From NCBI RefSeq assembly GCF_002210285.1, contig NZ_MWQE01000002.1, forward strand, positions 186,001 through 250,000: a DNA stretch of 64,000 bases, read 5' to 3'. The notes under the pieces are model-generated. The model worked only from the letters and a program-made list of their open reading frames with translations. It was not told the DNA's origin and did no database searches. This document shows, piece by piece, positions 1 through 64,000 of this stretch (position 1 is the stretch's first letter; each line of letters starts with the position of its first letter). Origin of the DNA: Fibrobacter sp. UWR2 (lineage in GTDB: Bacteria > Fibrobacterota > Fibrobacteria > Fibrobacterales > Fibrobacteraceae). Both the position numbers and the translations under genes were made by a program.

Positions 1-1603
<1,603 letters not shown>

Positions 1604-1640
1604 GGCAATCTCCTAGTTTGAAATTTTTCGTTATGCCATA

Positions 1641-1657
1641 TGCAAAATGCATGCCAA
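1641..1657 (-). promoter_or_regulatory. Sigma-54 promoter of glnN
   Basis: Read on the minus strand the site is TTGGCATGCATTTTGCA, with GG and GC separated by exactly ten bases as required by RpoN holoenzyme. The predicted start site is about 12 bases downstream, leaving a leader of roughly 25 bases before the glnN ATG at 1603. Three other copies of this pattern occur in the window. Confidence 0.82.
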
Positions 1658-1751
1658 AAACAAAAAATTGGCGAAATCCTTGCAAAAGCGGCAAATGTTG
1701 GCTTATTACAAAAAATTGAGGATTTCCAAAAAATGAAAAAACGTTTTGTGC

Positions 1752-1768
1752 TTTACGGATTATGTAAA
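1752..1768 (-). promoter_or_regulatory. Possible enhancer site for a nitrogen activator (TTTAC-N7-GTAAA)
   Basis: An inverted repeat TTTAC/GTAAA lies about 95-125 bases upstream of the glnN sigma-54 promoter, where NtrC-like enhancer-binding proteins usually bind. A longer repeat of the same core (GACTTTTAC/GTAAAAGTC) sits at a similar distance from the glnB sigma-54 promoter at 62987-63040. The role is inferred from position and sequence only. The site also lies inside the shared intergenic region with the zinc regulator. Confidence 0.35.
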
Positions 1769-1780
1769 TCATCTGGAGGT

Positions 1781-1839
1781 GAATTTGACAATCATTTGCA
1801 AATTGACTATATTTGAATTTGCGAATGAATTGCAAATTC
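1781..1839 (+). promoter_or_regulatory. Candidate Zur/Fur operators
   Basis: There is a perfect inverted repeat GAATTTGC-N9-GCAAATTC at 1815-1839. Just before it is a near copy, GAATTTG at 1781-1787 with CAAATTG at 1799-1805. Both lie 40-95 bases ahead of the Fur-family regulator gene that opens the zinc operon, the usual place for autoregulatory Zur boxes. The two sites sit about half a repeat apart and could be bound cooperatively. Confidence 0.55.
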
Positions 1840-1877
1840 GTTTTTTGGCGAGACTCGCCACGGATCTGGAGACTGGT

Positions 1878-2276
1878 GTGGAATACAAGACACAAACACG
1901 GCAGATGATAATGGATTATATGGCCGAAAATCCCGATAGGATTTTCATGGCTTCCGAAATTGCCAAAAGTCTGTCCGAGGTTTCGCTGAGTACCATCTAC
2001 AGGAACCTTTCCCGTCTCGAAAAAGCGGGGATAATCCAGATTGTCGGTGCGGCCGAAAATAACGAATTGCAATACCGCTACACGGGCCCGGGTCGCTGCG
2101 AAGAAAAGATGCACCTCTTGTGCAAGGAATGTGGCAAGTTCTACCATCTCGAAGGCCCCGCGCTCAAGGTGCTGCAACTTTCGGTGCAGCGCAGCGGATT
2201 CGAACTAGACCAACAGCAGTCCGTGTTATTGGGCAGATGTGCCGGCTGCTCCCGGAGGCGCATGCGACATGGTTAA
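1878..2276 (+). CDS. zur: Fur-family metalloregulator, probably the zinc sensor Zur
   Basis: A 132-residue repressor of the Fur superfamily. I place the start at GTG 1878 because GGAG lies six bases upstream and the product then has the usual Fur length. The upstream in-frame extension runs through the candidate operators. The N-terminal winged helix is clear (TRQMIMDYMAEN, then LSEVSLSTIYRNLSRLEKAG). Two CxxC pairs for a structural zinc follow, CKEC near residue 80 and CAGC near the C-terminus, with HLLCKECGKFYHLE typical of Zur/PerR-like members. It is followed directly by znuACB, so zinc repression of this operon is the likely job. Iron or manganese sensing cannot be excluded from sequence. 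Confidence 0.85.
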   Translation: MEYKTQTRQMIMDYMAENPDRIFMASEIAKSLSEVSLSTIYRNLSRLEKAGIIQIVGAAENNELQYRYTGPGRCEEKMHLLCKECGKFYHLEGPALKVLQLSVQRSGFELDQQQSVLLGRCAGCSRRRMRHG

Positions 2277-2535
2277 GGCTCTGTTCGGCAAGTTTCTGGT
2301 TGTACTCGCGTCGCTTTATGTATCTCGGCACCTGGAACACCATTGCCACGGCGAACACTGCCATGTTTGCCACCACATCCACCGATGCCTTGAGTTTATT
2401 TCGGTTTGCATGGAACTGGTCGTCGAGCCCTTCGAACTCGCCCTGAGCGGGGTCTTTTTCAGGCTCCCTCGTGTCAAGTTCCCCAAAACACAAATCACCA
2501 CCCTCGTTTCACAAAAAGTCCTACTGCTGAATTGA
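2269..2535 (+). CDS. Small membrane protein with His/Cys cluster, zinc operon
   Basis: An 88-residue protein whose ATG at 2269 overlaps the end of the regulator by eight bases and has GGAGG upstream. The N-terminus (MVKALFGKFLVVLASLYVS) is a signal anchor or signal peptide. Next comes a dense cluster HLEHHCHGEHCHVCHHIHRC at about residues 21-40, carrying eight His and four Cys, then a second hydrophobic stretch. The core HCxGExCxVC recalls small unnamed proteins seen beside zinc transporters in anaerobes, but that is from memory. Being translationally coupled to the regulator and ahead of znuA suggests a role in envelope zinc capture or delivery. The function is unknown. Confidence 0.7.
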   Translation: MVKALFGKFLVVLASLYVSRHLEHHCHGEHCHVCHHIHRCLEFISVCMELVVEPFELALSGVFFRLPRVKFPKTQITTLVSQKVLLLN

Positions 2536-2619
2536 TGATTGCCGCCCCCAAAACGACAAGCGGCATTAAACCGCACTCCGATATCAACAACATTTGTCCA
2601 TGAGGACAAGGGACTTTAT

Positions 2620-3618
2620 ATGAAAAAATTTGCATTCCTTGCATTTTTGATTTTTTTTGCAGCATTCATGCTGTCCGCTTGCGAAACGGAATCTGGTAAG
2701 AAGGACGTTTCCCAAAAGAAAATCTCTATCGTCGCAACAATCTACCCGCAATATGACTGGCTCAAGAACATCCTGGGCGAGCGCGCAGACTCCGTAGACC
2801 TGAAACTGCTCATCAAGAACGGCACCGACCTGCACAGTTACAAGTCGTCGGCACAGGACATCGCCGCCATCGCCGGCGCAGACATGGTCGTTTACGTGGG
2901 CGGAGAATCCGATGACTGGATCAAGAAGGCTCTGGAAGCCACCCCGAAGGCGGGCCGCGTACAGGTGAACCTCATGGAGGCGCTTGGCGACCGCGTTAAG
3001 GAAGAAGAAATCGTGGAGGGCATGCAGGCCGAAGAAGAGCATCACGAGCACGCCGAGGAGCACCACCACGAAGAGGAAGAAGCCGAAAACGACGAGCATA
3101 TTTGGCTTTCGTTAATAAATGCAAAAATGCTCGTAGGCAGCCTCGCTGAAGCCCTTGCCAAAATCGATACCGCAAATGCGGAAACCTACAAGACGAACGT
3201 CGCCAACTTTACGGCCAAGCTGGATGAACTCAACGGTGCATATGCTGCGGCCGTATCCGAAGCGAGTAACAAGACCATTCTGTTTGGCGACAGGTTCCCG
3301 TTTCGCTATATGGTGGACGATTATGGCATTAAGTATTTTGCCGCGTTTGTTGGGTGTTCCGCCGAGAGCGAGGCGAGCTTTGAGACGGTTACGTTCCTTG
3401 CGGGGAAGATGGATTCTCTACAACTGCCCGCCATCTTCACGATTGACGGGAGCAACGGGAAAATCGCCCGCACCATCCTCGAAGCGAGCAAGAAATCCAG
3501 GAACGCGCAGGTCCTGACGCTCAACTCGATGCAGTCGGTAAAGGAAAACCAGGCCGGCGAAGATTACCTGAGCATCATGAAGTCCAACCTGGAAGTCTTG
3601 AAACAGGCTTTGAAATAA
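2620..3618 (+). CDS. znuA: ZnuA-type zinc-binding lipoprotein
   Basis: Solute-binding protein of cluster A-I metal ABC transporters, 332 residues. I start at ATG 2620 because it gives a clean lipoprotein signal ending in LSAC with Cys21 as lipidation site. The frame is open further upstream but has no reason to be used. Between the two lobes there is a His- and Glu-rich loop (about residues 135-160, with HHEH and HHH) typical of ZnuA rather than manganese-binding homologues. Candidate metal ligands are the His in TDLHSYK and the His in NDEHIWLS. It feeds the ZnuB channel powered by ZnuC, encoded immediately downstream. A short TTGTCC/GGACAA hairpin sits over the ribosome-binding area. Confidence 0.93.
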   Translation: MKKFAFLAFLIFFAAFMLSACETESGKKDVSQKKISIVATIYPQYDWLKNILGERADSVDLKLLIKNGTDLHSYKSSAQDIAAIAGADMVVYVGGESDDWIKKALEATPKAGRVQVNLMEALGDRVKEEEIVEGMQAEEEHHEHAEEHHHEEEEAENDEHIWLSLINAKMLVGSLAEALAKIDTANAETYKTNVANFTAKLDELNGAYAAAVSEASNKTILFGDRFPFRYMVDDYGIKYFAAFVGCSAESEASFETVTFLAGKMDSLQLPAIFTIDGSNGKIARTILEASKKSRNAQVLTLNSMQSVKENQAGEDYLSIMKSNLEVLKQALK

Positions 3619-3634
3619 TCAAGAAAGAACGAAT

Positions 3635-4291
3635 ATGAACGAACTAATCCCTCTGATAAAATGCCGCCAGCTGACCCTCGGCTATGGAAGCAAGGACCTG
3701 GTCCGTGATTTGGACTACGAAGTGAACGTTGAGGATTACCTCTGCATCATCGGCCGTAACGGATCCGGCAAGACGACGTTCCTCCGTGGAATCGCCGGCC
3801 TGCTCAAGCCCAAGTCGGGCAGTATCGAACTCTGCGATGGTCTGAAGCGTAGCGAAATCGGTTACCTGCCGCAGATGACGGTTGTTCAGAAGGATTTTCC
3901 GGCTTCGGTCGAAGAGATTGTGCTGTCGGCATTCCAGGGCAAGCACCGCCTGCTGCCGTTTTATGGACGGGACCAGCGGGACCGCGCCATGGAATGCATG
4001 GCGCTTACCCGCACCGAAAGTTTGCGCAAGTCGTGCTTCCGCGAACTTTCGGGAGGCCAAAAGCAGCGCGTGCTTTTGGCCCGGGCCCTCTGCGCTGCAG
4101 AACGCCTGCTGCTCCTTGACGAACCGGTGACGGGCCTCGACCCCGAATCATCGGAGACGATGTACCGCGTCATCAAGGACCTGCACAAGAAAGGGATGAC
4201 TATTGTCATGGTGACCCACGATGTGGATGCCGCCCTAGACGATGCCACCCGTGTGATGAACTTCGACCAGATTTCCGTGAAGGGGAAATAG
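3635..4291 (+). CDS. znuC: Zinc ABC transporter ATPase ZnuC
   Basis: A 218-residue ABC ATPase energising zinc import. Walker A is GRNGSGKTT at residues 40-48, the signature LSGGQKQR is near residue 138, Walker B is RLLLLDEP, and the H-loop is in VMVTHDVD. It starts 16 bases after znuA and ends two bases before znuB, an operon arrangement that fixes its role despite the generic fold. It is shorter than E. coli ZnuC and lacks that protein's C-terminal extension. Confidence 0.92.
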   Translation: MNELIPLIKCRQLTLGYGSKDLVRDLDYEVNVEDYLCIIGRNGSGKTTFLRGIAGLLKPKSGSIELCDGLKRSEIGYLPQMTVVQKDFPASVEEIVLSAFQGKHRLLPFYGRDQRDRAMECMALTRTESLRKSCFRELSGGQKQRVLLARALCAAERLLLLDEPVTGLDPESSETMYRVIKDLHKKGMTIVMVTHDVDAALDDATRVMNFDQISVKGK

Positions 4292-4293
4292 CC

Positions 4294-5145
4294 ATGCCAG
4301 AAATCATCGAAAAACTATCGTTCTACCTGGATTTCCCTTTCGTGCAGTACGCGATTATCGTAGGCGTACTCGTTTCGCTCTGTTCTTCGCTCCTGGGCGT
4401 GACGCTCGTACTCAAGCGCTACTCCTATATCGGTGACGGCCTTTCGCACGTGGCCTTCGGCGCACTCGCTATTGCATCGGTGCTAAAGCTTACGAACAAC
4501 ATGCTGCTGATTTTGCCCGTAACCATAGCTGTAGCAATACTCCTGCTCTGCACCGGGAAAAACGCACGCATCAAGGGCGATGCCGCGGTCGCCATGGTAT
4601 CGGTCGGCGCGCTTGCCATCGGTTACTTGCTGATGAATATCTTTTCGACTTCGGCGAATATTTCCGGTGACGTTTGCACTACGCTTTTCGGTTCCACATC
4701 GATTCTCACCTTGAAGGCAGAAGAAGTCTACCTGTGCATCGCGCTCTCTTGCGTTGTCATCTTCTGCTTTATCCTGTTTTACAATAAGATATTCACCATC
4801 ACCTTCGACGAGAATTTCGCACGGGCCACAGGTGTCAACACCACGATTTTTAACCTGCTGATTGCGGTCATCGTAGCCGTTATCATCGTACTTGCCATGA
4901 ACCTTGTGGGTGCGCTCCTGGTATCGGCACTCGTTGTATTCCCGGCACTTTCGGCAATGCGTACGTTCAAGAGTTTCTTCTCTGTAACGATTGCGGCAGC
5001 AACCATCTCGGTAATCTGTTCGCTTATCGGTATCGTGATAGCCATTCTCGCAGGGACCCCAGTAGGTTCCACCATCGTGGCGGCGGATATCGTAGTTTTC
5101 GGCCTATTCTACCTGATAGGCATCGCACGAAACGGCGGTAACTAA
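4294..5145 (+). CDS. znuB: Zinc ABC transporter permease ZnuB
   Basis: A 283-residue membrane permease of the ABC-3 family with about eight hydrophobic segments. The family sequence SSLLGVTLVLKRYSYIGDGLSHVAFGALAI lies near residues 30-60; I refer to its SLLGV and GDGLSHVAFG parts as diagnostic. The C-terminal GTPVGSTIVAADIVVFGLFY is also typical. It forms the inner-membrane channel for zinc delivered by ZnuA. Its stop is one base from the start of the next gene, so that gene is part of the same transcript. Confidence 0.92.
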   Translation: MPEIIEKLSFYLDFPFVQYAIIVGVLVSLCSSLLGVTLVLKRYSYIGDGLSHVAFGALAIASVLKLTNNMLLILPVTIAVAILLLCTGKNARIKGDAAVAMVSVGALAIGYLLMNIFSTSANISGDVCTTLFGSTSILTLKAEEVYLCIALSCVVIFCFILFYNKIFTITFDENFARATGVNTTIFNLLIAVIVAVIIVLAMNLVGALLVSALVVFPALSAMRTFKSFFSVTIAAATISVICSLIGIVIAILAGTPVGSTIVAADIVVFGLFYLIGIARNGGN

Positions 5146-5146
5146 G

Positions 5147-5602
5147 TTGTCTAAACATTTCATAAAAACGGTCATCGCACTGATCGCCGTGCTTCTGCTC
5201 GCCCTGAACGCCTCCGCTAAGGATTCCGGCGGGAATGCGCCCAAGAAAATCGACGTCGACCTCACCCGCATGAGCGGCACCATGGTCTACGCGCAGGTTT
5301 ACCAGATGGTAACGCACCCCGGCAAATATGTCGGCAAGCGCATCAAGATGAAGGGAGTCTTTTCGAGTTATTATGATGATGTCGTCAAAAAGCGCTTTTA
5401 CGGCTGCGTAATCGCAGATGCGCTCGCATGCTGCTCGCAGGGGCTAGCGTTCGAACTGGCTAAATCGCGCAAGTACCCCGAGGAATTCCCCGATGAAGGC
5501 ACGCAAATCACCATTATCGGCGACTTCGACTATGTCGTAGAAGAAGGCGAAGACGACGTCTCCTACGCCGTCATCCGCAACGCAAAAATGTCAAACGAGT
5601 AA
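5147..5602 (+). CDS. Exported protein with Cys-Cys motif, last gene of zinc operon
   Basis: A 151-residue protein starting at TTG 5147, one base after the znuB stop; no better start is available. The N-terminus (MSKHFIKTVIALIAVLLLALNASA) is a signal peptide. The mature part looks like a small OB-fold domain: GKYVGKRIKMKGVFSSY, then YGCVIADALACCSQGLAFEL with a vicinal Cys pair, then GTQITIIGDFDYV. The pattern loosely recalls the C-terminal domain of DUF1980-type proteins, but I am not sure of the family. Its place in a zinc operon and the Cys pair suggest periplasmic metal handling. Confidence 0.75.
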   Translation: MSKHFIKTVIALIAVLLLALNASAKDSGGNAPKKIDVDLTRMSGTMVYAQVYQMVTHPGKYVGKRIKMKGVFSSYYDDVVKKRFYGCVIADALACCSQGLAFELAKSRKYPEEFPDEGTQITIIGDFDYVVEEGEDDVSYAVIRNAKMSNE

Positions 5603-5609
5603 ATGAAGA

Positions 5610-5645
5610 ATGTGGGCCTGTGCAGGGCGCATTTATTCTTTTTTT
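5610..5645 (+). terminator. Intrinsic terminator after the zinc operon
   Basis: An imperfect hairpin (ATGTG pairing with CGCAT, and CCTG pairing with CAGG around a TG loop) is followed by TTATTCTTTTTTT. It separates the zinc operon from the NicO gene, which has its own AT-rich upstream segment. Confidence 0.55.
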
Positions 5646-5686
5646 ATTTATATTAGAAACGACGGCTGTGATTGTGCCGATGCATT

Positions 5687-6727
5687 ATGAAAAAGTCTAT
5701 TGTATTTTTGCTTGTCCTTTTGATTGCGGTGGCTGCTTCGGCAGCTGTCAAGAAAAAACGTTTTGATATCGGCGGGGGAGATGCGCCTGCCGCGACTGAG
5801 GTCGTCGCGCCTGCGGACGATTCGGTTTCTGCTGCGGCTGTTGCATCGGAGGCTGCTGCGGAACCCGCTGTTGCGAAATCGGTGACTGCGCCTAAAAAGC
5901 CTTCTGAAAAAACACGCTCTTTCTATATAGTTATTGCGCAGGAACAGAAGGTTCTTCGTGAAAAGTTGACTGCTGCGATTTCTGCAATGAAAAGTGGCGA
6001 CTGGGGCGCTATCTGGAAATTCCTTCTCATTTGCCTTGTGTATGGTATGCTGCACGCGCTTGGCCCCGGACACGGGAAGTCAATTGTCGTGGGCTACTTT
6101 ATCGCCCGACGTGGCCGCTGGCGGCAGGGTGTTGCGCTTGGCGCTGGCATTACCGTAACGCACACGATGAGTGCTGTATTGTTGCTGCTTGTCTTGTATG
6201 CGATTTTCAAGGCGACGGTATTCAATGCGTTCGAGACGGGCCGCATCGGAATTGAACGCGCGAGTTATGCGCTCATTATGCTCACGGGTGTGTTGCTGGT
6301 GGTGCTTGGAATCAAGGATTTTGTGACGCAGCGGAAGCAGGCTAAAATAACTGCGGAAGGTGTTGTCACGGAACCAGGTTCGGGAAATGCGCTTCCGCCG
6401 GTTGCCCGCTGGCGAGAAATTATCGGGGTTGCCGCCGTCACGGGAATCGTGCCCTGCCCGGCTGTGGCGCTGATTGTGCTGTTCTGCCTGCTGAATTCCA
6501 TGGTGGCGCTGTCGCTCCTGGGCGCACTTGTCATTTGCATTGGCATGACGATTACGAATGTAGCCTTTGGCATTGCGGCCGTGGCATTCCGCAAGGGAAT
6601 TGACAAGGGAAGTGCCCACACCCGTATTGCGACAAAAATATACACCGTCGCGACTCTCGCGGGCGGTGTCATTATCTTTATTTCGGGACTGTTACTGTTT
6701 ACGAACCAGTTTGCGGGTCGCGTGTAG
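5687..6727 (+). CDS. NicO/RcnA-family divalent metal transporter
   Basis: A 346-residue inner-membrane protein starting at ATG 5687, where a signal-peptide-like N-terminus begins (MKKSIVFLLVLLIAVAASAA). An Ala/Val-rich, probably periplasmic segment follows to about residue 75. The membrane core carries the NicO hallmarks LVYGMLHALGPGHGKS and GITVTHTMSAV, with His residues placed as in nickel/cobalt exporters and permeases of the RcnA/NicO class. A second half has GIVPCPAVALIVLF. About six to seven membrane segments are visible. It follows the zinc operon after a terminator, so it may belong to the same homeostasis network. The metal (Ni, Co or Zn) and the direction cannot be read from sequence. 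Confidence 0.85.
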   Translation: MKKSIVFLLVLLIAVAASAAVKKKRFDIGGGDAPAATEVVAPADDSVSAAAVASEAAAEPAVAKSVTAPKKPSEKTRSFYIVIAQEQKVLREKLTAAISAMKSGDWGAIWKFLLICLVYGMLHALGPGHGKSIVVGYFIARRGRWRQGVALGAGITVTHTMSAVLLLLVLYAIFKATVFNAFETGRIGIERASYALIMLTGVLLVVLGIKDFVTQRKQAKITAEGVVTEPGSGNALPPVARWREIIGVAAVTGIVPCPAVALIVLFCLLNSMVALSLLGALVICIGMTITNVAFGIAAVAFRKGIDKGSAHTRIATKIYTVATLAGGVIIFISGLLLFTNQFAGRV

Positions 6728-6748
6728 TAAGCGGCGCCGCAAGTGGCT

Positions 6749-7144
6749 TTATTCTGCGCTTTCCATCTCGTTAATCAGCTGGATATTGTACAGTTTTTGC
6801 ACCTGTAAAATATCGAGGATGACGGCGATGCGCTCGTAAGTCGTGCCCTTGTCGATTTTTATGGCGACAGGGGATTTCTTATTCTGCACCGTTGCTGCCT
6901 TTTCGCGGAGTTCGTCGGGCGTGCCGCGCTGTCCGTTAAAGGCGAGTTCCGTTTCCGAAAGCTCTATGTACAGGCCTTCGGGCGTGTCGCGCTTGACTTC
7001 GCTCTGCGTCTCGGGCAAGATGAGTTTGAGTACCGATTCGTCTTGCTTGAAGACGGATGTCACCAGGAAAAACACCAGCAGCAAGAAGACGCAGTCAATC
7101 AGAGGCGTCATGTCGGGCCGGATTCGGCGGGTACGCTTTGCCAT
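6749..7144 (-). CDS. exbD: ExbD/TolR-type proton channel subunit
   Basis: A 131-residue single-pass inner-membrane protein. The N-terminal TPLIDCVFLLLVFFLVTSVF holds the conserved Asp in the membrane helix that carries protons in ExbD/TolR. A periplasmic domain follows. It starts one base after exbB stops and lies at the end of the six-gene operon running down from 12873. With ExbB it energises the TonB encoded just upstream in the same operon. Confidence 0.92.
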   Translation of the reverse strand: MAKRTRRIRPDMTPLIDCVFLLLVFFLVTSVFKQDESVLKLILPETQSEVKRDTPEGLYIELSETELAFNGQRGTPDELREKAATVQNKKSPVAIKIDKGTTYERIAVILDILQVQKLYNIQLINEMESAE

Positions 7145-7726
7145 TTATGCATCCTCGTTTGTGGCATCGGCGCTCTGAGAACGAAGGTGATCTTTCTCCT
7201 TCAAAATGCGGCCTAGCTGCAAAAGCACGTCGTTTTCCACATTGTCCTGTTCCGATTCCATGCGGGCGTTCAGGTAGTTGAACGCAATGACGTGCGGAAT
7301 GGCGACTACGAGGCCAATCACCGTCGTAATGAGGGCGAGCTTGATGCCTGTAGCGAATGCACCTGCGTCAGAAAGTCCCGAAACGGCGATGACGCTGAAG
7401 GCGTTGAAGATGCCGAATACGGTGCCCAAAAGGCCGAGCAGCGGAGAGATGCTTGCAATATTTTCAATCGTAGTCATACCCTTCTGTAGCGGTGAGAAGG
7501 CGAGCGCGATTTCGGTGCGGATACTTTCGATGATGATGTGGTGATCGGTGTTGTGCGTGACTACGCGGTGCAGGATTTTGGATGGCAGGCGGTTACGTAT
7601 GCTTCTGTTGAAAAGAATCAGCGAGATAACCTTCCATACGATTATGGAATAACCGACGAAGTTCATCGCCACGAGCACGTAGGCGATAACGCCGCCCTGT
7701 TGAATAAAGTCTAAGATGTAGTTCAT
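7145..7726 (-). CDS. exbB: ExbB/TolQ/MotA-type proton channel subunit
   Basis: A 193-residue three-helix inner-membrane protein. It opens with MNYILDFIQQGGVIAYVLVAMNF and contains the family block SPLLGLLGTVFGIFNAF, followed by a third helix region GIKLALITTVIGLVVAIPH. It forms the pentameric channel around ExbD that harvests the proton gradient for TonB. The neighbours tonB and exbD on the same strand make this assignment secure. TolQ is less likely because no TolA, TolB or Pal gene is present. Confidence 0.92.
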   Translation of the reverse strand: MNYILDFIQQGGVIAYVLVAMNFVGYSIIVWKVISLILFNRSIRNRLPSKILHRVVTHNTDHHIIIESIRTEIALAFSPLQKGMTTIENIASISPLLGLLGTVFGIFNAFSVIAVSGLSDAGAFATGIKLALITTVIGLVVAIPHVIAFNYLNARMESEQDNVENDVLLQLGRILKEKDHLRSQSADATNEDA

Positions 7727-7731
7727 TTTTA

Positions 7732-7760
7732 TGTCATTCCGGCCTCCGAGCCGGAATCTC
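7732..7760 (-). repeat. Dispersed palindromic repeat, copy 1
   Basis: On the minus strand it reads GAGATTCCGGCTCGGAGG followed by CCGGAATGACA. The palindromic stem is flanked by GAGAT on one side and ATGACA on the other. Related copies lie at 13383-13409, 16214-16241 and 31601-31628. It fills the short gap between tonB and exbB and may shape the transcript there. Confidence 0.7.
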
Positions 7761-7762
7761 CT

Positions 7763-8482
7763 TTATTGGTGAAGGTTATACTTGATTGGAATCTCCATTT
7801 TCCATGTCTCTTTGCCGAGTACAGTTGGAATCGGATCAAACTTGGGTACGGCTTGCACGGCGGCAAGTGCGCTTTCGTTCAGCGAGGAATACGGGCAAGG
7901 CTTTGCGACAACTGCACCGCTGATGCTTCCGTCTTTTGCGACCGTGAACTGGACGCGCACGGTGCCTTCTTGCTTTAAGCGACGGGCTGTAGCGGGGTAG
8001 TCCTTCTGCTTTTCAAAAGCTTTGCTCAGCCCCACCAAATAGGCGCGAGTCACCTTCATCAGTGAATCCTTCGATGGTTTCGGTGGTGGCGGTGGCGGCG
8101 GGGGTGGAGGAGGAGCCACGGGCTCGGGAGGCGCTTCGACAACGGGTTCCGCGTCCGTAACCACGATCGGTTCCGGCTCTGGCTCCGGTTCAGGTTCCGG
8201 CACCGTATCTTGCACGATGTTCGGGATAATCTTTGCGCGGACCACCTTCTTCACGATTTTCTTGACTTCGGGCGGGGGCGGAGGCGGCTGTAGCAGCAGG
8301 CGCTCCACATGAATCACCTCGGCGTCTTCGCGGGTGGTAACTACCTGCGTTCGCTTCAAAAATCCCCAGGCGTAAAAGCCCGCGTGCAACAAGACGGCGA
8401 TAACAATGCCAAAGCAAAATACACGCCGCATCGTGAATGCGGAATACGGGTTGCGGGGCTTCGATTCAAATTCAAAATTCAT
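7763..8482 (-). CDS. tonB: TonB energy-transducing protein
   Basis: A 239-residue periplasm-spanning protein. A membrane anchor near residues 20-45 (VFCFGIVIAVLLHAGFYAW) is followed by LLQPPPPPPEVKK, a run of Pro-Glu repeats and a second polyproline tract. The C-terminal TonB domain includes YPATARRLKQEGTVRVQFTV and a late SLNESALAAVQAVPKFDPIP. It passes energy from ExbBD to outer-membrane receptors. Within this operon its partner may be the barrel encoded at 8492-9703. The receptor at 29129 is another candidate client. Confidence 0.94.
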   Translation of the reverse strand: MNFEFESKPRNPYSAFTMRRVFCFGIVIAVLLHAGFYAWGFLKRTQVVTTREDAEVIHVERLLLQPPPPPPEVKKIVKKVVRAKIIPNIVQDTVPEPEPEPEPEPIVVTDAEPVVEAPPEPVAPPPPPPPPPPPKPSKDSLMKVTRAYLVGLSKAFEKQKDYPATARRLKQEGTVRVQFTVAKDGSISGAVVAKPCPYSSLNESALAAVQAVPKFDPIPTVLGKETWKMEIPIKYNLHQ

Positions 8483-8491
8483 TAGATCTTA

Positions 8492-9703
8492 TTAGAAGTA
8501 ATACTTCGCTTTCGCCCAGACTTCGCGGTTCTTGTCGTAGCCGGCGAGTTGCCCGCGCTTGCCGCCAAAGTGGTCGTAACCGAGCGAAATCATTACCTGG
8601 TCTGTAACGGAGTAATCGCCCGAAACGCGCGCGTAATAGGCAAGGTTGTCTATATCGAACATGCCGTAGAGCGAAAGTTTGAGCGTGTTGTTCAGCAGTT
8701 CCTTTGAAATGCGGAAAGTCATTTCTGAGGAATTCTTTTCGGCGGCTAATTTGTCCGAATAATCAGCGATGTACTTGTGTAAATACTGCACCATGAAAGT
8801 CCAGTTGTCGCCGGCGTACCAGTCGATTCCACCGAGCGCATTGAACGTGTTCTTGCGGGCGTAATCGAGGTTGTTGGCATAACCGAGCGCTTCACCAAAG
8901 TATTCTGCAATTTCGGCACGCAGCACGAATTCGCCGACAGGCATCGAGAGGTCGCCTCCGATCATGGTCATGGTCTCATGAATGCCGTGGATGACAATAG
9001 AATCCTTGACGGGATCGTAGCCTACGACCGTAACGGGCGACTGGTTATGCGTATGGAGTGCCGAGATAGAGAAGTCTAGATTCGAGAGGAAAAACGAGAC
9101 GCGCGTTCCGAAGTCGCCGTTCTTGAATTTGGCATCGGGACCATCCGGGAAATCGATGCTTGCTTTTTCGGGCAATTCAGGACGCCAGGGGTTTTCTTCT
9201 TGCATGGGCATCTGGAAGTATCGCGATACGGGCACGTAAACGATTTCGGCATTCACGCGCTCGCCGGGGTACTTAATGCGGAAACCGTCAACAGCCATAC
9301 GCATGTCATCGTAATCACTCGACATGAATTCGGTGTAGTCTACAGGCGAAATCAAGTCGGTAACGCGAAGCCCGTCGGCAACGCCCCACACCACAATCTG
9401 GCGGCCCGCGCGTATTTCAAGAAAGTCATTCTGGTAGTTGAAATACGCCTCTTGCAACTGCACTCCGGTGCGGTCTTCGAGAATGCTGTTGTGCACGCCA
9501 TTCAGGCTGGTGAACAAATAGGCGTTCTCGTAATCTACGCGAAGTTCTGCGCGCAGGCGCGTCCGCGACGTGGTAAAATCGTGCGGATGCTGCGTCTGGA
9601 CGGCGTGATACGTGTCCACGAACCCGTTGAATTGAAACGGGGATTCCTGGGCAACAGCGGTCGCCGCCGCCACCCCAATCGCTAACCACCAGATTTTAGA
9701 CAT
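8492..9703 (-). CDS. Outer-membrane beta-barrel protein (DUF1302-like)
   Basis: A 403-residue protein with a signal peptide (MSKIWWLAIGVAAATAVAQ) and a mature part of alternating aromatic-rich strands ending in AKAKYYF, an outer-membrane barrel terminus. The block EIRAGRQIVVWGVADGLRV and the following LISPVDYTEF resemble DUF1302-type barrels that accompany LolA-like proteins and RND/MMPL transporters. It lies two bases from the LolA-like gene and is co-transcribed with MMPL and TonB genes. I infer that it is the outer-membrane station of a lipid or hydrophobic-substrate pathway. No plug domain is visible, so it is not a classical TonB receptor. Confidence 0.75.
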   Translation of the reverse strand: MSKIWWLAIGVAAATAVAQESPFQFNGFVDTYHAVQTQHPHDFTTSRTRLRAELRVDYENAYLFTSLNGVHNSILEDRTGVQLQEAYFNYQNDFLEIRAGRQIVVWGVADGLRVTDLISPVDYTEFMSSDYDDMRMAVDGFRIKYPGERVNAEIVYVPVSRYFQMPMQEENPWRPELPEKASIDFPDGPDAKFKNGDFGTRVSFFLSNLDFSISALHTHNQSPVTVVGYDPVKDSIVIHGIHETMTMIGGDLSMPVGEFVLRAEIAEYFGEALGYANNLDYARKNTFNALGGIDWYAGDNWTFMVQYLHKYIADYSDKLAAEKNSSEMTFRISKELLNNTLKLSLYGMFDIDNLAYYARVSGDYSVTDQVMISLGYDHFGGKRGQLAGYDKNREVWAKAKYYF

Positions 9704-9705
9704 TG

Positions 9706-10488
9706 TTACAGTCCTCTTTCCAAGCGCGGCACGGTGAATGTCTTTGCGTCAAGCGGAATGTTGAACTTGATGTCGCCGAATTCAAGGAGCGTCTTGTGGT
9801 TGGTCTGCACGTTTTCCATGCTCATCTTGGCGATAGACCAGAATCCATCTACCTGAACCACGTTTTCGACTTTTAGCGAGCGGTGCAACTTGCCGAGCTT
9901 GTCGTAGTATTCCACCTTCGCTGCAATCAGGCAGTCCTTGCGAATCCAGGAAATTTTTTTCGAGAAGATTTCGTCGCCCTTTTTCGGCACGGATTCAACC
10001 ACCCAACAATCGATTCCGTCGACCTTTTCTTCGCGGAGGAGCTTGTGGGTGTCTTCGTCGATGTTGCGCTGGCCAACGTCGTCGTAAGTGAAGTCAGATC
10101 CCATGAAGTAATCCGTCTTGGAACTCTTTCCGCTAATACGGCGCGTCTTTTTCATGGCGGGCAGGTAAAGCCACTTGTCGTCATCCTTGTTGATGTCGTC
10201 GTAATCGACCGTCAGGAATCCCGTGCCCTTCACGTCGTTGGGGTAGCGGAAGAACATAATCTGCTTAGTGTCTTTGCCCACGTCCATCGCAAACGAGGTA
10301 ATCTTGCGTTCGCGCTTGGCCCCGCTCTTGTTGATGAGAGTCATCGAGAGTTCGGAACTGCGGGTGTCGCCATCGGGGCGGTCATGCACTTTTTGCACGA
10401 TATCGCGGCCGGTCAATGTTTCTGCGCTCACCATGGCGCTCAAGGCGACAATAATTGTCGCGGCTGTTTTTGCGAATTTCATATTCAT
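9706..10488 (-). CDS. Periplasmic LolA-like protein
   Basis: A 260-residue exported protein (signal [22 protein letters not shown]) of the outer-membrane lipoprotein-sorting-like family. Typical blocks are [58 protein letters not shown] and SDFTYDDVG. These proteins have the LolA half-barrel fold and are usually encoded beside an MMPL/RND transporter, as here (the transporter gene ends ten bases upstream). They are thought to shuttle a hydrophobic ligand from the transporter across the periplasm. The ligand is unknown. Confidence 0.85.
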
Positions 10489-10497
10489 ATTTTTCTC

Positions 10498-12873
10498 CTA
10501 TTTTCCAAAAATCTTGAATTTCTTGATTAAAAGCGGTGTCACGAAGAGGTCTGCGAGCAATGCCGAGACAAGGCCGACAAACACCACGAAGCCGAAGTTG
10601 AACATCTGCGTTGCGGCCGAGGTGGTAAAGCCAGCGAAGGTCGCCACCATGATAATCGTCGTCATCACGAGGGCCGGCCCTGCCGTGCGGAATACGTTGA
10701 GAATCGATTCGCGATAATCGTGGGTGCGGTCAAATTCCACATGCCCGTGGTTGATGAAGTGAATCGTGTCGTCGACGGAAAGGCCGATAATCATCGGGAT
10801 GAGCGTCGCCGTCATCATGTCAAGCGGAATGTTCGTGAGCCCAAGGTAGCCGCCCACGAAAATACCCGGCGCAATATTCGGAATCATGCCGATAAGGCCT
10901 GTACGGATGCTGCCGAAGACGATCATCAAAAGGACAGCCACGATGACTACAGAAATCAGGAACGACGTCATCTGGCCCACTTCCAGGTACTGCTGCATGG
11001 CGGTGAACTGCGGCAAGTTTCCTACGGCAGTCACCTTTGCATCCGGGTAAAGCTTGCGAGCGAAATTCTGCAAGTCCTCGATTTCCTTCTGGAGTTCGTT
11101 GGAGTTGTAGCTCGAAATTTCAATCATCAGGCGGAGTTTCCTGTAATCGTAATCCATCCAGTAGCTCGCTTCGCTGCCGCCCGCGTTTTCGTAGAGCAAA
11201 AGCAACTGAGCAACTTCTTCTTCCGTTTCGGGAATGGCGTATTTGTCCTGACGATTTTCGTTTAGCGTGCGGTCCAAATCCTTGACGATATCAAGAATCG
11301 AGGTGGAACGCTTGGTGAGCGGATACTTCCCAGCGTACTCCTGCAATTCATCGAGCTTTTTCAGGTTTTCGACTTCCTTGGCCTTGTCATTTGCGCCAAA
11401 GTCAATCACCAAGTCGTAAGAGTAGAAACTTCCGATTTCGGATTCTGCCACGTAGAGCATCTTGTTCACGTATTCGACCTTGCGGCCCATGGTGCGTTCC
11501 ACGTCAAAGGCGGGTTCTATCTTGGTGAGCCCGAAAACAGAAATTGCAGTTACAACGGCGAATACGATGGCGATGGGCTTCCCGTGTCCGAGAACGAACT
11601 TGCCGATAGAATCGAGAATGAGTCCCATGCGCGTGTCGCCACGTTCAAGCACCTTGGCGTTCGGCTTCTTGTCTTTGCCGAAACTCAGGAGAATCGGCGA
11701 AACCGTCAGCGCCACGAGAAGAATGAATGCAATCGCAATCGACGAGAGAATGCCTACGGAGCGGATCGGCTTGAGCATCACTGAAAGGAAACTAAGCAAC
11801 GCGACGATCGTGGTAAGGCCGGAGAACAGCACCGACCAGCCCGTTTCACGCATGGCGTAAAGCACCGATTCCTTGCGCTTGCCGGTAAGCATCATGTTCT
11901 TGCGGAAGAACGAATTGATGTGGATGTTGTATGCAATCGAAACGGCGAAGGCCAAAATCACGGGCACCATGATGTTGGTCGCATCCATATAAAGCCCGAG
12001 ATAACCCACCAAGCCGAAGGTCATAATGACGCCCGCAAAAGTCGTAATCAATGGCGAAACGATTCCGCGGAGCGAACGCGTTACCAGGAACATCACGATG
12101 ATGGCGCAGAGAATGGTGATGATGAAAATGCGGCCCATCTCTTCGCCGATGTATTTCAGTTTCTGGAAACTCAGGTAAGGCATGCCTGTAGCACGCGGGT
12201 GCAACGGAGCATACTTTTCCTTGGCGATGATTTCAGCCGTTTCGCGGCCCGTCTGCATGTCGGGCGCTTCTGCCTTCACGCCCTTCGCTTCGCCTTCGGC
12301 CTTCCACACTGAATCTTCGGGGAAGGGGCGCAGCTTGATGTTGATGAAGGCCTGCTTGCGGTCGCTCGAAATCAACTTCTTCGCCAGTTCCGGCTTGTCA
12401 GCCAGACGCTTTTCGATTTCGGCAAGTCCCGCCTCGTCCGTCGGAATTTCTTCGGGCACAATCTGCGTGATTTCCATGCCCTCTTCGGTGCCAAGCATGT
12501 ATTCCAAATCGACAATCGAAGTCGCCTTGCCGTCGGAATACGAGAGGCTGTCGCGCAGTTCGTTCGAAAGTTCGCGCAAAAGCTTCAGGTTGTCCGGCGT
12601 CAAGATGGAATGGTCGCTTTCTACCAGCACGCCCACGAAGTAGTCGTTACCGAAAGTTTCCTTGAACTTGTCCGTTTCGACAAGCATCGGGTCGCCCTCG
12701 ATAAAGTAGCTGTCCCACGAGGCTTCGACGTAGATTTTTTTCATGCCCACGATCGAAACCGCAAGCAAAACGACAAACGCCACCAGCAAAATGGCGCGGT
12801 GGTTGAGCAGGAATTCGCCAAAACGGCCGAATCGCTCGTTGATTCTTTCAATGTTGATCTTAGGTAAGCTCAT
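10498..12873 (-). CDS. MMPL/RND-superfamily transporter, first gene of the TonB operon
   Basis: A 791-residue inner-membrane protein with the two-fold RND plan. Each half has one N-terminal helix, a large periplasmic loop, then a bundle of five helices. The helix bundle starts around residue 235 (IFIITILCAIIVMFLVTRSLRG) and again around residue 625. The second half has the conserved GLSVDDTIHFINH, with Asp residues placed like proton-relay residues. The start ATG 12873 has AGGAGAACTC upstream. This subfamily exports lipids or other hydrophobic molecules, which fits the LolA-like and barrel genes downstream. A paralogue is encoded alone at 19461-21809. The substrate is not deducible. Confidence 0.9.
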   Translation of the reverse strand: MSLPKINIERINERFGRFGEFLLNHRAILLVAFVVLLAVSIVGMKKIYVEASWDSYFIEGDPMLVETDKFKETFGNDYFVGVLVESDHSILTPDNLKLLRELSNELRDSLSYSDGKATSIVDLEYMLGTEEGMEITQIVPEEIPTDEAGLAEIEKRLADKPELAKKLISSDRKQAFINIKLRPFPEDSVWKAEGEAKGVKAEAPDMQTGRETAEIIAKEKYAPLHPRATGMPYLSFQKLKYIGEEMGRIFIITILCAIIVMFLVTRSLRGIVSPLITTFAGVIMTFGLVGYLGLYMDATNIMVPVILAFAVSIAYNIHINSFFRKNMMLTGKRKESVLYAMRETGWSVLFSGLTTIVALLSFLSVMLKPIRSVGILSSIAIAFILLVALTVSPILLSFGKDKKPNAKVLERGDTRMGLILDSIGKFVLGHGKPIAIVFAVVTAISVFGLTKIEPAFDVERTMGRKVEYVNKMLYVAESEIGSFYSYDLVIDFGANDKAKEVENLKKLDELQEYAGKYPLTKRSTSILDIVKDLDRTLNENRQDKYAIPETEEEVAQLLLLYENAGGSEASYWMDYDYRKLRLMIEISSYNSNELQKEIEDLQNFARKLYPDAKVTAVGNLPQFTAMQQYLEVGQMTSFLISVVIVAVLLMIVFGSIRTGLIGMIPNIAPGIFVGGYLGLTNIPLDMMTATLIPMIIGLSVDDTIHFINHGHVEFDRTHDYRESILNVFRTAGPALVMTTIIMVATFAGFTTSAATQMFNFGFVVFVGLVSALLADLFVTPLLIKKFKIFGK

Positions 12874-13141
12874 TGAGTTCTCCTTTTTTGCGGTGCAAAA
12901 ATAGGGATATGGGCCTAAAAATTCTACTCCAAATGGTTTTGCTCAAAACCGAATGGGTCCATGCAAAATAGGGTGCGCCTGCTTTTTTTAATGGCAGGGT
13001 TTTCTTATTTTTGTCCGATTTTTGGAGTAAAGATGCACGTGCGGGACGACTTTACGTCCAAATATGCCTGTTTTTCATAAAAATGGGCTTTTTCTGCTTC
13101 CACGAAGTCGTAAGAATTTATATTTCTATTGACATAATGAA

Positions 13142-13380
13142 TTAGAGTAGTACTCTTGTTCCCTATCTGGAAATTCTGGTAAAATTTCTTGGGGCTTGCC
13201 CCTGCAACTTGGGAAGAAGACGAACACTCACACCGATCGGGTGTGGGTCGTTGGGTGTATGCCCACGGTGAGTTTTCGCTTACTGTCGTGCTTAAAGTTG
13301 CGGGTTTACCAGAGTCTCCAGATAAAAGCCGAACGACACCATGCCTTTTTTGTTTTCAAAAAAGTATGGCGTGATCAGCA
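13142..13380 (+). ncRNA. Candidate structured leader RNA, copy A (type undescribed to me)
   Basis: A segment clearly homologous to 35391-35665. Shared features in order are: a hairpin AGAG-N5-CTCT followed by TGTTC; a hairpin GAAAT/ATTTC; the string CGAAC; a stem CTCACACC/GGTGTGGG (in copy B CTCACGC/GCGTGGG, so pairs change together); TCGTT; CTGTCG; a T-rich stretch; and GCAATC. Copy A has an extra GGGGC/GCCCC hairpin at about 13191-13203 and a strong late hairpin at 13340-13369. A TTGACA-like box lies at about 13129-13134. It precedes an AT-rich accessory gene set. It does not match tmRNA, RNase P, SRP RNA or riboswitches I know. I saw nothing else in 12874-13141. Confidence 0.55.
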
Positions 13381-13382
13381 AT

Positions 13383-13409
13383 CGTCATTCTCGCGCAGGC
13401 GAGAATCTC
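13383..13409 (-). repeat. Dispersed palindromic repeat, copy 2
   Basis: On the minus strand it reads GAGATTCTCGCCTGCG followed by CGAGAATGACG. It is the same design as the other three copies: GAGAT, a variable perfect stem, then ATGAC. It lies between the structured leader and the small lipoprotein gene. Confidence 0.6.
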
Positions 13410-13465
13410 GGCATCCTGAACAAGACCACTGCTCGCAGACTGCCTTTGGCAGAAAGGTGCGAAAG

Positions 13466-13768
13466 ATGAAAAAGACAATTTTGGCTTTGGCTACCTTTTT
13501 TCTTTGTTCATGTAACATTGACTACGATACGGATAAATTGATTGGAACTAGTTTCGTTTATATTGGGGAATGTCCTAATTTATATGATTATCTTGATAGT
13601 GAAAATTCTTGTACAAAGTCTAATGATGAACATGCTTATTCATGCAAAAAATTAGAAGCCATGAAAAAGTATTTGAGAAAGGATGAAAAATGTAAGGAGA
13701 AATTGTTGTTGGAAGTCTTGGTGCATGGGTTTGCAATTGGATCGAGTCTGTATTTATTATCAAGGTAG
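13466..13768 (+). CDS. Small Cys-rich lipoprotein, function unknown
   Basis: A 100-residue protein. I start at ATG 13466 because it opens a lipoprotein signal (MKKTILALATFFLCSC, Cys16 lipidated). The longer frame upstream runs through the structured leader and the palindromic repeat. The mature part is Cys- and Lys-rich, with CPNLYDYLDSENSC and YSCKKLEAMKKYLRKDEKC, and ends with a hydrophobic stretch (LLLEVLVHGFAIGSSLYLL) that could insert in a membrane. The gene is AT-rich, unlike the GC-balanced flanks, and stands at the head of a patch that looks acquired. I do not recognise a family. Confidence 0.6.
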   Translation: MKKTILALATFFLCSCNIDYDTDKLIGTSFVYIGECPNLYDYLDSENSCTKSNDEHAYSCKKLEAMKKYLRKDEKCKEKLLLEVLVHGFAIGSSLYLLSR

Positions 13769-13823
13769 CAAGTAAACTGGGAACAAAACTCAAAAAAAGT
13801 AATTCAAATGTTTGAAAGGTGTA

Positions 13824-14789
13824 ATGATGAATTATCAAGATGCTTGGAACAAAATAGTTGAGAAAGAAAAAGATCTTTCTGGAAAAAAGGAAGAAGCAGT
13901 TCAAACAATGTGGGAATCCGTTATTCTCCGAGATTATTTAGAATATAAGAAAGATTGTATCAATTCTCAACGGAAAATTAGAATCGGTTCTACGGATAAA
14001 ATTGCTGACATTGTCCTTTGCAAAGAAAATAAGGAAATGTGTATTGTAGAATTAAAAAGATTTGAATTGCACGAAGGCAGAAATCAGTTATTTTCATATC
14101 TTAAACAAATAGATCGTGTATCTATTGGCGTTCTTGTTTGCGATAAATTGTATGTCTATGACTATCAATATGGACGAGATGCTGAAAAGCAACCTTATGT
14201 AGAGATTTCTTTTGAAGAGAATAATTTAGATGGAATTTCTTTTGTAGAATTGTTTAATTCATCCAATTTTGACGAAAGAAAAATTAAAGAATGGATTGCA
14301 AAAAAGAATGAAGAACGTCAATTGCTAAAGCAAAAACAAAACAATTTTAACAAAAATGTTGCTCAAATAAAAAATGAAATAAATGATAGCCTTATTAAGG
14401 AATTGCTAAAGAAGTATTTCATAAATGAAAGAGGTTTTACAAAAGAAGAATTTGAAAAGGCTGATAGTGAACATAACCAGATTTCGCCACAACCTTTACT
14501 ACGTAACCGTAGAAATACGGCAAATAAGCGGATGGAAAAATTTAAAGAATGGCTTACTGCACATAAATATTCTCCAAATGTGGCAAGCGGATATGCAAGT
14601 GCGGTTAATTATATTGAACAACACCAATGCAAATTAGGAAATAATATTGATATATGGAATGCATCAAAGGGAACCATTCGAGATTTAGTTCGTGATTATG
14701 ATAGCGATGGTAAGTATGCTAAAATTGGTCTAGAAAGGCATGCCGCAATTAAGAATGGTCTTAAGCGATATTACGAATTTTTATCATAA
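13824..14789 (+). CDS. PD-(D/E)XK nuclease-like protein with C-terminal helical domain
   Basis: A 321-residue cytoplasmic protein. ATG 13824 follows GAAAGGTGTA; an in-frame TTG at 13812 is less likely. The N-terminal half has the HsdR-N-type nuclease layout: Asp62 in KIADIVL, Glu76-Leu-Lys78 in CIVELKR, and a QxxxY pair (Gln88, Tyr92) in NQLFSYLKQ. A charged coiled-coil region spans about residues 150-205. The last 90 residues (FKEWLTAHKYSPNVASGYASAV onward) resemble the SAM-like core-binding domain of tyrosine recombinases, but no catalytic recombinase domain follows. No methylase or helicase is adjacent. A defence or DNA-processing role is a guess. Its AT-rich sequence suggests transfer. 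Confidence 0.65.
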   Translation: MMNYQDAWNKIVEKEKDLSGKKEEAVQTMWESVILRDYLEYKKDCINSQRKIRIGSTDKIADIVLCKENKEMCIVELKRFELHEGRNQLFSYLKQIDRVSIGVLVCDKLYVYDYQYGRDAEKQPYVEISFEENNLDGISFVELFNSSNFDERKIKEWIAKKNEERQLLKQKQNNFNKNVAQIKNEINDSLIKELLKKYFINERGFTKEEFEKADSEHNQISPQPLLRNRRNTANKRMEKFKEWLTAHKYSPNVASGYASAVNYIEQHQCKLGNNIDIWNASKGTIRDLVRDYDSDGKYAKIGLERHAAIKNGLKRYYEFLS

Positions 14790-14825
14790 TGTGTGAGATG
14801 GTTTGAAAATGCCAGAATAAATCCT

Positions 14826-16133
14826 ATGCCCAAAACAAAAACTACATCCGAGGATGCCGATATCAAACGTTTTGAAAAGTTCGTTAAAGAACTTCTCGGC
14901 AAGGATGATGCCGAACTCTTTTTAGAAAAATACGGTGAACAGTGGAATGAACGTATTGAGAGAGATGAACCTGAATTAGATTCGTTCGTCTTAAAGGCTA
15001 TTGAATTTGACAATGCTTCGTGTGCAATCATTCTTATGAATGATTGGATGAGGTTCATGAACAAGGTGGAAAATTACGAAAAGTGGAAAAAGAATTCACC
15101 TGCACAAAAGCAAGATATCATAGAAGACTATTATTTTCAAATAAAGGCTGACTTCTTTCGCGCCAGTCTAGAAAAATATGGTGGACGCAAAGGCGTCGAA
15201 GATAAACTGTTGGCGTTGAATGGAATGTTGAGAAAAAAGAATTTCGAAGATGCGTCAAAACAGTCAAAAACTCTACTCAAAATATTAGACGATAATCCGT
15301 TTGTTTCAAATGAATCCTTCCAATATGTCTCTATTATGAACGAAATGGAATGGTTTGTTTATCAGCATTATAACAAATCGTCAAATTCTAATGTTAGGAA
15401 CATTAACTTTATTTGTCCGGTAGAATACATTTATTTAGAGAATGCTGCCATTGCTTTTGAAATGAAAAAATATTCAGAAGCAGAAAAATATCTGAATGAG
15501 ACACTGAAATGGAACCCGGTTTCCGCATATGGTTTGTGGTTTCTCGCTCGTGTGTATCTAGAGCGAAGGCAGTGGAAACAAAGCCTAGATACAATCATTC
15601 GAGGCCTAAAATATGCGTATCGTCCATCCCATTTTAGGGCGTTTTATGATGCTTTGATGTGTTATTTCGATGGCAGGAATTTGAACAAGGATGTTTTATG
15701 TTGTATTTATTTGAAAATGCAATATGCGTCTTCGGATAAAACCAGAAAGAATGTCGCTCAGGATTTTCAAATCTTTTCTAGATCAGAATGCGCAACAAAT
15801 TTGCGTGTGAAAAAATTATGCGATGCGTATATTAAGCCCCTAGAGGAGCCGGGCAAACGAAATAATAGGACTGATAGTAAATCAAGCAAGCTGGTTGATG
15901 TTTCAATTGAAGATGTTCGTGAATCGTCCCGAAAATATGGATATCCAATGGAAGTGAATCCAAAGATAATCGAACTGGCAAAATCTTATCGTGAAAAAGC
16001 CGTTTGTGCTAAAGATAATCGCGAAGCAGAATATTTTCAAACTATACTTTCTGATTTAGAGAAATGTCGGGAACAGGCGAAAAGAATTTGCGTGGCAATA
16101 TCTCGTCAAAGAAAATCAAAAATTGTGAGTTGA
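14826..16133 (+). CDS. TPR-containing cytoplasmic protein, accessory patch
   Basis: A protein of 435 residues from ATG 14826 (MPKTKTTSEDAD). GTG 14793 would add eleven residues, and neither start has a strong ribosome-binding site. There is no signal peptide or membrane segment. Around residues 200-270 there are tetratricopeptide-like helices (ECPVEYIYLENAAIAFEMKK region, YSEAEKYLNETLKWNPVSAYGLWFLARVY being the clearest part, seen as EAEKYLNETLKWNP and LWFLARVYLERRQW). The C-terminal tail is Lys/Arg-rich. It begins within 40 bases of the nuclease-like gene and shares its AT-rich composition, so the two probably work together. The function is unknown. Confidence 0.6.
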   Translation: MPKTKTTSEDADIKRFEKFVKELLGKDDAELFLEKYGEQWNERIERDEPELDSFVLKAIEFDNASCAIILMNDWMRFMNKVENYEKWKKNSPAQKQDIIEDYYFQIKADFFRASLEKYGGRKGVEDKLLALNGMLRKKNFEDASKQSKTLLKILDDNPFVSNESFQYVSIMNEMEWFVYQHYNKSSNSNVRNINFICPVEYIYLENAAIAFEMKKYSEAEKYLNETLKWNPVSAYGLWFLARVYLERRQWKQSLDTIIRGLKYAYRPSHFRAFYDALMCYFDGRNLNKDVLCCIYLKMQYASSDKTRKNVAQDFQIFSRSECATNLRVKKLCDAYIKPLEEPGKRNNRTDSKSSKLVDVSIEDVRESSRKYGYPMEVNPKIIELAKSYREKAVCAKDNREAEYFQTILSDLEKCREQAKRICVAISRQRKSKIVS

Positions 16134-16213
16134 TTTGAAAAGCCAGGCGTTGCGGGCTGGCGTATGAAGCCCGCTAGAAAGGGTAGCGGAAGACCCGCTA
16201 GGGTGGGCTTAAG

Positions 16214-16241
16214 AGATGCCCGACCAAGTCGGGCATGACAA
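16214..16241 (+). repeat. Dispersed palindromic repeat, copy 3
   Basis: GAGATGCCCGACCAAGT followed by CGGGCATGACA: a perfect CCCGAC-type stem with GAGAT before and ATGACA after. It lies in the 221-base gap between the accessory patch and feoA. The same gap holds other short inverted repeats, for example GGGGAA-CACT-TTCCCC at 16267-16282. A nearly identical copy is at 31601-31628. Confidence 0.75.
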
Positions 16242-16354
16242 TAAGGGTGGGGCGGGGCTGGAGCGAGGGGAACACTTTCCCCTTCAAATCTCCTCGGAGC
16301 ATTCAAAACCTATTTGGAGCGGTTTTTTGTGCGAGTTTCGGCTAATTTTGGCGC

Positions 16355-16606
16355 ATGAAAAATGCTGATTTTGTTGACCGTTTGAGCCTTGCCGAAATGG
16401 GCGAGAATCGTTGCGGAACGGTCGCCCAGATTGAGGGCGATTCCCGCTTTATTTCAAGAATTGTTTCCATCGGGCTTACACCGGGTTCCGCCTTTACGCT
16501 CCTCAAGAATGACGGGCGCTCGCCGGTGCTCGTTTTTTGCCGAGATACGGTCATTGCGGTCAATCACAAGGAAAGTTCACAGATTTTTGTCAAAGTGGAA
16601 TCGTAA
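16355..16606 (+). CDS. feoA: FeoA-domain protein
   Basis: An 83-residue SH3-like FeoA protein (RLSLAEMGENRCGTVAQIEG, then ISRIVSIGLTPGSAFTLLKN). It starts at ATG 16355 and ends two bases before feoB. FeoA is a small cytoplasmic partner needed for ferrous iron uptake through FeoB. It is more divergent than the two FeoA copies at 45012 and 50454, and the pair has no DtxR-type regulator or TTAG-N6-CTAA box in front, so its control probably differs. Confidence 0.88.
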   Translation: MKNADFVDRLSLAEMGENRCGTVAQIEGDSRFISRIVSIGLTPGSAFTLLKNDGRSPVLVFCRDTVIAVNHKESSQIFVKVES

Positions 16607-16608
16607 AA

Positions 16609-18648
16609 ATGAGCGAAATCAAGACTATTGCTTTGCTCGGGCAGCCCAATTCCGGTAAATCGACGCTTTTTAACAACCTTACGGGACTTCACCAGCGTGT
16701 GGGCAACTGGCCCGGCAAAACGGTAGAGCAGGCCGAAGGTGAATTTGTTTATGACGGCACAATATATAAAGTAATTGACCTTCCGGGCAGTTACGGGCTT
16801 TCGGCGAACTCCGAAGAAGAAGTCGTCACGCGCGACTATATTCAGAGCGGTAAGGCCGACCTCGTCTGTATTCTGGTGGATGCATCACAGTTGGAACGCA
16901 GCCTTTACATGCTGGCTGATTTTGTGGGCATTCGCATGCCTGTGATGCTGGTGCTCAACATGATGGATGTGGCCGAAGCGGCGGGCAAGAAGATTGATGT
17001 GGCTGCGATTGAAAAGCGTCTCGGCGTTCCGGTGCTTGGCTTCAGTGCGGCCGAAACAGAACGTTATCCAGATTTTTTCAAGAAGATGGTTTCGGCCATC
17101 AAGACGCCTGTTTGCCTTGATAGCGGGAGCCTGCGCGAAGAACTCGTTGACGAAAAAAAGAATGGGGAAGATGTCATCAGCCGTATCGAGGCTACCCTCG
17201 GCGATTTTGAATACGGCGTTTGTGAAAAAGTTTGGATTGCGGAAAAACTCCTTGAAAAAGACAAACTCATTTGCGCTGTCGTGCGCGAGTCGCTTCCGTT
17301 TGCCCGCAAAAATGCGATTGATGCAATCCTTGATAGCGAAGAAGGGCGCGACGGCGGTATTCTTACTGGTGAAGCCAAGTATCGCTGGGTTTCGAAGATC
17401 GTGCGTGAATCGGCGACGCCCAAGTCCATCGAGAAGGTCTTCAGCAAGTGGGACCGCATCGCCACGCACCATATCAAGGGCAAGTTCTTTGCGTTCGGCA
17501 TCATGGTTGTATCGCTGATTGCATGTATGATTCTCGCGTTTCCGGGCATGGGAATCGGTTTTGGAATACAGCCTGTATTGCAGTCGCTTGTGGAACGCGT
17601 TAGCAACGCGCTTGGCGTCTGGCCTGTGGTGATTTCGTTCATCAATCTGGTGCTCGTCGGTGGAACTTGCATCACGATTTGTATGACGAGTTTCATTTTC
17701 TCCATCATTTTCGTTTTCCGCATCCTCGAAGAAATCGGCTACATGGCGCGTTTCTCGTATGCGTTCGACAACTGGCTTTCGCGCCTGGGCTTACAGGGCA
17801 AGGCGATTATGCCGCTGTTTTCCGGAATTGGCTGCACGGCGGGTGCAGTTTGCGGTACGCGCGTGCTTGATACCCGCGGACAACGCCTGCTTGCGCTCGT
17901 TCTATTGTGGGCCATCCCGTGCGGGAGCAAGGTGGCCGTCGTGCTGTTCCTGGCGTCGACTTTCTTCGGGTCGGCCGCACCGCTGTTTGGCATCGGCTAC
18001 GTGGCGTTGATTTTTGCCAGCTTCTACCTGTCTTCGCGCCTGTTCGGCAAAAAGCTTGTCCCGCAGAATGAACGCGTGGGCATGATTATGGAATTGCCAC
18101 CGTATCACAAACCGCACTGGAAGATGATTGCTGCGATGGTCGGGCGCAGCACCTGGGGCATTTTCAAGAAGGCCTTGAAGATGATCCTGATGGTGGCGGC
18201 CCTTTTCTGGGCACTCTCTTACGCAGGCGACGGGAATGTGGAAAATACGCTCCTGTACAAGATTGGCAATGCGATTGAGCCCGTGACGATGTTCTTCGGA
18301 ATGCGCTGGGAACTGTTCGTCTCTTATTTGGGCGGCATGTTCAGCAAGGAAGCATCGCTCGGTATCATGAGTACGCTTTTCAACCACACCGGCGAGGCGT
18401 TCTCTCTTGTGACCCGCGTGGCTGCAAGCGAAAACTTGGGCGAGGTGCTTGCAAGTACCATCACCAAGCCTGAAGCGCTTGCGTTCTTGTTTGCGTCGAT
18501 GTTCAACGTTCCCTGCGTGTTGGCGATGGGCACCACCTACCGTGAGGCCGGTTCGTTCAAGTGGCTTGCGACCATCATGGGCTACTACTTGGCACTTTCG
18601 CTCGGGCTCGCCTTTGTCGGCTACCACATCGGATTGCTGATTTTCTAA
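16609..18648 (+). CDS. feoB: Ferrous iron transporter FeoB (copy 1)
   Basis: A 679-residue protein that imports Fe(II). The N-terminal G domain has GQPNSGKST (from residue 11), DLPGSYGL and NMMD as G1, G3 and G4 motifs. The membrane part holds the gate motifs around SYAFDNWLSRLGLQGKAIMPL with GIGCTAGAVCGTRVLDTRGQR, and later LGGMFSKEASLGIM. The start ATG 16609 is chosen because it begins the G domain directly; the frame is open upstream over feoA. It lacks the long soluble inserts of copy 2. The gate region uses GCTAGA where copies 2 and 3 have GCGVPGI or GCSVPAL, so this is a separate FeoB lineage. Confidence 0.95.
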   Translation: MSEIKTIALLGQPNSGKSTLFNNLTGLHQRVGNWPGKTVEQAEGEFVYDGTIYKVIDLPGSYGLSANSEEEVVTRDYIQSGKADLVCILVDASQLERSLYMLADFVGIRMPVMLVLNMMDVAEAAGKKIDVAAIEKRLGVPVLGFSAAETERYPDFFKKMVSAIKTPVCLDSGSLREELVDEKKNGEDVISRIEATLGDFEYGVCEKVWIAEKLLEKDKLICAVVRESLPFARKNAIDAILDSEEGRDGGILTGEAKYRWVSKIVRESATPKSIEKVFSKWDRIATHHIKGKFFAFGIMVVSLIACMILAFPGMGIGFGIQPVLQSLVERVSNALGVWPVVISFINLVLVGGTCITICMTSFIFSIIFVFRILEEIGYMARFSYAFDNWLSRLGLQGKAIMPLFSGIGCTAGAVCGTRVLDTRGQRLLALVLLWAIPCGSKVAVVLFLASTFFGSAAPLFGIGYVALIFASFYLSSRLFGKKLVPQNERVGMIMELPPYHKPHWKMIAAMVGRSTWGIFKKALKMILMVAALFWALSYAGDGNVENTLLYKIGNAIEPVTMFFGMRWELFVSYLGGMFSKEASLGIMSTLFNHTGEAFSLVTRVAASENLGEVLASTITKPEALAFLFASMFNVPCVLAMGTTYREAGSFKWLATIMGYYLALSLGLAFVGYHIGLLIF

Positions 18649-18656
18649 GTGAAATT

Positions 18657-19445
18657 TTATAGCGCGCTGTCGAGCACCATCATGAGCGTGAAACCCACGG
18701 CAAAAAGGATGGTGCCGGCATCAAAATGCTCTCCTTCGCTGACTTCGGGGAGCATTTCTTCTACAACCACGTAAATCATGGCTCCTGCCGCAAGCGAGAG
18801 CAGGTAGGGCATAAACGGCGAAAGCGCCTCAGCCGCAAGCAGCGTGATTAACGCGCCTACAGGTTCTACGGCTCCGGAAAGTGCGCCCAGGGCAAAAGCC
18901 TTCTTGCGGGAAGCCCCTTCGGCACGGAGCGGGAGCGAAACCACCGCTCCTTCGGGGAAATTCTGAATGGCGATGCCTATGGCAAGCGCAAACGCACCCG
19001 AAAGCGTGATGGCTACATTCCCCGAAAGCCAGCCTGCGAAAACGATACCGACAGCCATGCCCTCGGGCAAGTTGTGCAATGTCACCGCCAGCGTAAGCAT
19101 GGTCGTACGCTTCAGTTTTGCCTTGGGGCCTTCTGGCGTGGCGCTACCCAAATGCAAGTGCGGTGTTATTTTATCCAAAATGTACAGGAACAGGATGCCG
19201 GCCCAGAATCCGACCGTCGCCGGGATGAAAGCCAGTTTGCCCATCGATTCGCTCGCGCTGATTGCGGGCAAAAGTAGGCTCCAGACGGAGGCCGCCACCA
19301 TGACGCCCGCCGCAAACGACAAAAGACCACGTTTGAGATTTTGCCCCATCTGCTTTTTCATAAAGAATACGCAGGCGGCACCGAGAACCGTCCCTAGGAA
19401 CGGGATGGCAAGACCCTGGGCAATTTGTGCAATTGGTTGGCTCAT
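18657..19445 (-). CDS. ZIP-family divalent metal transporter (GufA-like)
   Basis: A 262-residue membrane protein with about eight hydrophobic segments. The metal-binding helices are evident: HNLPEGMAVGIVFAG around residue 130 and NFPEGAVVSLPL around residue 165, then VVVEEMLPEVSEGEH near residue 230. These are hallmarks of prokaryotic ZIP permeases that import Zn, Fe or Mn. It converges with feoB and sits next to an MMPL gene on the same strand, 15 bases away. The specific metal is uncertain. Confidence 0.92.
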   Translation of the reverse strand: MSQPIAQIAQGLAIPFLGTVLGAACVFFMKKQMGQNLKRGLLSFAAGVMVAASVWSLLLPAISASESMGKLAFIPATVGFWAGILFLYILDKITPHLHLGSATPEGPKAKLKRTTMLTLAVTLHNLPEGMAVGIVFAGWLSGNVAITLSGAFALAIGIAIQNFPEGAVVSLPLRAEGASRKKAFALGALSGAVEPVGALITLLAAEALSPFMPYLLSLAAGAMIYVVVEEMLPEVSEGEHFDAGTILFAVGFTLMMVLDSAL

Positions 19446-19460
19446 GCCATAAAGATAGTA

Positions 19461-21809
19461 TTAACCTTTCCCGTACGGTTTTGTGAGGTACACAAGGGCG
19501 GTGGTAAGCGTGTAGTCGGCGATGAGTGCGGCTCCAAGACCCACGATGGAGAGCAGGCCCACGTTGTGGAGCGCGCCCATAGGGCTGAAGATGAATACGA
19601 AGAACATCGCGCAAAGGATGAAAGTGGTCATGCCCATGGTCTTTCCGATTTCGCGGTAAGAGAGCAGTAGCGCGTGTCTGTAACTGCCTGTGCGTTCAAA
19701 GCCGTATTTGATGTGGTTGTTCATGTGGATGGTGTCGTCAACAGCGATGCCCAAAATCATTGGCATCACGATCATCGTAATCATGTCGAGCGGCATGCCC
19801 GAATAGCCCATGACGCCGCCAATCAGGAGGACGGGCGCGACGTTTGGAATCATCCCGATAAGGCCCGCCTTGATGCTCCCGAACGCAAGAATCATCATGA
19901 TGGCGATAATCACGAACGACCCGCCGAACGAGCGCAATAGCCCACCGACCAGCTTGCCATTCATTTCGGCGTAGTTCACGACTTCACCCACCACGGAGAC
20001 TTTCGCATCGGGGAAAATGCGGGCGGCATAAGCGTTTGCCGAATCCAGGTCCTCGACGATTTTGTTGGCATCATAGCCGGCCAGTTCTATGTGAATGAAG
20101 GTTGTCTTGTAATTTTCGTCCATGCGTTCAAAGAGCGCATCGGGGTCCGAGATTTCGTACAGGAACAGCAGTTGCGTGAGCATGTCCTGCGCGTCGGGAA
20201 TCTTGTAATACTCGATACTGTCGGCGTTCAGCGTGCGGTTCATCTCTTTCACGAGGCGCGTCACCGATTGCACGCGCGGCTTGTCGCCCGAAATCTTGGT
20301 GAGTTGGAGTGTGCCGAGTTTCTGTTCGAGTTGCTCGATGCGTTTCATGTTGGCGGGGTCCTTGAGCGCATCGTCGTTCTCGAATTCCACCATCACGTTG
20401 AAGTCGTAAAGGCTTCCGAGTTTTCCGCTGAGCATGTCCTTGAGCCGCATCACGAAGGGAATCTTTTCGCCCATGGTTTCAGTGTAATCCATATTCACGT
20501 CGATACGCATCATTCCTGGAATTTGCAGCAACATCACCGCCGCCGAAATTACTGCGACAACAACGCTGTGCCTGCACACCTTGCGCCCGAAGAATTCAAA
20601 GAGGATGTCCGCCTTGGTGGCCCCCGCCGACTTTACTTGCGTCGGGTCTGGTTTATCATTCTTGCCGAAGCTCATGAGAATCGGAATCAAGATGATGACG
20701 TACAAGTAAACCATCGTGACGATGCCCGCCGAAATCCCGCCAATCCAACGGATGGGGCGGATGCCTGCGAACAGGAACGAAAGGAGCGATGCGACCGTGG
20801 TGATGACGGTAAAGAGAATGGGCCAGCCCGTTTCTTCGACGGCGCAAATCACGGATTCGCGGCGGTTGCCCGTGCGCCTAAAATGCATGCGGAATGAATT
20901 GATATAGTGGATGGAATAGCCTGCTGAAAGTGCCATGCCCAAAAGCACCGGGAGCGCGACCATGCTCTCGTCGCCAATAACGCCGAGCCACGCATTGATG
21001 CCGAGTACCGAAGCGATGCCGCCGACCGTTGCAATCGCGGGCACCACCACGCCGCGGAAAGACCTTACGAACAAGATAAGGCATACGAGCATCACCAGGA
21101 ATCCGAAACCGATGCGCACGGCGCATTCCCGCGAAATGACCTCGTTTTCTTCCATCTCTGTGTAGCTCATGCCCGTCGGGAGCATCTCGAACTTGTCGCT
21201 CTTGAATTCGTCGGAATAGATGACCTCGCGGGCGAAAGGCGCAATGCTGTCCTTGCCGAAATCGACTCCGCCTTCGTAAGATTTCAGCGAGAGGATAATC
21301 CATGTTTCTTTCGCGTCGTCCGAGACGATGTTGTTCACGAGCGATTCGCGGGAAAGGATCAGTCGCTTTTTCGATTCCAGTTCTTGCGGGTCATTGGGAA
21401 CGCCGCCCTCGAATGGGTCGATGACTTCGAAGCCTTCGTCGTTTGCAACCGGAATCGACAAATTGTGCGTCAGTGAAACAACGCGGTCGGCGTACGGCAC
21501 CTCGTTTTCGAGCCTGCGCGAAAGCCTGTCAATTGCCTGCAACACCTCCGGCGCAAAAACGTCGTCGGCACGGACCATCACCATGTAGCCATCGTCGCTG
21601 CCGAATTTTTCGTTGAAGTGCGCCTGGTCGATTTTCACCTTGTCCCAGTCGTCAAACCAGTCCTCTTCGCTGCTCGTCATCTGCAGTTGCGGGAGCCCGA
21701 GACACGCCAAAAAGGTCACAATTGCCGTTACCAGCAGAATCAACCAGCGAAACTTCACCTGAAAACGCCCCAATCGGGCAAAAACCTTGTTGACACGAGA
21801 AACTTGCAT
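19461..21809 (-). CDS. MMPL/RND-superfamily transporter, second copy
   Basis: A 782-residue inner-membrane protein paralogous to the one at 10498-12873. It has the same two-fold plan of N-terminal helix, periplasmic loop and five-helix bundle, and the same LGIAVDDTIHMNNHIKYGFERT block in the second half (its core is GIAVDDTIHMNNH). The start ATG 21809 has GGAGG upstream. Unlike the first copy it has no LolA-like or barrel gene beside it. It precedes a ZIP transporter in the same direction. The C-terminus is basic (KPYGKG). The substrate is unknown, probably lipid-like. Confidence 0.88.
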   Translation of the reverse strand: MQVSRVNKVFARLGRFQVKFRWLILLVTAIVTFLACLGLPQLQMTSSEEDWFDDWDKVKIDQAHFNEKFGSDDGYMVMVRADDVFAPEVLQAIDRLSRRLENEVPYADRVVSLTHNLSIPVANDEGFEVIDPFEGGVPNDPQELESKKRLILSRESLVNNIVSDDAKETWIILSLKSYEGGVDFGKDSIAPFAREVIYSDEFKSDKFEMLPTGMSYTEMEENEVISRECAVRIGFGFLVMLVCLILFVRSFRGVVVPAIATVGGIASVLGINAWLGVIGDESMVALPVLLGMALSAGYSIHYINSFRMHFRRTGNRRESVICAVEETGWPILFTVITTVASLLSFLFAGIRPIRWIGGISAGIVTMVYLYVIILIPILMSFGKNDKPDPTQVKSAGATKADILFEFFGRKVCRHSVVVAVISAAVMLLQIPGMMRIDVNMDYTETMGEKIPFVMRLKDMLSGKLGSLYDFNVMVEFENDDALKDPANMKRIEQLEQKLGTLQLTKISGDKPRVQSVTRLVKEMNRTLNADSIEYYKIPDAQDMLTQLLFLYEISDPDALFERMDENYKTTFIHIELAGYDANKIVEDLDSANAYAARIFPDAKVSVVGEVVNYAEMNGKLVGGLLRSFGGSFVIIAIMMILAFGSIKAGLIGMIPNVAPVLLIGGVMGYSGMPLDMITMIVMPMILGIAVDDTIHMNNHIKYGFERTGSYRHALLLSYREIGKTMGMTTFILCAMFFVFIFSPMGALHNVGLLSIVGLGAALIADYTLTTALVYLTKPYGKG

Positions 21810-21895
21810 TGTAAAAATCCTCCAAAAGCCCCAACGGAGTGTAATTCCGTCAGGGCTACTTCATTCCAAAACACAATAAAAAAGAATCTTTCATT

Positions 21896-22324
21896 TTAGG
21901 CGGTGGCGAGTGCCTTGCCGAGATCCTGGCAGGCGGCCTTGCCGGCGTCATCGGGGGCGTTCTCAATGGCGAGCGGTTCGGCTACAAGCACGAGACCGGC
22001 GGCTTCGGCGTCGGCCTTCCACGGGTTCATCCATTCGCCGCCACCCCAGCCGTAAGAGCCGAACAGGGCGACCTTCTTGCCGTTGAGCGAAGGCTTGACG
22101 GCTTCGTAGAAGGGCTGGAATTCGGAATCTTCAAGTTCTTCTGCGCCCATGGCGGGGCAACCAAGCGCATAGCGGGTGTATTCGCTCAGCTGATTCTGAG
22201 AAAAATCCGAAACGCTGAACACGTCGGCTTCGGCACCTGCTGCTTTGGCACCTTCGGCGACGTACTTTGCCATCAGTTCGGTGTTGCCGGTTCCGCTCCA
22301 GTAAATGACTGCGATTTTTTCCAT
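21896..22324 (-). CDS. Flavodoxin
   Basis: A 142-residue FMN electron carrier. The phosphate-binding loop is YWSGTGNTELMA at residues 7-18, followed by ALGCPAMGAEELED and GSYGWGGGEWM, the two flavin-contacting loops. The start ATG 22324 has AGGAG nine bases away; an upstream in-frame start is not supported. Bacteria often swap ferredoxin for flavodoxin under iron limitation. The neighbours (DUF3793, ABC exporters, AraC regulator with iron-type boxes) support that reading. Confidence 0.93.
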   Translation of the reverse strand: MEKIAVIYWSGTGNTELMAKYVAEGAKAAGAEADVFSVSDFSQNQLSEYTRYALGCPAMGAEELEDSEFQPFYEAVKPSLNGKKVALFGSYGWGGGEWMNPWKADAEAAGLVLVAEPLAIENAPDDAGKAACQDLGKALATA

Positions 22325-22373
22325 TGTGATTCTCCTATTGACGAGCCTTTGGCTCTGTTGTTTGTTAAAAGTT

Positions 22374-22943
22374 TTACCCGACGGCGAGCATCGGGAGCGA
22401 GTAGCCGCGTTCAAAGAGGTTGCTCATGACCGTAAAACATTTCCTGAAGCATTCAAAGCGCTTTTCCGCCGTTTCTACGTCGCCATACACCTTCCAGTAA
22501 CCGCAACTTTTGCAGTTTTGACCGCCATTGGCGATGAACCCCTTGACATCTTCGAGCGGGTAGCCCAAGAAAAGCCCGATTTCGTGCGGAAAGCAGTGGC
22601 ACTTGCTAATACGGTATGTCAGGTTTGCAATGAGTTTGTCTTCGTCAAAATGCCTGTAGTCGTATTGTTCGAGAAAGTGCCGAATATCGCTGGCTTCGCA
22701 CAGACGCTTCAGGAGGTTGCGGCGGTAAACGTACACGAAGCTTCGCCCGCATCGCTCGGCAACGACGCGCACGAATATGCCCGACGGATTCAGTTCACGG
22801 TTCCAGCGGGCAAGTAAAGCGCATAGCGGCTCATGCATCGGCATGCAGTTTTCGACGCAAAAGAGGCTACCGATTTTGCGGGCGGCAAGCGTCGGGGCGC
22901 ATTGGCGAACCAGTTTGTAATCCATCAATCGTTGTGCGGTCAT
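22374..22943 (-). CDS. DUF3793 family protein
   Basis: A 189-residue cytoplasmic protein. It matches the family as I know it: QCAPTLAARKIGSLFC near the start, YRRNLLKRLC in the middle, then HEIGLFLGYPLEDVKGFI and NCKSCGYWKVYGD, and a late ECFRKCF. Several Cys residues are conserved in position. The biochemical role is not known. Genes of this family are often found beside flavodoxins and iron-regulated transporters in gut anaerobes, and here it precedes flavodoxin on the same strand by 50 bases. Confidence 0.85.
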   Translation of the reverse strand: MTAQRLMDYKLVRQCAPTLAARKIGSLFCVENCMPMHEPLCALLARWNRELNPSGIFVRVVAERCGRSFVYVYRRNLLKRLCEASDIRHFLEQYDYRHFDEDKLIANLTYRISKCHCFPHEIGLFLGYPLEDVKGFIANGGQNCKSCGYWKVYGDVETAEKRFECFRKCFTVMSNLFERGYSLPMLAVG

Positions 22944-23004
22944 ATTAAAAAGGGTGTGAGATGTGGAGTGTGAGGTGTGTGATTATTTCATTACTCATTT
23001 CACA

Positions 23005-24741
23005 CTACACATTTCTGTTTACTTCCTGCAGTTCGAGCATCTTGCTGAACAGGCCGCCTTTCGCCTTGAGTTCGGCGGGGGAGCCTGTTTCGGCGATGTG
23101 GCCGTCTTGCAGCACCACGACCTTGTCGGCGTTCGCGATGGTGCGCATGCGGTGCGCGATGATGATGACTGTTTTGCCCTTCACCAGCTGCGAAATGCCG
23201 CGCTGGATCTTGGATTCGTTTTCCACATCGAGGCTTGCGGTCGCTTCGTCGAGCAAGATGATGGGCGCATCCTTCAACAGGGCGCGCGCAATCGAGATGC
23301 GTTGGCGTTCACCGCCCGAGAGCGTTTCGCCGTTTTCGCCGATGACAGTGTCGTAGCCCTGCGGCATCTTCTGCACGAAATCGTCGCAGCCCGCAAGTTT
23401 TGCAACCTTCAGGATTTCTTCGTCGCTGGCGCTGCGTTTGCCGATGCGGATGTTGTCCTTGATGCTCGTGTTGAACAGCACCACGTCCTGGAAGACGATG
23501 GAGAAATTCATGAGGAGCGTTTCGGGATCAATCTTGCTGATATCCTGCCCGCCGAGCGTTATCGTGCCGCCCTGAATGTCCCAGAAACGTGCCGCGAGCT
23601 TTGCTGCAGTCGTCTTTCCGCTACCGCTCGGGCCCACAAGTGCTGTGATTTCGCCCTGCTTTGCCGTGAACGAAACCTTTTTCAGGACTTGCTTGTTCTC
23701 GTTGTAATTGAAATCGACGTCCTTGAATTCGATATCGTAATTCTGGGGAGTGAATATGGTTACACCATCTTGAGGTTTCATCTGGTCCATTTCGCGGAAC
23801 CGGCGCAGGCGCACGTTCACAAAGAACAGTTCAGCGAGGTTGTTGAACACCAGGTAAACCGGATTGTAGACCGTTGCCGCGCAGACGATGAACACCAAGT
23901 AAGTAAACACGTCAATTTCGCCCTTGGTCCAAAGGCGTGCGCCAGTAATCAGCACCGTGGCAAGGCCCATCTTGAGAATGCCCTGCGCCGAATTCAGGAA
24001 CATGCCAACCTTGATATCGGAATCCATCTGCGATTTTTCGTAGTTGATGCAGTCTTTGTCAAAATGGTTGAGGTAGGCGGCTTCGCCCGAATACGAGCGG
24101 ATTTCCTGCACGTTTTCGAGACCTTCCTGGATGTCTTCCATAATCATGCGGCGGGCGTTATATGAATTTTCGAACCAGCGGTCCTGAATTTTCTTGGAAA
24201 GCGCAATGAGCAATGCTGCTGCAGGCACCACCCAGAAAAGTGCGATAGACATTTTCCAGTTGTAGCAGAACAGCATAATGCCAATTATGGTGACACTTCC
24301 GATGGCGGCGAAAAGTTCCGGCACTGCATGCGAGAAAATCATTTCGAGTGCGTTGCAGTCGTCCATGATGGTCGAAGTCAAGTCCGAAAGATTCTTCTTG
24401 CCAAAGAACGAGAGCGGCAGTTTGCGAAGCTTTTCGGCAATCGAGACGCGGCGGCGCATGCTTTCGTCATACACGCTGCTGTAAGTCGCGCTGTACGAGA
24501 ACCTGTAAATGACAAGCATCACGATAAACAGGACTGCAGCAATTCCCACATAGAACAAGGTTCCGTGCGGAGTCTTGCCTGCAAATTCACCGACGCCCAT
24601 CTGCTCCATCAAAAAGTAAAAGAGCATCATCATCGGGAACATGAGCGAAACAAAGTGCAGGAATGTCCACAGTACGCCACGGACAAACGTGCGCGAACCT
24701 TCTTCCGAAAGAGCAAAAGTATTCTGAACCCACTTATACAT
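23005..24741 (-). CDS. ABC exporter, fused membrane and ATPase domains (second of pair)
   Basis: A 578-residue half-transporter with an N-terminal six-helix domain and a C-terminal ATPase with GPSGSGKTT, LSGGERQR and ILLDEATASLD. The start ATG 24741 is chosen because AAGGAGG sits just upstream; it overlaps the end of the previous gene by eight bases, pointing to translational coupling and a heterodimer with that protein. Paired ABC exporters next to an AraC regulator recall the YbtP/YbtQ siderophore-import pair of Yersinia and the IrtAB pair of mycobacteria. No siderophore synthesis gene is present, so use of foreign siderophores or plain export are both possible. Confidence 0.9.
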   Translation of the reverse strand: MYKWVQNTFALSEEGSRTFVRGVLWTFLHFVSLMFPMMMLFYFLMEQMGVGEFAGKTPHGTLFYVGIAAVLFIVMLVIYRFSYSATYSSVYDESMRRRVSIAEKLRKLPLSFFGKKNLSDLTSTIMDDCNALEMIFSHAVPELFAAIGSVTIIGIMLFCYNWKMSIALFWVVPAAALLIALSKKIQDRWFENSYNARRMIMEDIQEGLENVQEIRSYSGEAAYLNHFDKDCINYEKSQMDSDIKVGMFLNSAQGILKMGLATVLITGARLWTKGEIDVFTYLVFIVCAATVYNPVYLVFNNLAELFFVNVRLRRFREMDQMKPQDGVTIFTPQNYDIEFKDVDFNYNENKQVLKKVSFTAKQGEITALVGPSGSGKTTAAKLAARFWDIQGGTITLGGQDISKIDPETLLMNFSIVFQDVVLFNTSIKDNIRIGKRSASDEEILKVAKLAGCDDFVQKMPQGYDTVIGENGETLSGGERQRISIARALLKDAPIILLDEATASLDVENESKIQRGISQLVKGKTVIIIAHRMRTIANADKVVVLQDGHIAETGSPAELKAKGGLFSKMLELQEVNRNV

Positions 24742-26518
24742 TTTCGCCTCCTTCATTATCCTTTGAATTGTCGAGGGTCCATGTGACGGACTGCTGGTAT
24801 TCGGCCCACATCTTGGCGTAAACGCCGTTCTTTTCAAGTAATTCGTTGTGCGTTCCGCGTTCGGCGATTTCGCCATCTTCGACAACGATAATCTGGTCTG
24901 CGTTCACCACGCTTGTAAGCCTGTGGGCGATCATCAGCACAGTCTTGCCTGCGGCCAGTTTGTGCAATGCTTCTTGAATCAGGCGTTCGTTTTCTGGGTC
25001 AGCAAAGGCGGTCGCCTCGTCGAGCACCACGATGGGGGCGTTCTTCAAGATGGCGCGCGCAAGCACCACTCGCTGCTGCTCGCCACCTGAAAGGTAAGTT
25101 CCCTTGCTCCCGATAATGGTATCGATGCCGCCTGGCAACTTGTCGATGATTTCGCGACACTGCGCAAGGTCGAGCGCCTTGTTTACCTGCTCGAGAGTCG
25201 CGTCGGGCATGCCATAGCGAACGTTATCCAAAATGCTCATCTTGAAAAGGCGAGTATTCTGGAACACGAACGAAACGTTCTTCATCAGCTCCTTCGGGTC
25301 AATCTGCTTCACGGGCACACCGCCAATAGTAATTTCGCCGCTATCGACGTCAAAGAAGCGCGGTAGGAGTTTTGCAATCGTACTCTTGCCGCCGCCCGAA
25401 GGCCCGACAAGTGCTACCGTGTGACCAGCCGGTACTGTGAGCGAAATATCGCTCAATACCTGCTTGTCGGTATCAGGGTAGGTAAAGTTCACGTTCCGGA
25501 ATTCCACATCGAACTTTTGCATCGGCACCGGATTTTCGCAAACCTCCAAATCCTTGGTGCGGGCGATATCGTTGATACGGTCAACCGCGATTCCCGCCTG
25601 GTTCGTGGCATTGCTCAGGTACATGCTGCGCATCACGCACTGCGAGAACAGTGGTGTTACCAGCACGTAAATCATCATGTTCACGATGGTGAGCTTTACA
25701 TCGCCGTCGTTACCGATAATGAGCGCTGCCGTCGGCACCAGGAACAGCACGAATCCGTTCACGAGAATCGTGTAGATGCAGTAAGGGACCTTCCAGTTGT
25801 TGGAATAGGCTGTGACCATCTTGTGGTAAGTCACGATACTGTTGTAGAAACTCTTGAACGAAAAAATCGTCTGCTGGAAAACCTTGACTACGGGAATCCC
25901 GCGCACGTATTCCACCGCTTCGGAGTTCATCTCTTCGAGGGCCTGCATGTAGCGTTCCATGAACTTGGTTCCCCTGCGGCCAAGGGTACCCAAAATGAAC
26001 AAGGCGTATGCGATAGGCACCAAAGAGGCAAGGCCGAGTCGCCAATCGAAAACGAACATCATCACAAGCGCCACGATGGGAATCAGGATGGTGCCCGATA
26101 TATCGGGCATCTCGTGTGCGATGAAGGTGTGCGTAATTGCAGCATTGTCGTCGATAATCTTGCGGAGTTTGCCCGTCGGGTTCTTGTCGAAAAATCCAAG
26201 CGGAGCTGACATCAACTTTTTCATGGCGAATCGACGCAGGTCGCCTTCGAGCCTGAATGCAACCATGTGCGAGCAGGCGAGGGCCGCAAAGTAGAGCAAA
26301 ACGCTTGCGACCGAGGCGAGAACCGCTCCGATGGAATAGTCGAAAATCTTGATGTTCGTCATGTCGCCGCCAGAGATAACCTCGCGGACAATCTGCCACA
26401 TCAGTAAAAACGGCACGAGCCCTGCGATGGCGCTCAATGCCGAGAGAATCAATGCTAGCGGGAACAGCGGTTTTCGCGATCCCATGTATGTGTAAAGTTT
26501 AGAGAATGTCTTTTTCAT
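24734..26518 (-). CDS. ABC exporter, fused membrane and ATPase domains (first of pair)
   Basis: A 594-residue half-transporter. The membrane domain begins with MKKTFSKLYTYMGSRKPLFPL. The ATPase has GPSGGGKST, LSGGEQQR and IVVLDEATAFADPEN, whose FADPEN variant after the Walker B is typical of the YbtP/YbtQ-like group and differs from the partner. It starts two bases after the AraC regulator stops. The two ATPase sites look intact in both halves, so I expect an active heterodimer. Confidence 0.9.
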   Translation of the reverse strand: MKKTFSKLYTYMGSRKPLFPLALILSALSAIAGLVPFLLMWQIVREVISGGDMTNIKIFDYSIGAVLASVASVLLYFAALACSHMVAFRLEGDLRRFAMKKLMSAPLGFFDKNPTGKLRKIIDDNAAITHTFIAHEMPDISGTILIPIVALVMMFVFDWRLGLASLVPIAYALFILGTLGRRGTKFMERYMQALEEMNSEAVEYVRGIPVVKVFQQTIFSFKSFYNSIVTYHKMVTAYSNNWKVPYCIYTILVNGFVLFLVPTAALIIGNDGDVKLTIVNMMIYVLVTPLFSQCVMRSMYLSNATNQAGIAVDRINDIARTKDLEVCENPVPMQKFDVEFRNVNFTYPDTDKQVLSDISLTVPAGHTVALVGPSGGGKSTIAKLLPRFFDVDSGEITIGGVPVKQIDPKELMKNVSFVFQNTRLFKMSILDNVRYGMPDATLEQVNKALDLAQCREIIDKLPGGIDTIIGSKGTYLSGGEQQRVVLARAILKNAPIVVLDEATAFADPENERLIQEALHKLAAGKTVLMIAHRLTSVVNADQIIVVEDGEIAERGTHNELLEKNGVYAKMWAEYQQSVTWTLDNSKDNEGGENV

Positions 26519-26520
26519 AA

Positions 26521-27357
26521 TTATGCGACGTTTGTCATCCTGTACTTTTTCCTGTATTCCTTGGGGGTCATGCCCATCACATCTTGGAAGGCGTGGGCAA
26601 ACTTGCTCCCGTTATTGTAACCGACTTCGCCTGCAATCTCGAGAATCCCGCGGTCACTTTCGCGGAGTTCCTTGGCGGCGATTTTCATGCGCTCGCGGCG
26701 GGCGTAGGTAAATACCGGCAATCCGAACACGTTCTTGAAGCAAAGCTTCATCGCGGTCACCGGCATATCGAATTTGTCTGAAAGTTCGTCGATAGTCCAG
26801 TGATTGTCGATGTTTTCGCAGATAAACGAACGAATGCAGTAGATTTTTTCAATCTGGAGCGAAGAGAGGTTGCATTCGCGGCAGGCGAACTCGCGCTGCG
26901 TATCCAGATTCTTTAGGGTGAGCAAAAGCTCCAAAATGGCGAGCCTGCCGTATTCCGCCTGTGTTTTTTCGGGCTTGTTTTCGATTTTTTCGAAGGCGCG
27001 TGCCACCTCTTCCTTGGTGTGCACGATAAACGGGCGTCCCGGACGGCACATTTTTTGCGCGAGAGTCCTGAGGTCAAGCGAAAAGCCCGCAAAATGATCC
27101 TGGATGTACTTTTCCGATTCATCGTAGAATAAAATACGGTCACCGCAGTAATCGGCAGAACGCGTCAGCGCACCCGAAGTCCAGGCGTCGTAAACCAGCA
27201 TTTCTCCTGCATTCAGCTGATTGCAGGGGAGCGCTCCGCCCGCCCAACTGATGCGCCCCTTCCGGCAAAATTCAAGAATGAGAAACGGGTCCCTTTCAAG
27301 TGTTGTATGGTAGCACCCGACTTTGTGCAACCATTCAATTCCTTTGATGTTTAGCAT
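26521..27357 (-). CDS. AraC-family transcription regulator
   Basis: A 278-residue protein with a divergent N-terminal sensing domain and two helix-turn-helix motifs at the C-terminus: WTIDELSDKFDMPVTAMKLCFKNVFG, seen as TIDELSDKFDMPVTAMKL, and ILEIAGEVGYNNGSKFAHAF with GMTPKEYRKKYR. The C-terminal pattern is close to PchR/YbtA-type siderophore regulators. The middle has a CRECN motif that could bind metal. It heads the operon containing the ABC pair. Two near-matches to the iron box lie upstream at 27391-27423. Confidence 0.88.
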   Translation of the reverse strand: MLNIKGIEWLHKVGCYHTTLERDPFLILEFCRKGRISWAGGALPCNQLNAGEMLVYDAWTSGALTRSADYCGDRILFYDESEKYIQDHFAGFSLDLRTLAQKMCRPGRPFIVHTKEEVARAFEKIENKPEKTQAEYGRLAILELLLTLKNLDTQREFACRECNLSSLQIEKIYCIRSFICENIDNHWTIDELSDKFDMPVTAMKLCFKNVFGLPVFTYARRERMKIAAKELRESDRGILEIAGEVGYNNGSKFAHAFQDVMGMTPKEYRKKYRMTNVA

Positions 27358-27390
27358 TCTTTCCTCATAAATCGATTCAGACTGAGTTTG

Positions 27391-27423
27391 TTAGTCTAAT
27401 CTTAAAAAGTAAGACAAATCTAA
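27391..27423 (-). promoter_or_regulatory. Two imperfect TTAG-N6-CTAA boxes before the AraC gene
   Basis: TTAGTCTAATCTTA at 27391-27404 and TAAGACAAATCTAA at 27410-27423 each miss the TTAG-N6-CTAA consensus by one base. The same consensus occurs repeatedly in front of the two DtxR-Feo operons. This suggests iron control of the AraC-ABC cluster. The rest of 27358-27659 holds only the divergent promoter region and the AAGGAG site of the next gene. Confidence 0.4.
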
Positions 27424-27659
27424 CAAGTGAACGAAACTTTGTCAAGGCTAATTTTGTGACGTCAATAGAAAATTTTTATTGCAAAAATGTCTGAATGGGG
27501 TGAAAATGGACTAAATGGAGTCTGTGTTTCAAGAAAAGAATCCCGGTCTTTTCGGATTTTTCCTCCTCCGTTTGGAGCAGAACTCCCCGGACGACATTTC
27601 TAAAATGCTCCGCAAAATTAACAACCGCGGTTTTCCCGCATCTCAATCAAGGAGTATAT

Positions 27660-28964
27660 ATGAAAACACGTTTTCTGGCGGCTCTTGCTGTATCGTTCAG
27701 CATGCTTGTCGCTTGCGGCGACGACAACTCTTCTTCTGCTAACGGTGACGATGAAAAGGAACTTTCCTCCTCGTCTACCAAAAAATCCAGCGACAGCAAG
27801 GACAAATCTAGCGATAGCAAGGATAAATCCAGCAGTTCCAAGAAGGAAGACAAGAGCGAATACAAGCGCGAATTCGCAACGTCTATCGCCTCGGGCGAGA
27901 CGATGTTCATCGGTACGATGTCCCTGGACCACACTGGCGATCTGGGCAAGGACTACATCGAAGTCGGCACCCGCGCAGGTGTTGTCTATTACGACAATTC
28001 CCTGTTCATTGCTGACCTTGACGTGGGCACCATTGCCCGCTACAGCCTCGATGCTAATAACAAGATTGGTAGCAAGACCGCGGAACTTTCGCTCGCGGGC
28101 GTATGGGCAAACCATATCTACTTCGTGAACGAAGAAAAGGCTTACTTGGGCGGCATGCTCGACTCGCTGCTCATCATCAACCCGAAGACCATGAAGCGCA
28201 CGGGTGCGATTGACCTTTCCGAATACAAGGGCGACGATGCTCTCGTGGTAAGCCCGGGTACAGGCGTGATCGTGGACGGTCGTCTCTATGTCGGCCTGTT
28301 GCAGAACGTGAGCGACTATGCTACCGGCAATACGGCCCAGGTCGCGATCATTGACGTCGAAAAGGATTCCGTGATTGCCGTGGCCGAAGATGACCGCGTT
28401 GCAGCCGTGGGTTCGCTTGATGACTCCCAGAACCATGCGTTCATTGTTGTCGATGATTACATCTACTGCTACAGCAACGCCTCTTGGGGCTACGCTCCGG
28501 GCCAGAAGGATGGTTTCTTGCGCATCAAGGTGGGCGAAACCAAGTTCGACAAGGATTACGTTTGGAACGTTTCGGATGAACTCGCTATCAAGGACGTTAC
28601 CGAGAAGGGAAATTACAAGTACCTTGGCGTAATCAGCGTGCCCAAGGGCGAAATCGTCTATTCTTTCTTGAACGTGATGGTGGACCTGCAGCAGGTCTGG
28701 ACCGACATGGACAGCTACCACAATAACACCTGCAAGCCGGTTGAAATTGACCTTGCCAAGAAGACCATGAAGGCGCTCCCGATTGGTTATTCTTCTAGCT
28801 GGGCTAGCTACGGCACCTACATCGAAGAAGATGGCAATGTCATTTTCGCGGTCTCGACCGAAGAGGGCGGCAACGCCTACTTCCGTTATGACCCGAAGAA
28901 AGAAAAGGCCGAAAAGATCGCTACGGTCGAGCCTATCCCGATGTGGATTGTGCCGCTTAAATAG
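27660..28964 (+). CDS. Surface or periplasmic lipoprotein, DUF4374-like propeller
   Basis: A 434-residue lipoprotein with signal MKTRFLAALAVSFSMLVAC (Cys19). A Ser/Lys/Asp-rich flexible linker follows at about residues 24-65, a style common in Fibrobacter lipoproteins. The remainder looks like a beta-propeller with strands such as VVYYDNSLFIADLD, HIYFVNEEKAYLGGM and NVIFAVSTEEGGNAYFRYD, ending PMWIVPLK. It is reminiscent of DUF4374 lipoproteins that accompany TonB receptors in Bacteroidetes. AAGGAG precedes the ATG. It lies just ahead of the TonB receptor gene and probably acts as a ligand-capture partner. Confidence 0.72.
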   Translation: MKTRFLAALAVSFSMLVACGDDNSSSANGDDEKELSSSSTKKSSDSKDKSSDSKDKSSSSKKEDKSEYKREFATSIASGETMFIGTMSLDHTGDLGKDYIEVGTRAGVVYYDNSLFIADLDVGTIARYSLDANNKIGSKTAELSLAGVWANHIYFVNEEKAYLGGMLDSLLIINPKTMKRTGAIDLSEYKGDDALVVSPGTGVIVDGRLYVGLLQNVSDYATGNTAQVAIIDVEKDSVIAVAEDDRVAAVGSLDDSQNHAFIVVDDYIYCYSNASWGYAPGQKDGFLRIKVGETKFDKDYVWNVSDELAIKDVTEKGNYKYLGVISVPKGEIVYSFLNVMVDLQQVWTDMDSYHNNTCKPVEIDLAKKTMKALPIGYSSSWASYGTYIEEDGNVIFAVSTEEGGNAYFRYDPKKEKAEKIATVEPIPMWIVPLK

Positions 28965-29009
28965 GCTCTTATAAACCCTTAACCTATATAGTCCTCATAA
29001 ACACGATGG

Positions 29010-29042
29010 TCCGTTCCCGCCTAATGGTGGGGGCGGATTTTG
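29010..29042 (+). terminator. Likely terminator between the lipoprotein and receptor genes
   Basis: TCCG-TT-CCCGCC pairs with GG-T-GGGGGCGGA around a short TAAT loop and is followed by TTTTG. The receptor gene would then use its own promoter in the following 85 bases. Confidence 0.45.
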
Positions 29043-29128
29043 TTATTGGTACAGGATAAATCCATTCGGATTTTCAAAGGCCCGTTTGGAGTAGAAAATT
29101 AGCCTGAAAATTGCTTAATTGCGCTGCG

Positions 29129-31387
29129 ATGAAAAAGATGGTTTTATACAAGGCGACAACGCTTGCGATTATTATGGTTGCGTTCGGCGCGATGGCAGCC
29201 CGTGCGCAGGATGACGAAATTACCTCGATAGACGATTTTCTGGAAGAATCCGCTTCGGAAAGTAATGCGACAACTGATGACGCAAACAGCGCGACGGCGC
29301 AATCAGATGCATCTGCGGCAAATGCCTCGGGCGTTACGCAGTTGGACGAACTCTCGGTGGAGTCAGAAATAGAAGCGGAACAGGCGCAGCAGGCGAAAAA
29401 GGCGGAATCGGTTGCGACGATTGACGCGGCCGAGATGCAGAATACAAGCAAGACCGTTTCAAAAGCGGTCAATTCCGCTTCGGGCGTGAAAGTGCGCAAG
29501 TCCGGCGGCATGGGCAGCGAAGGTAAAATCAACATTCGCGGCATGGAAGGCAAGAACATCAAGGTGTTGGTGAACGGTGTCCCCGTCGAGACGCAGGGAA
29601 ACTTGGGCCTTGACGATATTCCTATCGACCAGATTGCGGACATTGAAGTTTACAAGGGCTATGTCCCCGCGCGTTTTGCGACAGATGGAGCAGGCGGTGC
29701 TATCAATATCATTACTAAAAAACGCCCCGCCAATTCGGTAGATGCGTCCTATAGCCTTTCGAGTTTCAATACGCACAAGGCTTCTGTAACGGCAAGCCAC
29801 GTGATTGACAGCATTGTGGGTGGGGCAGGCTTGGAAGTAGGCGTGTCGGGCTACTTTAACCATTCCGATAACGATTACGAATTCACATCTCCCTACATGA
29901 AGAGTTCTGCGGGCAAGGATACGAGCGTTGTTCGCGACCATGACCGTTATACATCTTACAACGTGCAGGCTTTTGCGAACTTGATGAATGCGTGGTTCGA
30001 CCAGGTTTCGTTTGGGGCGAGCTACGGTGCGTTCGATAAGGAAATTCAGGGGGATGCGAACCGCATTGTCGAAACGAGTGCCGAAGGATACAATTTTGGG
30101 GCGACATTCGGCCTGGATAAGAAAAATATCTTTGTAAAAGACCTGAATTTCGGTAACCATTTTTCGTTCGGGTACAGTGAAAATAAAACCATTGACACGA
30201 GCCGCGTTCATTGCCGCAACTGGTATAGCTGCGATACGGCCAAAAAGAATGTGGGTGAGTTGACGATGATGGGACTCCCGAAACTGAGAACAGTGCAGGC
30301 GTATGATTTCAACGATTTGCTGAATTTGGATTACCAATTCATTAAGAATCAGTTTGTTTACTGGAATACGCTTTTCCGGTACCACAAGGAAGATCCCGAA
30401 GATGACGTGGGTTCCGAAATGGTTGGATTCAATACGGCAGGCTATCCTGGCAAAACAATTTCGGTGACGACGGGTCTTTCGCTTGAAGACAATTTCTTTG
30501 ATTCGAGACTCCAGAACCTGTTGGGTTTCAAATTCCATTATCTGAAGGCTGAAATTTCAAATACTTCCACCAGTATGATACAGCAAGCGGTATTGGAAAA
30601 GAATGATTATACGGACTTTAGTTACGATGAAAGCATTATGTTCCGGATTGTCAAACCGCTTGCGCTCAAGGGCTCATACCAGCATGCAGTGCGCCTGCCC
30701 ACGCCCGACGAACTGTTTGGCGATGGTGTGCGTGTGAGTGCCGCCACAAGCCTCAAGCCCGAAGAAGCTGACAATTTTAACGTGGGCCTGTCTCTTGATT
30801 TGCAAGAAATCCCGCTGGTGGCGCGATTCCGGTTTGACGGAGACGTGTTCTATTCCTACTACAAGAACCGAATTCACTACATGGGCTCGGCGCAGATGTC
30901 GGTGCCGTATTTCAATATGGACCCGATTCGTGGATGGGGTTACGAAGGCGACGTGAAACTCGATGTGAATGAGTGGGTGTTGCTCGGGACAAACTGGACT
31001 TTCCAGGATTTGCGCAACATCGATTACAATGCGAAGCAGGGTATTCTTGAAGATGCGATTATCCCGAACATTCCTCGGTTCTTCATGAACTACCTCGCTG
31101 AATTCCACATGGGCGATATATTCAATAAGAACGATTTTGTCAAGTTCTGGTGGGCTGCTAATTACACCGATGAATATTATTACGGTTGGAAAATCAGTTC
31201 CCGCCAGAGCCGGAAAATAGACGCTTCGTTCACGCATGACTTGGGCGTGGAATATTCCGTGTGGGATAATAAACTCGCTTGGAGCTTTGAAGTCGATAAC
31301 TTTCTGGACGAAACCGTTTACGACAAGTATGGAGAATCTAAACCGGGACGCACTTTTGCAACCAAGATCCGGTACAGTTTCAGGTAG
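29129..31387 (+). CDS. TonB-dependent outer-membrane receptor
   Basis: A 752-residue receptor. The start is ATG 29129, which begins the signal peptide (MKKMVLYKATTLAIIMVAFGAMAARA). After an acidic and Ala/Ser-rich segment comes a plug domain with KAVNSASGVKVRKSG, INIRGMEGKNIKVLVNGVP and IADIEVYKGYVPARFATDGAGGAINI. A barrel follows, ending GRTFATKIRYSFR. These are the standard features of siderophore or vitamin receptors. It depends on TonB/ExbBD, encoded at 6749-8482. With the preceding lipoprotein and the nearby ABC pair, ferric-chelate uptake is the most economical reading, but the ligand is unknown. Confidence 0.92.
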   Translation: MKKMVLYKATTLAIIMVAFGAMAARAQDDEITSIDDFLEESASESNATTDDANSATAQSDASAANASGVTQLDELSVESEIEAEQAQQAKKAESVATIDAAEMQNTSKTVSKAVNSASGVKVRKSGGMGSEGKINIRGMEGKNIKVLVNGVPVETQGNLGLDDIPIDQIADIEVYKGYVPARFATDGAGGAINIITKKRPANSVDASYSLSSFNTHKASVTASHVIDSIVGGAGLEVGVSGYFNHSDNDYEFTSPYMKSSAGKDTSVVRDHDRYTSYNVQAFANLMNAWFDQVSFGASYGAFDKEIQGDANRIVETSAEGYNFGATFGLDKKNIFVKDLNFGNHFSFGYSENKTIDTSRVHCRNWYSCDTAKKNVGELTMMGLPKLRTVQAYDFNDLLNLDYQFIKNQFVYWNTLFRYHKEDPEDDVGSEMVGFNTAGYPGKTISVTTGLSLEDNFFDSRLQNLLGFKFHYLKAEISNTSTSMIQQAVLEKNDYTDFSYDESIMFRIVKPLALKGSYQHAVRLPTPDELFGDGVRVSAATSLKPEEADNFNVGLSLDLQEIPLVARFRFDGDVFYSYYKNRIHYMGSAQMSVPYFNMDPIRGWGYEGDVKLDVNEWVLLGTNWTFQDLRNIDYNAKQGILEDAIIPNIPRFFMNYLAEFHMGDIFNKNDFVKFWWAANYTDEYYYGWKISSRQSRKIDASFTHDLGVEYSVWDNKLAWSFEVDNFLDETVYDKYGESKPGRTFATKIRYSFR

Positions 31388-31415
31388 ATATATCTAACTT
31401 CGGATAGTTTACGCT

Positions 31416-31475
31416 AACTAAGTTTTATGATTGGAAACTAAGTTGCATAGCGTGAACTAATTTGCAAATTTGCAA
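31416..31475 (+). promoter_or_regulatory. Direct repeats AACTAAGTT and a palindrome before the DUF6110/ATPase pair
   Basis: Three copies of AACTAAGTT (the last AACTAATTT) begin at 31416, 31436 and 31455, one every two helical turns. The final copy runs into the perfect palindrome TTGCAAATTTGCAA at 31462-31475. Evenly phased repeats 180-240 bases before the small gene and ATPase suggest a regulator-binding array. The regulator is unknown. Confidence 0.4.
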
Positions 31476-31600
31476 CAATGTTAGTCGCTCGGAAAGCTTA
31501 TGGGACTGGGGCTTGAAGTCTGTTTGTTAATTTGTATGTAGTTTGCATTTTAAGTGAATTTTAGGTAGATTATTATGCAAAGAACAACAAAGCTTTAATG

Positions 31601-31628
31601 AAGATCCCCGACCAAGTCGGGGATGACA
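31601..31628 (+). repeat. Dispersed palindromic repeat, copy 4
   Basis: AAGATCCCCGACCAAGT followed by CGGGGATGACA. It shares the loop and most of the stem with copy 3 at 16214-16241, differing by one compensating pair (GC to CG) in the stem. It sits 27 bases before the next gene. Confidence 0.75.
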
Positions 31629-31654
31629 TTAGGGCGGAACAAAAGGAGTAAGCT

Positions 31655-31876
31655 ATGTCCGTATGGAAAAATGAAAAGTTCTGGTTGGTGATGGCTGGTG
31701 CTGTAGGCTCCGCTATTGCAAAGAAGATTCTCAAGGCTCCCAAAACTCGCGAATATGCCGTCAAGGGACTTGCTCAGGGCATGAAGTTCACTGCCGACGC
31801 TAAGGCCACCTTCCAAGACATGAAGGACGAAGCTGCCGACATCTGCAACGACGCAAAGAAAGAAGCAGAGAAATAG
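31655..31876 (+). CDS. Small Ala-rich membrane protein, DUF6110-like
   Basis: A 73-residue protein with one N-terminal hydrophobic helix (FWLVMAGAVGSAIAKKIL) with small-residue spacing (AGAVGSA). An amphipathic region follows, REYAVKGLAQGMKFTADAK, and an acidic helical tail. It has AAGGAG upstream. Small proteins of this style (DUF6110, as I recall) precede heavy-metal P-type ATPases in anaerobes, and in ferrosome loci a comparable small membrane protein (FezA) accompanies the ATPase FezB. The next gene here is such an ATPase. A GGACC-TTTC-GGTCC hairpin at 31887-31900 lies between them. Confidence 0.7.
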   Translation: MSVWKNEKFWLVMAGAVGSAIAKKILKAPKTREYAVKGLAQGMKFTADAKATFQDMKDEAADICNDAKKEAEK

Positions 31877-31920
31877 ACGAAAGAACGGACCTTTCGGTCC
31901 TACAGACGAAAGAGTTTTCG

Positions 31921-34002
31921 ATGAAATGTAGAATCGTTTACGATCAGCCGGGGCGAATCCGCTTTCGGGCGGGGGCCTACGCATTTGAAAAAATGCATGA
32001 ACCGCGCATCCACATGGCATGCGTGAGTGAACCTTATGTCCAGAAAGCGGTAGTCCATTCGGAAAACGGCGGTATTCTGCTGGAATACGAAGATGGCTAT
32101 CGTGAACAGGTGATTGATTTCGTTCGAAATCTGAACATTGCAAATCTTCCGGAAATTGAACCCGATACCGAATATCAGCTGCAGGCTCTTGATACGGATT
32201 TCAAGAATAAGCTCGCGTTCATGATTGCGCGGCGTTACTTGGCCAAGTTGTTTATTCCGGCTCCTATCCGCACGGTGCACCTGATTTACAGGGGCCTCAA
32301 GTTTGTGGCTAAGGGCTTGAATTGCCTTGGTGAAGGAAAGCTTTCTGTCGAGGTGTTAGATGGAGCCGCTATCGGAGCGAGCATCCTGCAGCGCAATTAC
32401 GAATCGGCGGGAACCATTATGTTCTTGCTGAACGTAAGTAGCCTCTTGGAAGATTATACTAAGGCGCGTACCCGCACAGCCCTTACCGCAAGCCTTGCCG
32501 TGAAGGTAGACCGCGTGTGGGTTGTCAAGGACGGCGTCGATGTCCAGGTGCGTATGCAGGATGTTCAGGTGGGCGACCTCGTGCGTGTGCGTTCCGGCAG
32601 CATGATTCCGGTGGACGGAACCGTTACCGAAGGCGACGCCTTTGTGAACGAAGCGACTATGACGGGCGAATCGCAGGCGGTTCATAAGACGGTCGGTAAG
32701 TCCGTTTTTGCGGGCACCATCGTAGATGAGGGCTCGATTGTCGTGTCGGTGCGTGCCGTGAGTGGCAATACCAAGATTCAGAAAATCATTGAACTTATCG
32801 ATCGCTCTGAAGACTTGAAGGCCTCTATCCAAAGCCGCGCTGAACGCCTTGCCGACGGAATTGTACCGTTCAGCTTTATCGGATTCGGGCTCACGCTCCT
32901 GATTACGCGCAACATCACCAAGGCCGTCTCGATTCTGATGGTGGACTATTCTTGCGCCATCAAGCTTTCCACTCCGATTTCGGTGATTTCGGCGCTCCGC
33001 GAAGCGGCTGACCGCAACATGACCGTGAAGGGCGGCAAGTACCTGGAAGAATTCGCGCTTGCAGACACCATCGTTTTCGACAAGACGGGAACGCTCACCA
33101 AGGCGGAACCGAAACTTGAACGTGTTATTCCGTTCGGAAACCGCAGCGAAGAAGAAATCCTGCGTATTGCGGCCTGCATCGAAGAGCATTTCCCGCATAG
33201 CATGGCACGCGCCATTGTGCGTGGTGCCGCCGAACGGGGAATCGACCACGAAGAAGAACACGCCGATGTCAAATACATCGTGGCGCATGGAATCGCGACG
33301 ACTCTCGACGGTGAACGCGCCGTTATCGGCAGCAAACATTTCGTCGTCGAAGACGAAAAAATTGCGGTGGGCGAGGCGGAGCAGAAAAAGATCGACGAAC
33401 TCGCCGGAGCCGCATCCGTGATTTACCTAGCCATTGGCGGGAACCTTGCGGGCGTGCTTTGCATTAGCGACCCTCCGCGTGACGAAGCTGCAGAAGCGAT
33501 CCGCATGCTGCGCGAATGCGGAATCAAGCATGTGGCGATGATTACCGGCGACAGCCAGAAGGCTGCCGAACGCACAGCGCAACTTTTGGGCATCGATACC
33601 TTCTTTGCGCAGGTTTTGCCCGAAGACAAGCACCGCTATGTGGAAAAAATGAAGGCCGAAGGCCGCCGCGTAATTATGGTGGGCGATGGAATCAACGATG
33701 CTCCCGCCCTTGCCGCCGCGAACGTGTCGGTCGCTATGAGTGATGCCAGCGACATTGCCCGCGAAACCGCCGATGTGACCCTCCGCAGCGAAGACCTGCG
33801 CGACCTCGCCGAACTCCGCACATTGAGTACGCAACTTATGGAGCGCATCCAGGCGAACTACCGCTTTATCGTCGCCTTCAACACGTCGCTACTGGCCGCA
33901 GGTTTCTTCGGGATACTTGCCCCCTCGACCTCGGCCCTGCTGCACAACCTCTCGACCATGGCGATCTGTGCCAAGAGCATGACGCCGTTGAAGCAGAATT
34001 AA
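31921..34002 (+). CDS. Heavy-metal P1B-type ATPase, FezB/CtpC-like
   Basis: A 693-residue cation-pumping ATPase. The phosphorylation site is DKTGT (Asp387), the actuator loop is MTGES, and the hinge is GDGINDAPAL. Instead of a CxxC metal-binding domain the N-terminus has QPGRIRFRAG, an Arg-rich signature seen in the CtpC and P1B-6 groups. The metal-site helix reads VDYSCAIKLSTPISV, not the CPC motif of copper or zinc exporters. This combination, with a small membrane protein gene upstream in a strict anaerobe, fits ferrosome ATPase FezB. A manganese or zinc exporter of the CtpC type is the alternative. Confidence 0.88.
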   Translation: MKCRIVYDQPGRIRFRAGAYAFEKMHEPRIHMACVSEPYVQKAVVHSENGGILLEYEDGYREQVIDFVRNLNIANLPEIEPDTEYQLQALDTDFKNKLAFMIARRYLAKLFIPAPIRTVHLIYRGLKFVAKGLNCLGEGKLSVEVLDGAAIGASILQRNYESAGTIMFLLNVSSLLEDYTKARTRTALTASLAVKVDRVWVVKDGVDVQVRMQDVQVGDLVRVRSGSMIPVDGTVTEGDAFVNEATMTGESQAVHKTVGKSVFAGTIVDEGSIVVSVRAVSGNTKIQKIIELIDRSEDLKASIQSRAERLADGIVPFSFIGFGLTLLITRNITKAVSILMVDYSCAIKLSTPISVISALREAADRNMTVKGGKYLEEFALADTIVFDKTGTLTKAEPKLERVIPFGNRSEEEILRIAACIEEHFPHSMARAIVRGAAERGIDHEEEHADVKYIVAHGIATTLDGERAVIGSKHFVVEDEKIAVGEAEQKKIDELAGAASVIYLAIGGNLAGVLCISDPPRDEAAEAIRMLRECGIKHVAMITGDSQKAAERTAQLLGIDTFFAQVLPEDKHRYVEKMKAEGRRVIMVGDGINDAPALAAANVSVAMSDASDIARETADVTLRSEDLRDLAELRTLSTQLMERIQANYRFIVAFNTSLLAAGFFGILAPSTSALLHNLSTMAICAKSMTPLKQN

Positions 34003-34016
34003 GGAAAATGTTGCAG

Positions 34017-34043
34017 AAAAGGTAGTACAATAACTACCTTTTT
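34017..34043 (+). promoter_or_regulatory. Palindrome 1 of the Fic region (possible operator and terminator)
   Basis: AAAAGGTAGT-ACAATA-ACTACCTTTTT is an almost perfect inverted repeat 14 bases after the ATPase stop. Being a stem followed by T5, it could end ATPase transcription. The same palindrome recurs at 34080-34107 and 35213-35237, so it may also be a protein-binding site. Confidence 0.6.
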
Positions 34044-34079
34044 AATGATGTTTTGGATAAATTTTTGCAAAATTTTATA

Positions 34080-34107
34080 AAAAAGGTGGTATATACACTA
34101 CCTTTTT
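34080..34107 (+). promoter_or_regulatory. Palindrome 2 of the Fic region, before the fic start
   Basis: AAAAAGGTGGT-ATATAC-ACTACCTTTTT, one mismatch in the stem, 64 bases after palindrome 1 and 27 bases before the GTG start. Its position across the promoter suggests an operator. The Fic protein has a C-terminal winged helix that could bind it. Confidence 0.6.
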
Positions 34108-34133
34108 GTTAAAATTTTGATTATATTTAGAGT

Positions 34134-35207
34134 GTGAGATACCTGACCCTAGAAAAAGCCCTTGAGGCCTGGCTGGCCCTCCAGCCGCTTTCAGAAGATG
34201 ACAAGGCTCGCCTTGCACGTCGTTTTTCGGTCGATTTCAACTACAACAGCAACCACATCGAGGGCAACACGCTCACTTACGGGCAGACGGAGATTCTTCT
34301 GCTTTTTGGGAAGGTCATTGGTGAAGCGAATGTACGGAGCGTGCAGGAGATGGTCGCGAGCGAGGTCACGCTCAAGATGATGGTGGCGGAGTCCCGTGTC
34401 AAGGAGACTCCTCTCACCCAACATTTTATAAGGGGCTTGCACCGCACATTGCTGCGTGAAGACTATTCCGTCCATCGTGAACTACCCGGAGGAATGCAAG
34501 TTGGGTATGTGGTTCATGCAGGGCAGTACAAGACTCGCCCGAACAGTGTCATTACACGATATGGCGACCGATTCGTTTATGCATCCCCAGAAGAAACGCC
34601 TGCGTTGATGACGGATCTTGTCGACTGGTACAACGATGCTGAAAATGAGGGCAAGTTGTCACCAGTGGAGTTGGCTGCTTTGTTCCATTACCGCTATATC
34701 AGGATTCATCCGTTCGAGGACGGCAATGGCAGAATTGCTCGGTTGCTCGTCAATTACATTTTGGCGAAACACGATATTCCCATGGTTGTAGTCCGTAGTC
34801 GAAAGAAGGACGAATATCTGGAGGCTTTGCATGCCGCCGATTTGAAGGTGGGATCTGCGCCTAGTTCTGGTGCGAGGGCTTCGTTGCAAGCGATTGCCCC
34901 GTTCCTCAAGTATTTCCGCAACATGGTTGCGCAAGAGATTGATGCCGATGTTCAGTTTCTCACAAAGCGTGGCGAAAACATCTGGTGGTATGATGGAGAA
35001 TGCATTGAGTTCCGCACACCGAACTACGGCAGAATTCTTAACATGATGCTGAGTGAACCTGTATTGACGAACGCCGAAATCCAGAGAAAACTTGGTATTC
35101 AAAAATCAGCAGTCGATAAGTTGGTCCAGCGTCTTCTCGATAAGCACTATGTCGAGCGTGGGAAAGAGGACGGCTCCTGGCATGTATTTATCACGCCGTC
35201 TATTTAA
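34134..35207 (+). CDS. Fic-domain protein with C-terminal winged helix
   Basis: A 357-residue protein of the Fic family, which transfers AMP or related groups to target proteins. The catalytic motif HPFEDGNGRIAR starts at His192. The N-terminal inhibitory helix with the [ST]xxxE[GN] pattern is present (Ser39 to Glu43-Gly44 in SNHIEGN), so activity is expected to be self-restrained. The C-terminal 60 residues form a winged helix (LTNAEIQRKLGIQKSAVDKLV and QRLLDKHYVERG), usual in chromosomal Fic regulators. The start is GTG 34134. Two palindromes precede it and one follows the stop, suggesting autoregulation. Confidence 0.9.
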   Translation: MRYLTLEKALEAWLALQPLSEDDKARLARRFSVDFNYNSNHIEGNTLTYGQTEILLLFGKVIGEANVRSVQEMVASEVTLKMMVAESRVKETPLTQHFIRGLHRTLLREDYSVHRELPGGMQVGYVVHAGQYKTRPNSVITRYGDRFVYASPEETPALMTDLVDWYNDAENEGKLSPVELAALFHYRYIRIHPFEDGNGRIARLLVNYILAKHDIPMVVVRSRKKDEYLEALHAADLKVGSAPSSGARASLQAIAPFLKYFRNMVAQEIDADVQFLTKRGENIWWYDGECIEFRTPNYGRILNMMLSEPVLTNAEIQRKLGIQKSAVDKLVQRLLDKHYVERGKEDGSWHVFITPSI

Positions 35208-35212
35208 TGCGT

Positions 35213-35237
35213 AAAGGTGGTGTTATACCACCTTTTT
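35213..35237 (+). terminator. Palindrome 3 of the Fic region, acting as terminator
   Basis: AAAGGTGGT-GTTAT-ACCACCTTTTT, a perfect stem with T5, five bases after the fic stop. It has all features of an intrinsic terminator and is at the same time a third copy of the Fic-region palindrome. Confidence 0.7.
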
Positions 35238-35390
35238 CACTAAAAAAACGACTTTCCACCCTAATCCAGGTTGGAATATGGGAGATTCCCTGAAAAACGG
35301 TGATTTTGCTCAAATTTGAGGCTTGTGAGCCTGGTTTTGTGTAAAATTTTCGTTCCGACGGCCCTATTTTAAGTTATTTTTAGATTGAAA

Positions 35391-35665
35391 AAAGAGTTTT
35401 GCTCTTGTTCTCCAATCGAAATCTCGACCATTTCTTTGAACGAGGACAAGGCGAACGCTCACGCAGGTATGCCATTTTGCGGTGTGCCTCGGTTTGTCGT
35501 GTCAGCTGTTTGGCTGATTTATGGCCGCATAAGCCAATGACAACAGCCCGTTTGGGGCGTGGGTCGTTTGCGTTTATCGTTCAAGGCTGTCGAGAGCCCC
35601 GATTGGATAGATGCATCGACCTGCGCCTTTTCGTTTTTCAGACAGAAATCGGCAATCCTTGCAGA
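35391..35665 (+). ncRNA. Candidate structured leader RNA, copy B
   Basis: Homologous to 13142-13380. It has the AGAG-N5-CTCT hairpin followed by TGTTC, the GAAAT/ATTTC hairpin, GCGAACGCTCACGC, then after an insertion of about 90 bases GGGGCGTGGGTCGTT, then CTGTCG and GGCAATCC. The CTCACGC/GCGTGGG stem pairs like its counterpart in copy A with different bases. The insertion contains its own inverted repeats (CAGCTGTTTGGCTG and GGCCGCATAAGCC regions). It precedes the AT-rich DUF2971 and GLUG genes. I found no protein-coding signal in 35208-35701 besides the GGAGG of the next gene. Confidence 0.55.
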
Positions 35666-35701
35666 ACCGAGCAAACTCCGTAAGTTGAAGCGGAGGCTGC
35701 G

Positions 35702-36589
35702 ATGGCTGGAACGAAAAATGAAAAGTGCTCAATGGATTTTGTGCCTTTTGATGGTTTAAAAAATTGTTTCGTCAATAGAAATAAAGATAAAATGACGATG
35801 AAATGGTTTGACAGGCCGGATCCGACAATCTCGCGCTATATGCCGTATATTACATTTAAAAAATCCGTAAATGACAATTGTTTGTTATTTGTTTCACCTG
35901 AAAAATGGACCGATCCTTTTGAAAAAATATATCTACACGCGCATTTATCAGGTTTCCCGAACATTAAAGACTTCATTCCTCCGAAAGTGGCTTGTCTGTG
36001 TTTCACGAGACATTTAACCAGAAATTCAGATGCGTTTTGGAAAAGTTTTAAAAAAGATATTAACCAACAACTTGTTAGAGTTGAGTTCTCTTTGAAATCA
36101 TTGCTTGTACAATTATGTTCAAAATTAAAAAATGTACATATATATGTCTCTGCAATTGATTACTCCCTCGAACAACGAAAAATTAAGCAGCCAAGCCTTT
36201 TTCTTCCAAGCATTATTAATCTGAATGATAACAAAAAAATTAACCAAGAAGAATTGTTTATCAAAATGCTCTCATATAAAAGGATGTCATATGAGTATGA
36301 GAACGAAATTAGAATATTTCTTGTCCCTAATGGCAACAAGGAAATTCAATTTCAAGATAATGGGGTTTTTAGAATAAAAGAATTTGACTATGCTGCTGCT
36401 GTGAAAAAAGTATGGATTGAACCGTTTCCTTCAGGATGGATTACCAAAGCGAAAGCTAAAGAGCAAATGCCATTATTATCTAGTCGGATTAATCGATCTG
36501 GTATATATAAAACACAAAAACCTTGCGAGCAAATATTGTTTTCAGATTTAAAAAATGTTGTTTTTGAGGGGGAAAAAGATCATGGTTGA
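35702..36589 (+). CDS. DUF2971 family protein
   Basis: A 295-residue soluble protein. The start is ATG 35702, with GGAGG about nine bases upstream. The family pattern is clear: an early hydrophobic strand, LLFVSPEKWTDPFEKIYL near residue 60, VACLCFTRHLTRNSDAFWKSF near residue 97, then SYKRMSYEYENEIRIFLV near residue 200. DUF2971 proteins are scattered among accessory genes and have no settled function. The gene is AT-rich and overlaps the next one by eight bases. Confidence 0.85.
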   Translation: MAGTKNEKCSMDFVPFDGLKNCFVNRNKDKMTMKWFDRPDPTISRYMPYITFKKSVNDNCLLFVSPEKWTDPFEKIYLHAHLSGFPNIKDFIPPKVACLCFTRHLTRNSDAFWKSFKKDINQQLVRVEFSLKSLLVQLCSKLKNVHIYVSAIDYSLEQRKIKQPSLFLPSIINLNDNKKINQEELFIKMLSYKRMSYEYENEIRIFLVPNGNKEIQFQDNGVFRIKEFDYAAAVKKVWIEPFPSGWITKAKAKEQMPLLSSRINRSGIYKTQKPCEQILFSDLKNVVFEGEKDHG

Positions 36590-39500
36590 AATTCTAAAAA
36601 AAACAATAGCGTTTTTTTATAGCTTTGTCGCGATGGCCTTGGCTGCACCCCACATTTGGGATGGATCCGCAGATGTGTCTTGGTATGAAGACGGAGCCCA
36701 AACATATAATCTGACAACTCCAGAGCAATTGGCAGGGCTGGCAAAGTTAGTAAATAACGGAACATCTGATTTTTCCGGAAAAACAATTTCTCTAGGTGCA
36801 AACATATTCTTGAATGATACAGTAGGAGCTGGCATTGAAACTTGGTATGAAAATGCGCATAGAAATTGGGTTCCCATTGGAACGATAAATCACCCGTTTA
36901 AGGGAGAATTCGACGGACTTGCAGGAAAAAACAACCATAAGATTTATGGGCTTTATATAAAATCAACGTCTTATCATGTGGGGCTTTTCGGTTATACAAG
37001 TGTTGCAAAAATCAGCAATATAGACATTTTAATTGGAAATATTTCGTCTGAAGACGACGATGTTGGAACTTGTGTTGGATACGCATTGATGGGATCGATT
37101 ACAAATGTACATGCCGAAGGAATTAAGGTTAGAGGTGTCGATTATGTGGGAGGACTGACTGGAGATTTTAGTGGAAAAATCAAGAACAGTTCTTTTGTAG
37201 GAAATGTGACTGGACGCAATAACATTGGAGGAATTGCTGGCCGAGCTGTCAGACCTATATCAAAATGTTATTCTAGCGGAATTATAGATGGCGAGGGCAA
37301 TTATGTTGGCGGGATAGCAGGAAGTGCTGCAGGAATAGATTCTGTTTATCATACAGACGGGATTGTGCGTGGGCAACGTTATGTCGGTGGGTTGGTGGGA
37401 AATAGCAGTGGGTCTGTTTTGAATTCTTATTCAAAAGGGAATATTCTCGGAACAGGGGAATATGTTGGTGGCTTGGCGGGCTATGTGAACGGAAATGTTT
37501 CAAATTCTCATTCGGAAGGTAATGTAGCAGGCTTGGGTAATTATGTTGGTGGATTAGTTGGCTTATTGTATATTTCTTATAGTAATTCTCAATCTGTTTC
37601 ATGGGATATTGCTAGAGATTCGTATTCAATCGGAAACGTAAAGGGCGAAAATTATGTTGGTGGGCTTATTGGATTAGATTCTGTTTATCGAAACGCCAGG
37701 AACGATTATGCGCTAACGAGAAAAATTAATGGCGTGAGTGTTATGGGAACCATAGAGGGGAAAAATTATGTTGGAGGAATTGTGGGCAAAATGAGCTATG
37801 GCTATAGTGATAGTTCTTTTTCTTCTAATTTTTATTCAGAAATAGATTCGTGCCATCATGCTAATGGTGAAGTTGTTGGAGTAGGTTACGTTGGCGGTTT
37901 GCTGGGTTATACTTATGGTTCTATATCAAATTCATACTCTGAAGGAAATGTGAAGGGACTAAGCAATTATGTAGGAGGGCTTATTGGATATGGAACGGAT
38001 GTCCAAAAGAGCTATGTGGAGGGTTCCGTAGAGAGCGATTCTAGTTATGTTGGAGGAATTACTGGTTATGCGTCCGGGACAATCGATTCTAGCTCTCATA
38101 TAGGAGGACCCGTTAAAGGATTTGGTTTTGTTGGAGGCTTAACGGGTTCAGCAAAAACCATTTTAAACAGTTTTTCTGAAGGAAACGTGTTTGGGAGAGG
38201 GGATTATGTAGGGGGGCTTGTTGGATTTGTAGAAGGCATTCAGAAAAGTTATGTAAAAGGGGCCGTTGAAAGCGATTCAAGTTATGTGGGCGGACTTGCA
38301 GGTTATGTGACAGGGACAAATGATTCTAATTATCATATAGGTGGAAATGTTAGAGGTTTTAGCTATGTTGGCGGATTACTTGGTTATGCAACAAATGGCG
38401 TTTTTAATTCTCATTCAGAAGGTAATGTAACGGGATTGGGTAATTATGTTGGCGGATTACTTGGTTATGTCGCAAGCGACGTTTTTAATTCTCATTCAGA
38501 AGGTAATGTAACTGGGTTGGGTAATTATGTTGGAGGCTTAATTGGGTTGCACTATTGCCTTTACGAAGGTTTCGAACCACAAACATGGCGTATTGCTCCA
38601 AATTCGTATTCTGTTGGAAATGTAAAAGGTGGCGATTATGTCGGGGGACTTATTGGATTAGATTCTGTTTACCGTAATGTCCAAAATACATACACGTTGA
38701 CAAGATATTTTAATGGAGTAAGCATGCGAGGATCCGTTGAAGGAAATTCATATGTTGGCGGAATTGTGGGCAAAATGAATTTTGGTTATCGATATAGTTC
38801 TGCGTCTTCGGACTCTTATTATAAATCAGAAATTGATTCGTGCCATCATACCGATGGTGATGTGGCTGGATTGAATTATATTGGAGGGTTGGCTGGTTAT
38901 ATTAAAGGCCCTGTGTTAAATTCATCTTTTGAAGGGAATGTGAATGGTTTGGGAAATTATGTAGGTGGACTTGTTGGAGTTGGGACTGATATTCGAAAGA
39001 GTTATGTGAAAGGTTCTGTTGAAAGTGATTCTAGTTACGTTGGTGGAGTTGCGGGAAAAGCGACAGGAGTTGATTCTGCTTATCATATAGGAGGCGATGT
39101 TGGTGGCTTTAGGTATGTTGGTGGATTGGCTGGTTCTACGACTAGCGATGTTTTGAATTCTTATTCTGAAGGAAATGTAAAAGGAAAAGGAAATTATGTA
39201 GGTGGACTTGTTGGAGTTGGGACTGATATTCGAAAGAGTTATGTGAAAGGTTCTGTTGAAAGTGATTCTAGTTACGTTGGCGGAGTTGCGGGAAGAGCGA
39301 CAGGAGTTGATTCCGCTTATCATATAGAAGGCGATGTTAGTGGCTTTAGATATGTTGGTGGATTGGCTGGTTCTACGACTAGTGATGTTTTGAATTCTTA
39401 TTCTGAAGGAAATGTAAAAGGAAAAGGGAATTATGTAGGTGGGCTTGTCGGATATGGAAAGATCATAAAAAAAAGTCATGCGAAAGGTTCTGTAATCGGG

Positions 39501-42500
39501 CAAAACAACTATGTTGGAGGAATTACGGGCTATTCGACAGGAACGATTGATGAAGTTCAACAAATAGATGGTAACGTTAGTGGATTGAGCTATGTTGGCG
39601 GCTTGGTTGGGTATACGACTGCTAATTTGTCTAATTCAATTGCTGCAGGGAGTGTAACGGGTGTCGGAGATTATGTAGGAGGATTAATTGGGTTGTATTA
39701 TTCTCGTCATGCAAGCTCTTCTGCACAAACATGGAATGTTGTATCAAATTCAACTTATACAGGAAGCGTAAAGGGGGCTAATTATGTTGGTGGACTTGTT
39801 GGATTGGATTCCGTTTATCGCGATGTCGATAATAAAGTCGTTTTAACTAGGAATTTTAAAAGTGTTCATATGCAAGGATCTGTTGAAGGTCTATCCTATG
39901 TTGGTGGAATTGTAGGTAAAATGAACTACGGCTATAAGTACGATTCAGATTCGTTAAGTTCATATTATAAGTCAGAAATTGATTCGTGTTATCATATTGA
40001 TGGGGATGTAATTGGGACAAATTATGTGGGCGGTTTATCAGGATCTATTTACGGATTTTTGTCAAATTCTTATTCTGAAGGAAATGTGAGGGGTGATGGC
40101 AATTATGTTGGCGGACTTGTTGGGTATGGAAAATACAAAATAAGAAAAAGCTATGTTGATGGATACGTTGTCGGAAATTCTGATTATGTAGGTGGCTTGG
40201 TTGGATATATGGGTGGGCAGGTAAATCACACTGATTATGGTGTTGACTCCTCTTATCATATTGGAGGTAATGTGAGTGGTCGCGATTACATTGGCGGTTT
40301 GGTTGGTTATGCGTCTAGTAATGTGTACAAATCTCGTTCTGAAGGAGATGTAAGGGGTACTGGAAAATATGTTGGTGGGCTTGTTGGATTTGGTGAAAAT
40401 GAAATGAGAGTGCGTTCATGTGATGCTGTGGGCTCTGTTTCAAGTGATTCTAGTTATGTTGGTGGTTTAATTGGCTATACGACAGGAACTATTTATTTAT
40501 CTAGTCATATAGGAGGAAGTGTAAGTGGACATGATTATGTTGGTGGCTTAACGGGATGCTTAATGAGTGATGTGTCAAATTCTAATTCCGAAGGAGATGT
40601 GGTCGCCACAGGAAATTATGTCGGTGGATTAGTTGGGTATATGGCAGGTGATGTATCAGATTCTCACTCAGAGGGGAATGTTTCTGCTATAGGAAATTAT
40701 GTTGGTGGTTTAGTTGGTATGTATTATCGCGAATGTAAGTCAACTAACCAGTCAATATGGAATATTGCGTCAAATTCACATTCTAGCGGAAATGTAAAAG
40801 GTGGTAACTATGTCGGTGGTCTCATTGGATTGGATTCTATTTATTTCTCTTCTAACCAGACATATTATAGCGGAACGTTAACAAGAAAAGTAAACAATGC
40901 GGTACTTCAAGGTTCTGTGGAAGGAAAAAAATATGTTGGAGGAATTGTTGGTAAAATGAATTATGGTTACCGGAATTCTTCCTTCTCCTCACCATCTTAT
41001 TACAAATCAGAACTTAATTCATGCGAGCATACACATGGAGATGTGGTAGGATTGAGTTATGTGGGCGGTTTGGTGGGCTATACTTATGGCTCTATATCGG
41101 ATTCACATTCAGATGGAAATGTGGTTGGTGACTCTAATTATATCGGTGGTTTAGCAGGAGCTATAGCGGGAAGACTTGTTTTTTCCTACCATACTGGAGA
41201 AAAGGTGATTGGACGTGATTTCGTTGGTGGTGTGGCAGGTTCTGCGAACGTGATTCGAAATAGTTATGCGATTATGCCTTTTGTTATGGGACGTAATAAT
41301 GTTGGAGGTTTGTCTGGATATGCAACCGATTCTGTTTATGCATCATATTTTGAAGGCGACACCGTCATGGGAACTTTTGAAGTTGGCGGTCTTGTTGGAA
41401 AAACTCTATCGGCTGTTGTTCGTTCGTATTCAACAACAAATGTCAAAGGTGATGACAATGTAGGTGGACTTGTTGGTAGCGCTGATTGGCATATATCTGA
41501 TTCATATGCGTTAGGAAATGTTGTTGGTGATATTGACCATTCATCGACTGGTAATGATAATTTGGGGGGACTTGTAGGCTATCAATATGCTGGATCAATA
41601 AGCAACTCTATGGCACTCGGTAATGTTTCTGGTACTACCAAATTGGGTGGGCTTGTTGGTCGCTTTGATGGAAAAAGTATATCGAAATCTTATGCAAATG
41701 GTGATGTGACTGGCGATTATTATGGAAATCCTGCTGACGAAATGGGCAATTATTATATAGGTGGTTTGGTTGGCTACGCAAAGGGGACCTTTACAGAAAC
41801 GTATGCAAGTGGGGCTGTGCGGGGAATTAAAGAGGATCCTGTTTATACGGGTTGCATTGTTGGATATGTGAATGGTTCTTTGAGTATCACAAATTCATAT
41901 TATGATAAAACTAAATGTGATTTGGGTGCAGATGGTGGGGAAAATGCAGCTTCCATTTCTGGGGTCGTTGGAAAAACAACTGCAGAAATGTACAATCAAT
42001 CTACTTTTGAAAACTGGGATTTTGTTGATACGTGGAAAATGATGAGTCAATCGTATCCTTTTTTACAAATATATGCTAATTCCTTGGTCAATGCTGTCGT
42101 GACAACGGAATCGCTAGATGGATTTGTCTATGATGGTCTGCCCAAGACTCCTCAGGTGACAATGGTGAGTCTTTTTGGGGGAATTTTGACGCAAGGAGTT
42201 GATTATTCCGTTAATTATGTTAACAATAGCGAATCGGGCTCTGCAAATATAAGTGTATGCGGCCATTACCCATATGGAGGCTGTAAAAATATTCCATTTG
42301 AAATCGCCCCCCTTGTGATTGAACCGTCTATCGCCACTATTGAAAATGTTGTTTATACCGGGTATCCCTTGACCCCTAAAGTTTCTGTCAATAATGGCGA
42401 AAATATTCTTGCAATAACCGATTACACTGTTGAATACAAAGATAATATAAATGCCGGAAAAGCGATGGCATTCGTACATTTGAAGGGGAATTATAGTGGC

Positions 42501-44243
42501 TCGGGATCCCAAACATTTACAATAGAAAAAGCAACGCCTGTTATTAATCAAATGCCAATGGCAAGCGATATTCCTGCTGGACAACAACTTGGTTCGTCAG
42601 AATTATTAGGGGGTGCCGCTAATGTTGAAGGTGTTTTCATATGGGAAACTCCTCAAATGACGCCTTTATCTGAAAATGACGGCTATGTTGTGGCGTTTGT
42701 GCCTATTGATACCGTTGATTATAATTCGGTTGAATTTGTGGTGCCGCTTATTGTCCGTGATGCAGCAAGCGTTGTTGTTCGCGTGAATGGTGCAGTTCTT
42801 GATAGCATGGTTGTTATAAAGGGGGGTAGTTACACATTGCCTGTGCTTCCTGATAGCATAGGTTATTCATTTGTAGGATTTTATAATGGTGATTTAAAAG
42901 TCGGCGATTCAGGAGACGAAATCATCGTGAATGAAAACACGGTTGTTGAGGCCGTTTATGAGATAAAAACTTTTGTTGTGAGATTTGTAAATAATGACAT
43001 GGAATTACAATCTGAAGAATTGTCATATGGAACGCTCCCTACATATAAGGGTAGTGAACCTGTAAAGATGGCAACGGCGCAATATACCTACATATTCAAA
43101 GGTTGGGATCCTGCTATTTCATCTGTTGCAGAACCTGCGATTTATATGGCTGTATTTGATAGCGTCGTAAATAAGTATGAAGTACTTTTCAAGGATTACG
43201 ATGGCTCAATTTTGAAAGATGCTGTTCAATATGATTATGGAACATCTTCGGCAAGTATTGTTAAACCGATAAATCCGACAAGACAAGAAACAGCAAAATA
43301 CACCTACACATTTAAGAGATGGAACCCAACTCTTGCAGATGTAACGGGAAATACCGTTTACACCGCCGAATATGACAGCACTATTCGAGATTATCAGGTT
43401 GTCTTTGTCAATGGCAATGAAGAACTTCAATCGGAAACTGTTGCATATGGAGAAATTCCTACGTATAATGGCGTAGAACCATCTAAACCGGAAACAGCTC
43501 AGCATGCTTACATATTCAAGGACTGGGCTCCTGTAATTACGCCGGTGACGGGTAATGTGACCTATACCGCTGTTTATGATTCCATTATTAATAAGTATGA
43601 CGTGATGTTTATGGATTATAAGGGAATGGTGCTATCACATTCGACTTATGCTTATGGTACGGATGCTTCGCAGATTGCGAAACCCGACAACCCAAAGAGA
43701 GATACGACTGCTAAGTATATTTACACGTTTAAGGGATGGACTCCGTCGGTTACATCGGTAACGGATAATGCTACCTACACAGCCGTGTTCGACAGCACGC
43801 TTAGAAAATATAGCGTATCCTTTGTATCAGACGGGTCCGTTTTGGAAACAGTCGATGTTGTTTACGGAGAAACTCCCAAATATTCAGGTGAAACGCCTAC
43901 AAAGCCTTCGAGTAAATCCTATTCTTATGAATTTGCTGGATGGTCACCGAAACTTGGTCCGGTCGAAAAAGATTTGATATACACTGCGGTTTTCGATAGC
44001 ACTGTGATAACTGGGATTGCTGATGTGCACTTTGCCAATCAGGGACTGTCTGTGAAGGCCGTGAATCGAAACATCCAAATTTCGACTGCGACAATCGGTT
44101 CTGCATACGTGATTTTTGATATGCAGGGGCGGGTGCTGCGAAAAGGACGTGTTGATTCGGTAAACTTTAATATTGTGATGCCGATTGCGGGTAATTACTT
44201 GGTAAAGATCGGAAATCAGTTGCGGCATATCAGCGTAAAATAA
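36582..44243 (+). CDS. Giant GLUG-repeat surface protein with T9SS-like tail
   Basis: A 2553-residue exported protein (signal MVEILKKTIAFFYSFVAMALA; GAGGGGG before ATG 36582). From about residue 150 to 1790 it carries around fifty GLUG-type motifs of the form NYVGGLVGY, each followed by NSYSEGNVKG-like strands, forming a long right-handed beta-solenoid. Four higher-order cassettes each contain GLIGLDSVYRN and an EIDSCHH segment. After two MBG/YDG-like sandwiches come about five InlB/Flg_new-type repeats of 70 residues (YTYTFKRWNPTL, TAVFDS). The last 75 residues resemble a type IX secretion sorting domain (YVIFDMQGRVLRKGR, GNYLVKIG, ISVK). Likely an adhesin or surface fibre. It is AT-rich compared with the flanks. 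Confidence 0.88.
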   Translation: MVEILKKTIAFFYSFVAMALAAPHIWDGSADVSWYEDGAQTYNLTTPEQLAGLAKLVNNGTSDFSGKTISLGANIFLNDTVGAGIETWYENAHRNWVPIGTINHPFKGEFDGLAGKNNHKIYGLYIKSTSYHVGLFGYTSVAKISNIDILIGNISSEDDDVGTCVGYALMGSITNVHAEGIKVRGVDYVGGLTGDFSGKIKNSSFVGNVTGRNNIGGIAGRAVRPISKCYSSGIIDGEGNYVGGIAGSAAGIDSVYHTDGIVRGQRYVGGLVGNSSGSVLNSYSKGNILGTGEYVGGLAGYVNGNVSNSHSEGNVAGLGNYVGGLVGLLYISYSNSQSVSWDIARDSYSIGNVKGENYVGGLIGLDSVYRNARNDYALTRKINGVSVMGTIEGKNYVGGIVGKMSYGYSDSSFSSNFYSEIDSCHHANGEVVGVGYVGGLLGYTYGSISNSYSEGNVKGLSNYVGGLIGYGTDVQKSYVEGSVESDSSYVGGITGYASGTIDSSSHIGGPVKGFGFVGGLTGSAKTILNSFSEGNVFGRGDYVGGLVGFVEGIQKSYVKGAVESDSSYVGGLAGYVTGTNDSNYHIGGNVRGFSYVGGLLGYATNGVFNSHSEGNVTGLGNYVGGLLGYVASDVFNSHSEGNVTGLGNYVGGLIGLHYCLYEGFEPQTWRIAPNSYSVGNVKGGDYVGGLIGLDSVYRNVQNTYTLTRYFNGVSMRGSVEGNSYVGGIVGKMNFGYRYSSASSDSYYKSEIDSCHHTDGDVAGLNYIGGLAGYIKGPVLNSSFEGNVNGLGNYVGGLVGVGTDIRKSYVKGSVESDSSYVGGVAGKATGVDSAYHIGGDVGGFRYVGGLAGSTTSDVLNSYSEGNVKGKGNYVGGLVGVGTDIRKSYVKGSVESDSSYVGGVAGRATGVDSAYHIEGDVSGFRYVGGLAGSTTSDVLNSYSEGNVKGKGNYVGGLVGYGKIIKKSHAKGSVIGQNNYVGGITGYSTGTIDEVQQIDGNVSGLSYVGGLVGYTTANLSNSIAAGSVTGVGDYVGGLIGLYYSRHASSSAQTWNVVSNSTYTGSVKGANYVGGLVGLDSVYRDVDNKVVLTRNFKSVHMQGSVEGLSYVGGIVGKMNYGYKYDSDSLSSYYKSEIDSCYHIDGDVIGTNYVGGLSGSIYGFLSNSYSEGNVRGDGNYVGGLVGYGKYKIRKSYVDGYVVGNSDYVGGLVGYMGGQVNHTDYGVDSSYHIGGNVSGRDYIGGLVGYASSNVYKSRSEGDVRGTGKYVGGLVGFGENEMRVRSCDAVGSVSSDSSYVGGLIGYTTGTIYLSSHIGGSVSGHDYVGGLTGCLMSDVSNSNSEGDVVATGNYVGGLVGYMAGDVSDSHSEGNVSAIGNYVGGLVGMYYRECKSTNQSIWNIASNSHSSGNVKGGNYVGGLIGLDSIYFSSNQTYYSGTLTRKVNNAVLQGSVEGKKYVGGIVGKMNYGYRNSSFSSPSYYKSELNSCEHTHGDVVGLSYVGGLVGYTYGSISDSHSDGNVVGDSNYIGGLAGAIAGRLVFSYHTGEKVIGRDFVGGVAGSANVIRNSYAIMPFVMGRNNVGGLSGYATDSVYASYFEGDTVMGTFEVGGLVGKTLSAVVRSYSTTNVKGDDNVGGLVGSADWHISDSYALGNVVGDIDHSSTGNDNLGGLVGYQYAGSISNSMALGNVSGTTKLGGLVGRFDGKSISKSYANGDVTGDYYGNPADEMGNYYIGGLVGYAKGTFTETYASGAVRGIKEDPVYTGCIVGYVNGSLSITNSYYDKTKCDLGADGGENAASISGVVGKTTAEMYNQSTFENWDFVDTWKMMSQSYPFLQIYANSLVNAVVTTESLDGFVYDGLPKTPQVTMVSLFGGILTQGVDYSVNYVNNSESGSANISVCGHYPYGGCKNIPFEIAPLVIEPSIATIENVVYTGYPLTPKVSVNNGENILAITDYTVEYKDNINAGKAMAFVHLKGNYSGSGSQTFTIEKATPVINQMPMASDIPAGQQLGSSELLGGAANVEGVFIWETPQMTPLSENDGYVVAFVPIDTVDYNSVEFVVPLIVRDAASVVVRVNGAVLDSMVVIKGGSYTLPVLPDSIGYSFVGFYNGDLKVGDSGDEIIVNENTVVEAVYEIKTFVVRFVNNDMELQSEELSYGTLPTYKGSEPVKMATAQYTYIFKGWDPAISSVAEPAIYMAVFDSVVNKYEVLFKDYDGSILKDAVQYDYGTSSASIVKPINPTRQETAKYTYTFKRWNPTLADVTGNTVYTAEYDSTIRDYQVVFVNGNEELQSETVAYGEIPTYNGVEPSKPETAQHAYIFKDWAPVITPVTGNVTYTAVYDSIINKYDVMFMDYKGMVLSHSTYAYGTDASQIAKPDNPKRDTTAKYIYTFKGWTPSVTSVTDNATYTAVFDSTLRKYSVSFVSDGSVLETVDVVYGETPKYSGETPTKPSSKSYSYEFAGWSPKLGPVEKDLIYTAVFDSTVITGIADVHFANQGLSVKAVNRNIQISTATIGSAYVIFDMQGRVLRKGRVDSVNFNIVMPIAGNYLVKIGNQLRHISVK
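38961..39434 (+). repeat. Two tandem 237-base repeats inside the GLUG gene
   Basis: The units start at 38961 and 39198 and are nearly identical. Each encodes 79 residues (GVGTDIRKSYVKGSVES through NSYSEGNVKGKG). A third unit at 39435 keeps the 237-base period but has diverged. The near identity of the first two indicates recent duplication or slippage, so the repeat number may vary between strains. Confidence 0.85.
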
Positions 44244-44260
44244 CTGATTTTAGCAAAAAA

Positions 44261-44292
44261 CGCCCCTGCTCAGAGCTACTTGAGCGGGGGCG
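44261..44292 (-). terminator. Strong GC hairpin after the GLUG gene
   Basis: CGCCCCTGCTCA pairs with TTGAGCGGGGGCG around a short loop. The T-run lies on the minus-strand side (GGGGCGTTTTTTGC), so by the classical rule it stops leftward transcription. On the plus strand it may still act as a weak terminator for the giant gene. Confidence 0.6.
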
Positions 44293-44381
44293 CAATCGTT
44301 CCCAAAGAGACACAAGGAGGGAATTGGATTTTTGCTTCAACCAGACAAGTCCGGGTCCAAAAGCTATGGCAACAATTGGAA

Positions 44382-44554
44382 TTAGACTTGTCTAACTAAA
44401 AGTTAGATAAATCTAACTGCAAAAACAAGGGCAAAAACGCTAAAATAGTGTAAATTTTCCGTTTCAAAGTTAGATTTGTCTAAAAAAGTATGGCTCTTGT
44501 AATATTTTTAGCCTTGCCTAATTAGTTTTATTAAACTATATTAGCCTCGTCTAA
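44382..44554 (+). promoter_or_regulatory. Five DtxR-type iron boxes before DtxR-FeoAB operon 1
   Basis: Sites of the form TTAG-N6-CTAA: TTAGACTTGTCTAA (44382), TTAGATAAATCTAA (44403), TTAGATTTGTCTAA (44470), TTAGCCTTGCCTAA (44508) and TTAGCCTCGTCTAA (44541). The first two are palindromes apart from the two central bases. They match the general IdeR/DtxR/MntR box style and surround the promoter of the regulator gene that begins at 44570, so autorepression by iron is likely. The remaining bases of 44293-44381 show nothing else. Confidence 0.75.
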
Positions 44555-44569
44555 ATAAGGCTGGTTGAT

Positions 44570-45007
44570 ATGGACCATACAAAACTGACTCAAAGCTTAG
44601 AAGACTACTTGGAAATGGTGCACATGCTGCGCCTGGCGAACGGGCTTGCCCGCGTCAAGGATATTGCCGCGGCTCTCGGCGTGAAAATGCCGTCGGTTGC
44701 AAAGGCCATGGTGGAACTCAAGAAGATGGGCCTTGTGAGGCAGGAACCTTACAGCGGCGTGGAACTCACCGAAGAGGGCGAACGCGTTGCCGCCATGATT
44801 TTAAACCGTCATATTCTTCTGAAGGGTTTCCTGATTAAGTTAGGCGTGTCCGAAGCGATTGCCGACAAGGATGCTTGCAGCATGGAGCACATTCTTTCGG
44901 CAGAAACTCTCGGTAAGATTGAAGATTTTGTGAAGCCGACGGACGCGATTTCGTCGGCTAAAAAATTAAAACCCGCCGCGAAAAACGGCAAAAAAGCAGG
45001 TGAATAG
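44570..45007 (+). CDS. DtxR-family iron-responsive regulator (copy 1)
   Basis: A 145-residue metal-dependent repressor. The winged helix covers residues 5-65 (LARVKDIAAALGVKMPSVAKAM). The metal ligands can be placed: Asp12 and Glu15 in EDYLEM as in MntR, His81, and Cys103, Glu106 and His107 in CSMEHIL. The Cys sits where manganese-sensing MntR has Glu99 and where iron-sensing DtxR has Cys102, so iron sensing is favoured. It lacks the SH3 domain of long DtxR proteins. The C-terminal tail is Lys/Ala-rich. It heads the feoA-feoB operon and is preceded by five TTAG-N6-CTAA boxes. A close paralogue lies at 50023. Confidence 0.92.
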   Translation: MDHTKLTQSLEDYLEMVHMLRLANGLARVKDIAAALGVKMPSVAKAMVELKKMGLVRQEPYSGVELTEEGERVAAMILNRHILLKGFLIKLGVSEAIADKDACSMEHILSAETLGKIEDFVKPTDAISSAKKLKPAAKNGKKAGE

Positions 45008-45011
45008 TAAC

Positions 45012-45296
45012 ATGAGCTGTAATTGTGGTTGCGGCGGCAAGTCGCATACGAAAAAATGGAGTACCGAGCCCAAGTTCTCGGAACTCAAGAAGGGCGACAA
45101 GGTAGAGATCGTCGGTTATAACGAGGGCGATTCTGCTTATAAGTCCAAGTTGCTTTCGATGGGCCTTGTGCGTGGCGTGCAGATTGAAGTCTTGCAGGCG
45201 GCCCCGCTTGGCGACCCGATTGAAGTGGCGGTGCTTTCTTATAGACTCTCGCTCCGCAAAGAAGAAGCCAACGTTCTCAAGCTGAGGAGGGTATAA
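45012..45296 (+). CDS. feoA: FeoA with Cys-rich N-terminal extension
   Basis: A 94-residue FeoA protein. ATG 45012 follows the regulator's stop by four bases. The SH3-like core (FSELKKGDKVEIVGYNEG to YRLSLRKEEANVLKLRRV) is almost identical to the copy at 50454. The difference is an N-terminal MSCNCGCGGKSH extension with three Cys and one His, which could bind a metal or an Fe-S cluster. Its stop overlaps the feoB start by one base (TAATG). Confidence 0.92.
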   Translation: MSCNCGCGGKSHTKKWSTEPKFSELKKGDKVEIVGYNEGDSAYKSKLLSMGLVRGVQIEVLQAAPLGDPIEVAVLSYRLSLRKEEANVLKLRRV

Positions 45297-48250
45297 TGGC
45301 TGCCAGAAAACTTTTGACGATTGCAATTGCCGGTAACCCGAACTGCGGTAAGACGGCTCTCTTTAACGCGCTTACGGGTGCACGCCAGCATGTGGGTAAC
45401 TGGCCCGGCGTGACGGTCGAAAAGAAGGAAGGTTACTTTGAACTGGGCGACCGCCAGATTCGCCTGGTGGACCTTCCGGGTACTTACGCTTTGTTCGCAA
45501 ATGCCGAAGACGAACGCGCTGCTGTCGACTACTTGCTTAGCCGCGAAGCGAGCCTGATTATTAACATTGTCGATGCGACGAACCTGGAACGCAACCTGTT
45601 CCTTACGAGCCAGCTTGCCGACATGAAGATTCCGATGGTGATTGCCGTCAACATGATGGACATTGCCGAAAATCGCGGAATTCAGCTGGACCTCGACGAA
45701 CTTTCTGATTTCTACGGTGTGCCGTGCATTCCGCTTTCTGCCGTGAGCGAAAAGAGCGTCACTAACTTTATTAGCCAGATGGGCCACGTGCTTGCCAGCC
45801 CGATGCCGCTCCCGAAGCAGATGGTTTACGGCGACAAGGTCGAAGAAGCCGTAAAGGTGTTGGAGCCGAAGGTGGCTCCGGTCGCAGAACTTTTGTCGGC
45901 CGATGCCCGCTGGGTTTCGCTCATGTACTTGGGCAACGAGAAGAGCTATGCGGATAAGTTTGCCGAAGCGGGCGTGAAGCTTGACAAGGCTGAAGTCGTG
46001 AAGATTCTGGGCGAAGAGCCGGAATTCGCGATGGCCGAAAACCGCTACTCCATTTCGCACGAGGTGGCGGGCAAGGCGATTGTTTCTGCGCGCGCCAAGA
46101 AGACTTTCTCCGACAAGCTTGACGCAGTTCTTTTGAACCGCTGGGCTGCACTCCCGATTTTCCTGGTCATCATGTATCTGGTGTTCTGGATTGCGGTGAC
46201 GATCGGTTCTGCGTTCATTGATTTCTTTGACGTGCTGTTCGGTGCAATTTTCGTGGATGGCCTCGGCTACCTGCTGGGCGATGTACTCGGCTGCCCCTCC
46301 TTTGTCACGGCAATTCTCGCCGACGGTATCGGTGCCGGTATCCAGACGGTTTCGACCTTCATCCCGGTTATCTTCTTCATGTTCCTTTGCCTTTCGTTCT
46401 TGGAAGACTCGGGTTACATGGCCCGCGCGGCCTTTGTTGCGGACCGTTTCATGAGATTCCTCGGGCTCCCGGGTCGTGCCTTCGTGCCGATGATGGTGGG
46501 CTTCGGCTGCGGTGTGCCGGGCATTATGGGCTCTCGCGTGCTGGAATCCAAGCGTGAACGCTTCCTCACCATCTTCCTGGTGCCGTTCATGAGTTGCGGC
46601 GCTCGCCTTCCGGTGTATGCGCTGTTTGCGGCGGCATTCTTTGGCAAGATGGCGGGCACGGTCGTGTTCCTGCTTTACCTCGCTGGCGTTCTGTTCGCCG
46701 TTGCCTACGGTCTCTTCTTGAAGAAGTCCCTATTCCAGGGGCAGGCCAGCAACTTTGTGATGGAACTTCCGCCGTATCATTTGCCCAAGGTCAAGTCCTT
46801 GATGATCCACTGCTGGCAGCGCCTGCGCGACTACATCTGGCGCGCCGGTAAGGTGATTACGCTTGCGGTTGCTGTTCTCGGCTTCCTCAATAGTTTTGGT
46901 ATTGTCGAAAAGATGTATGTCGATGTGAACGGTACCGAGACTGAAATCGTCAAGTCTGAAGATGGCTACCAGATGGTCAAGGAAAACGAGGAAGGCGAAG
47001 CTGAAAATGTCGCTCTCCCTGAAGGATTCGTGGTTGATGAAACTAAGGTGGTGAAGGCTAATGAATTCACTGCCGGTAACGGTGACTCCGAAAACAGCTT
47101 GCTTTCTACCATCGGTAAGGCGATTACGCCGGTATTCGAACCCTTCGGCGTCGAAAAGGAAAACTGGCCGGCCTCTGTGTCTCTGTTCACGGGCCTTTTG
47201 GCCAAGGAAGCCGTTATCGGTACCATGAACTCGCTGTATTCCATGGTGGGGGAAAATGCCGAGGCTCCTGCAGATGGCAAGGCCGCGGAACCCGTTGAAG
47301 AACCGAAGGCTGAAGAACCTGCACCGGAACAAGTTGCAGTTGCGGACTCTGCTGCTACAGATAGCGTGAAGGCTGATTCGACTTTTGCCGCTGCTGATTC
47401 CGCTGCAATTGCCGATAGTGCCGCAGCACCTGCTGAATCCGCAGAAGTTGTTGCCGAAGCCGCTCCTGCCGAGGCTCCCGCAGAAGAAGCCGCCGCGGAA
47501 CCTGCTGCAGAAGAAAAGCCGCTTATCGCCGGTGTGGATGAATGCCCCGCCGAAGAAGAGGAAGAAGGTGGCGCACCCGATATCAAGGGCGCTGTGCTCG
47601 AAGCTCTCGGCTCGATTCCTGCTAACCTCGCCGAAGTCTTCGGCTCGCTCACCGACCCGCTCGGAACCACCGGCGAATTGGAAGGCCAGGAAGCCGCTGA
47701 ACTCAAGAAGGAAACTCTTGACAAGATTACCGATGCCAAGGTGCTGACCTGCGAAGAATTCGCTGCCATCGAAACCTTCGGCGAAGAAGAAGAGGATGAA
47801 AAGACCCGCGAAGCCGTGTTTGCTAAGCTCGCTGCCGCAGGCCTCGAACTCTCCGAAGACGAAATGGGCGCTCTCGAAGAAGGCGACCTTTCCGAAACCG
47901 CCGACATCTATGCGAACCTCCGCTCTTACTTCCACAATCCGGACAAGAACGGTAACCCGGTGGATGGCTTTAACTGGCAGGTGTTTGCGTTCCTCATCTT
48001 TATCTTGCTTTATGTGCCGTGCCTTGCCGCCATGGGCGTGGTTGCCCGTGAAATCGGCCTCGGTCTCGCTGTGCTCATGGCGACCGTGCAGACGCTCCTT
48101 GCCTGGGCAATTGCCGTGCTCCTCTACCAGGTCCCCGTTGGCGGAAACATGACATGGATTGTCGCCGCCATAGTGGTGCTCGTGGGTACGGGAATCTTCC
48201 TCAAGCTCTTCGGCATGAAGGCGAATAAAGAAAAGCGCTTCGAAGACTAA
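45296..48250 (+). CDS. feoB: FeoB (copy 2) with large acidic Ala/Pro-rich insertion
   Basis: A 984-residue ferrous iron transporter, about 200 residues longer than its paralogue at 50693. The G domain has GNPNCGKT (residues 13-20), DLPGTYAL and NMMD. Gate motifs GFGCGVPGIMGSRVLESKRERF and LLAKEAVIGTMNSLY are present. Two extra segments break the membrane part. One of about 45 residues near residue 545 contains NGTETEIVKSEDGYQ. One from about 655 to 895 begins with a low-complexity Ala/Glu/Pro/Asp tract (VADSAATDSVKADS, APAEEAAAEPAAEEK) and continues with an acidic helical part. The rest aligns well with copy 3, so the inserts are additions and not a frameshift. Confidence 0.94.
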   Translation: MAARKLLTIAIAGNPNCGKTALFNALTGARQHVGNWPGVTVEKKEGYFELGDRQIRLVDLPGTYALFANAEDERAAVDYLLSREASLIINIVDATNLERNLFLTSQLADMKIPMVIAVNMMDIAENRGIQLDLDELSDFYGVPCIPLSAVSEKSVTNFISQMGHVLASPMPLPKQMVYGDKVEEAVKVLEPKVAPVAELLSADARWVSLMYLGNEKSYADKFAEAGVKLDKAEVVKILGEEPEFAMAENRYSISHEVAGKAIVSARAKKTFSDKLDAVLLNRWAALPIFLVIMYLVFWIAVTIGSAFIDFFDVLFGAIFVDGLGYLLGDVLGCPSFVTAILADGIGAGIQTVSTFIPVIFFMFLCLSFLEDSGYMARAAFVADRFMRFLGLPGRAFVPMMVGFGCGVPGIMGSRVLESKRERFLTIFLVPFMSCGARLPVYALFAAAFFGKMAGTVVFLLYLAGVLFAVAYGLFLKKSLFQGQASNFVMELPPYHLPKVKSLMIHCWQRLRDYIWRAGKVITLAVAVLGFLNSFGIVEKMYVDVNGTETEIVKSEDGYQMVKENEEGEAENVALPEGFVVDETKVVKANEFTAGNGDSENSLLSTIGKAITPVFEPFGVEKENWPASVSLFTGLLAKEAVIGTMNSLYSMVGENAEAPADGKAAEPVEEPKAEEPAPEQVAVADSAATDSVKADSTFAAADSAAIADSAAAPAESAEVVAEAAPAEAPAEEAAAEPAAEEKPLIAGVDECPAEEEEEGGAPDIKGAVLEALGSIPANLAEVFGSLTDPLGTTGELEGQEAAELKKETLDKITDAKVLTCEEFAAIETFGEEEEDEKTREAVFAKLAAAGLELSEDEMGALEEGDLSETADIYANLRSYFHNPDKNGNPVDGFNWQVFAFLIFILLYVPCLAAMGVVAREIGLGLAVLMATVQTLLAWAIAVLLYQVPVGGNMTWIVAAIVVLVGTGIFLKLFGMKANKEKRFED

Positions 48251-48267
48251 CGTTTGGAATCAAGAAT

Positions 48268-48302
48268 AGGGCTGGTGGGCCCAAAACCTGCCAGCCCTTC
48301 AT
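48268..48302 (+). terminator. Hairpin after DtxR-FeoAB operon 1
   Basis: GGGCTGG at 48269 pairs with CCAGCCC ending at 48297, followed by TTCATT. The stem is strong but the T-run is poor, so termination may be partial. Confidence 0.5.
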
Positions 48303-48314
48303 TAAAAAGTTTAA

Positions 48315-48330
48315 GTTAGATTGGTCTAAC
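48315..48330 (+). promoter_or_regulatory. DtxR-type iron box before the barrel gene
   Basis: GTTAGATTGGTCTAAC, palindromic arms with a TTGG centre, matching the TTAG-N6-CTAA boxes of the neighbouring feo operons. It lies 22 bases upstream of a sigma-54 promoter for the barrel gene. Confidence 0.65.
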
Positions 48331-48351
48331 AAACAAATTAACAAAAAAAAC

Positions 48352-48368
48352 TTGGCACGCATTTTGCA
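48352..48368 (+). promoter_or_regulatory. Sigma-54 promoter of the barrel gene
   Basis: TTGGCACGCATTTTGCA, with GG-N10-GC spacing, 107 bases before the ATG at 48475. It differs from the glnN promoter (TTGGCATGCATTTTGCA) by a single base. The predicted leader is about 95 bases. Confidence 0.75.
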
Positions 48369-48474
48369 ACAACAGCATGTAGAAGGCGATTGCCGAGCGT
48401 TTTTGTAGCACTATATGTAAAAACTTGACGGAGTGTTACAGAAACGGGAAAATAGTCCGTCATAGGAGAGAAAT

Positions 48475-49866
48475 ATGAAGAACCGTTTGTCATCTAACCT
48501 TTTGTTCGGCCTTGCTGCCGCCACCGTGTTTGCGATGCCGGCGTTCGCTCAGGATGTTGCCCCTGCTGCTGAAGCACCCGCGGCAACTCCCGCTGCTGAA
48601 GCTCCTGCCCAAGCTGCCCCGGCCCCTGCACAGGATGCCCTTGCTGCAGCACCTGCAGAACAGGCTGCTCCAGCTCCCGCCGCAGAACAGGCAAAGGCCG
48701 AAGAACCGGCTTCCGCTGAAGAAAAGGCTCCTGCCGAAAACACGAACCCCGGTGAAGTTGCTGCCGCTGCAGGTAACGCTCTCGATATGCTCAAGGCGAG
48801 CATGAGTGAAGCAACTTCTGCCGCCAACATGGAAGTCAAGTTCTCTGGCGAAGTCGAATTCGATGCCTATACGGGCGACGTTTTGAACGATGACGACCTG
48901 AACCATGAATACGCATCTACGTTTGACCTGAATGTGGAAGTGAAGTTCAACGAAAAGTGGTCTGCATTCGTGGGCCTCGAAGCCGATGGCGAGACGGATA
49001 GCCCCGCTGCTGTCTATAACGGCGCCTACGTTCAGTACCAGCCGGCCGATTTCTTCGCCGTCAAGCTGGGTGACCTGACCTTCTCGGAAGGTGCGTTCAA
49101 TGCCTACTACGGCTACGATGATCCGGCCGACAATGCTGCGGGCATGAAGGAACACGATATTCGCGGTCTTGAAATTGACTTGGCGGGCCTCGTGCTCGGT
49201 TTCGGTTTTGGTCGTGGCGATAACGACTTTGCCGATGACGAAGGCGCAAAGGTCTACGACATTCACGCTGCCTACGATTTCGATATCGCCGGTCAGCACC
49301 TGCGTCCGTTCGTTGACTACAAGAGCTTCCAGACGGCTCAGCACAACGAATTCCATGCCGGTGTCGAGGCGGGCCTGAATATCGGTGGCTTTGGCTTTAG
49401 GGCCGTGTACGGCTTCCATGCCGATTACCTGGGTGACGACGGCGACGTGGTCGATGGTCAGGACTGGACTTCTACTGCCCACGCCTTCTTGGTCGAGCCG
49501 ACTTTTGAAGTGGGTATGTTCGATATCAAGACGACCGCCTTCTATGCCATTGTCGATAGGGGCGATGCCGACGAAGATGCGAGCGACCTTGATAACGGCG
49601 AAATTCCGGAATACTTCTTCGTGTATGCCGAACCCGCCTTCAAGCTTGCTGAATTCATCAAGCTCGGCATTCCTGTAGAATATCACACCAATACAATGGA
49701 TGATGACGATGATTCCGCCGCTACGTTCGATGTCGGTGCCCGCGCCTACATTACACCGGTGGAAAACCTCGAAATCACGGCCTTCGGCATGGTGGATATT
49801 CCCGTGCAGGATAACGAGGACGATACCGCACTGCGCTTCGGTCTCGAAACCGTATTCAGCTTCTAA
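48475..49866 (+). CDS. Outer-membrane beta-barrel protein with Ala/Pro-rich N-terminal linker
   Basis: A 463-residue protein with a signal peptide ending AMPAFA. A tract of about 75 residues rich in Ala, Pro and Glu follows (residues 22-97), then a short helical stretch. A porin-like barrel comes next, with strands such as VKFSGEVEFDAYTG, YVQYQPADFFAVKLGDL and LRPFVDYKSFQT, ending in LRFGLETVFSF with the terminal Phe expected of outer-membrane proteins. The loops are very acidic (MDDDDDS). It lies between two iron-uptake operons, with an iron box and a sigma-54 promoter upstream. The acidic loops suggest a cation-selective channel, possibly for ferrous iron or ammonium. Confidence 0.82.
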   Translation: MKNRLSSNLLFGLAAATVFAMPAFAQDVAPAAEAPAATPAAEAPAQAAPAPAQDALAAAPAEQAAPAPAAEQAKAEEPASAEEKAPAENTNPGEVAAAAGNALDMLKASMSEATSAANMEVKFSGEVEFDAYTGDVLNDDDLNHEYASTFDLNVEVKFNEKWSAFVGLEADGETDSPAAVYNGAYVQYQPADFFAVKLGDLTFSEGAFNAYYGYDDPADNAAGMKEHDIRGLEIDLAGLVLGFGFGRGDNDFADDEGAKVYDIHAAYDFDIAGQHLRPFVDYKSFQTAQHNEFHAGVEAGLNIGGFGFRAVYGFHADYLGDDGDVVDGQDWTSTAHAFLVEPTFEVGMFDIKTTAFYAIVDRGDADEDASDLDNGEIPEYFFVYAEPAFKLAEFIKLGIPVEYHTNTMDDDDDSAATFDVGARAYITPVENLEITAFGMVDIPVQDNEDDTALRFGLETVFSF

Positions 49867-49884
49867 TTACTTCATAGAATGCTC

Positions 49885-49919
49885 AAAAAGGGGCTGCGGC
49901 AATTGCCGCGGCCCTTTTT
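49885..49919 (+). terminator. Terminator after the barrel gene
   Basis: GGGGCTGCGGC-AATT-GCCGCGGCCC flanked by A5 and T5. It is a strong intrinsic terminator that could work in both directions. Confidence 0.85.
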
Positions 49920-49936
49920 GATATGCTTTTCAAGGT

Positions 49937-49984
49937 TTAGCCTTTACTAATTAGCCGAGGCTTTCTAAATTTAGCGTTGACTAA
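49937..49984 (+). promoter_or_regulatory. DtxR-type boxes before DtxR-FeoAB operon 2
   Basis: TTAGCCTTTACTAA at 49937-49950 and TTAGCGTTGACTAA at 49971-49984 fit TTAG-N6-CTAA. A looser TTAGCC...TTCTAA lies between them. They are placed 40-85 bases before the start of the second regulator gene, mirroring operon 1. Confidence 0.65.
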
Positions 49985-50022
49985 TATATAAGGTGTGTTT
50001 TTCGTCTAATCGGAGCCGTCCT

Positions 50023-50442
50023 ATGGAACAAGTAAAGTTAAGCCAGAGCCTTGAAGACTACTTGGAAATGGTGCACATGCTGCGCCTTGCGAACGGGATT
50101 GCCCGTGTCCGCGACATTGCGGCGGCGCTCAAGGTCAAGATGCCGTCGGTTGCCAAGGCGGTGATTGAACTCAAGAAACTGGGACTTGTGACGCAGGAAC
50201 CCTACAGCGGCATTGAACTCACCTCTGAAGGCGCTCTTGTCGCGTCCCAGATTCTGAACCGTCATATTTTGCTGAAGGGTTTCCTGATCAAGCTCGGCGT
50301 GTCTGAGGCGATTGCCGACAAGGACGCCTGCTGCATGGAGCACATTCTTTCGGCGGAGACGCTCGAAAAAATCGAGGAGTTTGTGAACACGCCCAGTGAA
50401 CCGTCGAAAAAGTCGAACGCCGCTAAATCTAAGAAAAAGTAA
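50023..50442 (+). CDS. DtxR-family iron-responsive regulator (copy 2)
   Basis: A 139-residue paralogue of the regulator at 44570, identical over long stretches (SLEDYLEMVHMLRLANG, NRHILLKGFLIKLGVSEA). Metal ligands are conserved at Asp12, Glu15, His81, Cys103, Glu106 and His107, with an additional Cys104. ATG 50023 is chosen over upstream alternatives because CGGAG precedes it and the alignment with copy 1 begins there. It starts operon 2 with feoA and feoB. Two near-identical regulators probably recognise the same boxes and cross-regulate. Confidence 0.92.
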   Translation: MEQVKLSQSLEDYLEMVHMLRLANGIARVRDIAAALKVKMPSVAKAVIELKKLGLVTQEPYSGIELTSEGALVASQILNRHILLKGFLIKLGVSEAIADKDACCMEHILSAETLEKIEEFVNTPSEPSKKSNAAKSKKK

Positions 50443-50453
50443 ATCGTTGGTGT

Positions 50454-50693
50454 ATGAATAACGAACCGAAGTTTTCGGAACTAAAAAAAGGCGACAAGGC
50501 CGAAATTATTGGATACAACACGGGTGATTCTCAGTACAAGTCCAAGCTTTTATCGATGGGGCTTGTGCGCGGCGTGGTGCTGCAGGTTTTGCAGGTGGCA
50601 CCGCTCGGCGACCCGGTCGAGGTGAGCGTGCTTTCGTACAGGCTTTCGCTCCGTAAACAAGAAGCCAACGTGCTCAAGTTGAGGAGAGTCTGA
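50454..50693 (+). CDS. feoA: FeoA (copy 3)
   Basis: A 79-residue FeoA protein (FSELKKGDKAEIIGYNTG, KSKLLSMGLVRGVVLQVLQ). It is nearly the same as the copy at 45012 but without the Cys-rich N-terminal extension. Its stop overlaps the feoB start (TGATG), indicating coupled translation and equal expression. Confidence 0.93.
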   Translation: MNNEPKFSELKKGDKAEIIGYNTGDSQYKSKLLSMGLVRGVVLQVLQVAPLGDPVEVSVLSYRLSLRKQEANVLKLRRV

Positions 50694-53035
50694 TGCCTAT
50701 CGAGAAAGAAGTTTTCACGATTGCGATTGCGGGCAACCCGAACTGCGGAAAGACGGCGCTCTTTAACTCGCTTACTGGCTCGAACCAGATTGTGGGCAAC
50801 TGGCCTGGCGTGACTGTCGAAAAGAAGGAAGGCCAGTTTAAGCTCGACAACCACACGATTCGCGTGGTGGACTTGCCGGGTATTTATGCACTGTTTGCAA
50901 ACTCCGAAGACGAGCGTGCCGCTCTCGATTACCTGCTCAAGGGCGAAGCAGACCTGGTCGTGAATATCTTGGATGCCACGAACCTGGAACGCAACCTGTT
51001 CCTCACGAGCCAGCTGATGGAAAAGGGCGTGCCGATGGTCTTGGCGGTGAACATGATGGACATCGCGGCGAGCCGCGGCATCCATGTGGACCTGCACAAG
51101 CTCGAAGAAATCCTCGGCGTGACGGCGATTGGCCTCACGGCGGTTTCGCCCAAGAGCTGCGAAGGCTTCGTGAACGACTTGCACAAGCTGCTGCACAATA
51201 GCCGCGAACTCCCGCTCCCGAAGGCGGTCAAGCATTCCGAAGTCCTGGAAAAACTGATTGAAGAAATTGCGGTGCCGCTCAAGCCCGTAGCCGATAAGCT
51301 TGGCGCAAGCCCGCGCTGGACTGCGGTGCAGTATTTGGAGCATAGCGGGCGAGTACTGGAACTTGCCGACGAACTCGGTGTCGAAATTCCGCACGACAAG
51401 ATTGAAGAAGACTTGGGCGAAGAGGTGGAATTCGCGCTGGCCGATTCCCGCTATTCCTACGCCCGCGACATCGCGAAGGCGGTCATCCGCGACAATACTA
51501 CCAAGCGCACGCGAACTGACAAGCTCGACAAACTATTCCTCAACCGCATCCTGGGAATCCCGCTTTTCCTTGTCGCCATGTATCTGGTGTTCTGGTTTGC
51601 GGTGAAAGTCGGCAGCGCGTTTATCGACTTCTTCGACATTTTGTTCGGTGGAATTTTCGTGGACGGCATGACTGAACTCTTGACTAAGATTGGCGCTCCG
51701 GGCGTTGTCGTGGCGCTCTTGGCGAACGGCATCGGTACGGGCATCCAGACGGTATCGACGTTCATTCCGGTCATCTTCTTCATGTTCCTTTGCCTTTCGT
51801 TCCTCGAGGATTCTGGCTACATGTCGCGTGCGGCGTTCGTGGCGGATCGATTTATGCGGTTCCTCGGGCTCCCGGGCAAGGCGTTCGTGCCGATGATTGT
51901 AGGCTTCGGCTGCTCGGTGCCGGCGCTCATGGGCACGCGTACGCTCGAAAACAAGCGCGAAAGGTTCCTTACTTTGTTCCTGGTGCCGTTCATGAGCTGC
52001 GGCGCGCGCCTTCCGGTGTATGCGCTATTTGGTGCGGCGTTCTTCGGCGAAAGCGCAGGGACGCTCGTGTTCGGAATTTACCTGACGGGCATCGTGATTG
52101 CGTTGATTTACGGCCTGCTCTTGCGCCATACGGTTTTCATGGGCAAGGAATCAACGTTTATCATGGAACTGCCGCCTTACCATTTGCCCAAGGTGCGCAA
52201 CCTTTTCCGCCACGCATGGCTCCGCCTCAAGGAATTCGTTTTCCGTGCGGGCAAGGTCGTGCTCATCATGGTGACGGTGCTTGGCTTTATGGGCTCCGTC
52301 GGTACTGACGGAAGTTTCGGCAACGACAATAACGAAAAGTCGGTGCTGAGTGCCGTGGGGACGGTGATTACGCCGGTGTTCGAACCCTTCGGTGTCGAAC
52401 GCGACAACTGGCCTGCATCTGTCGCGCTCTTTACGGGGCTCTTCGCGAAAGAAGCGATTGTCGGAACGCTCAATTCGCTGTATGCGATTGAAGGCACGGG
52501 TGGTGCAAACGCTGCAGAAAAGGCGGGGGAGGCCGGCGCGCTTACTACTGCCGACGCGGCCCCGGAAGAAACTGCCGCGGACGAGGGCTTTAGCCTGAAA
52601 TCTACGGTGAAAGATGCTCTCGTGAGCGTCCCGGCTAACCTGGTAGAAGTCTTTACGTCCATCGCGAACCCGCTGGGCGTCAAGGATGCTATCGAAGAGA
52701 GCGAAGGTGCTGAAAACGAAGGGGCGTACAAGACGATGCAGGCGCATTTCAACCTCGGGCGTTTCCAGGTGCTGGCCTACCTGTTATTTATATTGCTCTA
52801 TGTGCCGTGCCTTGCTGCCATGGGAACCGCCTTCCGCGAGCTTGGGCGCTTCTACGGAACGCTCATGATGGTGTTCCAGACGGTTATCGGCTGGAGCCTC
52901 TCGGTGCTGTTCTTCCAGGTGACCTGCGGACATTCTACCGCATGGATCGTCACCTCGGTAGCGCTCCTCGCCGGTGTGGTCGTGAGCCTCGTGTTTATCG
53001 GTCGTGACCAGCGCAAAAAGAAGGTCTTCGAGTAG
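50693..53035 (+). CDS. feoB: Ferrous iron transporter FeoB (copy 3)
   Basis: A 780-residue Fe(II) transporter. G motifs GNPNCGKT, DLPGIYAL and NMMD are near the N-terminus. Gate regions are GFGCSVPALMGTRTLENKRERF and LFAKEAIVGTLNSLY, and the C-terminal helices begin VLAYLLFILLYVPCLAAMG. A soluble segment of about 105 residues lies between the second gate and these helices, shorter than in copy 2. It forms operon 2 with the DtxR-type regulator and FeoA. DNA and protein similarity to copy 2 indicate a segmental duplication of the three-gene unit. Confidence 0.95.
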   Translation: MPIEKEVFTIAIAGNPNCGKTALFNSLTGSNQIVGNWPGVTVEKKEGQFKLDNHTIRVVDLPGIYALFANSEDERAALDYLLKGEADLVVNILDATNLERNLFLTSQLMEKGVPMVLAVNMMDIAASRGIHVDLHKLEEILGVTAIGLTAVSPKSCEGFVNDLHKLLHNSRELPLPKAVKHSEVLEKLIEEIAVPLKPVADKLGASPRWTAVQYLEHSGRVLELADELGVEIPHDKIEEDLGEEVEFALADSRYSYARDIAKAVIRDNTTKRTRTDKLDKLFLNRILGIPLFLVAMYLVFWFAVKVGSAFIDFFDILFGGIFVDGMTELLTKIGAPGVVVALLANGIGTGIQTVSTFIPVIFFMFLCLSFLEDSGYMSRAAFVADRFMRFLGLPGKAFVPMIVGFGCSVPALMGTRTLENKRERFLTLFLVPFMSCGARLPVYALFGAAFFGESAGTLVFGIYLTGIVIALIYGLLLRHTVFMGKESTFIMELPPYHLPKVRNLFRHAWLRLKEFVFRAGKVVLIMVTVLGFMGSVGTDGSFGNDNNEKSVLSAVGTVITPVFEPFGVERDNWPASVALFTGLFAKEAIVGTLNSLYAIEGTGGANAAEKAGEAGALTTADAAPEETAADEGFSLKSTVKDALVSVPANLVEVFTSIANPLGVKDAIEESEGAENEGAYKTMQAHFNLGRFQVLAYLLFILLYVPCLAAMGTAFRELGRFYGTLMMVFQTVIGWSLSVLFFQVTCGHSTAWIVTSVALLAGVVVSLVFIGRDQRKKKVFE

Positions 53036-53060
53036 ATTTTTGAGGTGCGAAAATCGTAAA

Positions 53061-53087
53061 GGGCGGCAATGAAAATGCCGCCTTTTT
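53061..53087 (+). terminator. Terminator after DtxR-FeoAB operon 2
   Basis: GGCGGC-AATGAAAAT-GCCGCC followed by T5, an intrinsic terminator 26 bases after the feoB stop. Confidence 0.85.
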
Positions 53088-53220
53088 GCTTTACGTGTAG
53101 TGTAAATATGGTGTAGTGTTTTACAGAAATTGAAATCTGAAAACGAGCGAAAGCGGCCTGTAATCCTTGTCTTTTACATTTTTGACCATATTTTCAATAA
53201 TTGGCGAGTGCTTTACATAA

Positions 53221-53237
53221 TTGGCACGATTTTTGCA
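53221..53237 (+). promoter_or_regulatory. Sigma-54 promoter of gltBD
   Basis: TTGGCACGATTTTTGCA fits the sigma-54 consensus with GG-N10-GC. The start site is expected near 53249, 23 bases before the gltB ATG. Several TTTAC or GTAAA half-sites lie 10-130 bases upstream (for example GTAAA at 53103 and TTTAC at 53119), possible contacts for an activator. Confidence 0.85.
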
Positions 53238-53271
53238 AATAAAGAGCGCAAAAAGCAAGAAAAGGACTTTT

Positions 53272-56200
53272 ATGAACGCTCAAGCTCTTTACGACCCGAT
53301 GAACGAACACGACGCCTGCGGTGTCGGCCTGGTCGCCAATATTAATAATGTTGCCTCGCACCAGATAGTGCTGCAGGGCATTACTGTTTTGAAAAGGCTC
53401 ATGCACCGCGGTGCAGCAGGTGGAGACCCGGAAACCGGCGACGGTGCGGGTCTTTTGCTTTCTATGCCGCACAAGTTCTTCCGCAAGGTGAACGCGAACC
53501 TGCCGGAACGCTATGGCGTGGCGATGTTCTTTGTGGACAATACGCTCGAGGCTACTGCCTTTGACGCGAAGATCAAGGAGATTGCCGCTGCCGAGGGCAT
53601 GCCGGTGCTGAACTTCCGCGAGGTTCCTGTGAATGCCGACAAGATCGGTCGCACGGCCCGCGAAACCCTGCCGCATATCCGCCAGGCGTTCTTCGACGGT
53701 TCCGCTTTCGAATCCGACAGTGCGTTCGATATCAAGCTCTATGTGGCTCGCCGCCTGATGGAAAAGGCCTGCAAGGGCTTGTATGTTTGTAGCTGCAGCC
53801 GCCGTAGCATCGTGTACAAGGGCCTGTTGCTTGCAAGCCAAATCGAGGGCTTCTACAAGGACCTGAACGATCTCGATTTCGAGACTCCGATTGCGCTTGT
53901 CCACCAGCGCTACTCCACGAATACTTTCCCGACTTGGCCGCTGGCGCACCCGTTCCGCTACCTCGCTCACAACGGCGAAATCAACACCCTGCGCGGTAAC
54001 CTCAACAGCCTGCGTGCCCGCGAGCCGCACCTGAAGAGCGAGATTATCGGTGACGACCTGCAGAAGCTTCTCCCGCTCGTTCCGGCGGGCCAGAGCGACT
54101 CGGCCAGCCTTGACAACATGTTTGAGCTTCTCGTCGCAGCGGGTCGTAGCCTCCCGCATGCGATGATGATGCTCATGCCTCAGGCCTGGGGCAAAAAGCA
54201 TTACCTGGGCCGCGATGTGCGCGGTTTCTTCGAATACGAATCCATGCTTATGGAACCGTGGGATGGCCCTGCCGCCGTCGCGTTTAGTGATGGCGTGAAC
54301 GCGGGTGCGATTCTCGACCGCAACGGCCTCCGTCCGGCACGTTACACTTTGTGTAAAGATGGCCTCTTTGTGATGGCCTCCGAGACGGGCGTTCTCGACC
54401 TCCGCGATGACGAAGTGGAAGAAAAGGGCCGCCTGAAACCCGGTGAAATCATCTACCTCGACCTCGAAAACCACAGGATTTTGAAGAACGCCGAAATGAA
54501 GGCTCAGGTGGCGAGAGCCAAGCCTTACCGCCGTTGGGTTGCCGAGAACAAGATGAGCGTCCGCGGGCTCTTCAGCGAGATCAACCCGTCCGACGTTCCG
54601 GAAGATATTTTGGTGCAGCAGAAGCGCTTCGGCTACTCGGCAGAAGACCTGAGCATCATTCTGCAGCCGATGGCGAAGAACGGTGCAGAACCTATCGGCT
54701 CCATGGGTAACGATGCCGCGCTCGCCGTGCTTTCGGACAAGCCGCAGCCGCTGTTCAACTACTTCAAGCAGCTGTTTGCGCAGGTCACTAACCCGCCGAT
54801 TGACCCGATCCGCGAAGAGCTCGTGATGAGCCTTACGACCTACATCGGTAACCACGGCAACATTCTGGAAGAAACTCCGGAGCAGGCGCACCTCATCAAG
54901 ATTCCGCGCCCGATCGTGACCGAAGACGAAATCCGCCGCTTTGAAAATATCGGCGACAAGGCGTTCAAGGCGAAGGTGCTCAAGATGCAGTTCCCGTTGG
55001 GCGGTGACGGTTCCGTGCTGGAAGCGGCCTTGCAGAACTTGGCCGGCGATGCCGTGCGCGCCGTGCAGGACAACTACGACATCATCGTGCTTTCGGATAA
55101 AAACATCGACTGGGGCTACGTGCCCATGCCTTCGCTTTTGGCAACGGCTTGCGTGAACCGCGCCCTGGTGGAAGCGGGCGTTCGCCCCGAAATCGGCTTG
55201 ATTGTGCAGAGCGGTGAAGTCCGCGAAGTGATGCACTTTGCGCTCTTGCTCGGTTACGGAGCGACGGTCATCAACCCGTATCTCGCATTCGAGAGCATCA
55301 CCAATATGTGCCACAACGGCGACCTGGATGTGGACCCGGTGACGGCTGCCGCGAACTACGTGAAGGCTGTGGACAAGGGCCTGTTGAAGATTATGTCGAA
55401 GATGGGTATCTCCACGCTCCGCAGCTACCGCAGCGCCCAGATTTTCGAAGCCGTGGGACTGAATCACGAACTCATCGAGAAGTTCCTGCCGGGTACGGCA
55501 AGCCGTATCGAAGGTATCGGCCTCGAAGAGATTGCCCGCGAAGTGGGCGAACGTCAGAAGATTGCATTTGCCGATGCAAGCAAGGTTTTGCAGTCGGGTG
55601 GCCAGTATGCATTCCGCAAGGAAGGCGAGAAGCACCTGTGGACTCCGCAGTCGCTTGCCGCATTCCGCCAGGCAGTGCAGGGTGGCGACTACGAGAAGTT
55701 CAAGGTCTACAGCAAACTCATCAACGACCAGTCTGAACGTCAGGCAACTTTGCGCGGTCTCTTCAAGTTCAAGAAGGCGACCCCGATTGACATTAGCGAA
55801 GTCGAATCTCGCGAATCCATTATCCATCACTTTGTGGCGGGCGCGATGAGTCTTGGCTCCTTGAGCCCGGAAGCCCACGAGACGATTGCCATTGCGATGA
55901 ACCGCATCGGTGCCATGAGCAACTGCGGCGAAGGTGGTGAAGACCCCGACCGCGATACTCCGGCACCGAACGGCGATATCCGCAGTTCTGCGATTCGCCA
56001 GGTTGCCTCGGGCCGCTTTGGCGTGACGATTGACTACCTGCGCCATGCGAAGGATTTGCAGATTAAGATGGCCCAGGGCGCAAAGCCCGGTGAAGGTGGC
56101 CAGTTGCCGGCTCACAAGGTGAACGAGTTCGTGGCGCGTATCCGTCACTCCATCCCGAACGTGTCGCTGATTTCTCCGCCGCCGCACCATGATATTTACT

Positions 56201-57696
56201 CCATCGAAGACCTGGCGCAGTTGATTTACGACTTGCGCAACGCCAACCCGAAGGCCCGTGTTTCAGTGAAGCTCGTGTCCGAAGTGGGCGTGGGTACGAT
56301 TGCCGCGGGTGTGGCGAAGGCTCATGCCGACGTGGTTCTGATTTCCGGTCACGATGGCGGTACGGGTGCATCTCCGCTCACATCCATCAAGCATGCCGGC
56401 CTCCCGTGGGAACTCGGTATTGCCGAAGCGGAACAGACGCTCGTGCTTAACGACTTGCGCGGCCGCATCAAACTCCAGGTCGATGGCCAGCTCAAGACGG
56501 GCCGTGACGTGGTGGTGGCCGCCCTCCTCGGTGCCGAAGAATTCGGATTTGCCACGAACCTTCTCGTAAGCCTTGGCTGCGTGATGGATCGCAAGTGCCA
56601 TACCAACAAGTGCCCCATGGGTATCGCCACGCAGGATGCGGATTACCGCAAGCGCTTTGCGGGCAAGCCCGAATACGTGGAAAACTTCCTTTACTTCATT
56701 GCCGATGAAGTCCGCGAAATTCTTGCAAGCCTTGGCCTGCGCTCGTTGGCAGAAGCCTGCGGCCGCAGCGACCTCCTGGAACGCGACGAGGCGATTGCCT
56801 TCTACAAGGCTCACAACCTCGACTTCTCCAAGATTTTCGAAACCGTCAATGGCGGCATCAAGTCCTTCGATAAGAACTTTGTGAAGGAACCGCTTGAAAA
56901 CTTCGACCGTCGTGAACTCCTGCCGTTCGTGGCCGACACGCTCAAGAGCGGCAAGGCTGTGGAACTCTGCACGGTGGTACACAACGTCGACCGTACGGTC
57001 GGTACGGAACTTTCCGGCGAGGTGGACGAACACTTCGGCGTGAAGGGCCTCCCCGAAGATACCATCAAGGTTCATCTTCAGGGTGTCGCGGGCCAGAGCT
57101 TCGGAGCATTCCTCGCTCCGGGTATTACGCTCGACCTCGAGGGCGAAGCGAACGACTTTATGGGCAAGGGCCTCTCGGGCGGTAAGATTATCGTGCGCCC
57201 GCCTAGCAATGCAAGCTTCAAGGCCGAAGACAACGTGATTGCAGGTAACGTCATCGGTTACGGTGGAACCTCGGGCAAGATCTTCATCAACGGTCTCGCC
57301 GGCGAACGCTTCGGTATCCGTAACTCGGGTATGCTCCTGGTGAGCGAAGGCGTGGGTGATCACGGCTGTGAATACATGACCGGCGGTAGGGTAGTGGTGC
57401 TCGGCCGCGTGGGCGTGAACTTCGCCGCAGGTATGACGGGTGGCTTTGCCTACGTGTACGACGAGACGGGTCACTTTGACCTGAGCTGCAACGTGGATTC
57501 TGCCGACCTTGAAAGCGTGCTTCCGGGTACCGAGAGCGAAAGCGAACTTCTCGATATCATCAACCAGCACGTTCAGGCGACGGGTAGCGAGAAGGGCAAG
57601 CGCATTCTCGAGAACTGGAATAGCGAACGTCCGAAGTTCGTGAAGATATTCCCGGTGGATTACAGGAACGCTCTTTTGAAGGCCCAGAAGGCATAG
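53272..57696 (+). CDS. gltB: Glutamate synthase large subunit
   Basis: A 1474-residue NADPH-GOGAT alpha chain, making glutamate from glutamine and 2-oxoglutarate. ATG 53272 is chosen because the family N-terminus follows at once: ALYDPMNEHDACGVG, with Cys16 the glutaminase nucleophile exposed by propeptide removal. The central FMN synthase domain has the block HDGGTGASPLTSIKHAG. The 3Fe-4S cysteines are Cys1103, Cys1109 and Cys1114 in GCVMDRKCHTNKCPMG. The C-terminal GXGXG beta-helix domain (GLSGGKIIVRPP, GERFGIRNSG) is complete. The length matches the bacterial enzyme. It is driven by a sigma-54 promoter and followed by gltD. Confidence 0.97.
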   Translation: MNAQALYDPMNEHDACGVGLVANINNVASHQIVLQGITVLKRLMHRGAAGGDPETGDGAGLLLSMPHKFFRKVNANLPERYGVAMFFVDNTLEATAFDAKIKEIAAAEGMPVLNFREVPVNADKIGRTARETLPHIRQAFFDGSAFESDSAFDIKLYVARRLMEKACKGLYVCSCSRRSIVYKGLLLASQIEGFYKDLNDLDFETPIALVHQRYSTNTFPTWPLAHPFRYLAHNGEINTLRGNLNSLRAREPHLKSEIIGDDLQKLLPLVPAGQSDSASLDNMFELLVAAGRSLPHAMMMLMPQAWGKKHYLGRDVRGFFEYESMLMEPWDGPAAVAFSDGVNAGAILDRNGLRPARYTLCKDGLFVMASETGVLDLRDDEVEEKGRLKPGEIIYLDLENHRILKNAEMKAQVARAKPYRRWVAENKMSVRGLFSEINPSDVPEDILVQQKRFGYSAEDLSIILQPMAKNGAEPIGSMGNDAALAVLSDKPQPLFNYFKQLFAQVTNPPIDPIREELVMSLTTYIGNHGNILEETPEQAHLIKIPRPIVTEDEIRRFENIGDKAFKAKVLKMQFPLGGDGSVLEAALQNLAGDAVRAVQDNYDIIVLSDKNIDWGYVPMPSLLATACVNRALVEAGVRPEIGLIVQSGEVREVMHFALLLGYGATVINPYLAFESITNMCHNGDLDVDPVTAAANYVKAVDKGLLKIMSKMGISTLRSYRSAQIFEAVGLNHELIEKFLPGTASRIEGIGLEEIAREVGERQKIAFADASKVLQSGGQYAFRKEGEKHLWTPQSLAAFRQAVQGGDYEKFKVYSKLINDQSERQATLRGLFKFKKATPIDISEVESRESIIHHFVAGAMSLGSLSPEAHETIAIAMNRIGAMSNCGEGGEDPDRDTPAPNGDIRSSAIRQVASGRFGVTIDYLRHAKDLQIKMAQGAKPGEGGQLPAHKVNEFVARIRHSIPNVSLISPPPHHDIYSIEDLAQLIYDLRNANPKARVSVKLVSEVGVGTIAAGVAKAHADVVLISGHDGGTGASPLTSIKHAGLPWELGIAEAEQTLVLNDLRGRIKLQVDGQLKTGRDVVVAALLGAEEFGFATNLLVSLGCVMDRKCHTNKCPMGIATQDADYRKRFAGKPEYVENFLYFIADEVREILASLGLRSLAEACGRSDLLERDEAIAFYKAHNLDFSKIFETVNGGIKSFDKNFVKEPLENFDRRELLPFVADTLKSGKAVELCTVVHNVDRTVGTELSGEVDEHFGVKGLPEDTIKVHLQGVAGQSFGAFLAPGITLDLEGEANDFMGKGLSGGKIIVRPPSNASFKAEDNVIAGNVIGYGGTSGKIFINGLAGERFGIRNSGMLLVSEGVGDHGCEYMTGGRVVVLGRVGVNFAAGMTGGFAYVYDETGHFDLSCNVDSADLESVLPGTESESELLDIINQHVQATGSEKGKRILENWNSERPKFVKIFPVDYRNALLKAQKA

Positions 57697-57711
57697 GGAT
57701 TTGAGGTTAAT

Positions 57712-59076
57712 ATGCAGGAAATCAACCGAATCGCAGACATCTACCGCCCTGTCGAAGAGCGTGTCAAGGACAACAACGAAGTCGAGCGCAAGCTCACCTC
57801 GATCGAGGTCATCAATCAGGCGAGCCGCTGTCACACCTGCGGAATCCCGTTCTGCCATGGTGCGGGTTGCCCGCTCGGAAACCTCGTTCCCGAATTCAAT
57901 GCGGCCATTGCTGCCGGGAATGCGGAACGCGCTTACGATATCATCAGCAAGACGGCGTTCTTCCCGGAGTTTACGGGCCGCGTTTGCCCGGCGCTCTGCG
58001 AATCCGCCTGTACCGGCAATGTGCATAACGACCCGGTGATGGTGCGCCAGATCGAAAAGTTCATCATCGAGACCGCCTTCGAGGAAGGTCGCGTGGTGTT
58101 GCCGACGGCTGAACCCAACGGCAAGTCTGCCGCTGTCATCGGTTCCGGTCCTTCGGGCCTGTTCGCAGCCGAGGCATTGCGCCGCAAGGGCTATGCCGTC
58201 ACGGTCTTCGAAAAGCAACCGAAGGCGGGTGGCCTGCTGCGCTACGGCATTCCGAACTGGAAACTCGACAAGTCCATTATCGACCGGCGTATCGCCTTGC
58301 TCGAAGCTGCCGGCATCAAGTTTGTCTACAATACCGAAATCGGCAAGGACGTTGCCGCGGAATACATCCATAAGAATTTTGACGAAGTGTTCCTCGCCAT
58401 CGGTACGCCGAACGCACGTGACCTGAAAATCCCGGGCCGCGAAGCCGAAGGAATCTTCCTTGCTCTCGACTTCTTGCATGGTGCCGAAAAGCCGGGTGAA
58501 ACCAATCCCGAAAAGTTCAGCGCGAAGGGCCGCAAGGTCTTGGTGATTGGCGGTGGCGACACGGGTAACGACTGTGTGGGTAAAGCCATCCGTGAAGGAT
58601 GCGAAAGCGTGCTTCAGGTGGAATTCATGCCCAAGCCGCCCGAGGAACGTTCCCCGTCTACGCCGTGGCCCGACTGGCCGTATATGCTGCGCACCAGTTA
58701 TGCCCAGCACGAAGGCGGTGAACGCCGCTGGAATGTTTCTTCCAAGCAGTTCATTGTGAAAGACGGCCGCGTGGCTGGCGTGGAAGCGGTTCGCGTGGAA
58801 TGGGAAATGTCCCCGCAGGGTCGTCCGCTCAAGCCGAACGAAGTCCCGAATTCTACCGAAGTCATCGACACCGACCTGGTGGTGCTCGCCATGGGATTCA
58901 CCGGCGTGCCTGCCGAAGGTATCGTGAACGACCTTGGTCTGCAACTCACTCCGCGTACGGCGATTATCGCTGATCCGGCCCGACACATCCATGCGGTGGG
59001 CGACTGTGCGAACGGCGCCTCCCTCGTGGTGCGTGCCATGGCCGACGCGAAGGCGAAAGTCGCGGCGCTGAAGTAA
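57712..59076 (+). CDS. gltD: Glutamate synthase small subunit
   Basis: A 454-residue NADPH-oxidising beta subunit that passes electrons through Fe-S clusters to GltB. The N-terminal cysteines are visible (CHTCGIPFCHGAGCPLGN and VCPALCESACTGN). The FAD-binding GSGPSGLFAAEALRRKG is near residue 143 and the NADPH-binding VIGGGDTGNDCVG near residue 280. The C-terminal AVGDCANGASLVVRAMADA completes the flavin fold. It starts 15 bases after gltB, so one transcript carries both. Confidence 0.96.
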   Translation: MQEINRIADIYRPVEERVKDNNEVERKLTSIEVINQASRCHTCGIPFCHGAGCPLGNLVPEFNAAIAAGNAERAYDIISKTAFFPEFTGRVCPALCESACTGNVHNDPVMVRQIEKFIIETAFEEGRVVLPTAEPNGKSAAVIGSGPSGLFAAEALRRKGYAVTVFEKQPKAGGLLRYGIPNWKLDKSIIDRRIALLEAAGIKFVYNTEIGKDVAAEYIHKNFDEVFLAIGTPNARDLKIPGREAEGIFLALDFLHGAEKPGETNPEKFSAKGRKVLVIGGGDTGNDCVGKAIREGCESVLQVEFMPKPPEERSPSTPWPDWPYMLRTSYAQHEGGERRWNVSSKQFIVKDGRVAGVEAVRVEWEMSPQGRPLKPNEVPNSTEVIDTDLVVLAMGFTGVPAEGIVNDLGLQLTPRTAIIADPARHIHAVGDCANGASLVVRAMADAKAKVAALK

Positions 59077-59100
59077 CTCTTTGGAGCTGCCCGCGGAACT

Positions 59101-61056
59101 ATGTTCGGATTTTACCGTTTCGCATGCGTTTCTCCGGTGTTGAAGGTGGCCGATACCGCCTACAATACCGAGGAAATTATCAGAAGCGCGAAAATTGCTG
59201 CCTCTAACGGGGCGGCTTTTGTCGTTTTCCCGGAACTCTGCATTACGGGTTATACCTGCAGCGACTTGTTCCATCAGGAACTGCTTTTGCAGAACAGTAC
59301 GCGCAGCTTGTTGAAAATTGCGGAAGCCTTGAAAGATAGCGACGCCGTGATTGCGGTTGGCCTGCCTTTGCGTATATTTGGCCGGCTGTATAACTGCGCC
59401 GCCTTCGTGCAGCGCGGCAAGGTGATTGCGGTAACGCCCAAGATACACTTGCCGAACCAGCGCGAGTTCTACGAGAAACGGCATTTTTCCAGCGGGCGCG
59501 ATTTACTGCGTGGCAATGCGGGTAATGGCTGCGCGCCTCTCCGTTGCTTTATCGAGGGCGCGGGCGAGGTGCCTATCACGAATTTTATTACTGTGAAGGG
59601 CTGCGCATCTTGTAATTCGGGTTCCGAAGTTCGCGTGGGCGTGGAACTTTGCGAAGACTTGTGGACTCCTGCGCCACCTAGCGGGGAACTTGCCCTTGCT
59701 GGCGCGAACGTTATCGTGAATCTCTCTGCAAGCGATGCGCTGGTAGGCAAGCGCGATTATCGCAGAAACTTGGTGATGAACCAGTCGGCGCGTTGCATGG
59801 CGGCCTACGTGTATGCTTCTGCCGGAGTGCACGAATCTACGACGGATATGGTTTTTAGCGGCCACTTGATGATTGCGGAGAACGGGAGCATGCTTGCCGA
59901 AAGCAAGCCGTTCTCGCGCGAAACTGAAATTGTCTATGCTGACGTGGACGTGGAACGCCTGAATATGCAGCGTCTGAGCGAAGGTTCGTTCCAGGATTTT
60001 GACAGCCGTGCCATTATTGCGCGTGCGGCGACTCTTGACTGCCTGCGTGGTTGCGATATGCTCCAGTACCGCTATGTTTCGCCGACGCCCTTTGTGCCGG
60101 GGAATACGGAAACCCGCGATACATCTTGCACCGAGATTTTTAACATACAGTGTGCAGGGCTTGCTAAGCGCCTGGAGGCGACCCGCAGCAAGCGTGCTGT
60201 AATTGGCCTGAGCGGCGGGCTTGATTCTACGCTTGCGCTTCTTGTGGTTGCGGAAACGTTCAAGCTGTTGAACCGCCCTGCAAAAGAAATTCTCGCGCTC
60301 ACGATGCCCGGATTCGGCACGACCAAGCGCACCAAGAACAATGCGGTTGAACTTGCGAAACTCCTGGGCGTGGAACTGCGCACTGTCGATATCCAGAAGG
60401 CCTGCCTCCAGCATTTTAACGACATCGGACACGACCCGCAAAAACTCGACGTTACCTACGAGAACGTGCAGGCCCGCGAGCGCACGCAAATCCTGATGGA
60501 CATCGCGAACAGCGAAGGCGGAATCGTCATCGGTACGGGCGACCTCTCCGAAATTGCGCTTGGCTGGAGCACCTACAATGCCGATCACATGTCCATGTAT
60601 GCGGTGAACTGCGACATACCCAAGACGCTCGTGCGCCATATCGTAAGCTGGTATGCCGACCGGTCCGCCGCCCTCGCCGCCGTTCTCAAAGACATTCTCG
60701 ATACGCCCGTCTCTCCGGAACTTCTGCCCGCCGATTCAAGCGGCCAGATTGCGCAAAAGACAGAAAGCATTCTCGGCGCCTACGAGATTCACGACTTCTT
60801 TCTGTATCATTTCGCGAAATACGGCGCCACTCCCGAAAAACTGCGCTACCTCGCGAAATACGCCTTCAAGGGCCTGCATATCGACGAAGAAATCGACAAG
60901 GCGCTCGCCGTCTTTATCAGGCGATTCTTTACGCAGCAATTCAAGCGCAGCTGTATTCCCGACGGTCCAAAAGTCGGTACCATCTCTCTATCGCCCCGTG
61001 CCGACTGGCGTATGCCCAGCGACGCAAGTTTTGGGGACTGGTTCAAAGAAGTTTAA
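59101..61056 (+). CDS. nadE: Glutamine-dependent NAD+ synthetase
   Basis: A 651-residue two-domain enzyme making NAD+ from nicotinate adenine dinucleotide, using glutamine as nitrogen donor. The nitrilase-type N-terminal domain shows the Glu-Lys-Cys triad: Glu in VFPELCITGYTCSD, Lys in TPKIHLPNQREFYEKR, Cys in VGVELCEDLWTP. The synthetase domain has the PP-loop IGLSGGLDSTLALLV near residue 368, then TGDLSEIALGWSTYNADHMSMY. It begins 24 bases after gltD. Placement behind gltBD suggests it shares nitrogen-responsive transcription. Confidence 0.95.
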   Translation: MFGFYRFACVSPVLKVADTAYNTEEIIRSAKIAASNGAAFVVFPELCITGYTCSDLFHQELLLQNSTRSLLKIAEALKDSDAVIAVGLPLRIFGRLYNCAAFVQRGKVIAVTPKIHLPNQREFYEKRHFSSGRDLLRGNAGNGCAPLRCFIEGAGEVPITNFITVKGCASCNSGSEVRVGVELCEDLWTPAPPSGELALAGANVIVNLSASDALVGKRDYRRNLVMNQSARCMAAYVYASAGVHESTTDMVFSGHLMIAENGSMLAESKPFSRETEIVYADVDVERLNMQRLSEGSFQDFDSRAIIARAATLDCLRGCDMLQYRYVSPTPFVPGNTETRDTSCTEIFNIQCAGLAKRLEATRSKRAVIGLSGGLDSTLALLVVAETFKLLNRPAKEILALTMPGFGTTKRTKNNAVELAKLLGVELRTVDIQKACLQHFNDIGHDPQKLDVTYENVQARERTQILMDIANSEGGIVIGTGDLSEIALGWSTYNADHMSMYAVNCDIPKTLVRHIVSWYADRSAALAAVLKDILDTPVSPELLPADSSGQIAQKTESILGAYEIHDFFLYHFAKYGATPEKLRYLAKYAFKGLHIDEEIDKALAVFIRRFFTQQFKRSCIPDGPKVGTISLSPRADWRMPSDASFGDWFKEV

Positions 61057-61080
61057 TCGTAAAAAAATGTAAGTGTTTTC

Positions 61081-61101
61081 GCCTCCATATCGAGGCTTTT
61101 T
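61081..61101 (+). terminator. Terminator after nadE
   Basis: GCCTC-CATATC-GAGGC followed by T6, 24 bases after the nadE stop. Confidence 0.8.
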
Positions 61102-61120
61102 TATTTTAATCTAAAATTGA

Positions 61121-61149
61121 GAAAACCCCGAGACGTTTGTCCCGGGGCT
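61121..61149 (-). terminator. Terminator after amtB
   Basis: Read leftward: CCCCGGGAC-AAAC-GTCTCGGGG followed by TTTTC, 42 bases past the amtB stop. Back-to-back with the nadE terminator it separates the converging operons. Confidence 0.78.
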
Positions 61150-61191
61150 TCTATCATTGTGTGAGGAGTATGTGGATTATGGATAAACCGA

Positions 61192-62457
61192 TTACATGTT
61201 GCTGAAGATTTGGAATCCGCTGTAGGATTCTTGTCCGTGTTCGCTTTGGTCGAGGCCGCGGAGTTCTTGCCTTTCCGTGACACGCAGGCCCATTGTCTTC
61301 TTGATGACGAAGAAGATCAGGCTAGCTGCACCGAAGCAGGGCAGGGCGTAGGCGGCAACACCGATGAGCTGAGTGAGCACGCTGTAGTTGCCCGTCATGT
61401 CGAAGATGCCCACAGCGATTGTGCCCCACACACCGTTCACCAGGTGAACAGAGAGTGCACCGACCGGGTCGTCCAAGTGAAGGCGGTCGAACATGAACAC
61501 TGCACCGACTACGAGTACGCCAGCGATGGCACCGATAATCCAGGAGGAGAGCGGAGTAACCACGTCTGCACCGGCAGTGATTGCCACGAGGCCGGCAAGG
61601 CATCCGTTGAGGGCCATGGTGGCGTCGGGCTTCTTCGAGACAATCCAGCTCGTGAGCGTTGCGGTAATGATGCCTGCGACAGCGGCGAGGTTTGTGGTCA
61701 CGAGAATCCAGCTAGTAGCCTTCGGGTCACCGCTGAGGGCGGAACCGGCGTTGAATCCCCACCAACCGAACCACAGCATGAATACACCGATGGTTGCAAG
61801 CGGGATGTTGTGTGCCGGAATGGCGTGTACCTTGCCGTTCACGTACTTGCCGATACGCGGTCCGAGGATCATCACGCCGGCAAGCGCTGCCCAGCCGCCC
61901 ACGGAGTGCACGAGGGTAGAACCGGCGAGGTCATGGAAGCCAGCCTTGCCGATGGTGCTAAGCCAGCCGCCGCCCCATGTCCAGCTACCCACAATCGGGT
62001 AGACGAGAGCTACGTAGACAATGGTGAATACGAGGAAGGAATTGAGCTTTACGCGTTCGGCTACGGCACCGGACACGATTGTCGCGGCTGTGGCGGCGAA
62101 CATGGCCTGGAAAAGCCAGTCGGCAAACAGCGTAAAGTGGCCGTTGTAGGCAGAGGTGAAGCTTGCCGGGTTGGCCCAGTCGCCAATGCCGAAGCCTGCG
62201 AAACCGAGAATCCCGTTGAAGGTGCCCGGATACATGAGGCCAAAGCCGAGCAAGGCGTACATCGTGATACCGATGGCGGGGACCGCGATGTTCTTGAAGG
62301 CAACGTTGGCGGCGCACTTCGCACGCACGAGACCCGCTTCAACGCAGGCGAATCCAAGACCCATGATGAACACCAGCATGGCGCTAATCATGATCCAGAT
62401 GTTTTCTGTCATAAAGATGGCGTCGCTGACAGGTACGACTTGTGTAACTTCGTTCAT
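61192..62457 (-). CDS. amtB: Ammonium transporter AmtB
   Basis: A 421-residue inner-membrane channel of the Amt/Rh family with eleven predicted helices. Marker sequences are GFACVEAGLVRAKCAANVAFKN, FAATAATIVSGAVAERVK, GWTWGGGWLS-type aromatic patch (here SWTWGGGWLST), the His-containing DLAGSTLVHSVGGWAALAG and GWWGFNAGSALSG. The ATG 62457 has AAAGGA upstream. It is encoded downstream of the PII gene under the same sigma-54 promoter; PII proteins gate AmtB when nitrogen is sufficient. The C-terminal tail is short and cytoplasmic. Confidence 0.96.
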   Translation of the reverse strand: MNEVTQVVPVSDAIFMTENIWIMISAMLVFIMGLGFACVEAGLVRAKCAANVAFKNIAVPAIGITMYALLGFGLMYPGTFNGILGFAGFGIGDWANPASFTSAYNGHFTLFADWLFQAMFAATAATIVSGAVAERVKLNSFLVFTIVYVALVYPIVGSWTWGGGWLSTIGKAGFHDLAGSTLVHSVGGWAALAGVMILGPRIGKYVNGKVHAIPAHNIPLATIGVFMLWFGWWGFNAGSALSGDPKATSWILVTTNLAAVAGIITATLTSWIVSKKPDATMALNGCLAGLVAITAGADVVTPLSSWIIGAIAGVLVVGAVFMFDRLHLDDPVGALSVHLVNGVWGTIAVGIFDMTGNYSVLTQLIGVAAYALPCFGAASLIFFVIKKTMGLRVTERQELRGLDQSEHGQESYSGFQIFSNM

Positions 62458-62490
62458 TGTTTAAATCCTTTGTGTTTGAATCCCTTGTGT

Positions 62491-62832
62491 TTAACCAATC
62501 GCATCCGATCCCGTTTCGCCGGTGCGGATTCTAATGCACTGTTCCAGGCTCGTGACGAAAATCTTTCCGTCGCCGATTTCGCCTGTGCGTGCGCCCGCGA
62601 TAATCGCGTCGATGCAGGGCTGCACAAAGTCGTCGTTCACCGCGATCTTTAAGCAAATCTTCTTGAGCAAATTCACTTCGGTAACGACACCACGGAAGCG
62701 TTGGTTATAACCCTTCTGCTGGCCGCAACCTAGAACGTTAGTGACAGACATCTTGAAAATGTTTTTCTCGTAAAGGGCTTGCTTTACAAGGTTTAGTCTT
62801 TCGGGTTGGATATAAGCTGTAACGAGCTTCAT
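62491..62832 (-). CDS. glnB: PII signal protein (GlnB/GlnK type) lacking the T-loop uridylylation Tyr
   Basis: A 113-residue trimeric nitrogen sensor binding ATP, ADP and 2-oxoglutarate. Family parts are [34 protein letters not shown] at the T-loop base and [13 protein letters not shown] near the C-terminus. Position 51 is Thr where enteric PII proteins have the uridylylated Tyr, and position 49 is not Ser, so control is probably by ligand binding alone. The gene is first in an operon with amtB, so by location it would be called glnK. A sigma-54 promoter lies 45-61 bases upstream. Confidence 0.94.
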
Positions 62833-62876
62833 GTTCCTATCCTTTGGTTGAGGTTATCTTGTTACGCCACACCCTA

Positions 62877-62893
62877 TGCAAAAGCCATGCCAA
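62877..62893 (-). promoter_or_regulatory. Sigma-54 promoter of glnB-amtB
   Basis: On the minus strand TTGGCATGGCTTTTGCA, with GG-N10-GC. The start site is expected near 62865, about 33 bases before the glnB ATG. Confidence 0.85.
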
Positions 62894-62986
62894 AATTTTT
62901 GAAATCGTTGAAATCCTGCGAAAAACAATGAAAATTGCAAATAGTTTCTTGTTTTTTGTATAACGCGACGAGGACTCTGGTTTGGA

Positions 62987-63040
62987 GACTTTTACGTTTC
63001 TTATTCGCGTAATGGAAAAAATTCATAAAATGTAAAAGTC
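62987..63040 (-). promoter_or_regulatory. Long inverted repeat GACTTTTAC...GTAAAAGTC between glnB and purF
   Basis: Perfect nine-base arms at 62987-62995 and 63032-63040, separated by 36 bases. It lies 94-163 bases upstream of the glnB sigma-54 promoter, a usual distance for an enhancer. It could equally regulate the divergent purF. Apart from this, the two promoters and the purF leader, I see nothing else in 62833-63257. Confidence 0.45.
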
Positions 63041-63183
63041 GTTTTTTGCGCTGAGAAATTTTTTAGTATAGGTGCAAGAGTTGAGCAAATCTGCCGTAGG
63101 GTTTTTCACTTTTTTGCAGAAAAATTTTCTTCTTTTTGTGCATTGTTGAACGAGAATTTCGTTGCTATATTTTTCCGCGTTCC

Positions 63184-63237
63184 GCTTCCCTGCTTGCATC
63201 CGTACGGATGGGCTGTGACCTTCGAGGTAGGGGAGGC
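63184..63237 (+). ncRNA. Structured purF leader, probable fibro-purF motif RNA
   Basis: GCTTCCCT at 63184-63191 pairs with AGGGGAGGC at 63229-63237. Inside it a hairpin GCATCC-GTAC-GGATGGGC region forms a second stem, leaving a conserved-looking junction (TGTGACCTTCG). It ends 20 bases before the purF start. A fibro-purF RNA motif upstream of purF in Fibrobacter has been reported. The match of organism type, gene and position makes this assignment plausible, but I could not compare with the published consensus. Confidence 0.5.
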
Positions 63238-63257
63238 TTAAAATTCAAAGAGGCGAT

Positions 63258-64000
63258 ATGCTCGAAGAATTGCATGAAGAATGCGGCGTTATCGGAATCT
63301 ATAACGGAGATAACGTTGTTCGTAATGTCACCATGGGTCTCTACGCACTTCAGCACCGCGGTCAGGAAAGCGCTGGCTTCGCGGTAACGGATGGCGAAAA
63401 AGTCCGCGTCCGTAAATCCATGGGTCTGGTTTCCACGCTTTTAAGAGAACACAACGTCGATGAACTGCAGGGCTTTGCGGGCATCGGACATGTGCGCTAC
63501 AGCACCACAGGTGCAAGCACTCTTGCGAATGCTCAGCCGATCCTCGTGAGTTGCAAGTGGGGGCAGCTTGCCGTTGTGCATAACGGCAACATCACCAACG
63601 CGAACGAACTCCGCGCCGAGATGGAAGCCGATGGTCACATTTTCCAGACGACGTCTGATTCCGAAATCTTGCTACACGAAATCGCGCGCACTCATGCAGA
63701 TACTTTGGGCGAAGCCATCAAGAAGGCGATAATGAAATTTACCGGGAGCTTTTGCCTGGTGTTCATCAGCAAGGATACGATGTATGTCGCGCGCGACGGA
63801 TTCGGATTCCGCCCGCTTTCTATTGCCCGCATGGGGAAGGCCTGGTGTGTTGCAAGCGAAACCTGTGCGTTCGACCTGCTTGGCGCGAACTACGTGCGCG
63901 ATATCCAGCCGGGAGAATTCCTCACCATCACGAATAACGGTTTGCATTCCGAGCGCTTCACGCACAAGGAACGGCAGGCCCATTGCATTTTCGAATACAT
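63258..64000 (+). CDS. purF: Amidophosphoribosyltransferase, 5' part
   Basis: First committed enzyme of purine synthesis, converting PRPP and glutamine to phosphoribosylamine. ATG 63258 is preceded by AAAGAGG. Translation starts MLEELHEECGVIGIYNG, giving an eight-residue propeptide before the nucleophile Cys9, as in the B. subtilis-type enzyme. Then follow ALQHRGQESAGFAV, GIGHVRYSTTGAS, VVHNGNITNANELR and ARDGFGFRPL. The frame is open to the window end with about 247 residues, roughly half of a normal PurF, so the PRPP-binding half is outside. A structured leader lies just upstream. Confidence 0.96.
   Translation, partial: MLEELHEECGVIGIYNGDNVVRNVTMGLYALQHRGQESAGFAVTDGEKVRVRKSMGLVSTLLREHNVDELQGFAGIGHVRYSTTGASTLANAQPILVSCKWGQLAVVHNGNITNANELRAEMEADGHIFQTTSDSEILLHEIARTHADTLGEAIKKAIMKFTGSFCLVFISKDTMYVARDGFGFRPLSIARMGKAWCVASETCAFDLLGANYVRDIQPGEFLTITNNGLHSERFTHKERQAHCIFEY

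Follow-up and report, generated by a model that had tools for sequence, protein, structure and literature searches.

A structured RNA family, probably of leaders, with two mutually exclusive pairings upstream of restriction-modification and other accessory genes in Fibrobacter

Two related structured elements, copy A and copy B, were located in the analysed window, a 64,000-nt stretch of the Fibrobacter sp. UWR2 genome (contig NZ_MWQE01000002.1, positions 186,001 to 250,000; all coordinates below are window positions). Each lies just upstream of accessory genes encoded on the same strand:

12968-16288 (no strand): accessory insertion with copy A and its genes; about 0-30 nt at the same place in three relatives
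13466-13768 (+): first ORF after copy A, small lipoprotein-like protein of 100 aa, no Pfam family
13812-14789 (+): second ORF after copy A, HSDR_N_2, restriction-enzyme-like N terminus (E 2.1e-6)
14793-16133 (+): third ORF after copy A, TPR-like protein, below the Pfam cut-off
35702-36589 (+): first ORF after copy B, PADLOC phage-defence candidate PDC-S31 (E 2.7e-21)

Directly after the first gene of copy B, positions 36555-44243 (+) encode a 2562-aa protein with many GLUG-like repeats.

The surroundings of copy A are variable. In three relatives its left and right neighbours (window ~12960 to 16286-16312) are joined, with 0-30 nt between them. The site is a hot spot between an MMPL-family gene and feoA-like/feoB genes, being empty in G005, G010, and G012 and occupied by other sequence in G003 and G008. 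The empty sites indicate that copy A was gained or lost together with a segment of ~3.3 kb. At this one site examined, the element starts ~175 nt inside the insertion, away from its edge, which counts against it being an integration site, one of the three roles (regulatory leader, small RNA, integration site for foreign genes) suggested by an earlier, sequence-only reading of this DNA. No obvious target duplication was found at the copy A insertion and no near-identical second copy in the genome of the window; homologues of copy A in relatives are 74-81% identical.

Read from 5' to 3', the element starts with hairpin P1 (AGAG/CTCT), followed by helix P2 (CTTGTTCTC/GAGGACAAG), whose loop holds the arms a, b, and c, with b displayed on a small GAAA/TTTC hairpin. 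After P2 come the linker CGAAC, strand H5 (CTCAC...), and a variable centre, which comprises a few bases in short copies and ~90 in long copies such as B. The 3' part consists, in this order, of strand X (GGCGTGGGTCGTT), the P4 5' strand, c', b' (sitting on a GGG/CCC-type hairpin), a', and the P4 3' strand; the element ends with a strand complementary to X and a U-run. In the two copies, the parts are placed as follows (states H and T are the alternative structures described below):

13115-13135 (+): A, promoter-like stretch TTATATTTCTATTGACATA, conserved in A-type copies directly 5' of P1, no sigma-70 consensus match
13142-13351 (+): copy A, A subtype, through the end of the U-run (DNA search, R1, fold)
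13144-13156 (+): A, P1 hairpin AGAG/CTCT
13155-13163 (+): A, P2 5' strand (state T)
13164-13171 (+): A, arm a, partner a' at 13317-13324 (state H)
13175-13183 (+): A, loop b, partner b' at 13305-13313
13204-13210 (+): A, arm c, partner c' at 13295-13301
13211-13219 (+): A, P2 3' strand
13227-13234 (+): A, putative antiterminator strand H5 CTCACACC, partner X
13240-13252 (+): A, dual-use strand X GGTGTGGGTCGTT, partner H5 or the terminator strand
13295-13324 (+): A, 3' arms c', b', a'
13337-13351 (+): A, putative terminator strand CACCATGCC and U-run TTTTTT
35391-35638 (+): copy B, long, B subtype, through the end of the U-rich run (DNA search, R1, fold)
35393-35405 (+): B, P1 hairpin
35404-35412 (+): B, P2 5' strand
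35412-35418 (+): B, arm a, partner a' at 35600-35606
35423-35428 (+): B, loop b, partner b' at 35589-35594
35435-35442 (+): B, arm c, partner c' at 35578-35584
35442-35450 (+): B, P2 3' strand, alternative partner the P4 5' strand
35458-35464 (+): B, putative antiterminator strand H5 (CTCACGC)
35465-35554 (+): B, central variable hairpins (sequence)
35555-35570 (+): B, dual-use strand X
35570-35614 (+): B, P4 5' strand, c', b', a', P4 3' strand
35615-35638 (+): B, putative terminator strand ATCGACCTGCGCC and U-rich run
35676-35695 (+): B, hairpin CTCCG/CGGAG masking part of the Shine-Dalgarno sequence

The sequence-only reading had already recognized two homologous structured elements at 13142 and 35391, which the R1 scores, DNA searches, and shuffle z-scores given below bear out. 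It also correctly described the AGAG/CTCT hairpin (here P1), the CTCAC/GTGGG stem with its compensatory change (ACACC/GGTGT versus ACGC/GCGT), and the ~90-base insertion at the stem tip of B, i.e., the central variable hairpins. Its starts hold and its ends are to be shortened, as the core stops at the U-run (A ~13351, B ~35638); GCAATC, listed there as a shared element, lies downstream of the core, is mostly absent from other copies, and falls outside the family. The TGTTC...CGAAC elements are present and better read as helix P2, TCGTT forms part of the dual-use strand, and CTGTCG is the b' loop, which can pair with the loop of the GAAAT/ATTTC hairpin, a complementarity that had been missed.

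Sigma-70 promoter scans gave no match at copy A or copy B, and the promoter candidate is a conserved AT-rich TATATTT-like stretch only. In short copies (e.g., L025, upstream of 1350), an extra GC-rich hairpin GCCCC...GGGGC lies between the promoter-like stretch and P1. The b loops are drawn from a small set (e.g., CTACCAC, CTGGTAAA, CTCGAC, CTGCAA) that differs by subtype (short, tandem, long), and arms a and c vary more freely; this small set may represent a shared recognition sequence.

A DNA-only search of 61 relatives matched copy A in 25 genomes and copy B in 36, all within the genus, and tens of Fibrobacter copies were already recovered by DNA searches alone. The minimum free energy of each copy was lower than that of all 200 dinucleotide shuffles (z -4.3 for A, -5.1 for B). 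To build a covariance model (R1), 40 copies, including copy B (L044) and leaving out A-type copies, were aligned without structural information once the variable central loop had been cut out (alignment A2). In a search of the window's own genome, R1 scored copy A, which was not among its 40 training sequences, at 45.8 bits (E 7e-5) and copy B, which was, at 108.5 bits (E 1.6e-16). Extended to Fibrobacter genomes, as had been proposed from the sequence, the search returned ~604 matches (the sum of per-genome counts) over 79 of 80 genomes, with a maximum of 19 per genome; all 40 good-quality Fibrobacter genomes had matches. The genome of the window (G000) holds nine R1 loci including A and B, the ninth being weak, with tandem or overlapping hits extra. 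Outside the genus, R1 matched further genera of the family and, with E values of 1e-5 to 1e-7, members of a second family in the phylum. The sole IMG/VR match (L297) was a chance match within a phage gene, and three GTDB contigs labelled Bacteroidales (L230, L238, L245) share stretches of 66-94% identity with Fibrobacter loci, probably as a result of mis-binning.

At the gathering score, no Rfam 15 family matched A, B, or ten loci covering all subtypes, and permissive scans of A and B returned chance matches only, in agreement with the earlier impression that the element belongs to no known family. Attenuator leaders as a class are known; no earlier description of this RNA family, of its architecture with freely varying self-complementary arms, or of its association with restriction-modification and FISUMP genes was found in Rfam or in the open-licence literature other than preprints.

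The element shows strong covariation. In A2, 89.6% of the cells of the combined structure are paired (76.2% when shuffled, 37-45% when slid), two-sided change is seen in 27 of 48 pairs, and the covariation score is 0.42 against 0.19 for shuffled alignments. The pairing was also tested free of alignment on 164 copies: the 5' and 3' loops of the same copy pair at a mean of -34.2 kcal/mol, against -13.5 kcal/mol for non-cognate loops, the own partner is the best of 164 for 139 copies, and none of 1000 permutations reaches the cognate value. Arm a is only 75% paired in the MAFFT alignment, which, given the strength of the duplex test, probably reflects misalignment. Across eight helices, G-U cells far outnumber A-C cells (363 versus 29), which shows that selection for pairing acts on this strand's RNA rather than on a DNA palindrome.

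Almost all conserved strands can choose between two partners. For X, these are H5 and the strand preceding the U-run, only one of which can be paired at a time; for the P2 3' half, they are the P2 5' half and the P4 5' half. Two nested structures result: state H, one long rod, and state T, a 5' hairpin plus a hairpin directly before the U-run, in the form of an intrinsic terminator. Paired cells make up 91.3% in state H (helices a, b, c, d, and H), where 22 pairs show two-sided changes, and 95.3% in state T (P2, P4, terminator), where 12 pairs do; slid controls give 32-55%. Both partners of X are conserved, with 99.7% of helix H cells and 97.2% of T cells paired, and a T-run of at least four is present in 186 of 192 distinct copies. 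The terminator scan is blind to a long-loop terminator of this kind because its rule permits loops of 3-8 only. In copies L331, L332, L336, and L342 of the second family, the arms, the rod, and both X pairings are kept in almost unrelated sequence, the rod being the predicted fold and the second X pairing being read by eye. The two structures are both conserved and exclude each other at X; they are maintained at the level of the RNA strand and lie 5' of same-strand genes. A pseudoknotted double-crossover with all helices formed at once was also considered; the same covariation follows more simply from two nested states, so that the double-crossover is regarded as no more than a possible fold.

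Constrained folds of 145 copies, under an energy model that does not represent pseudoknots and kissing loops, gave energy differences E(T)-E(H) of about +11 kcal/mol for short, +2 for long, +1.5 for tandem, and +8 for A-type copies. The long and tandem types are therefore near balance (1.5-2.0 kcal/mol) and the others favour H by 8-11 kcal/mol; in the window, the difference is 0.5 kcal/mol for B and 8.8 kcal/mol, in favour of H, for A. As the folds of short and A-type copies strongly favour the rod, termination there would need kinetics or a factor. By prediction, transcription reaches the terminator strand only after the H hairpin has formed.

A same-strand ORF starts within 150 nt in 147 of 192 distinct copies. 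Among the 149 copies with enough flank for the test, 117 are followed on the same strand by an ORF that spans at least 80 aa, has a ribosome-binding site, and starts no more than 150 nt downstream, compared with 10 on the mirrored side, and the median leader-to-ORF spacing is 72.5 nt for short (S) and 77 nt for B copies. The earlier proposal, that of a conserved structured RNA preceding accessory genes, is upheld, and of its three suggested roles this placement strongly favours the leader. In long copies, the ribosome-binding site tends to fall within a hairpin (0.81, versus 0.59 in control genes).

The first genes, clustered at 80% identity and scanned for families, differ by subtype. Those after short copies (55 clusters) mostly encode type I, II, III, and ISP DNA methyltransferases, with six DUF4417 proteins; those after long copies (74 clusters) include 19 that encode Fib_succ_major (FISUMP) proteins, alongside lipoproteins of other kinds, membrane proteins, and only a few defence genes. 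The eight clusters after tandem copies, scanned in one set together with eight A-type genes, comprise C5 methylases (four), EcoRI-type methylases (three), and a Tsp45I-type enzyme. No metabolic theme unites the downstream genes. Only 9 of 30 N6-methylase loci carry the leader, which marks it as a separable module. In the tandem form (L070, L072, L033, L038, L004), the 5' domain occurs a second time, after the first U-run and before type II methyltransferase genes; arms a and b of this second domain are largely complementary to the upstream 3' loops, and the tandem form looks as if it carries a second terminator. Elsewhere (L128, L130, L172, L125), a single restriction-modification locus carries two leaders, each preceding a gene of its own; DUF4417 proteins are among the products.

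The element has two features by which attenuator leaders are recognized, namely a mutually exclusive, conserved pair of putative antiterminator and terminator, and a site 5' of same-strand genes. We consider it likely that it is a cis-acting two-state RNA leader, most plausibly a transcription attenuator, near the transcription start of accessory operons, and that it probably works as an on/off switch for the downstream genes. In state H, a, b, c, and the P2 3' half would pair with c', b', a', and the P4 5' half, and the X-CTCAC pairing would serve as an antiterminator, with the terminator strand left unpaired. In state T, P2 would be closed on itself, P4 closed, and X paired to the strand directly before the U-run as an intrinsic terminator. 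The complementary loops b and b', carried on small hairpins in state T, could form a kissing contact that starts the exchange. State H would permit read-through and expression and state T would halt transcription, with the choice made by a factor, perhaps a protein or ligand holding the 5' hairpin; a factor keeping this conserved hairpin closed would favour T. Real termination, the identity of the ON state, and the factor choosing the state we infer from the architecture of the element and from comparison among copies.

Several other explanations have to be weighed against an attenuator. The nearest is an orphan riboswitch or protein-binding attenuator, i.e., the same switch with the P1-P2 hairpin binding one specific metabolite or protein. 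P1, P2, and the CGAAC-CTCAC linker are indeed conserved in sequence beyond the needs of pairing, and the second 5' domain of type II methyltransferase leaders recalls tandem sensors, but the lack of a metabolic theme downstream would be unusual for a metabolite riboswitch; we regard this reading as a substantial possibility, short of an even chance. The small RNA already mentioned, with its own promoter and terminator and acting in trans, would fit the discrete start, the stable fold, and the terminal U-run. The tight spacing to same-strand ORFs and their excess over the mirrored side would not be expected of it, however, and the alternative antiterminator pairing would be left without explanation, so this role fits poorly and is unlikely. 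A long stem for RNase III-type processing or mRNA stability, exerting no control of termination, would account for the rod of state H, which is a double helix of considerable length and, for short and A-type copies, the predicted ground state, yet neither the U-run nor the conserved second pairing of X before it would be explained, and we hold this to be slightly less likely still.

Least probable by far is a transposon-like inverted repeat or an attC-kind folded recombination site capturing foreign genes, although many copies per genome lie beside accessory genes and copy A belongs to an insertion missing from relatives. Compensatory changes extend over whole arms between copies, the G-U excess is not predicted for DNA palindromes, the insertion edge is distant from the start of copy A, and the elements lie outside cassette arrays. 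A transposon end or MITE was rejected in view of the absence of near-identical copies and of an obvious target duplication and the divergence of the arms by compensatory change; an integron attC site was rejected because copy A, at the one site, lies within the insertion rather than at its boundary and the G-U asymmetry points to RNA. A T-box leader was likewise dismissed, with no Rfam match and downstream genes that are not aminoacyl-tRNA or amino-acid genes. As for retrons and group II introns, there was no Rfam match and no reverse transcriptase among the top 25 Pfam families listed for the first genes.

Restriction-modification genes are known to be controlled by C proteins or antisense RNA. 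The element would share with these the regulation of restriction-modification gene expression; unlike C-protein control, it would act through a leader RNA common to non-restriction genes and require no C-protein gene. Exchange of hairpins initiated by loop-loop contact is known from ColE1 RNAI/RNAII and from retroviral dimer initiation, where two hairpins with complementary loops kiss and proceed to an extended duplex, as they could here; the Fibrobacter element differs in having both hairpins on the same transcript, and termination would hinge on the product. Attenuator leaders and riboswitches have been surveyed on the basis of their terminators (PMC2965389). With known attenuators and riboswitches, such as trp attenuators and the T-box, the element has in common the leader position, a mutually exclusive putative antiterminator and intrinsic terminator, the U-run, and a downstream ribosome-binding site. 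It differs in that the rearrangement spans nearly the whole RNA, that arms a, b, and c are almost free in sequence while their self-complementarity is conserved, and that its genes are restriction-modification and accessory genes with no common metabolite.

An RNA class of ~600 members in one genus that is absent from Rfam and the searched literature is rare. This one connects restriction-modification genes with control at the RNA level; how such genes become safely established in a new host has long been asked. With arms that vary freely yet stay self-complementary, the family illustrates a two-state RNA with a clarity unusual in nature and could serve to study how RNA switches remain orthogonal to one another, and the attenuator prediction is directly testable by RNA-seq of Fibrobacter. 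More tentatively, we hypothesize that it may be a dedicated Fibrobacterota RNA switch gating newly acquired restriction-modification and accessory genes, in which each leader's own self-complementary arms would let many leaders coexist without cross-pairing under a shared signal, possibly phage infection or a new-operon state; we rate this broader idea as doubtful.

The sole Rfam match in the window is a Fibro-purF RNA (RF02974) at 63180-63254 (+). Like the proposed leader, it is a Fibrobacter cis-regulatory RNA; it does not cross-match with the element, comprises 75 positions, and has another gene context.
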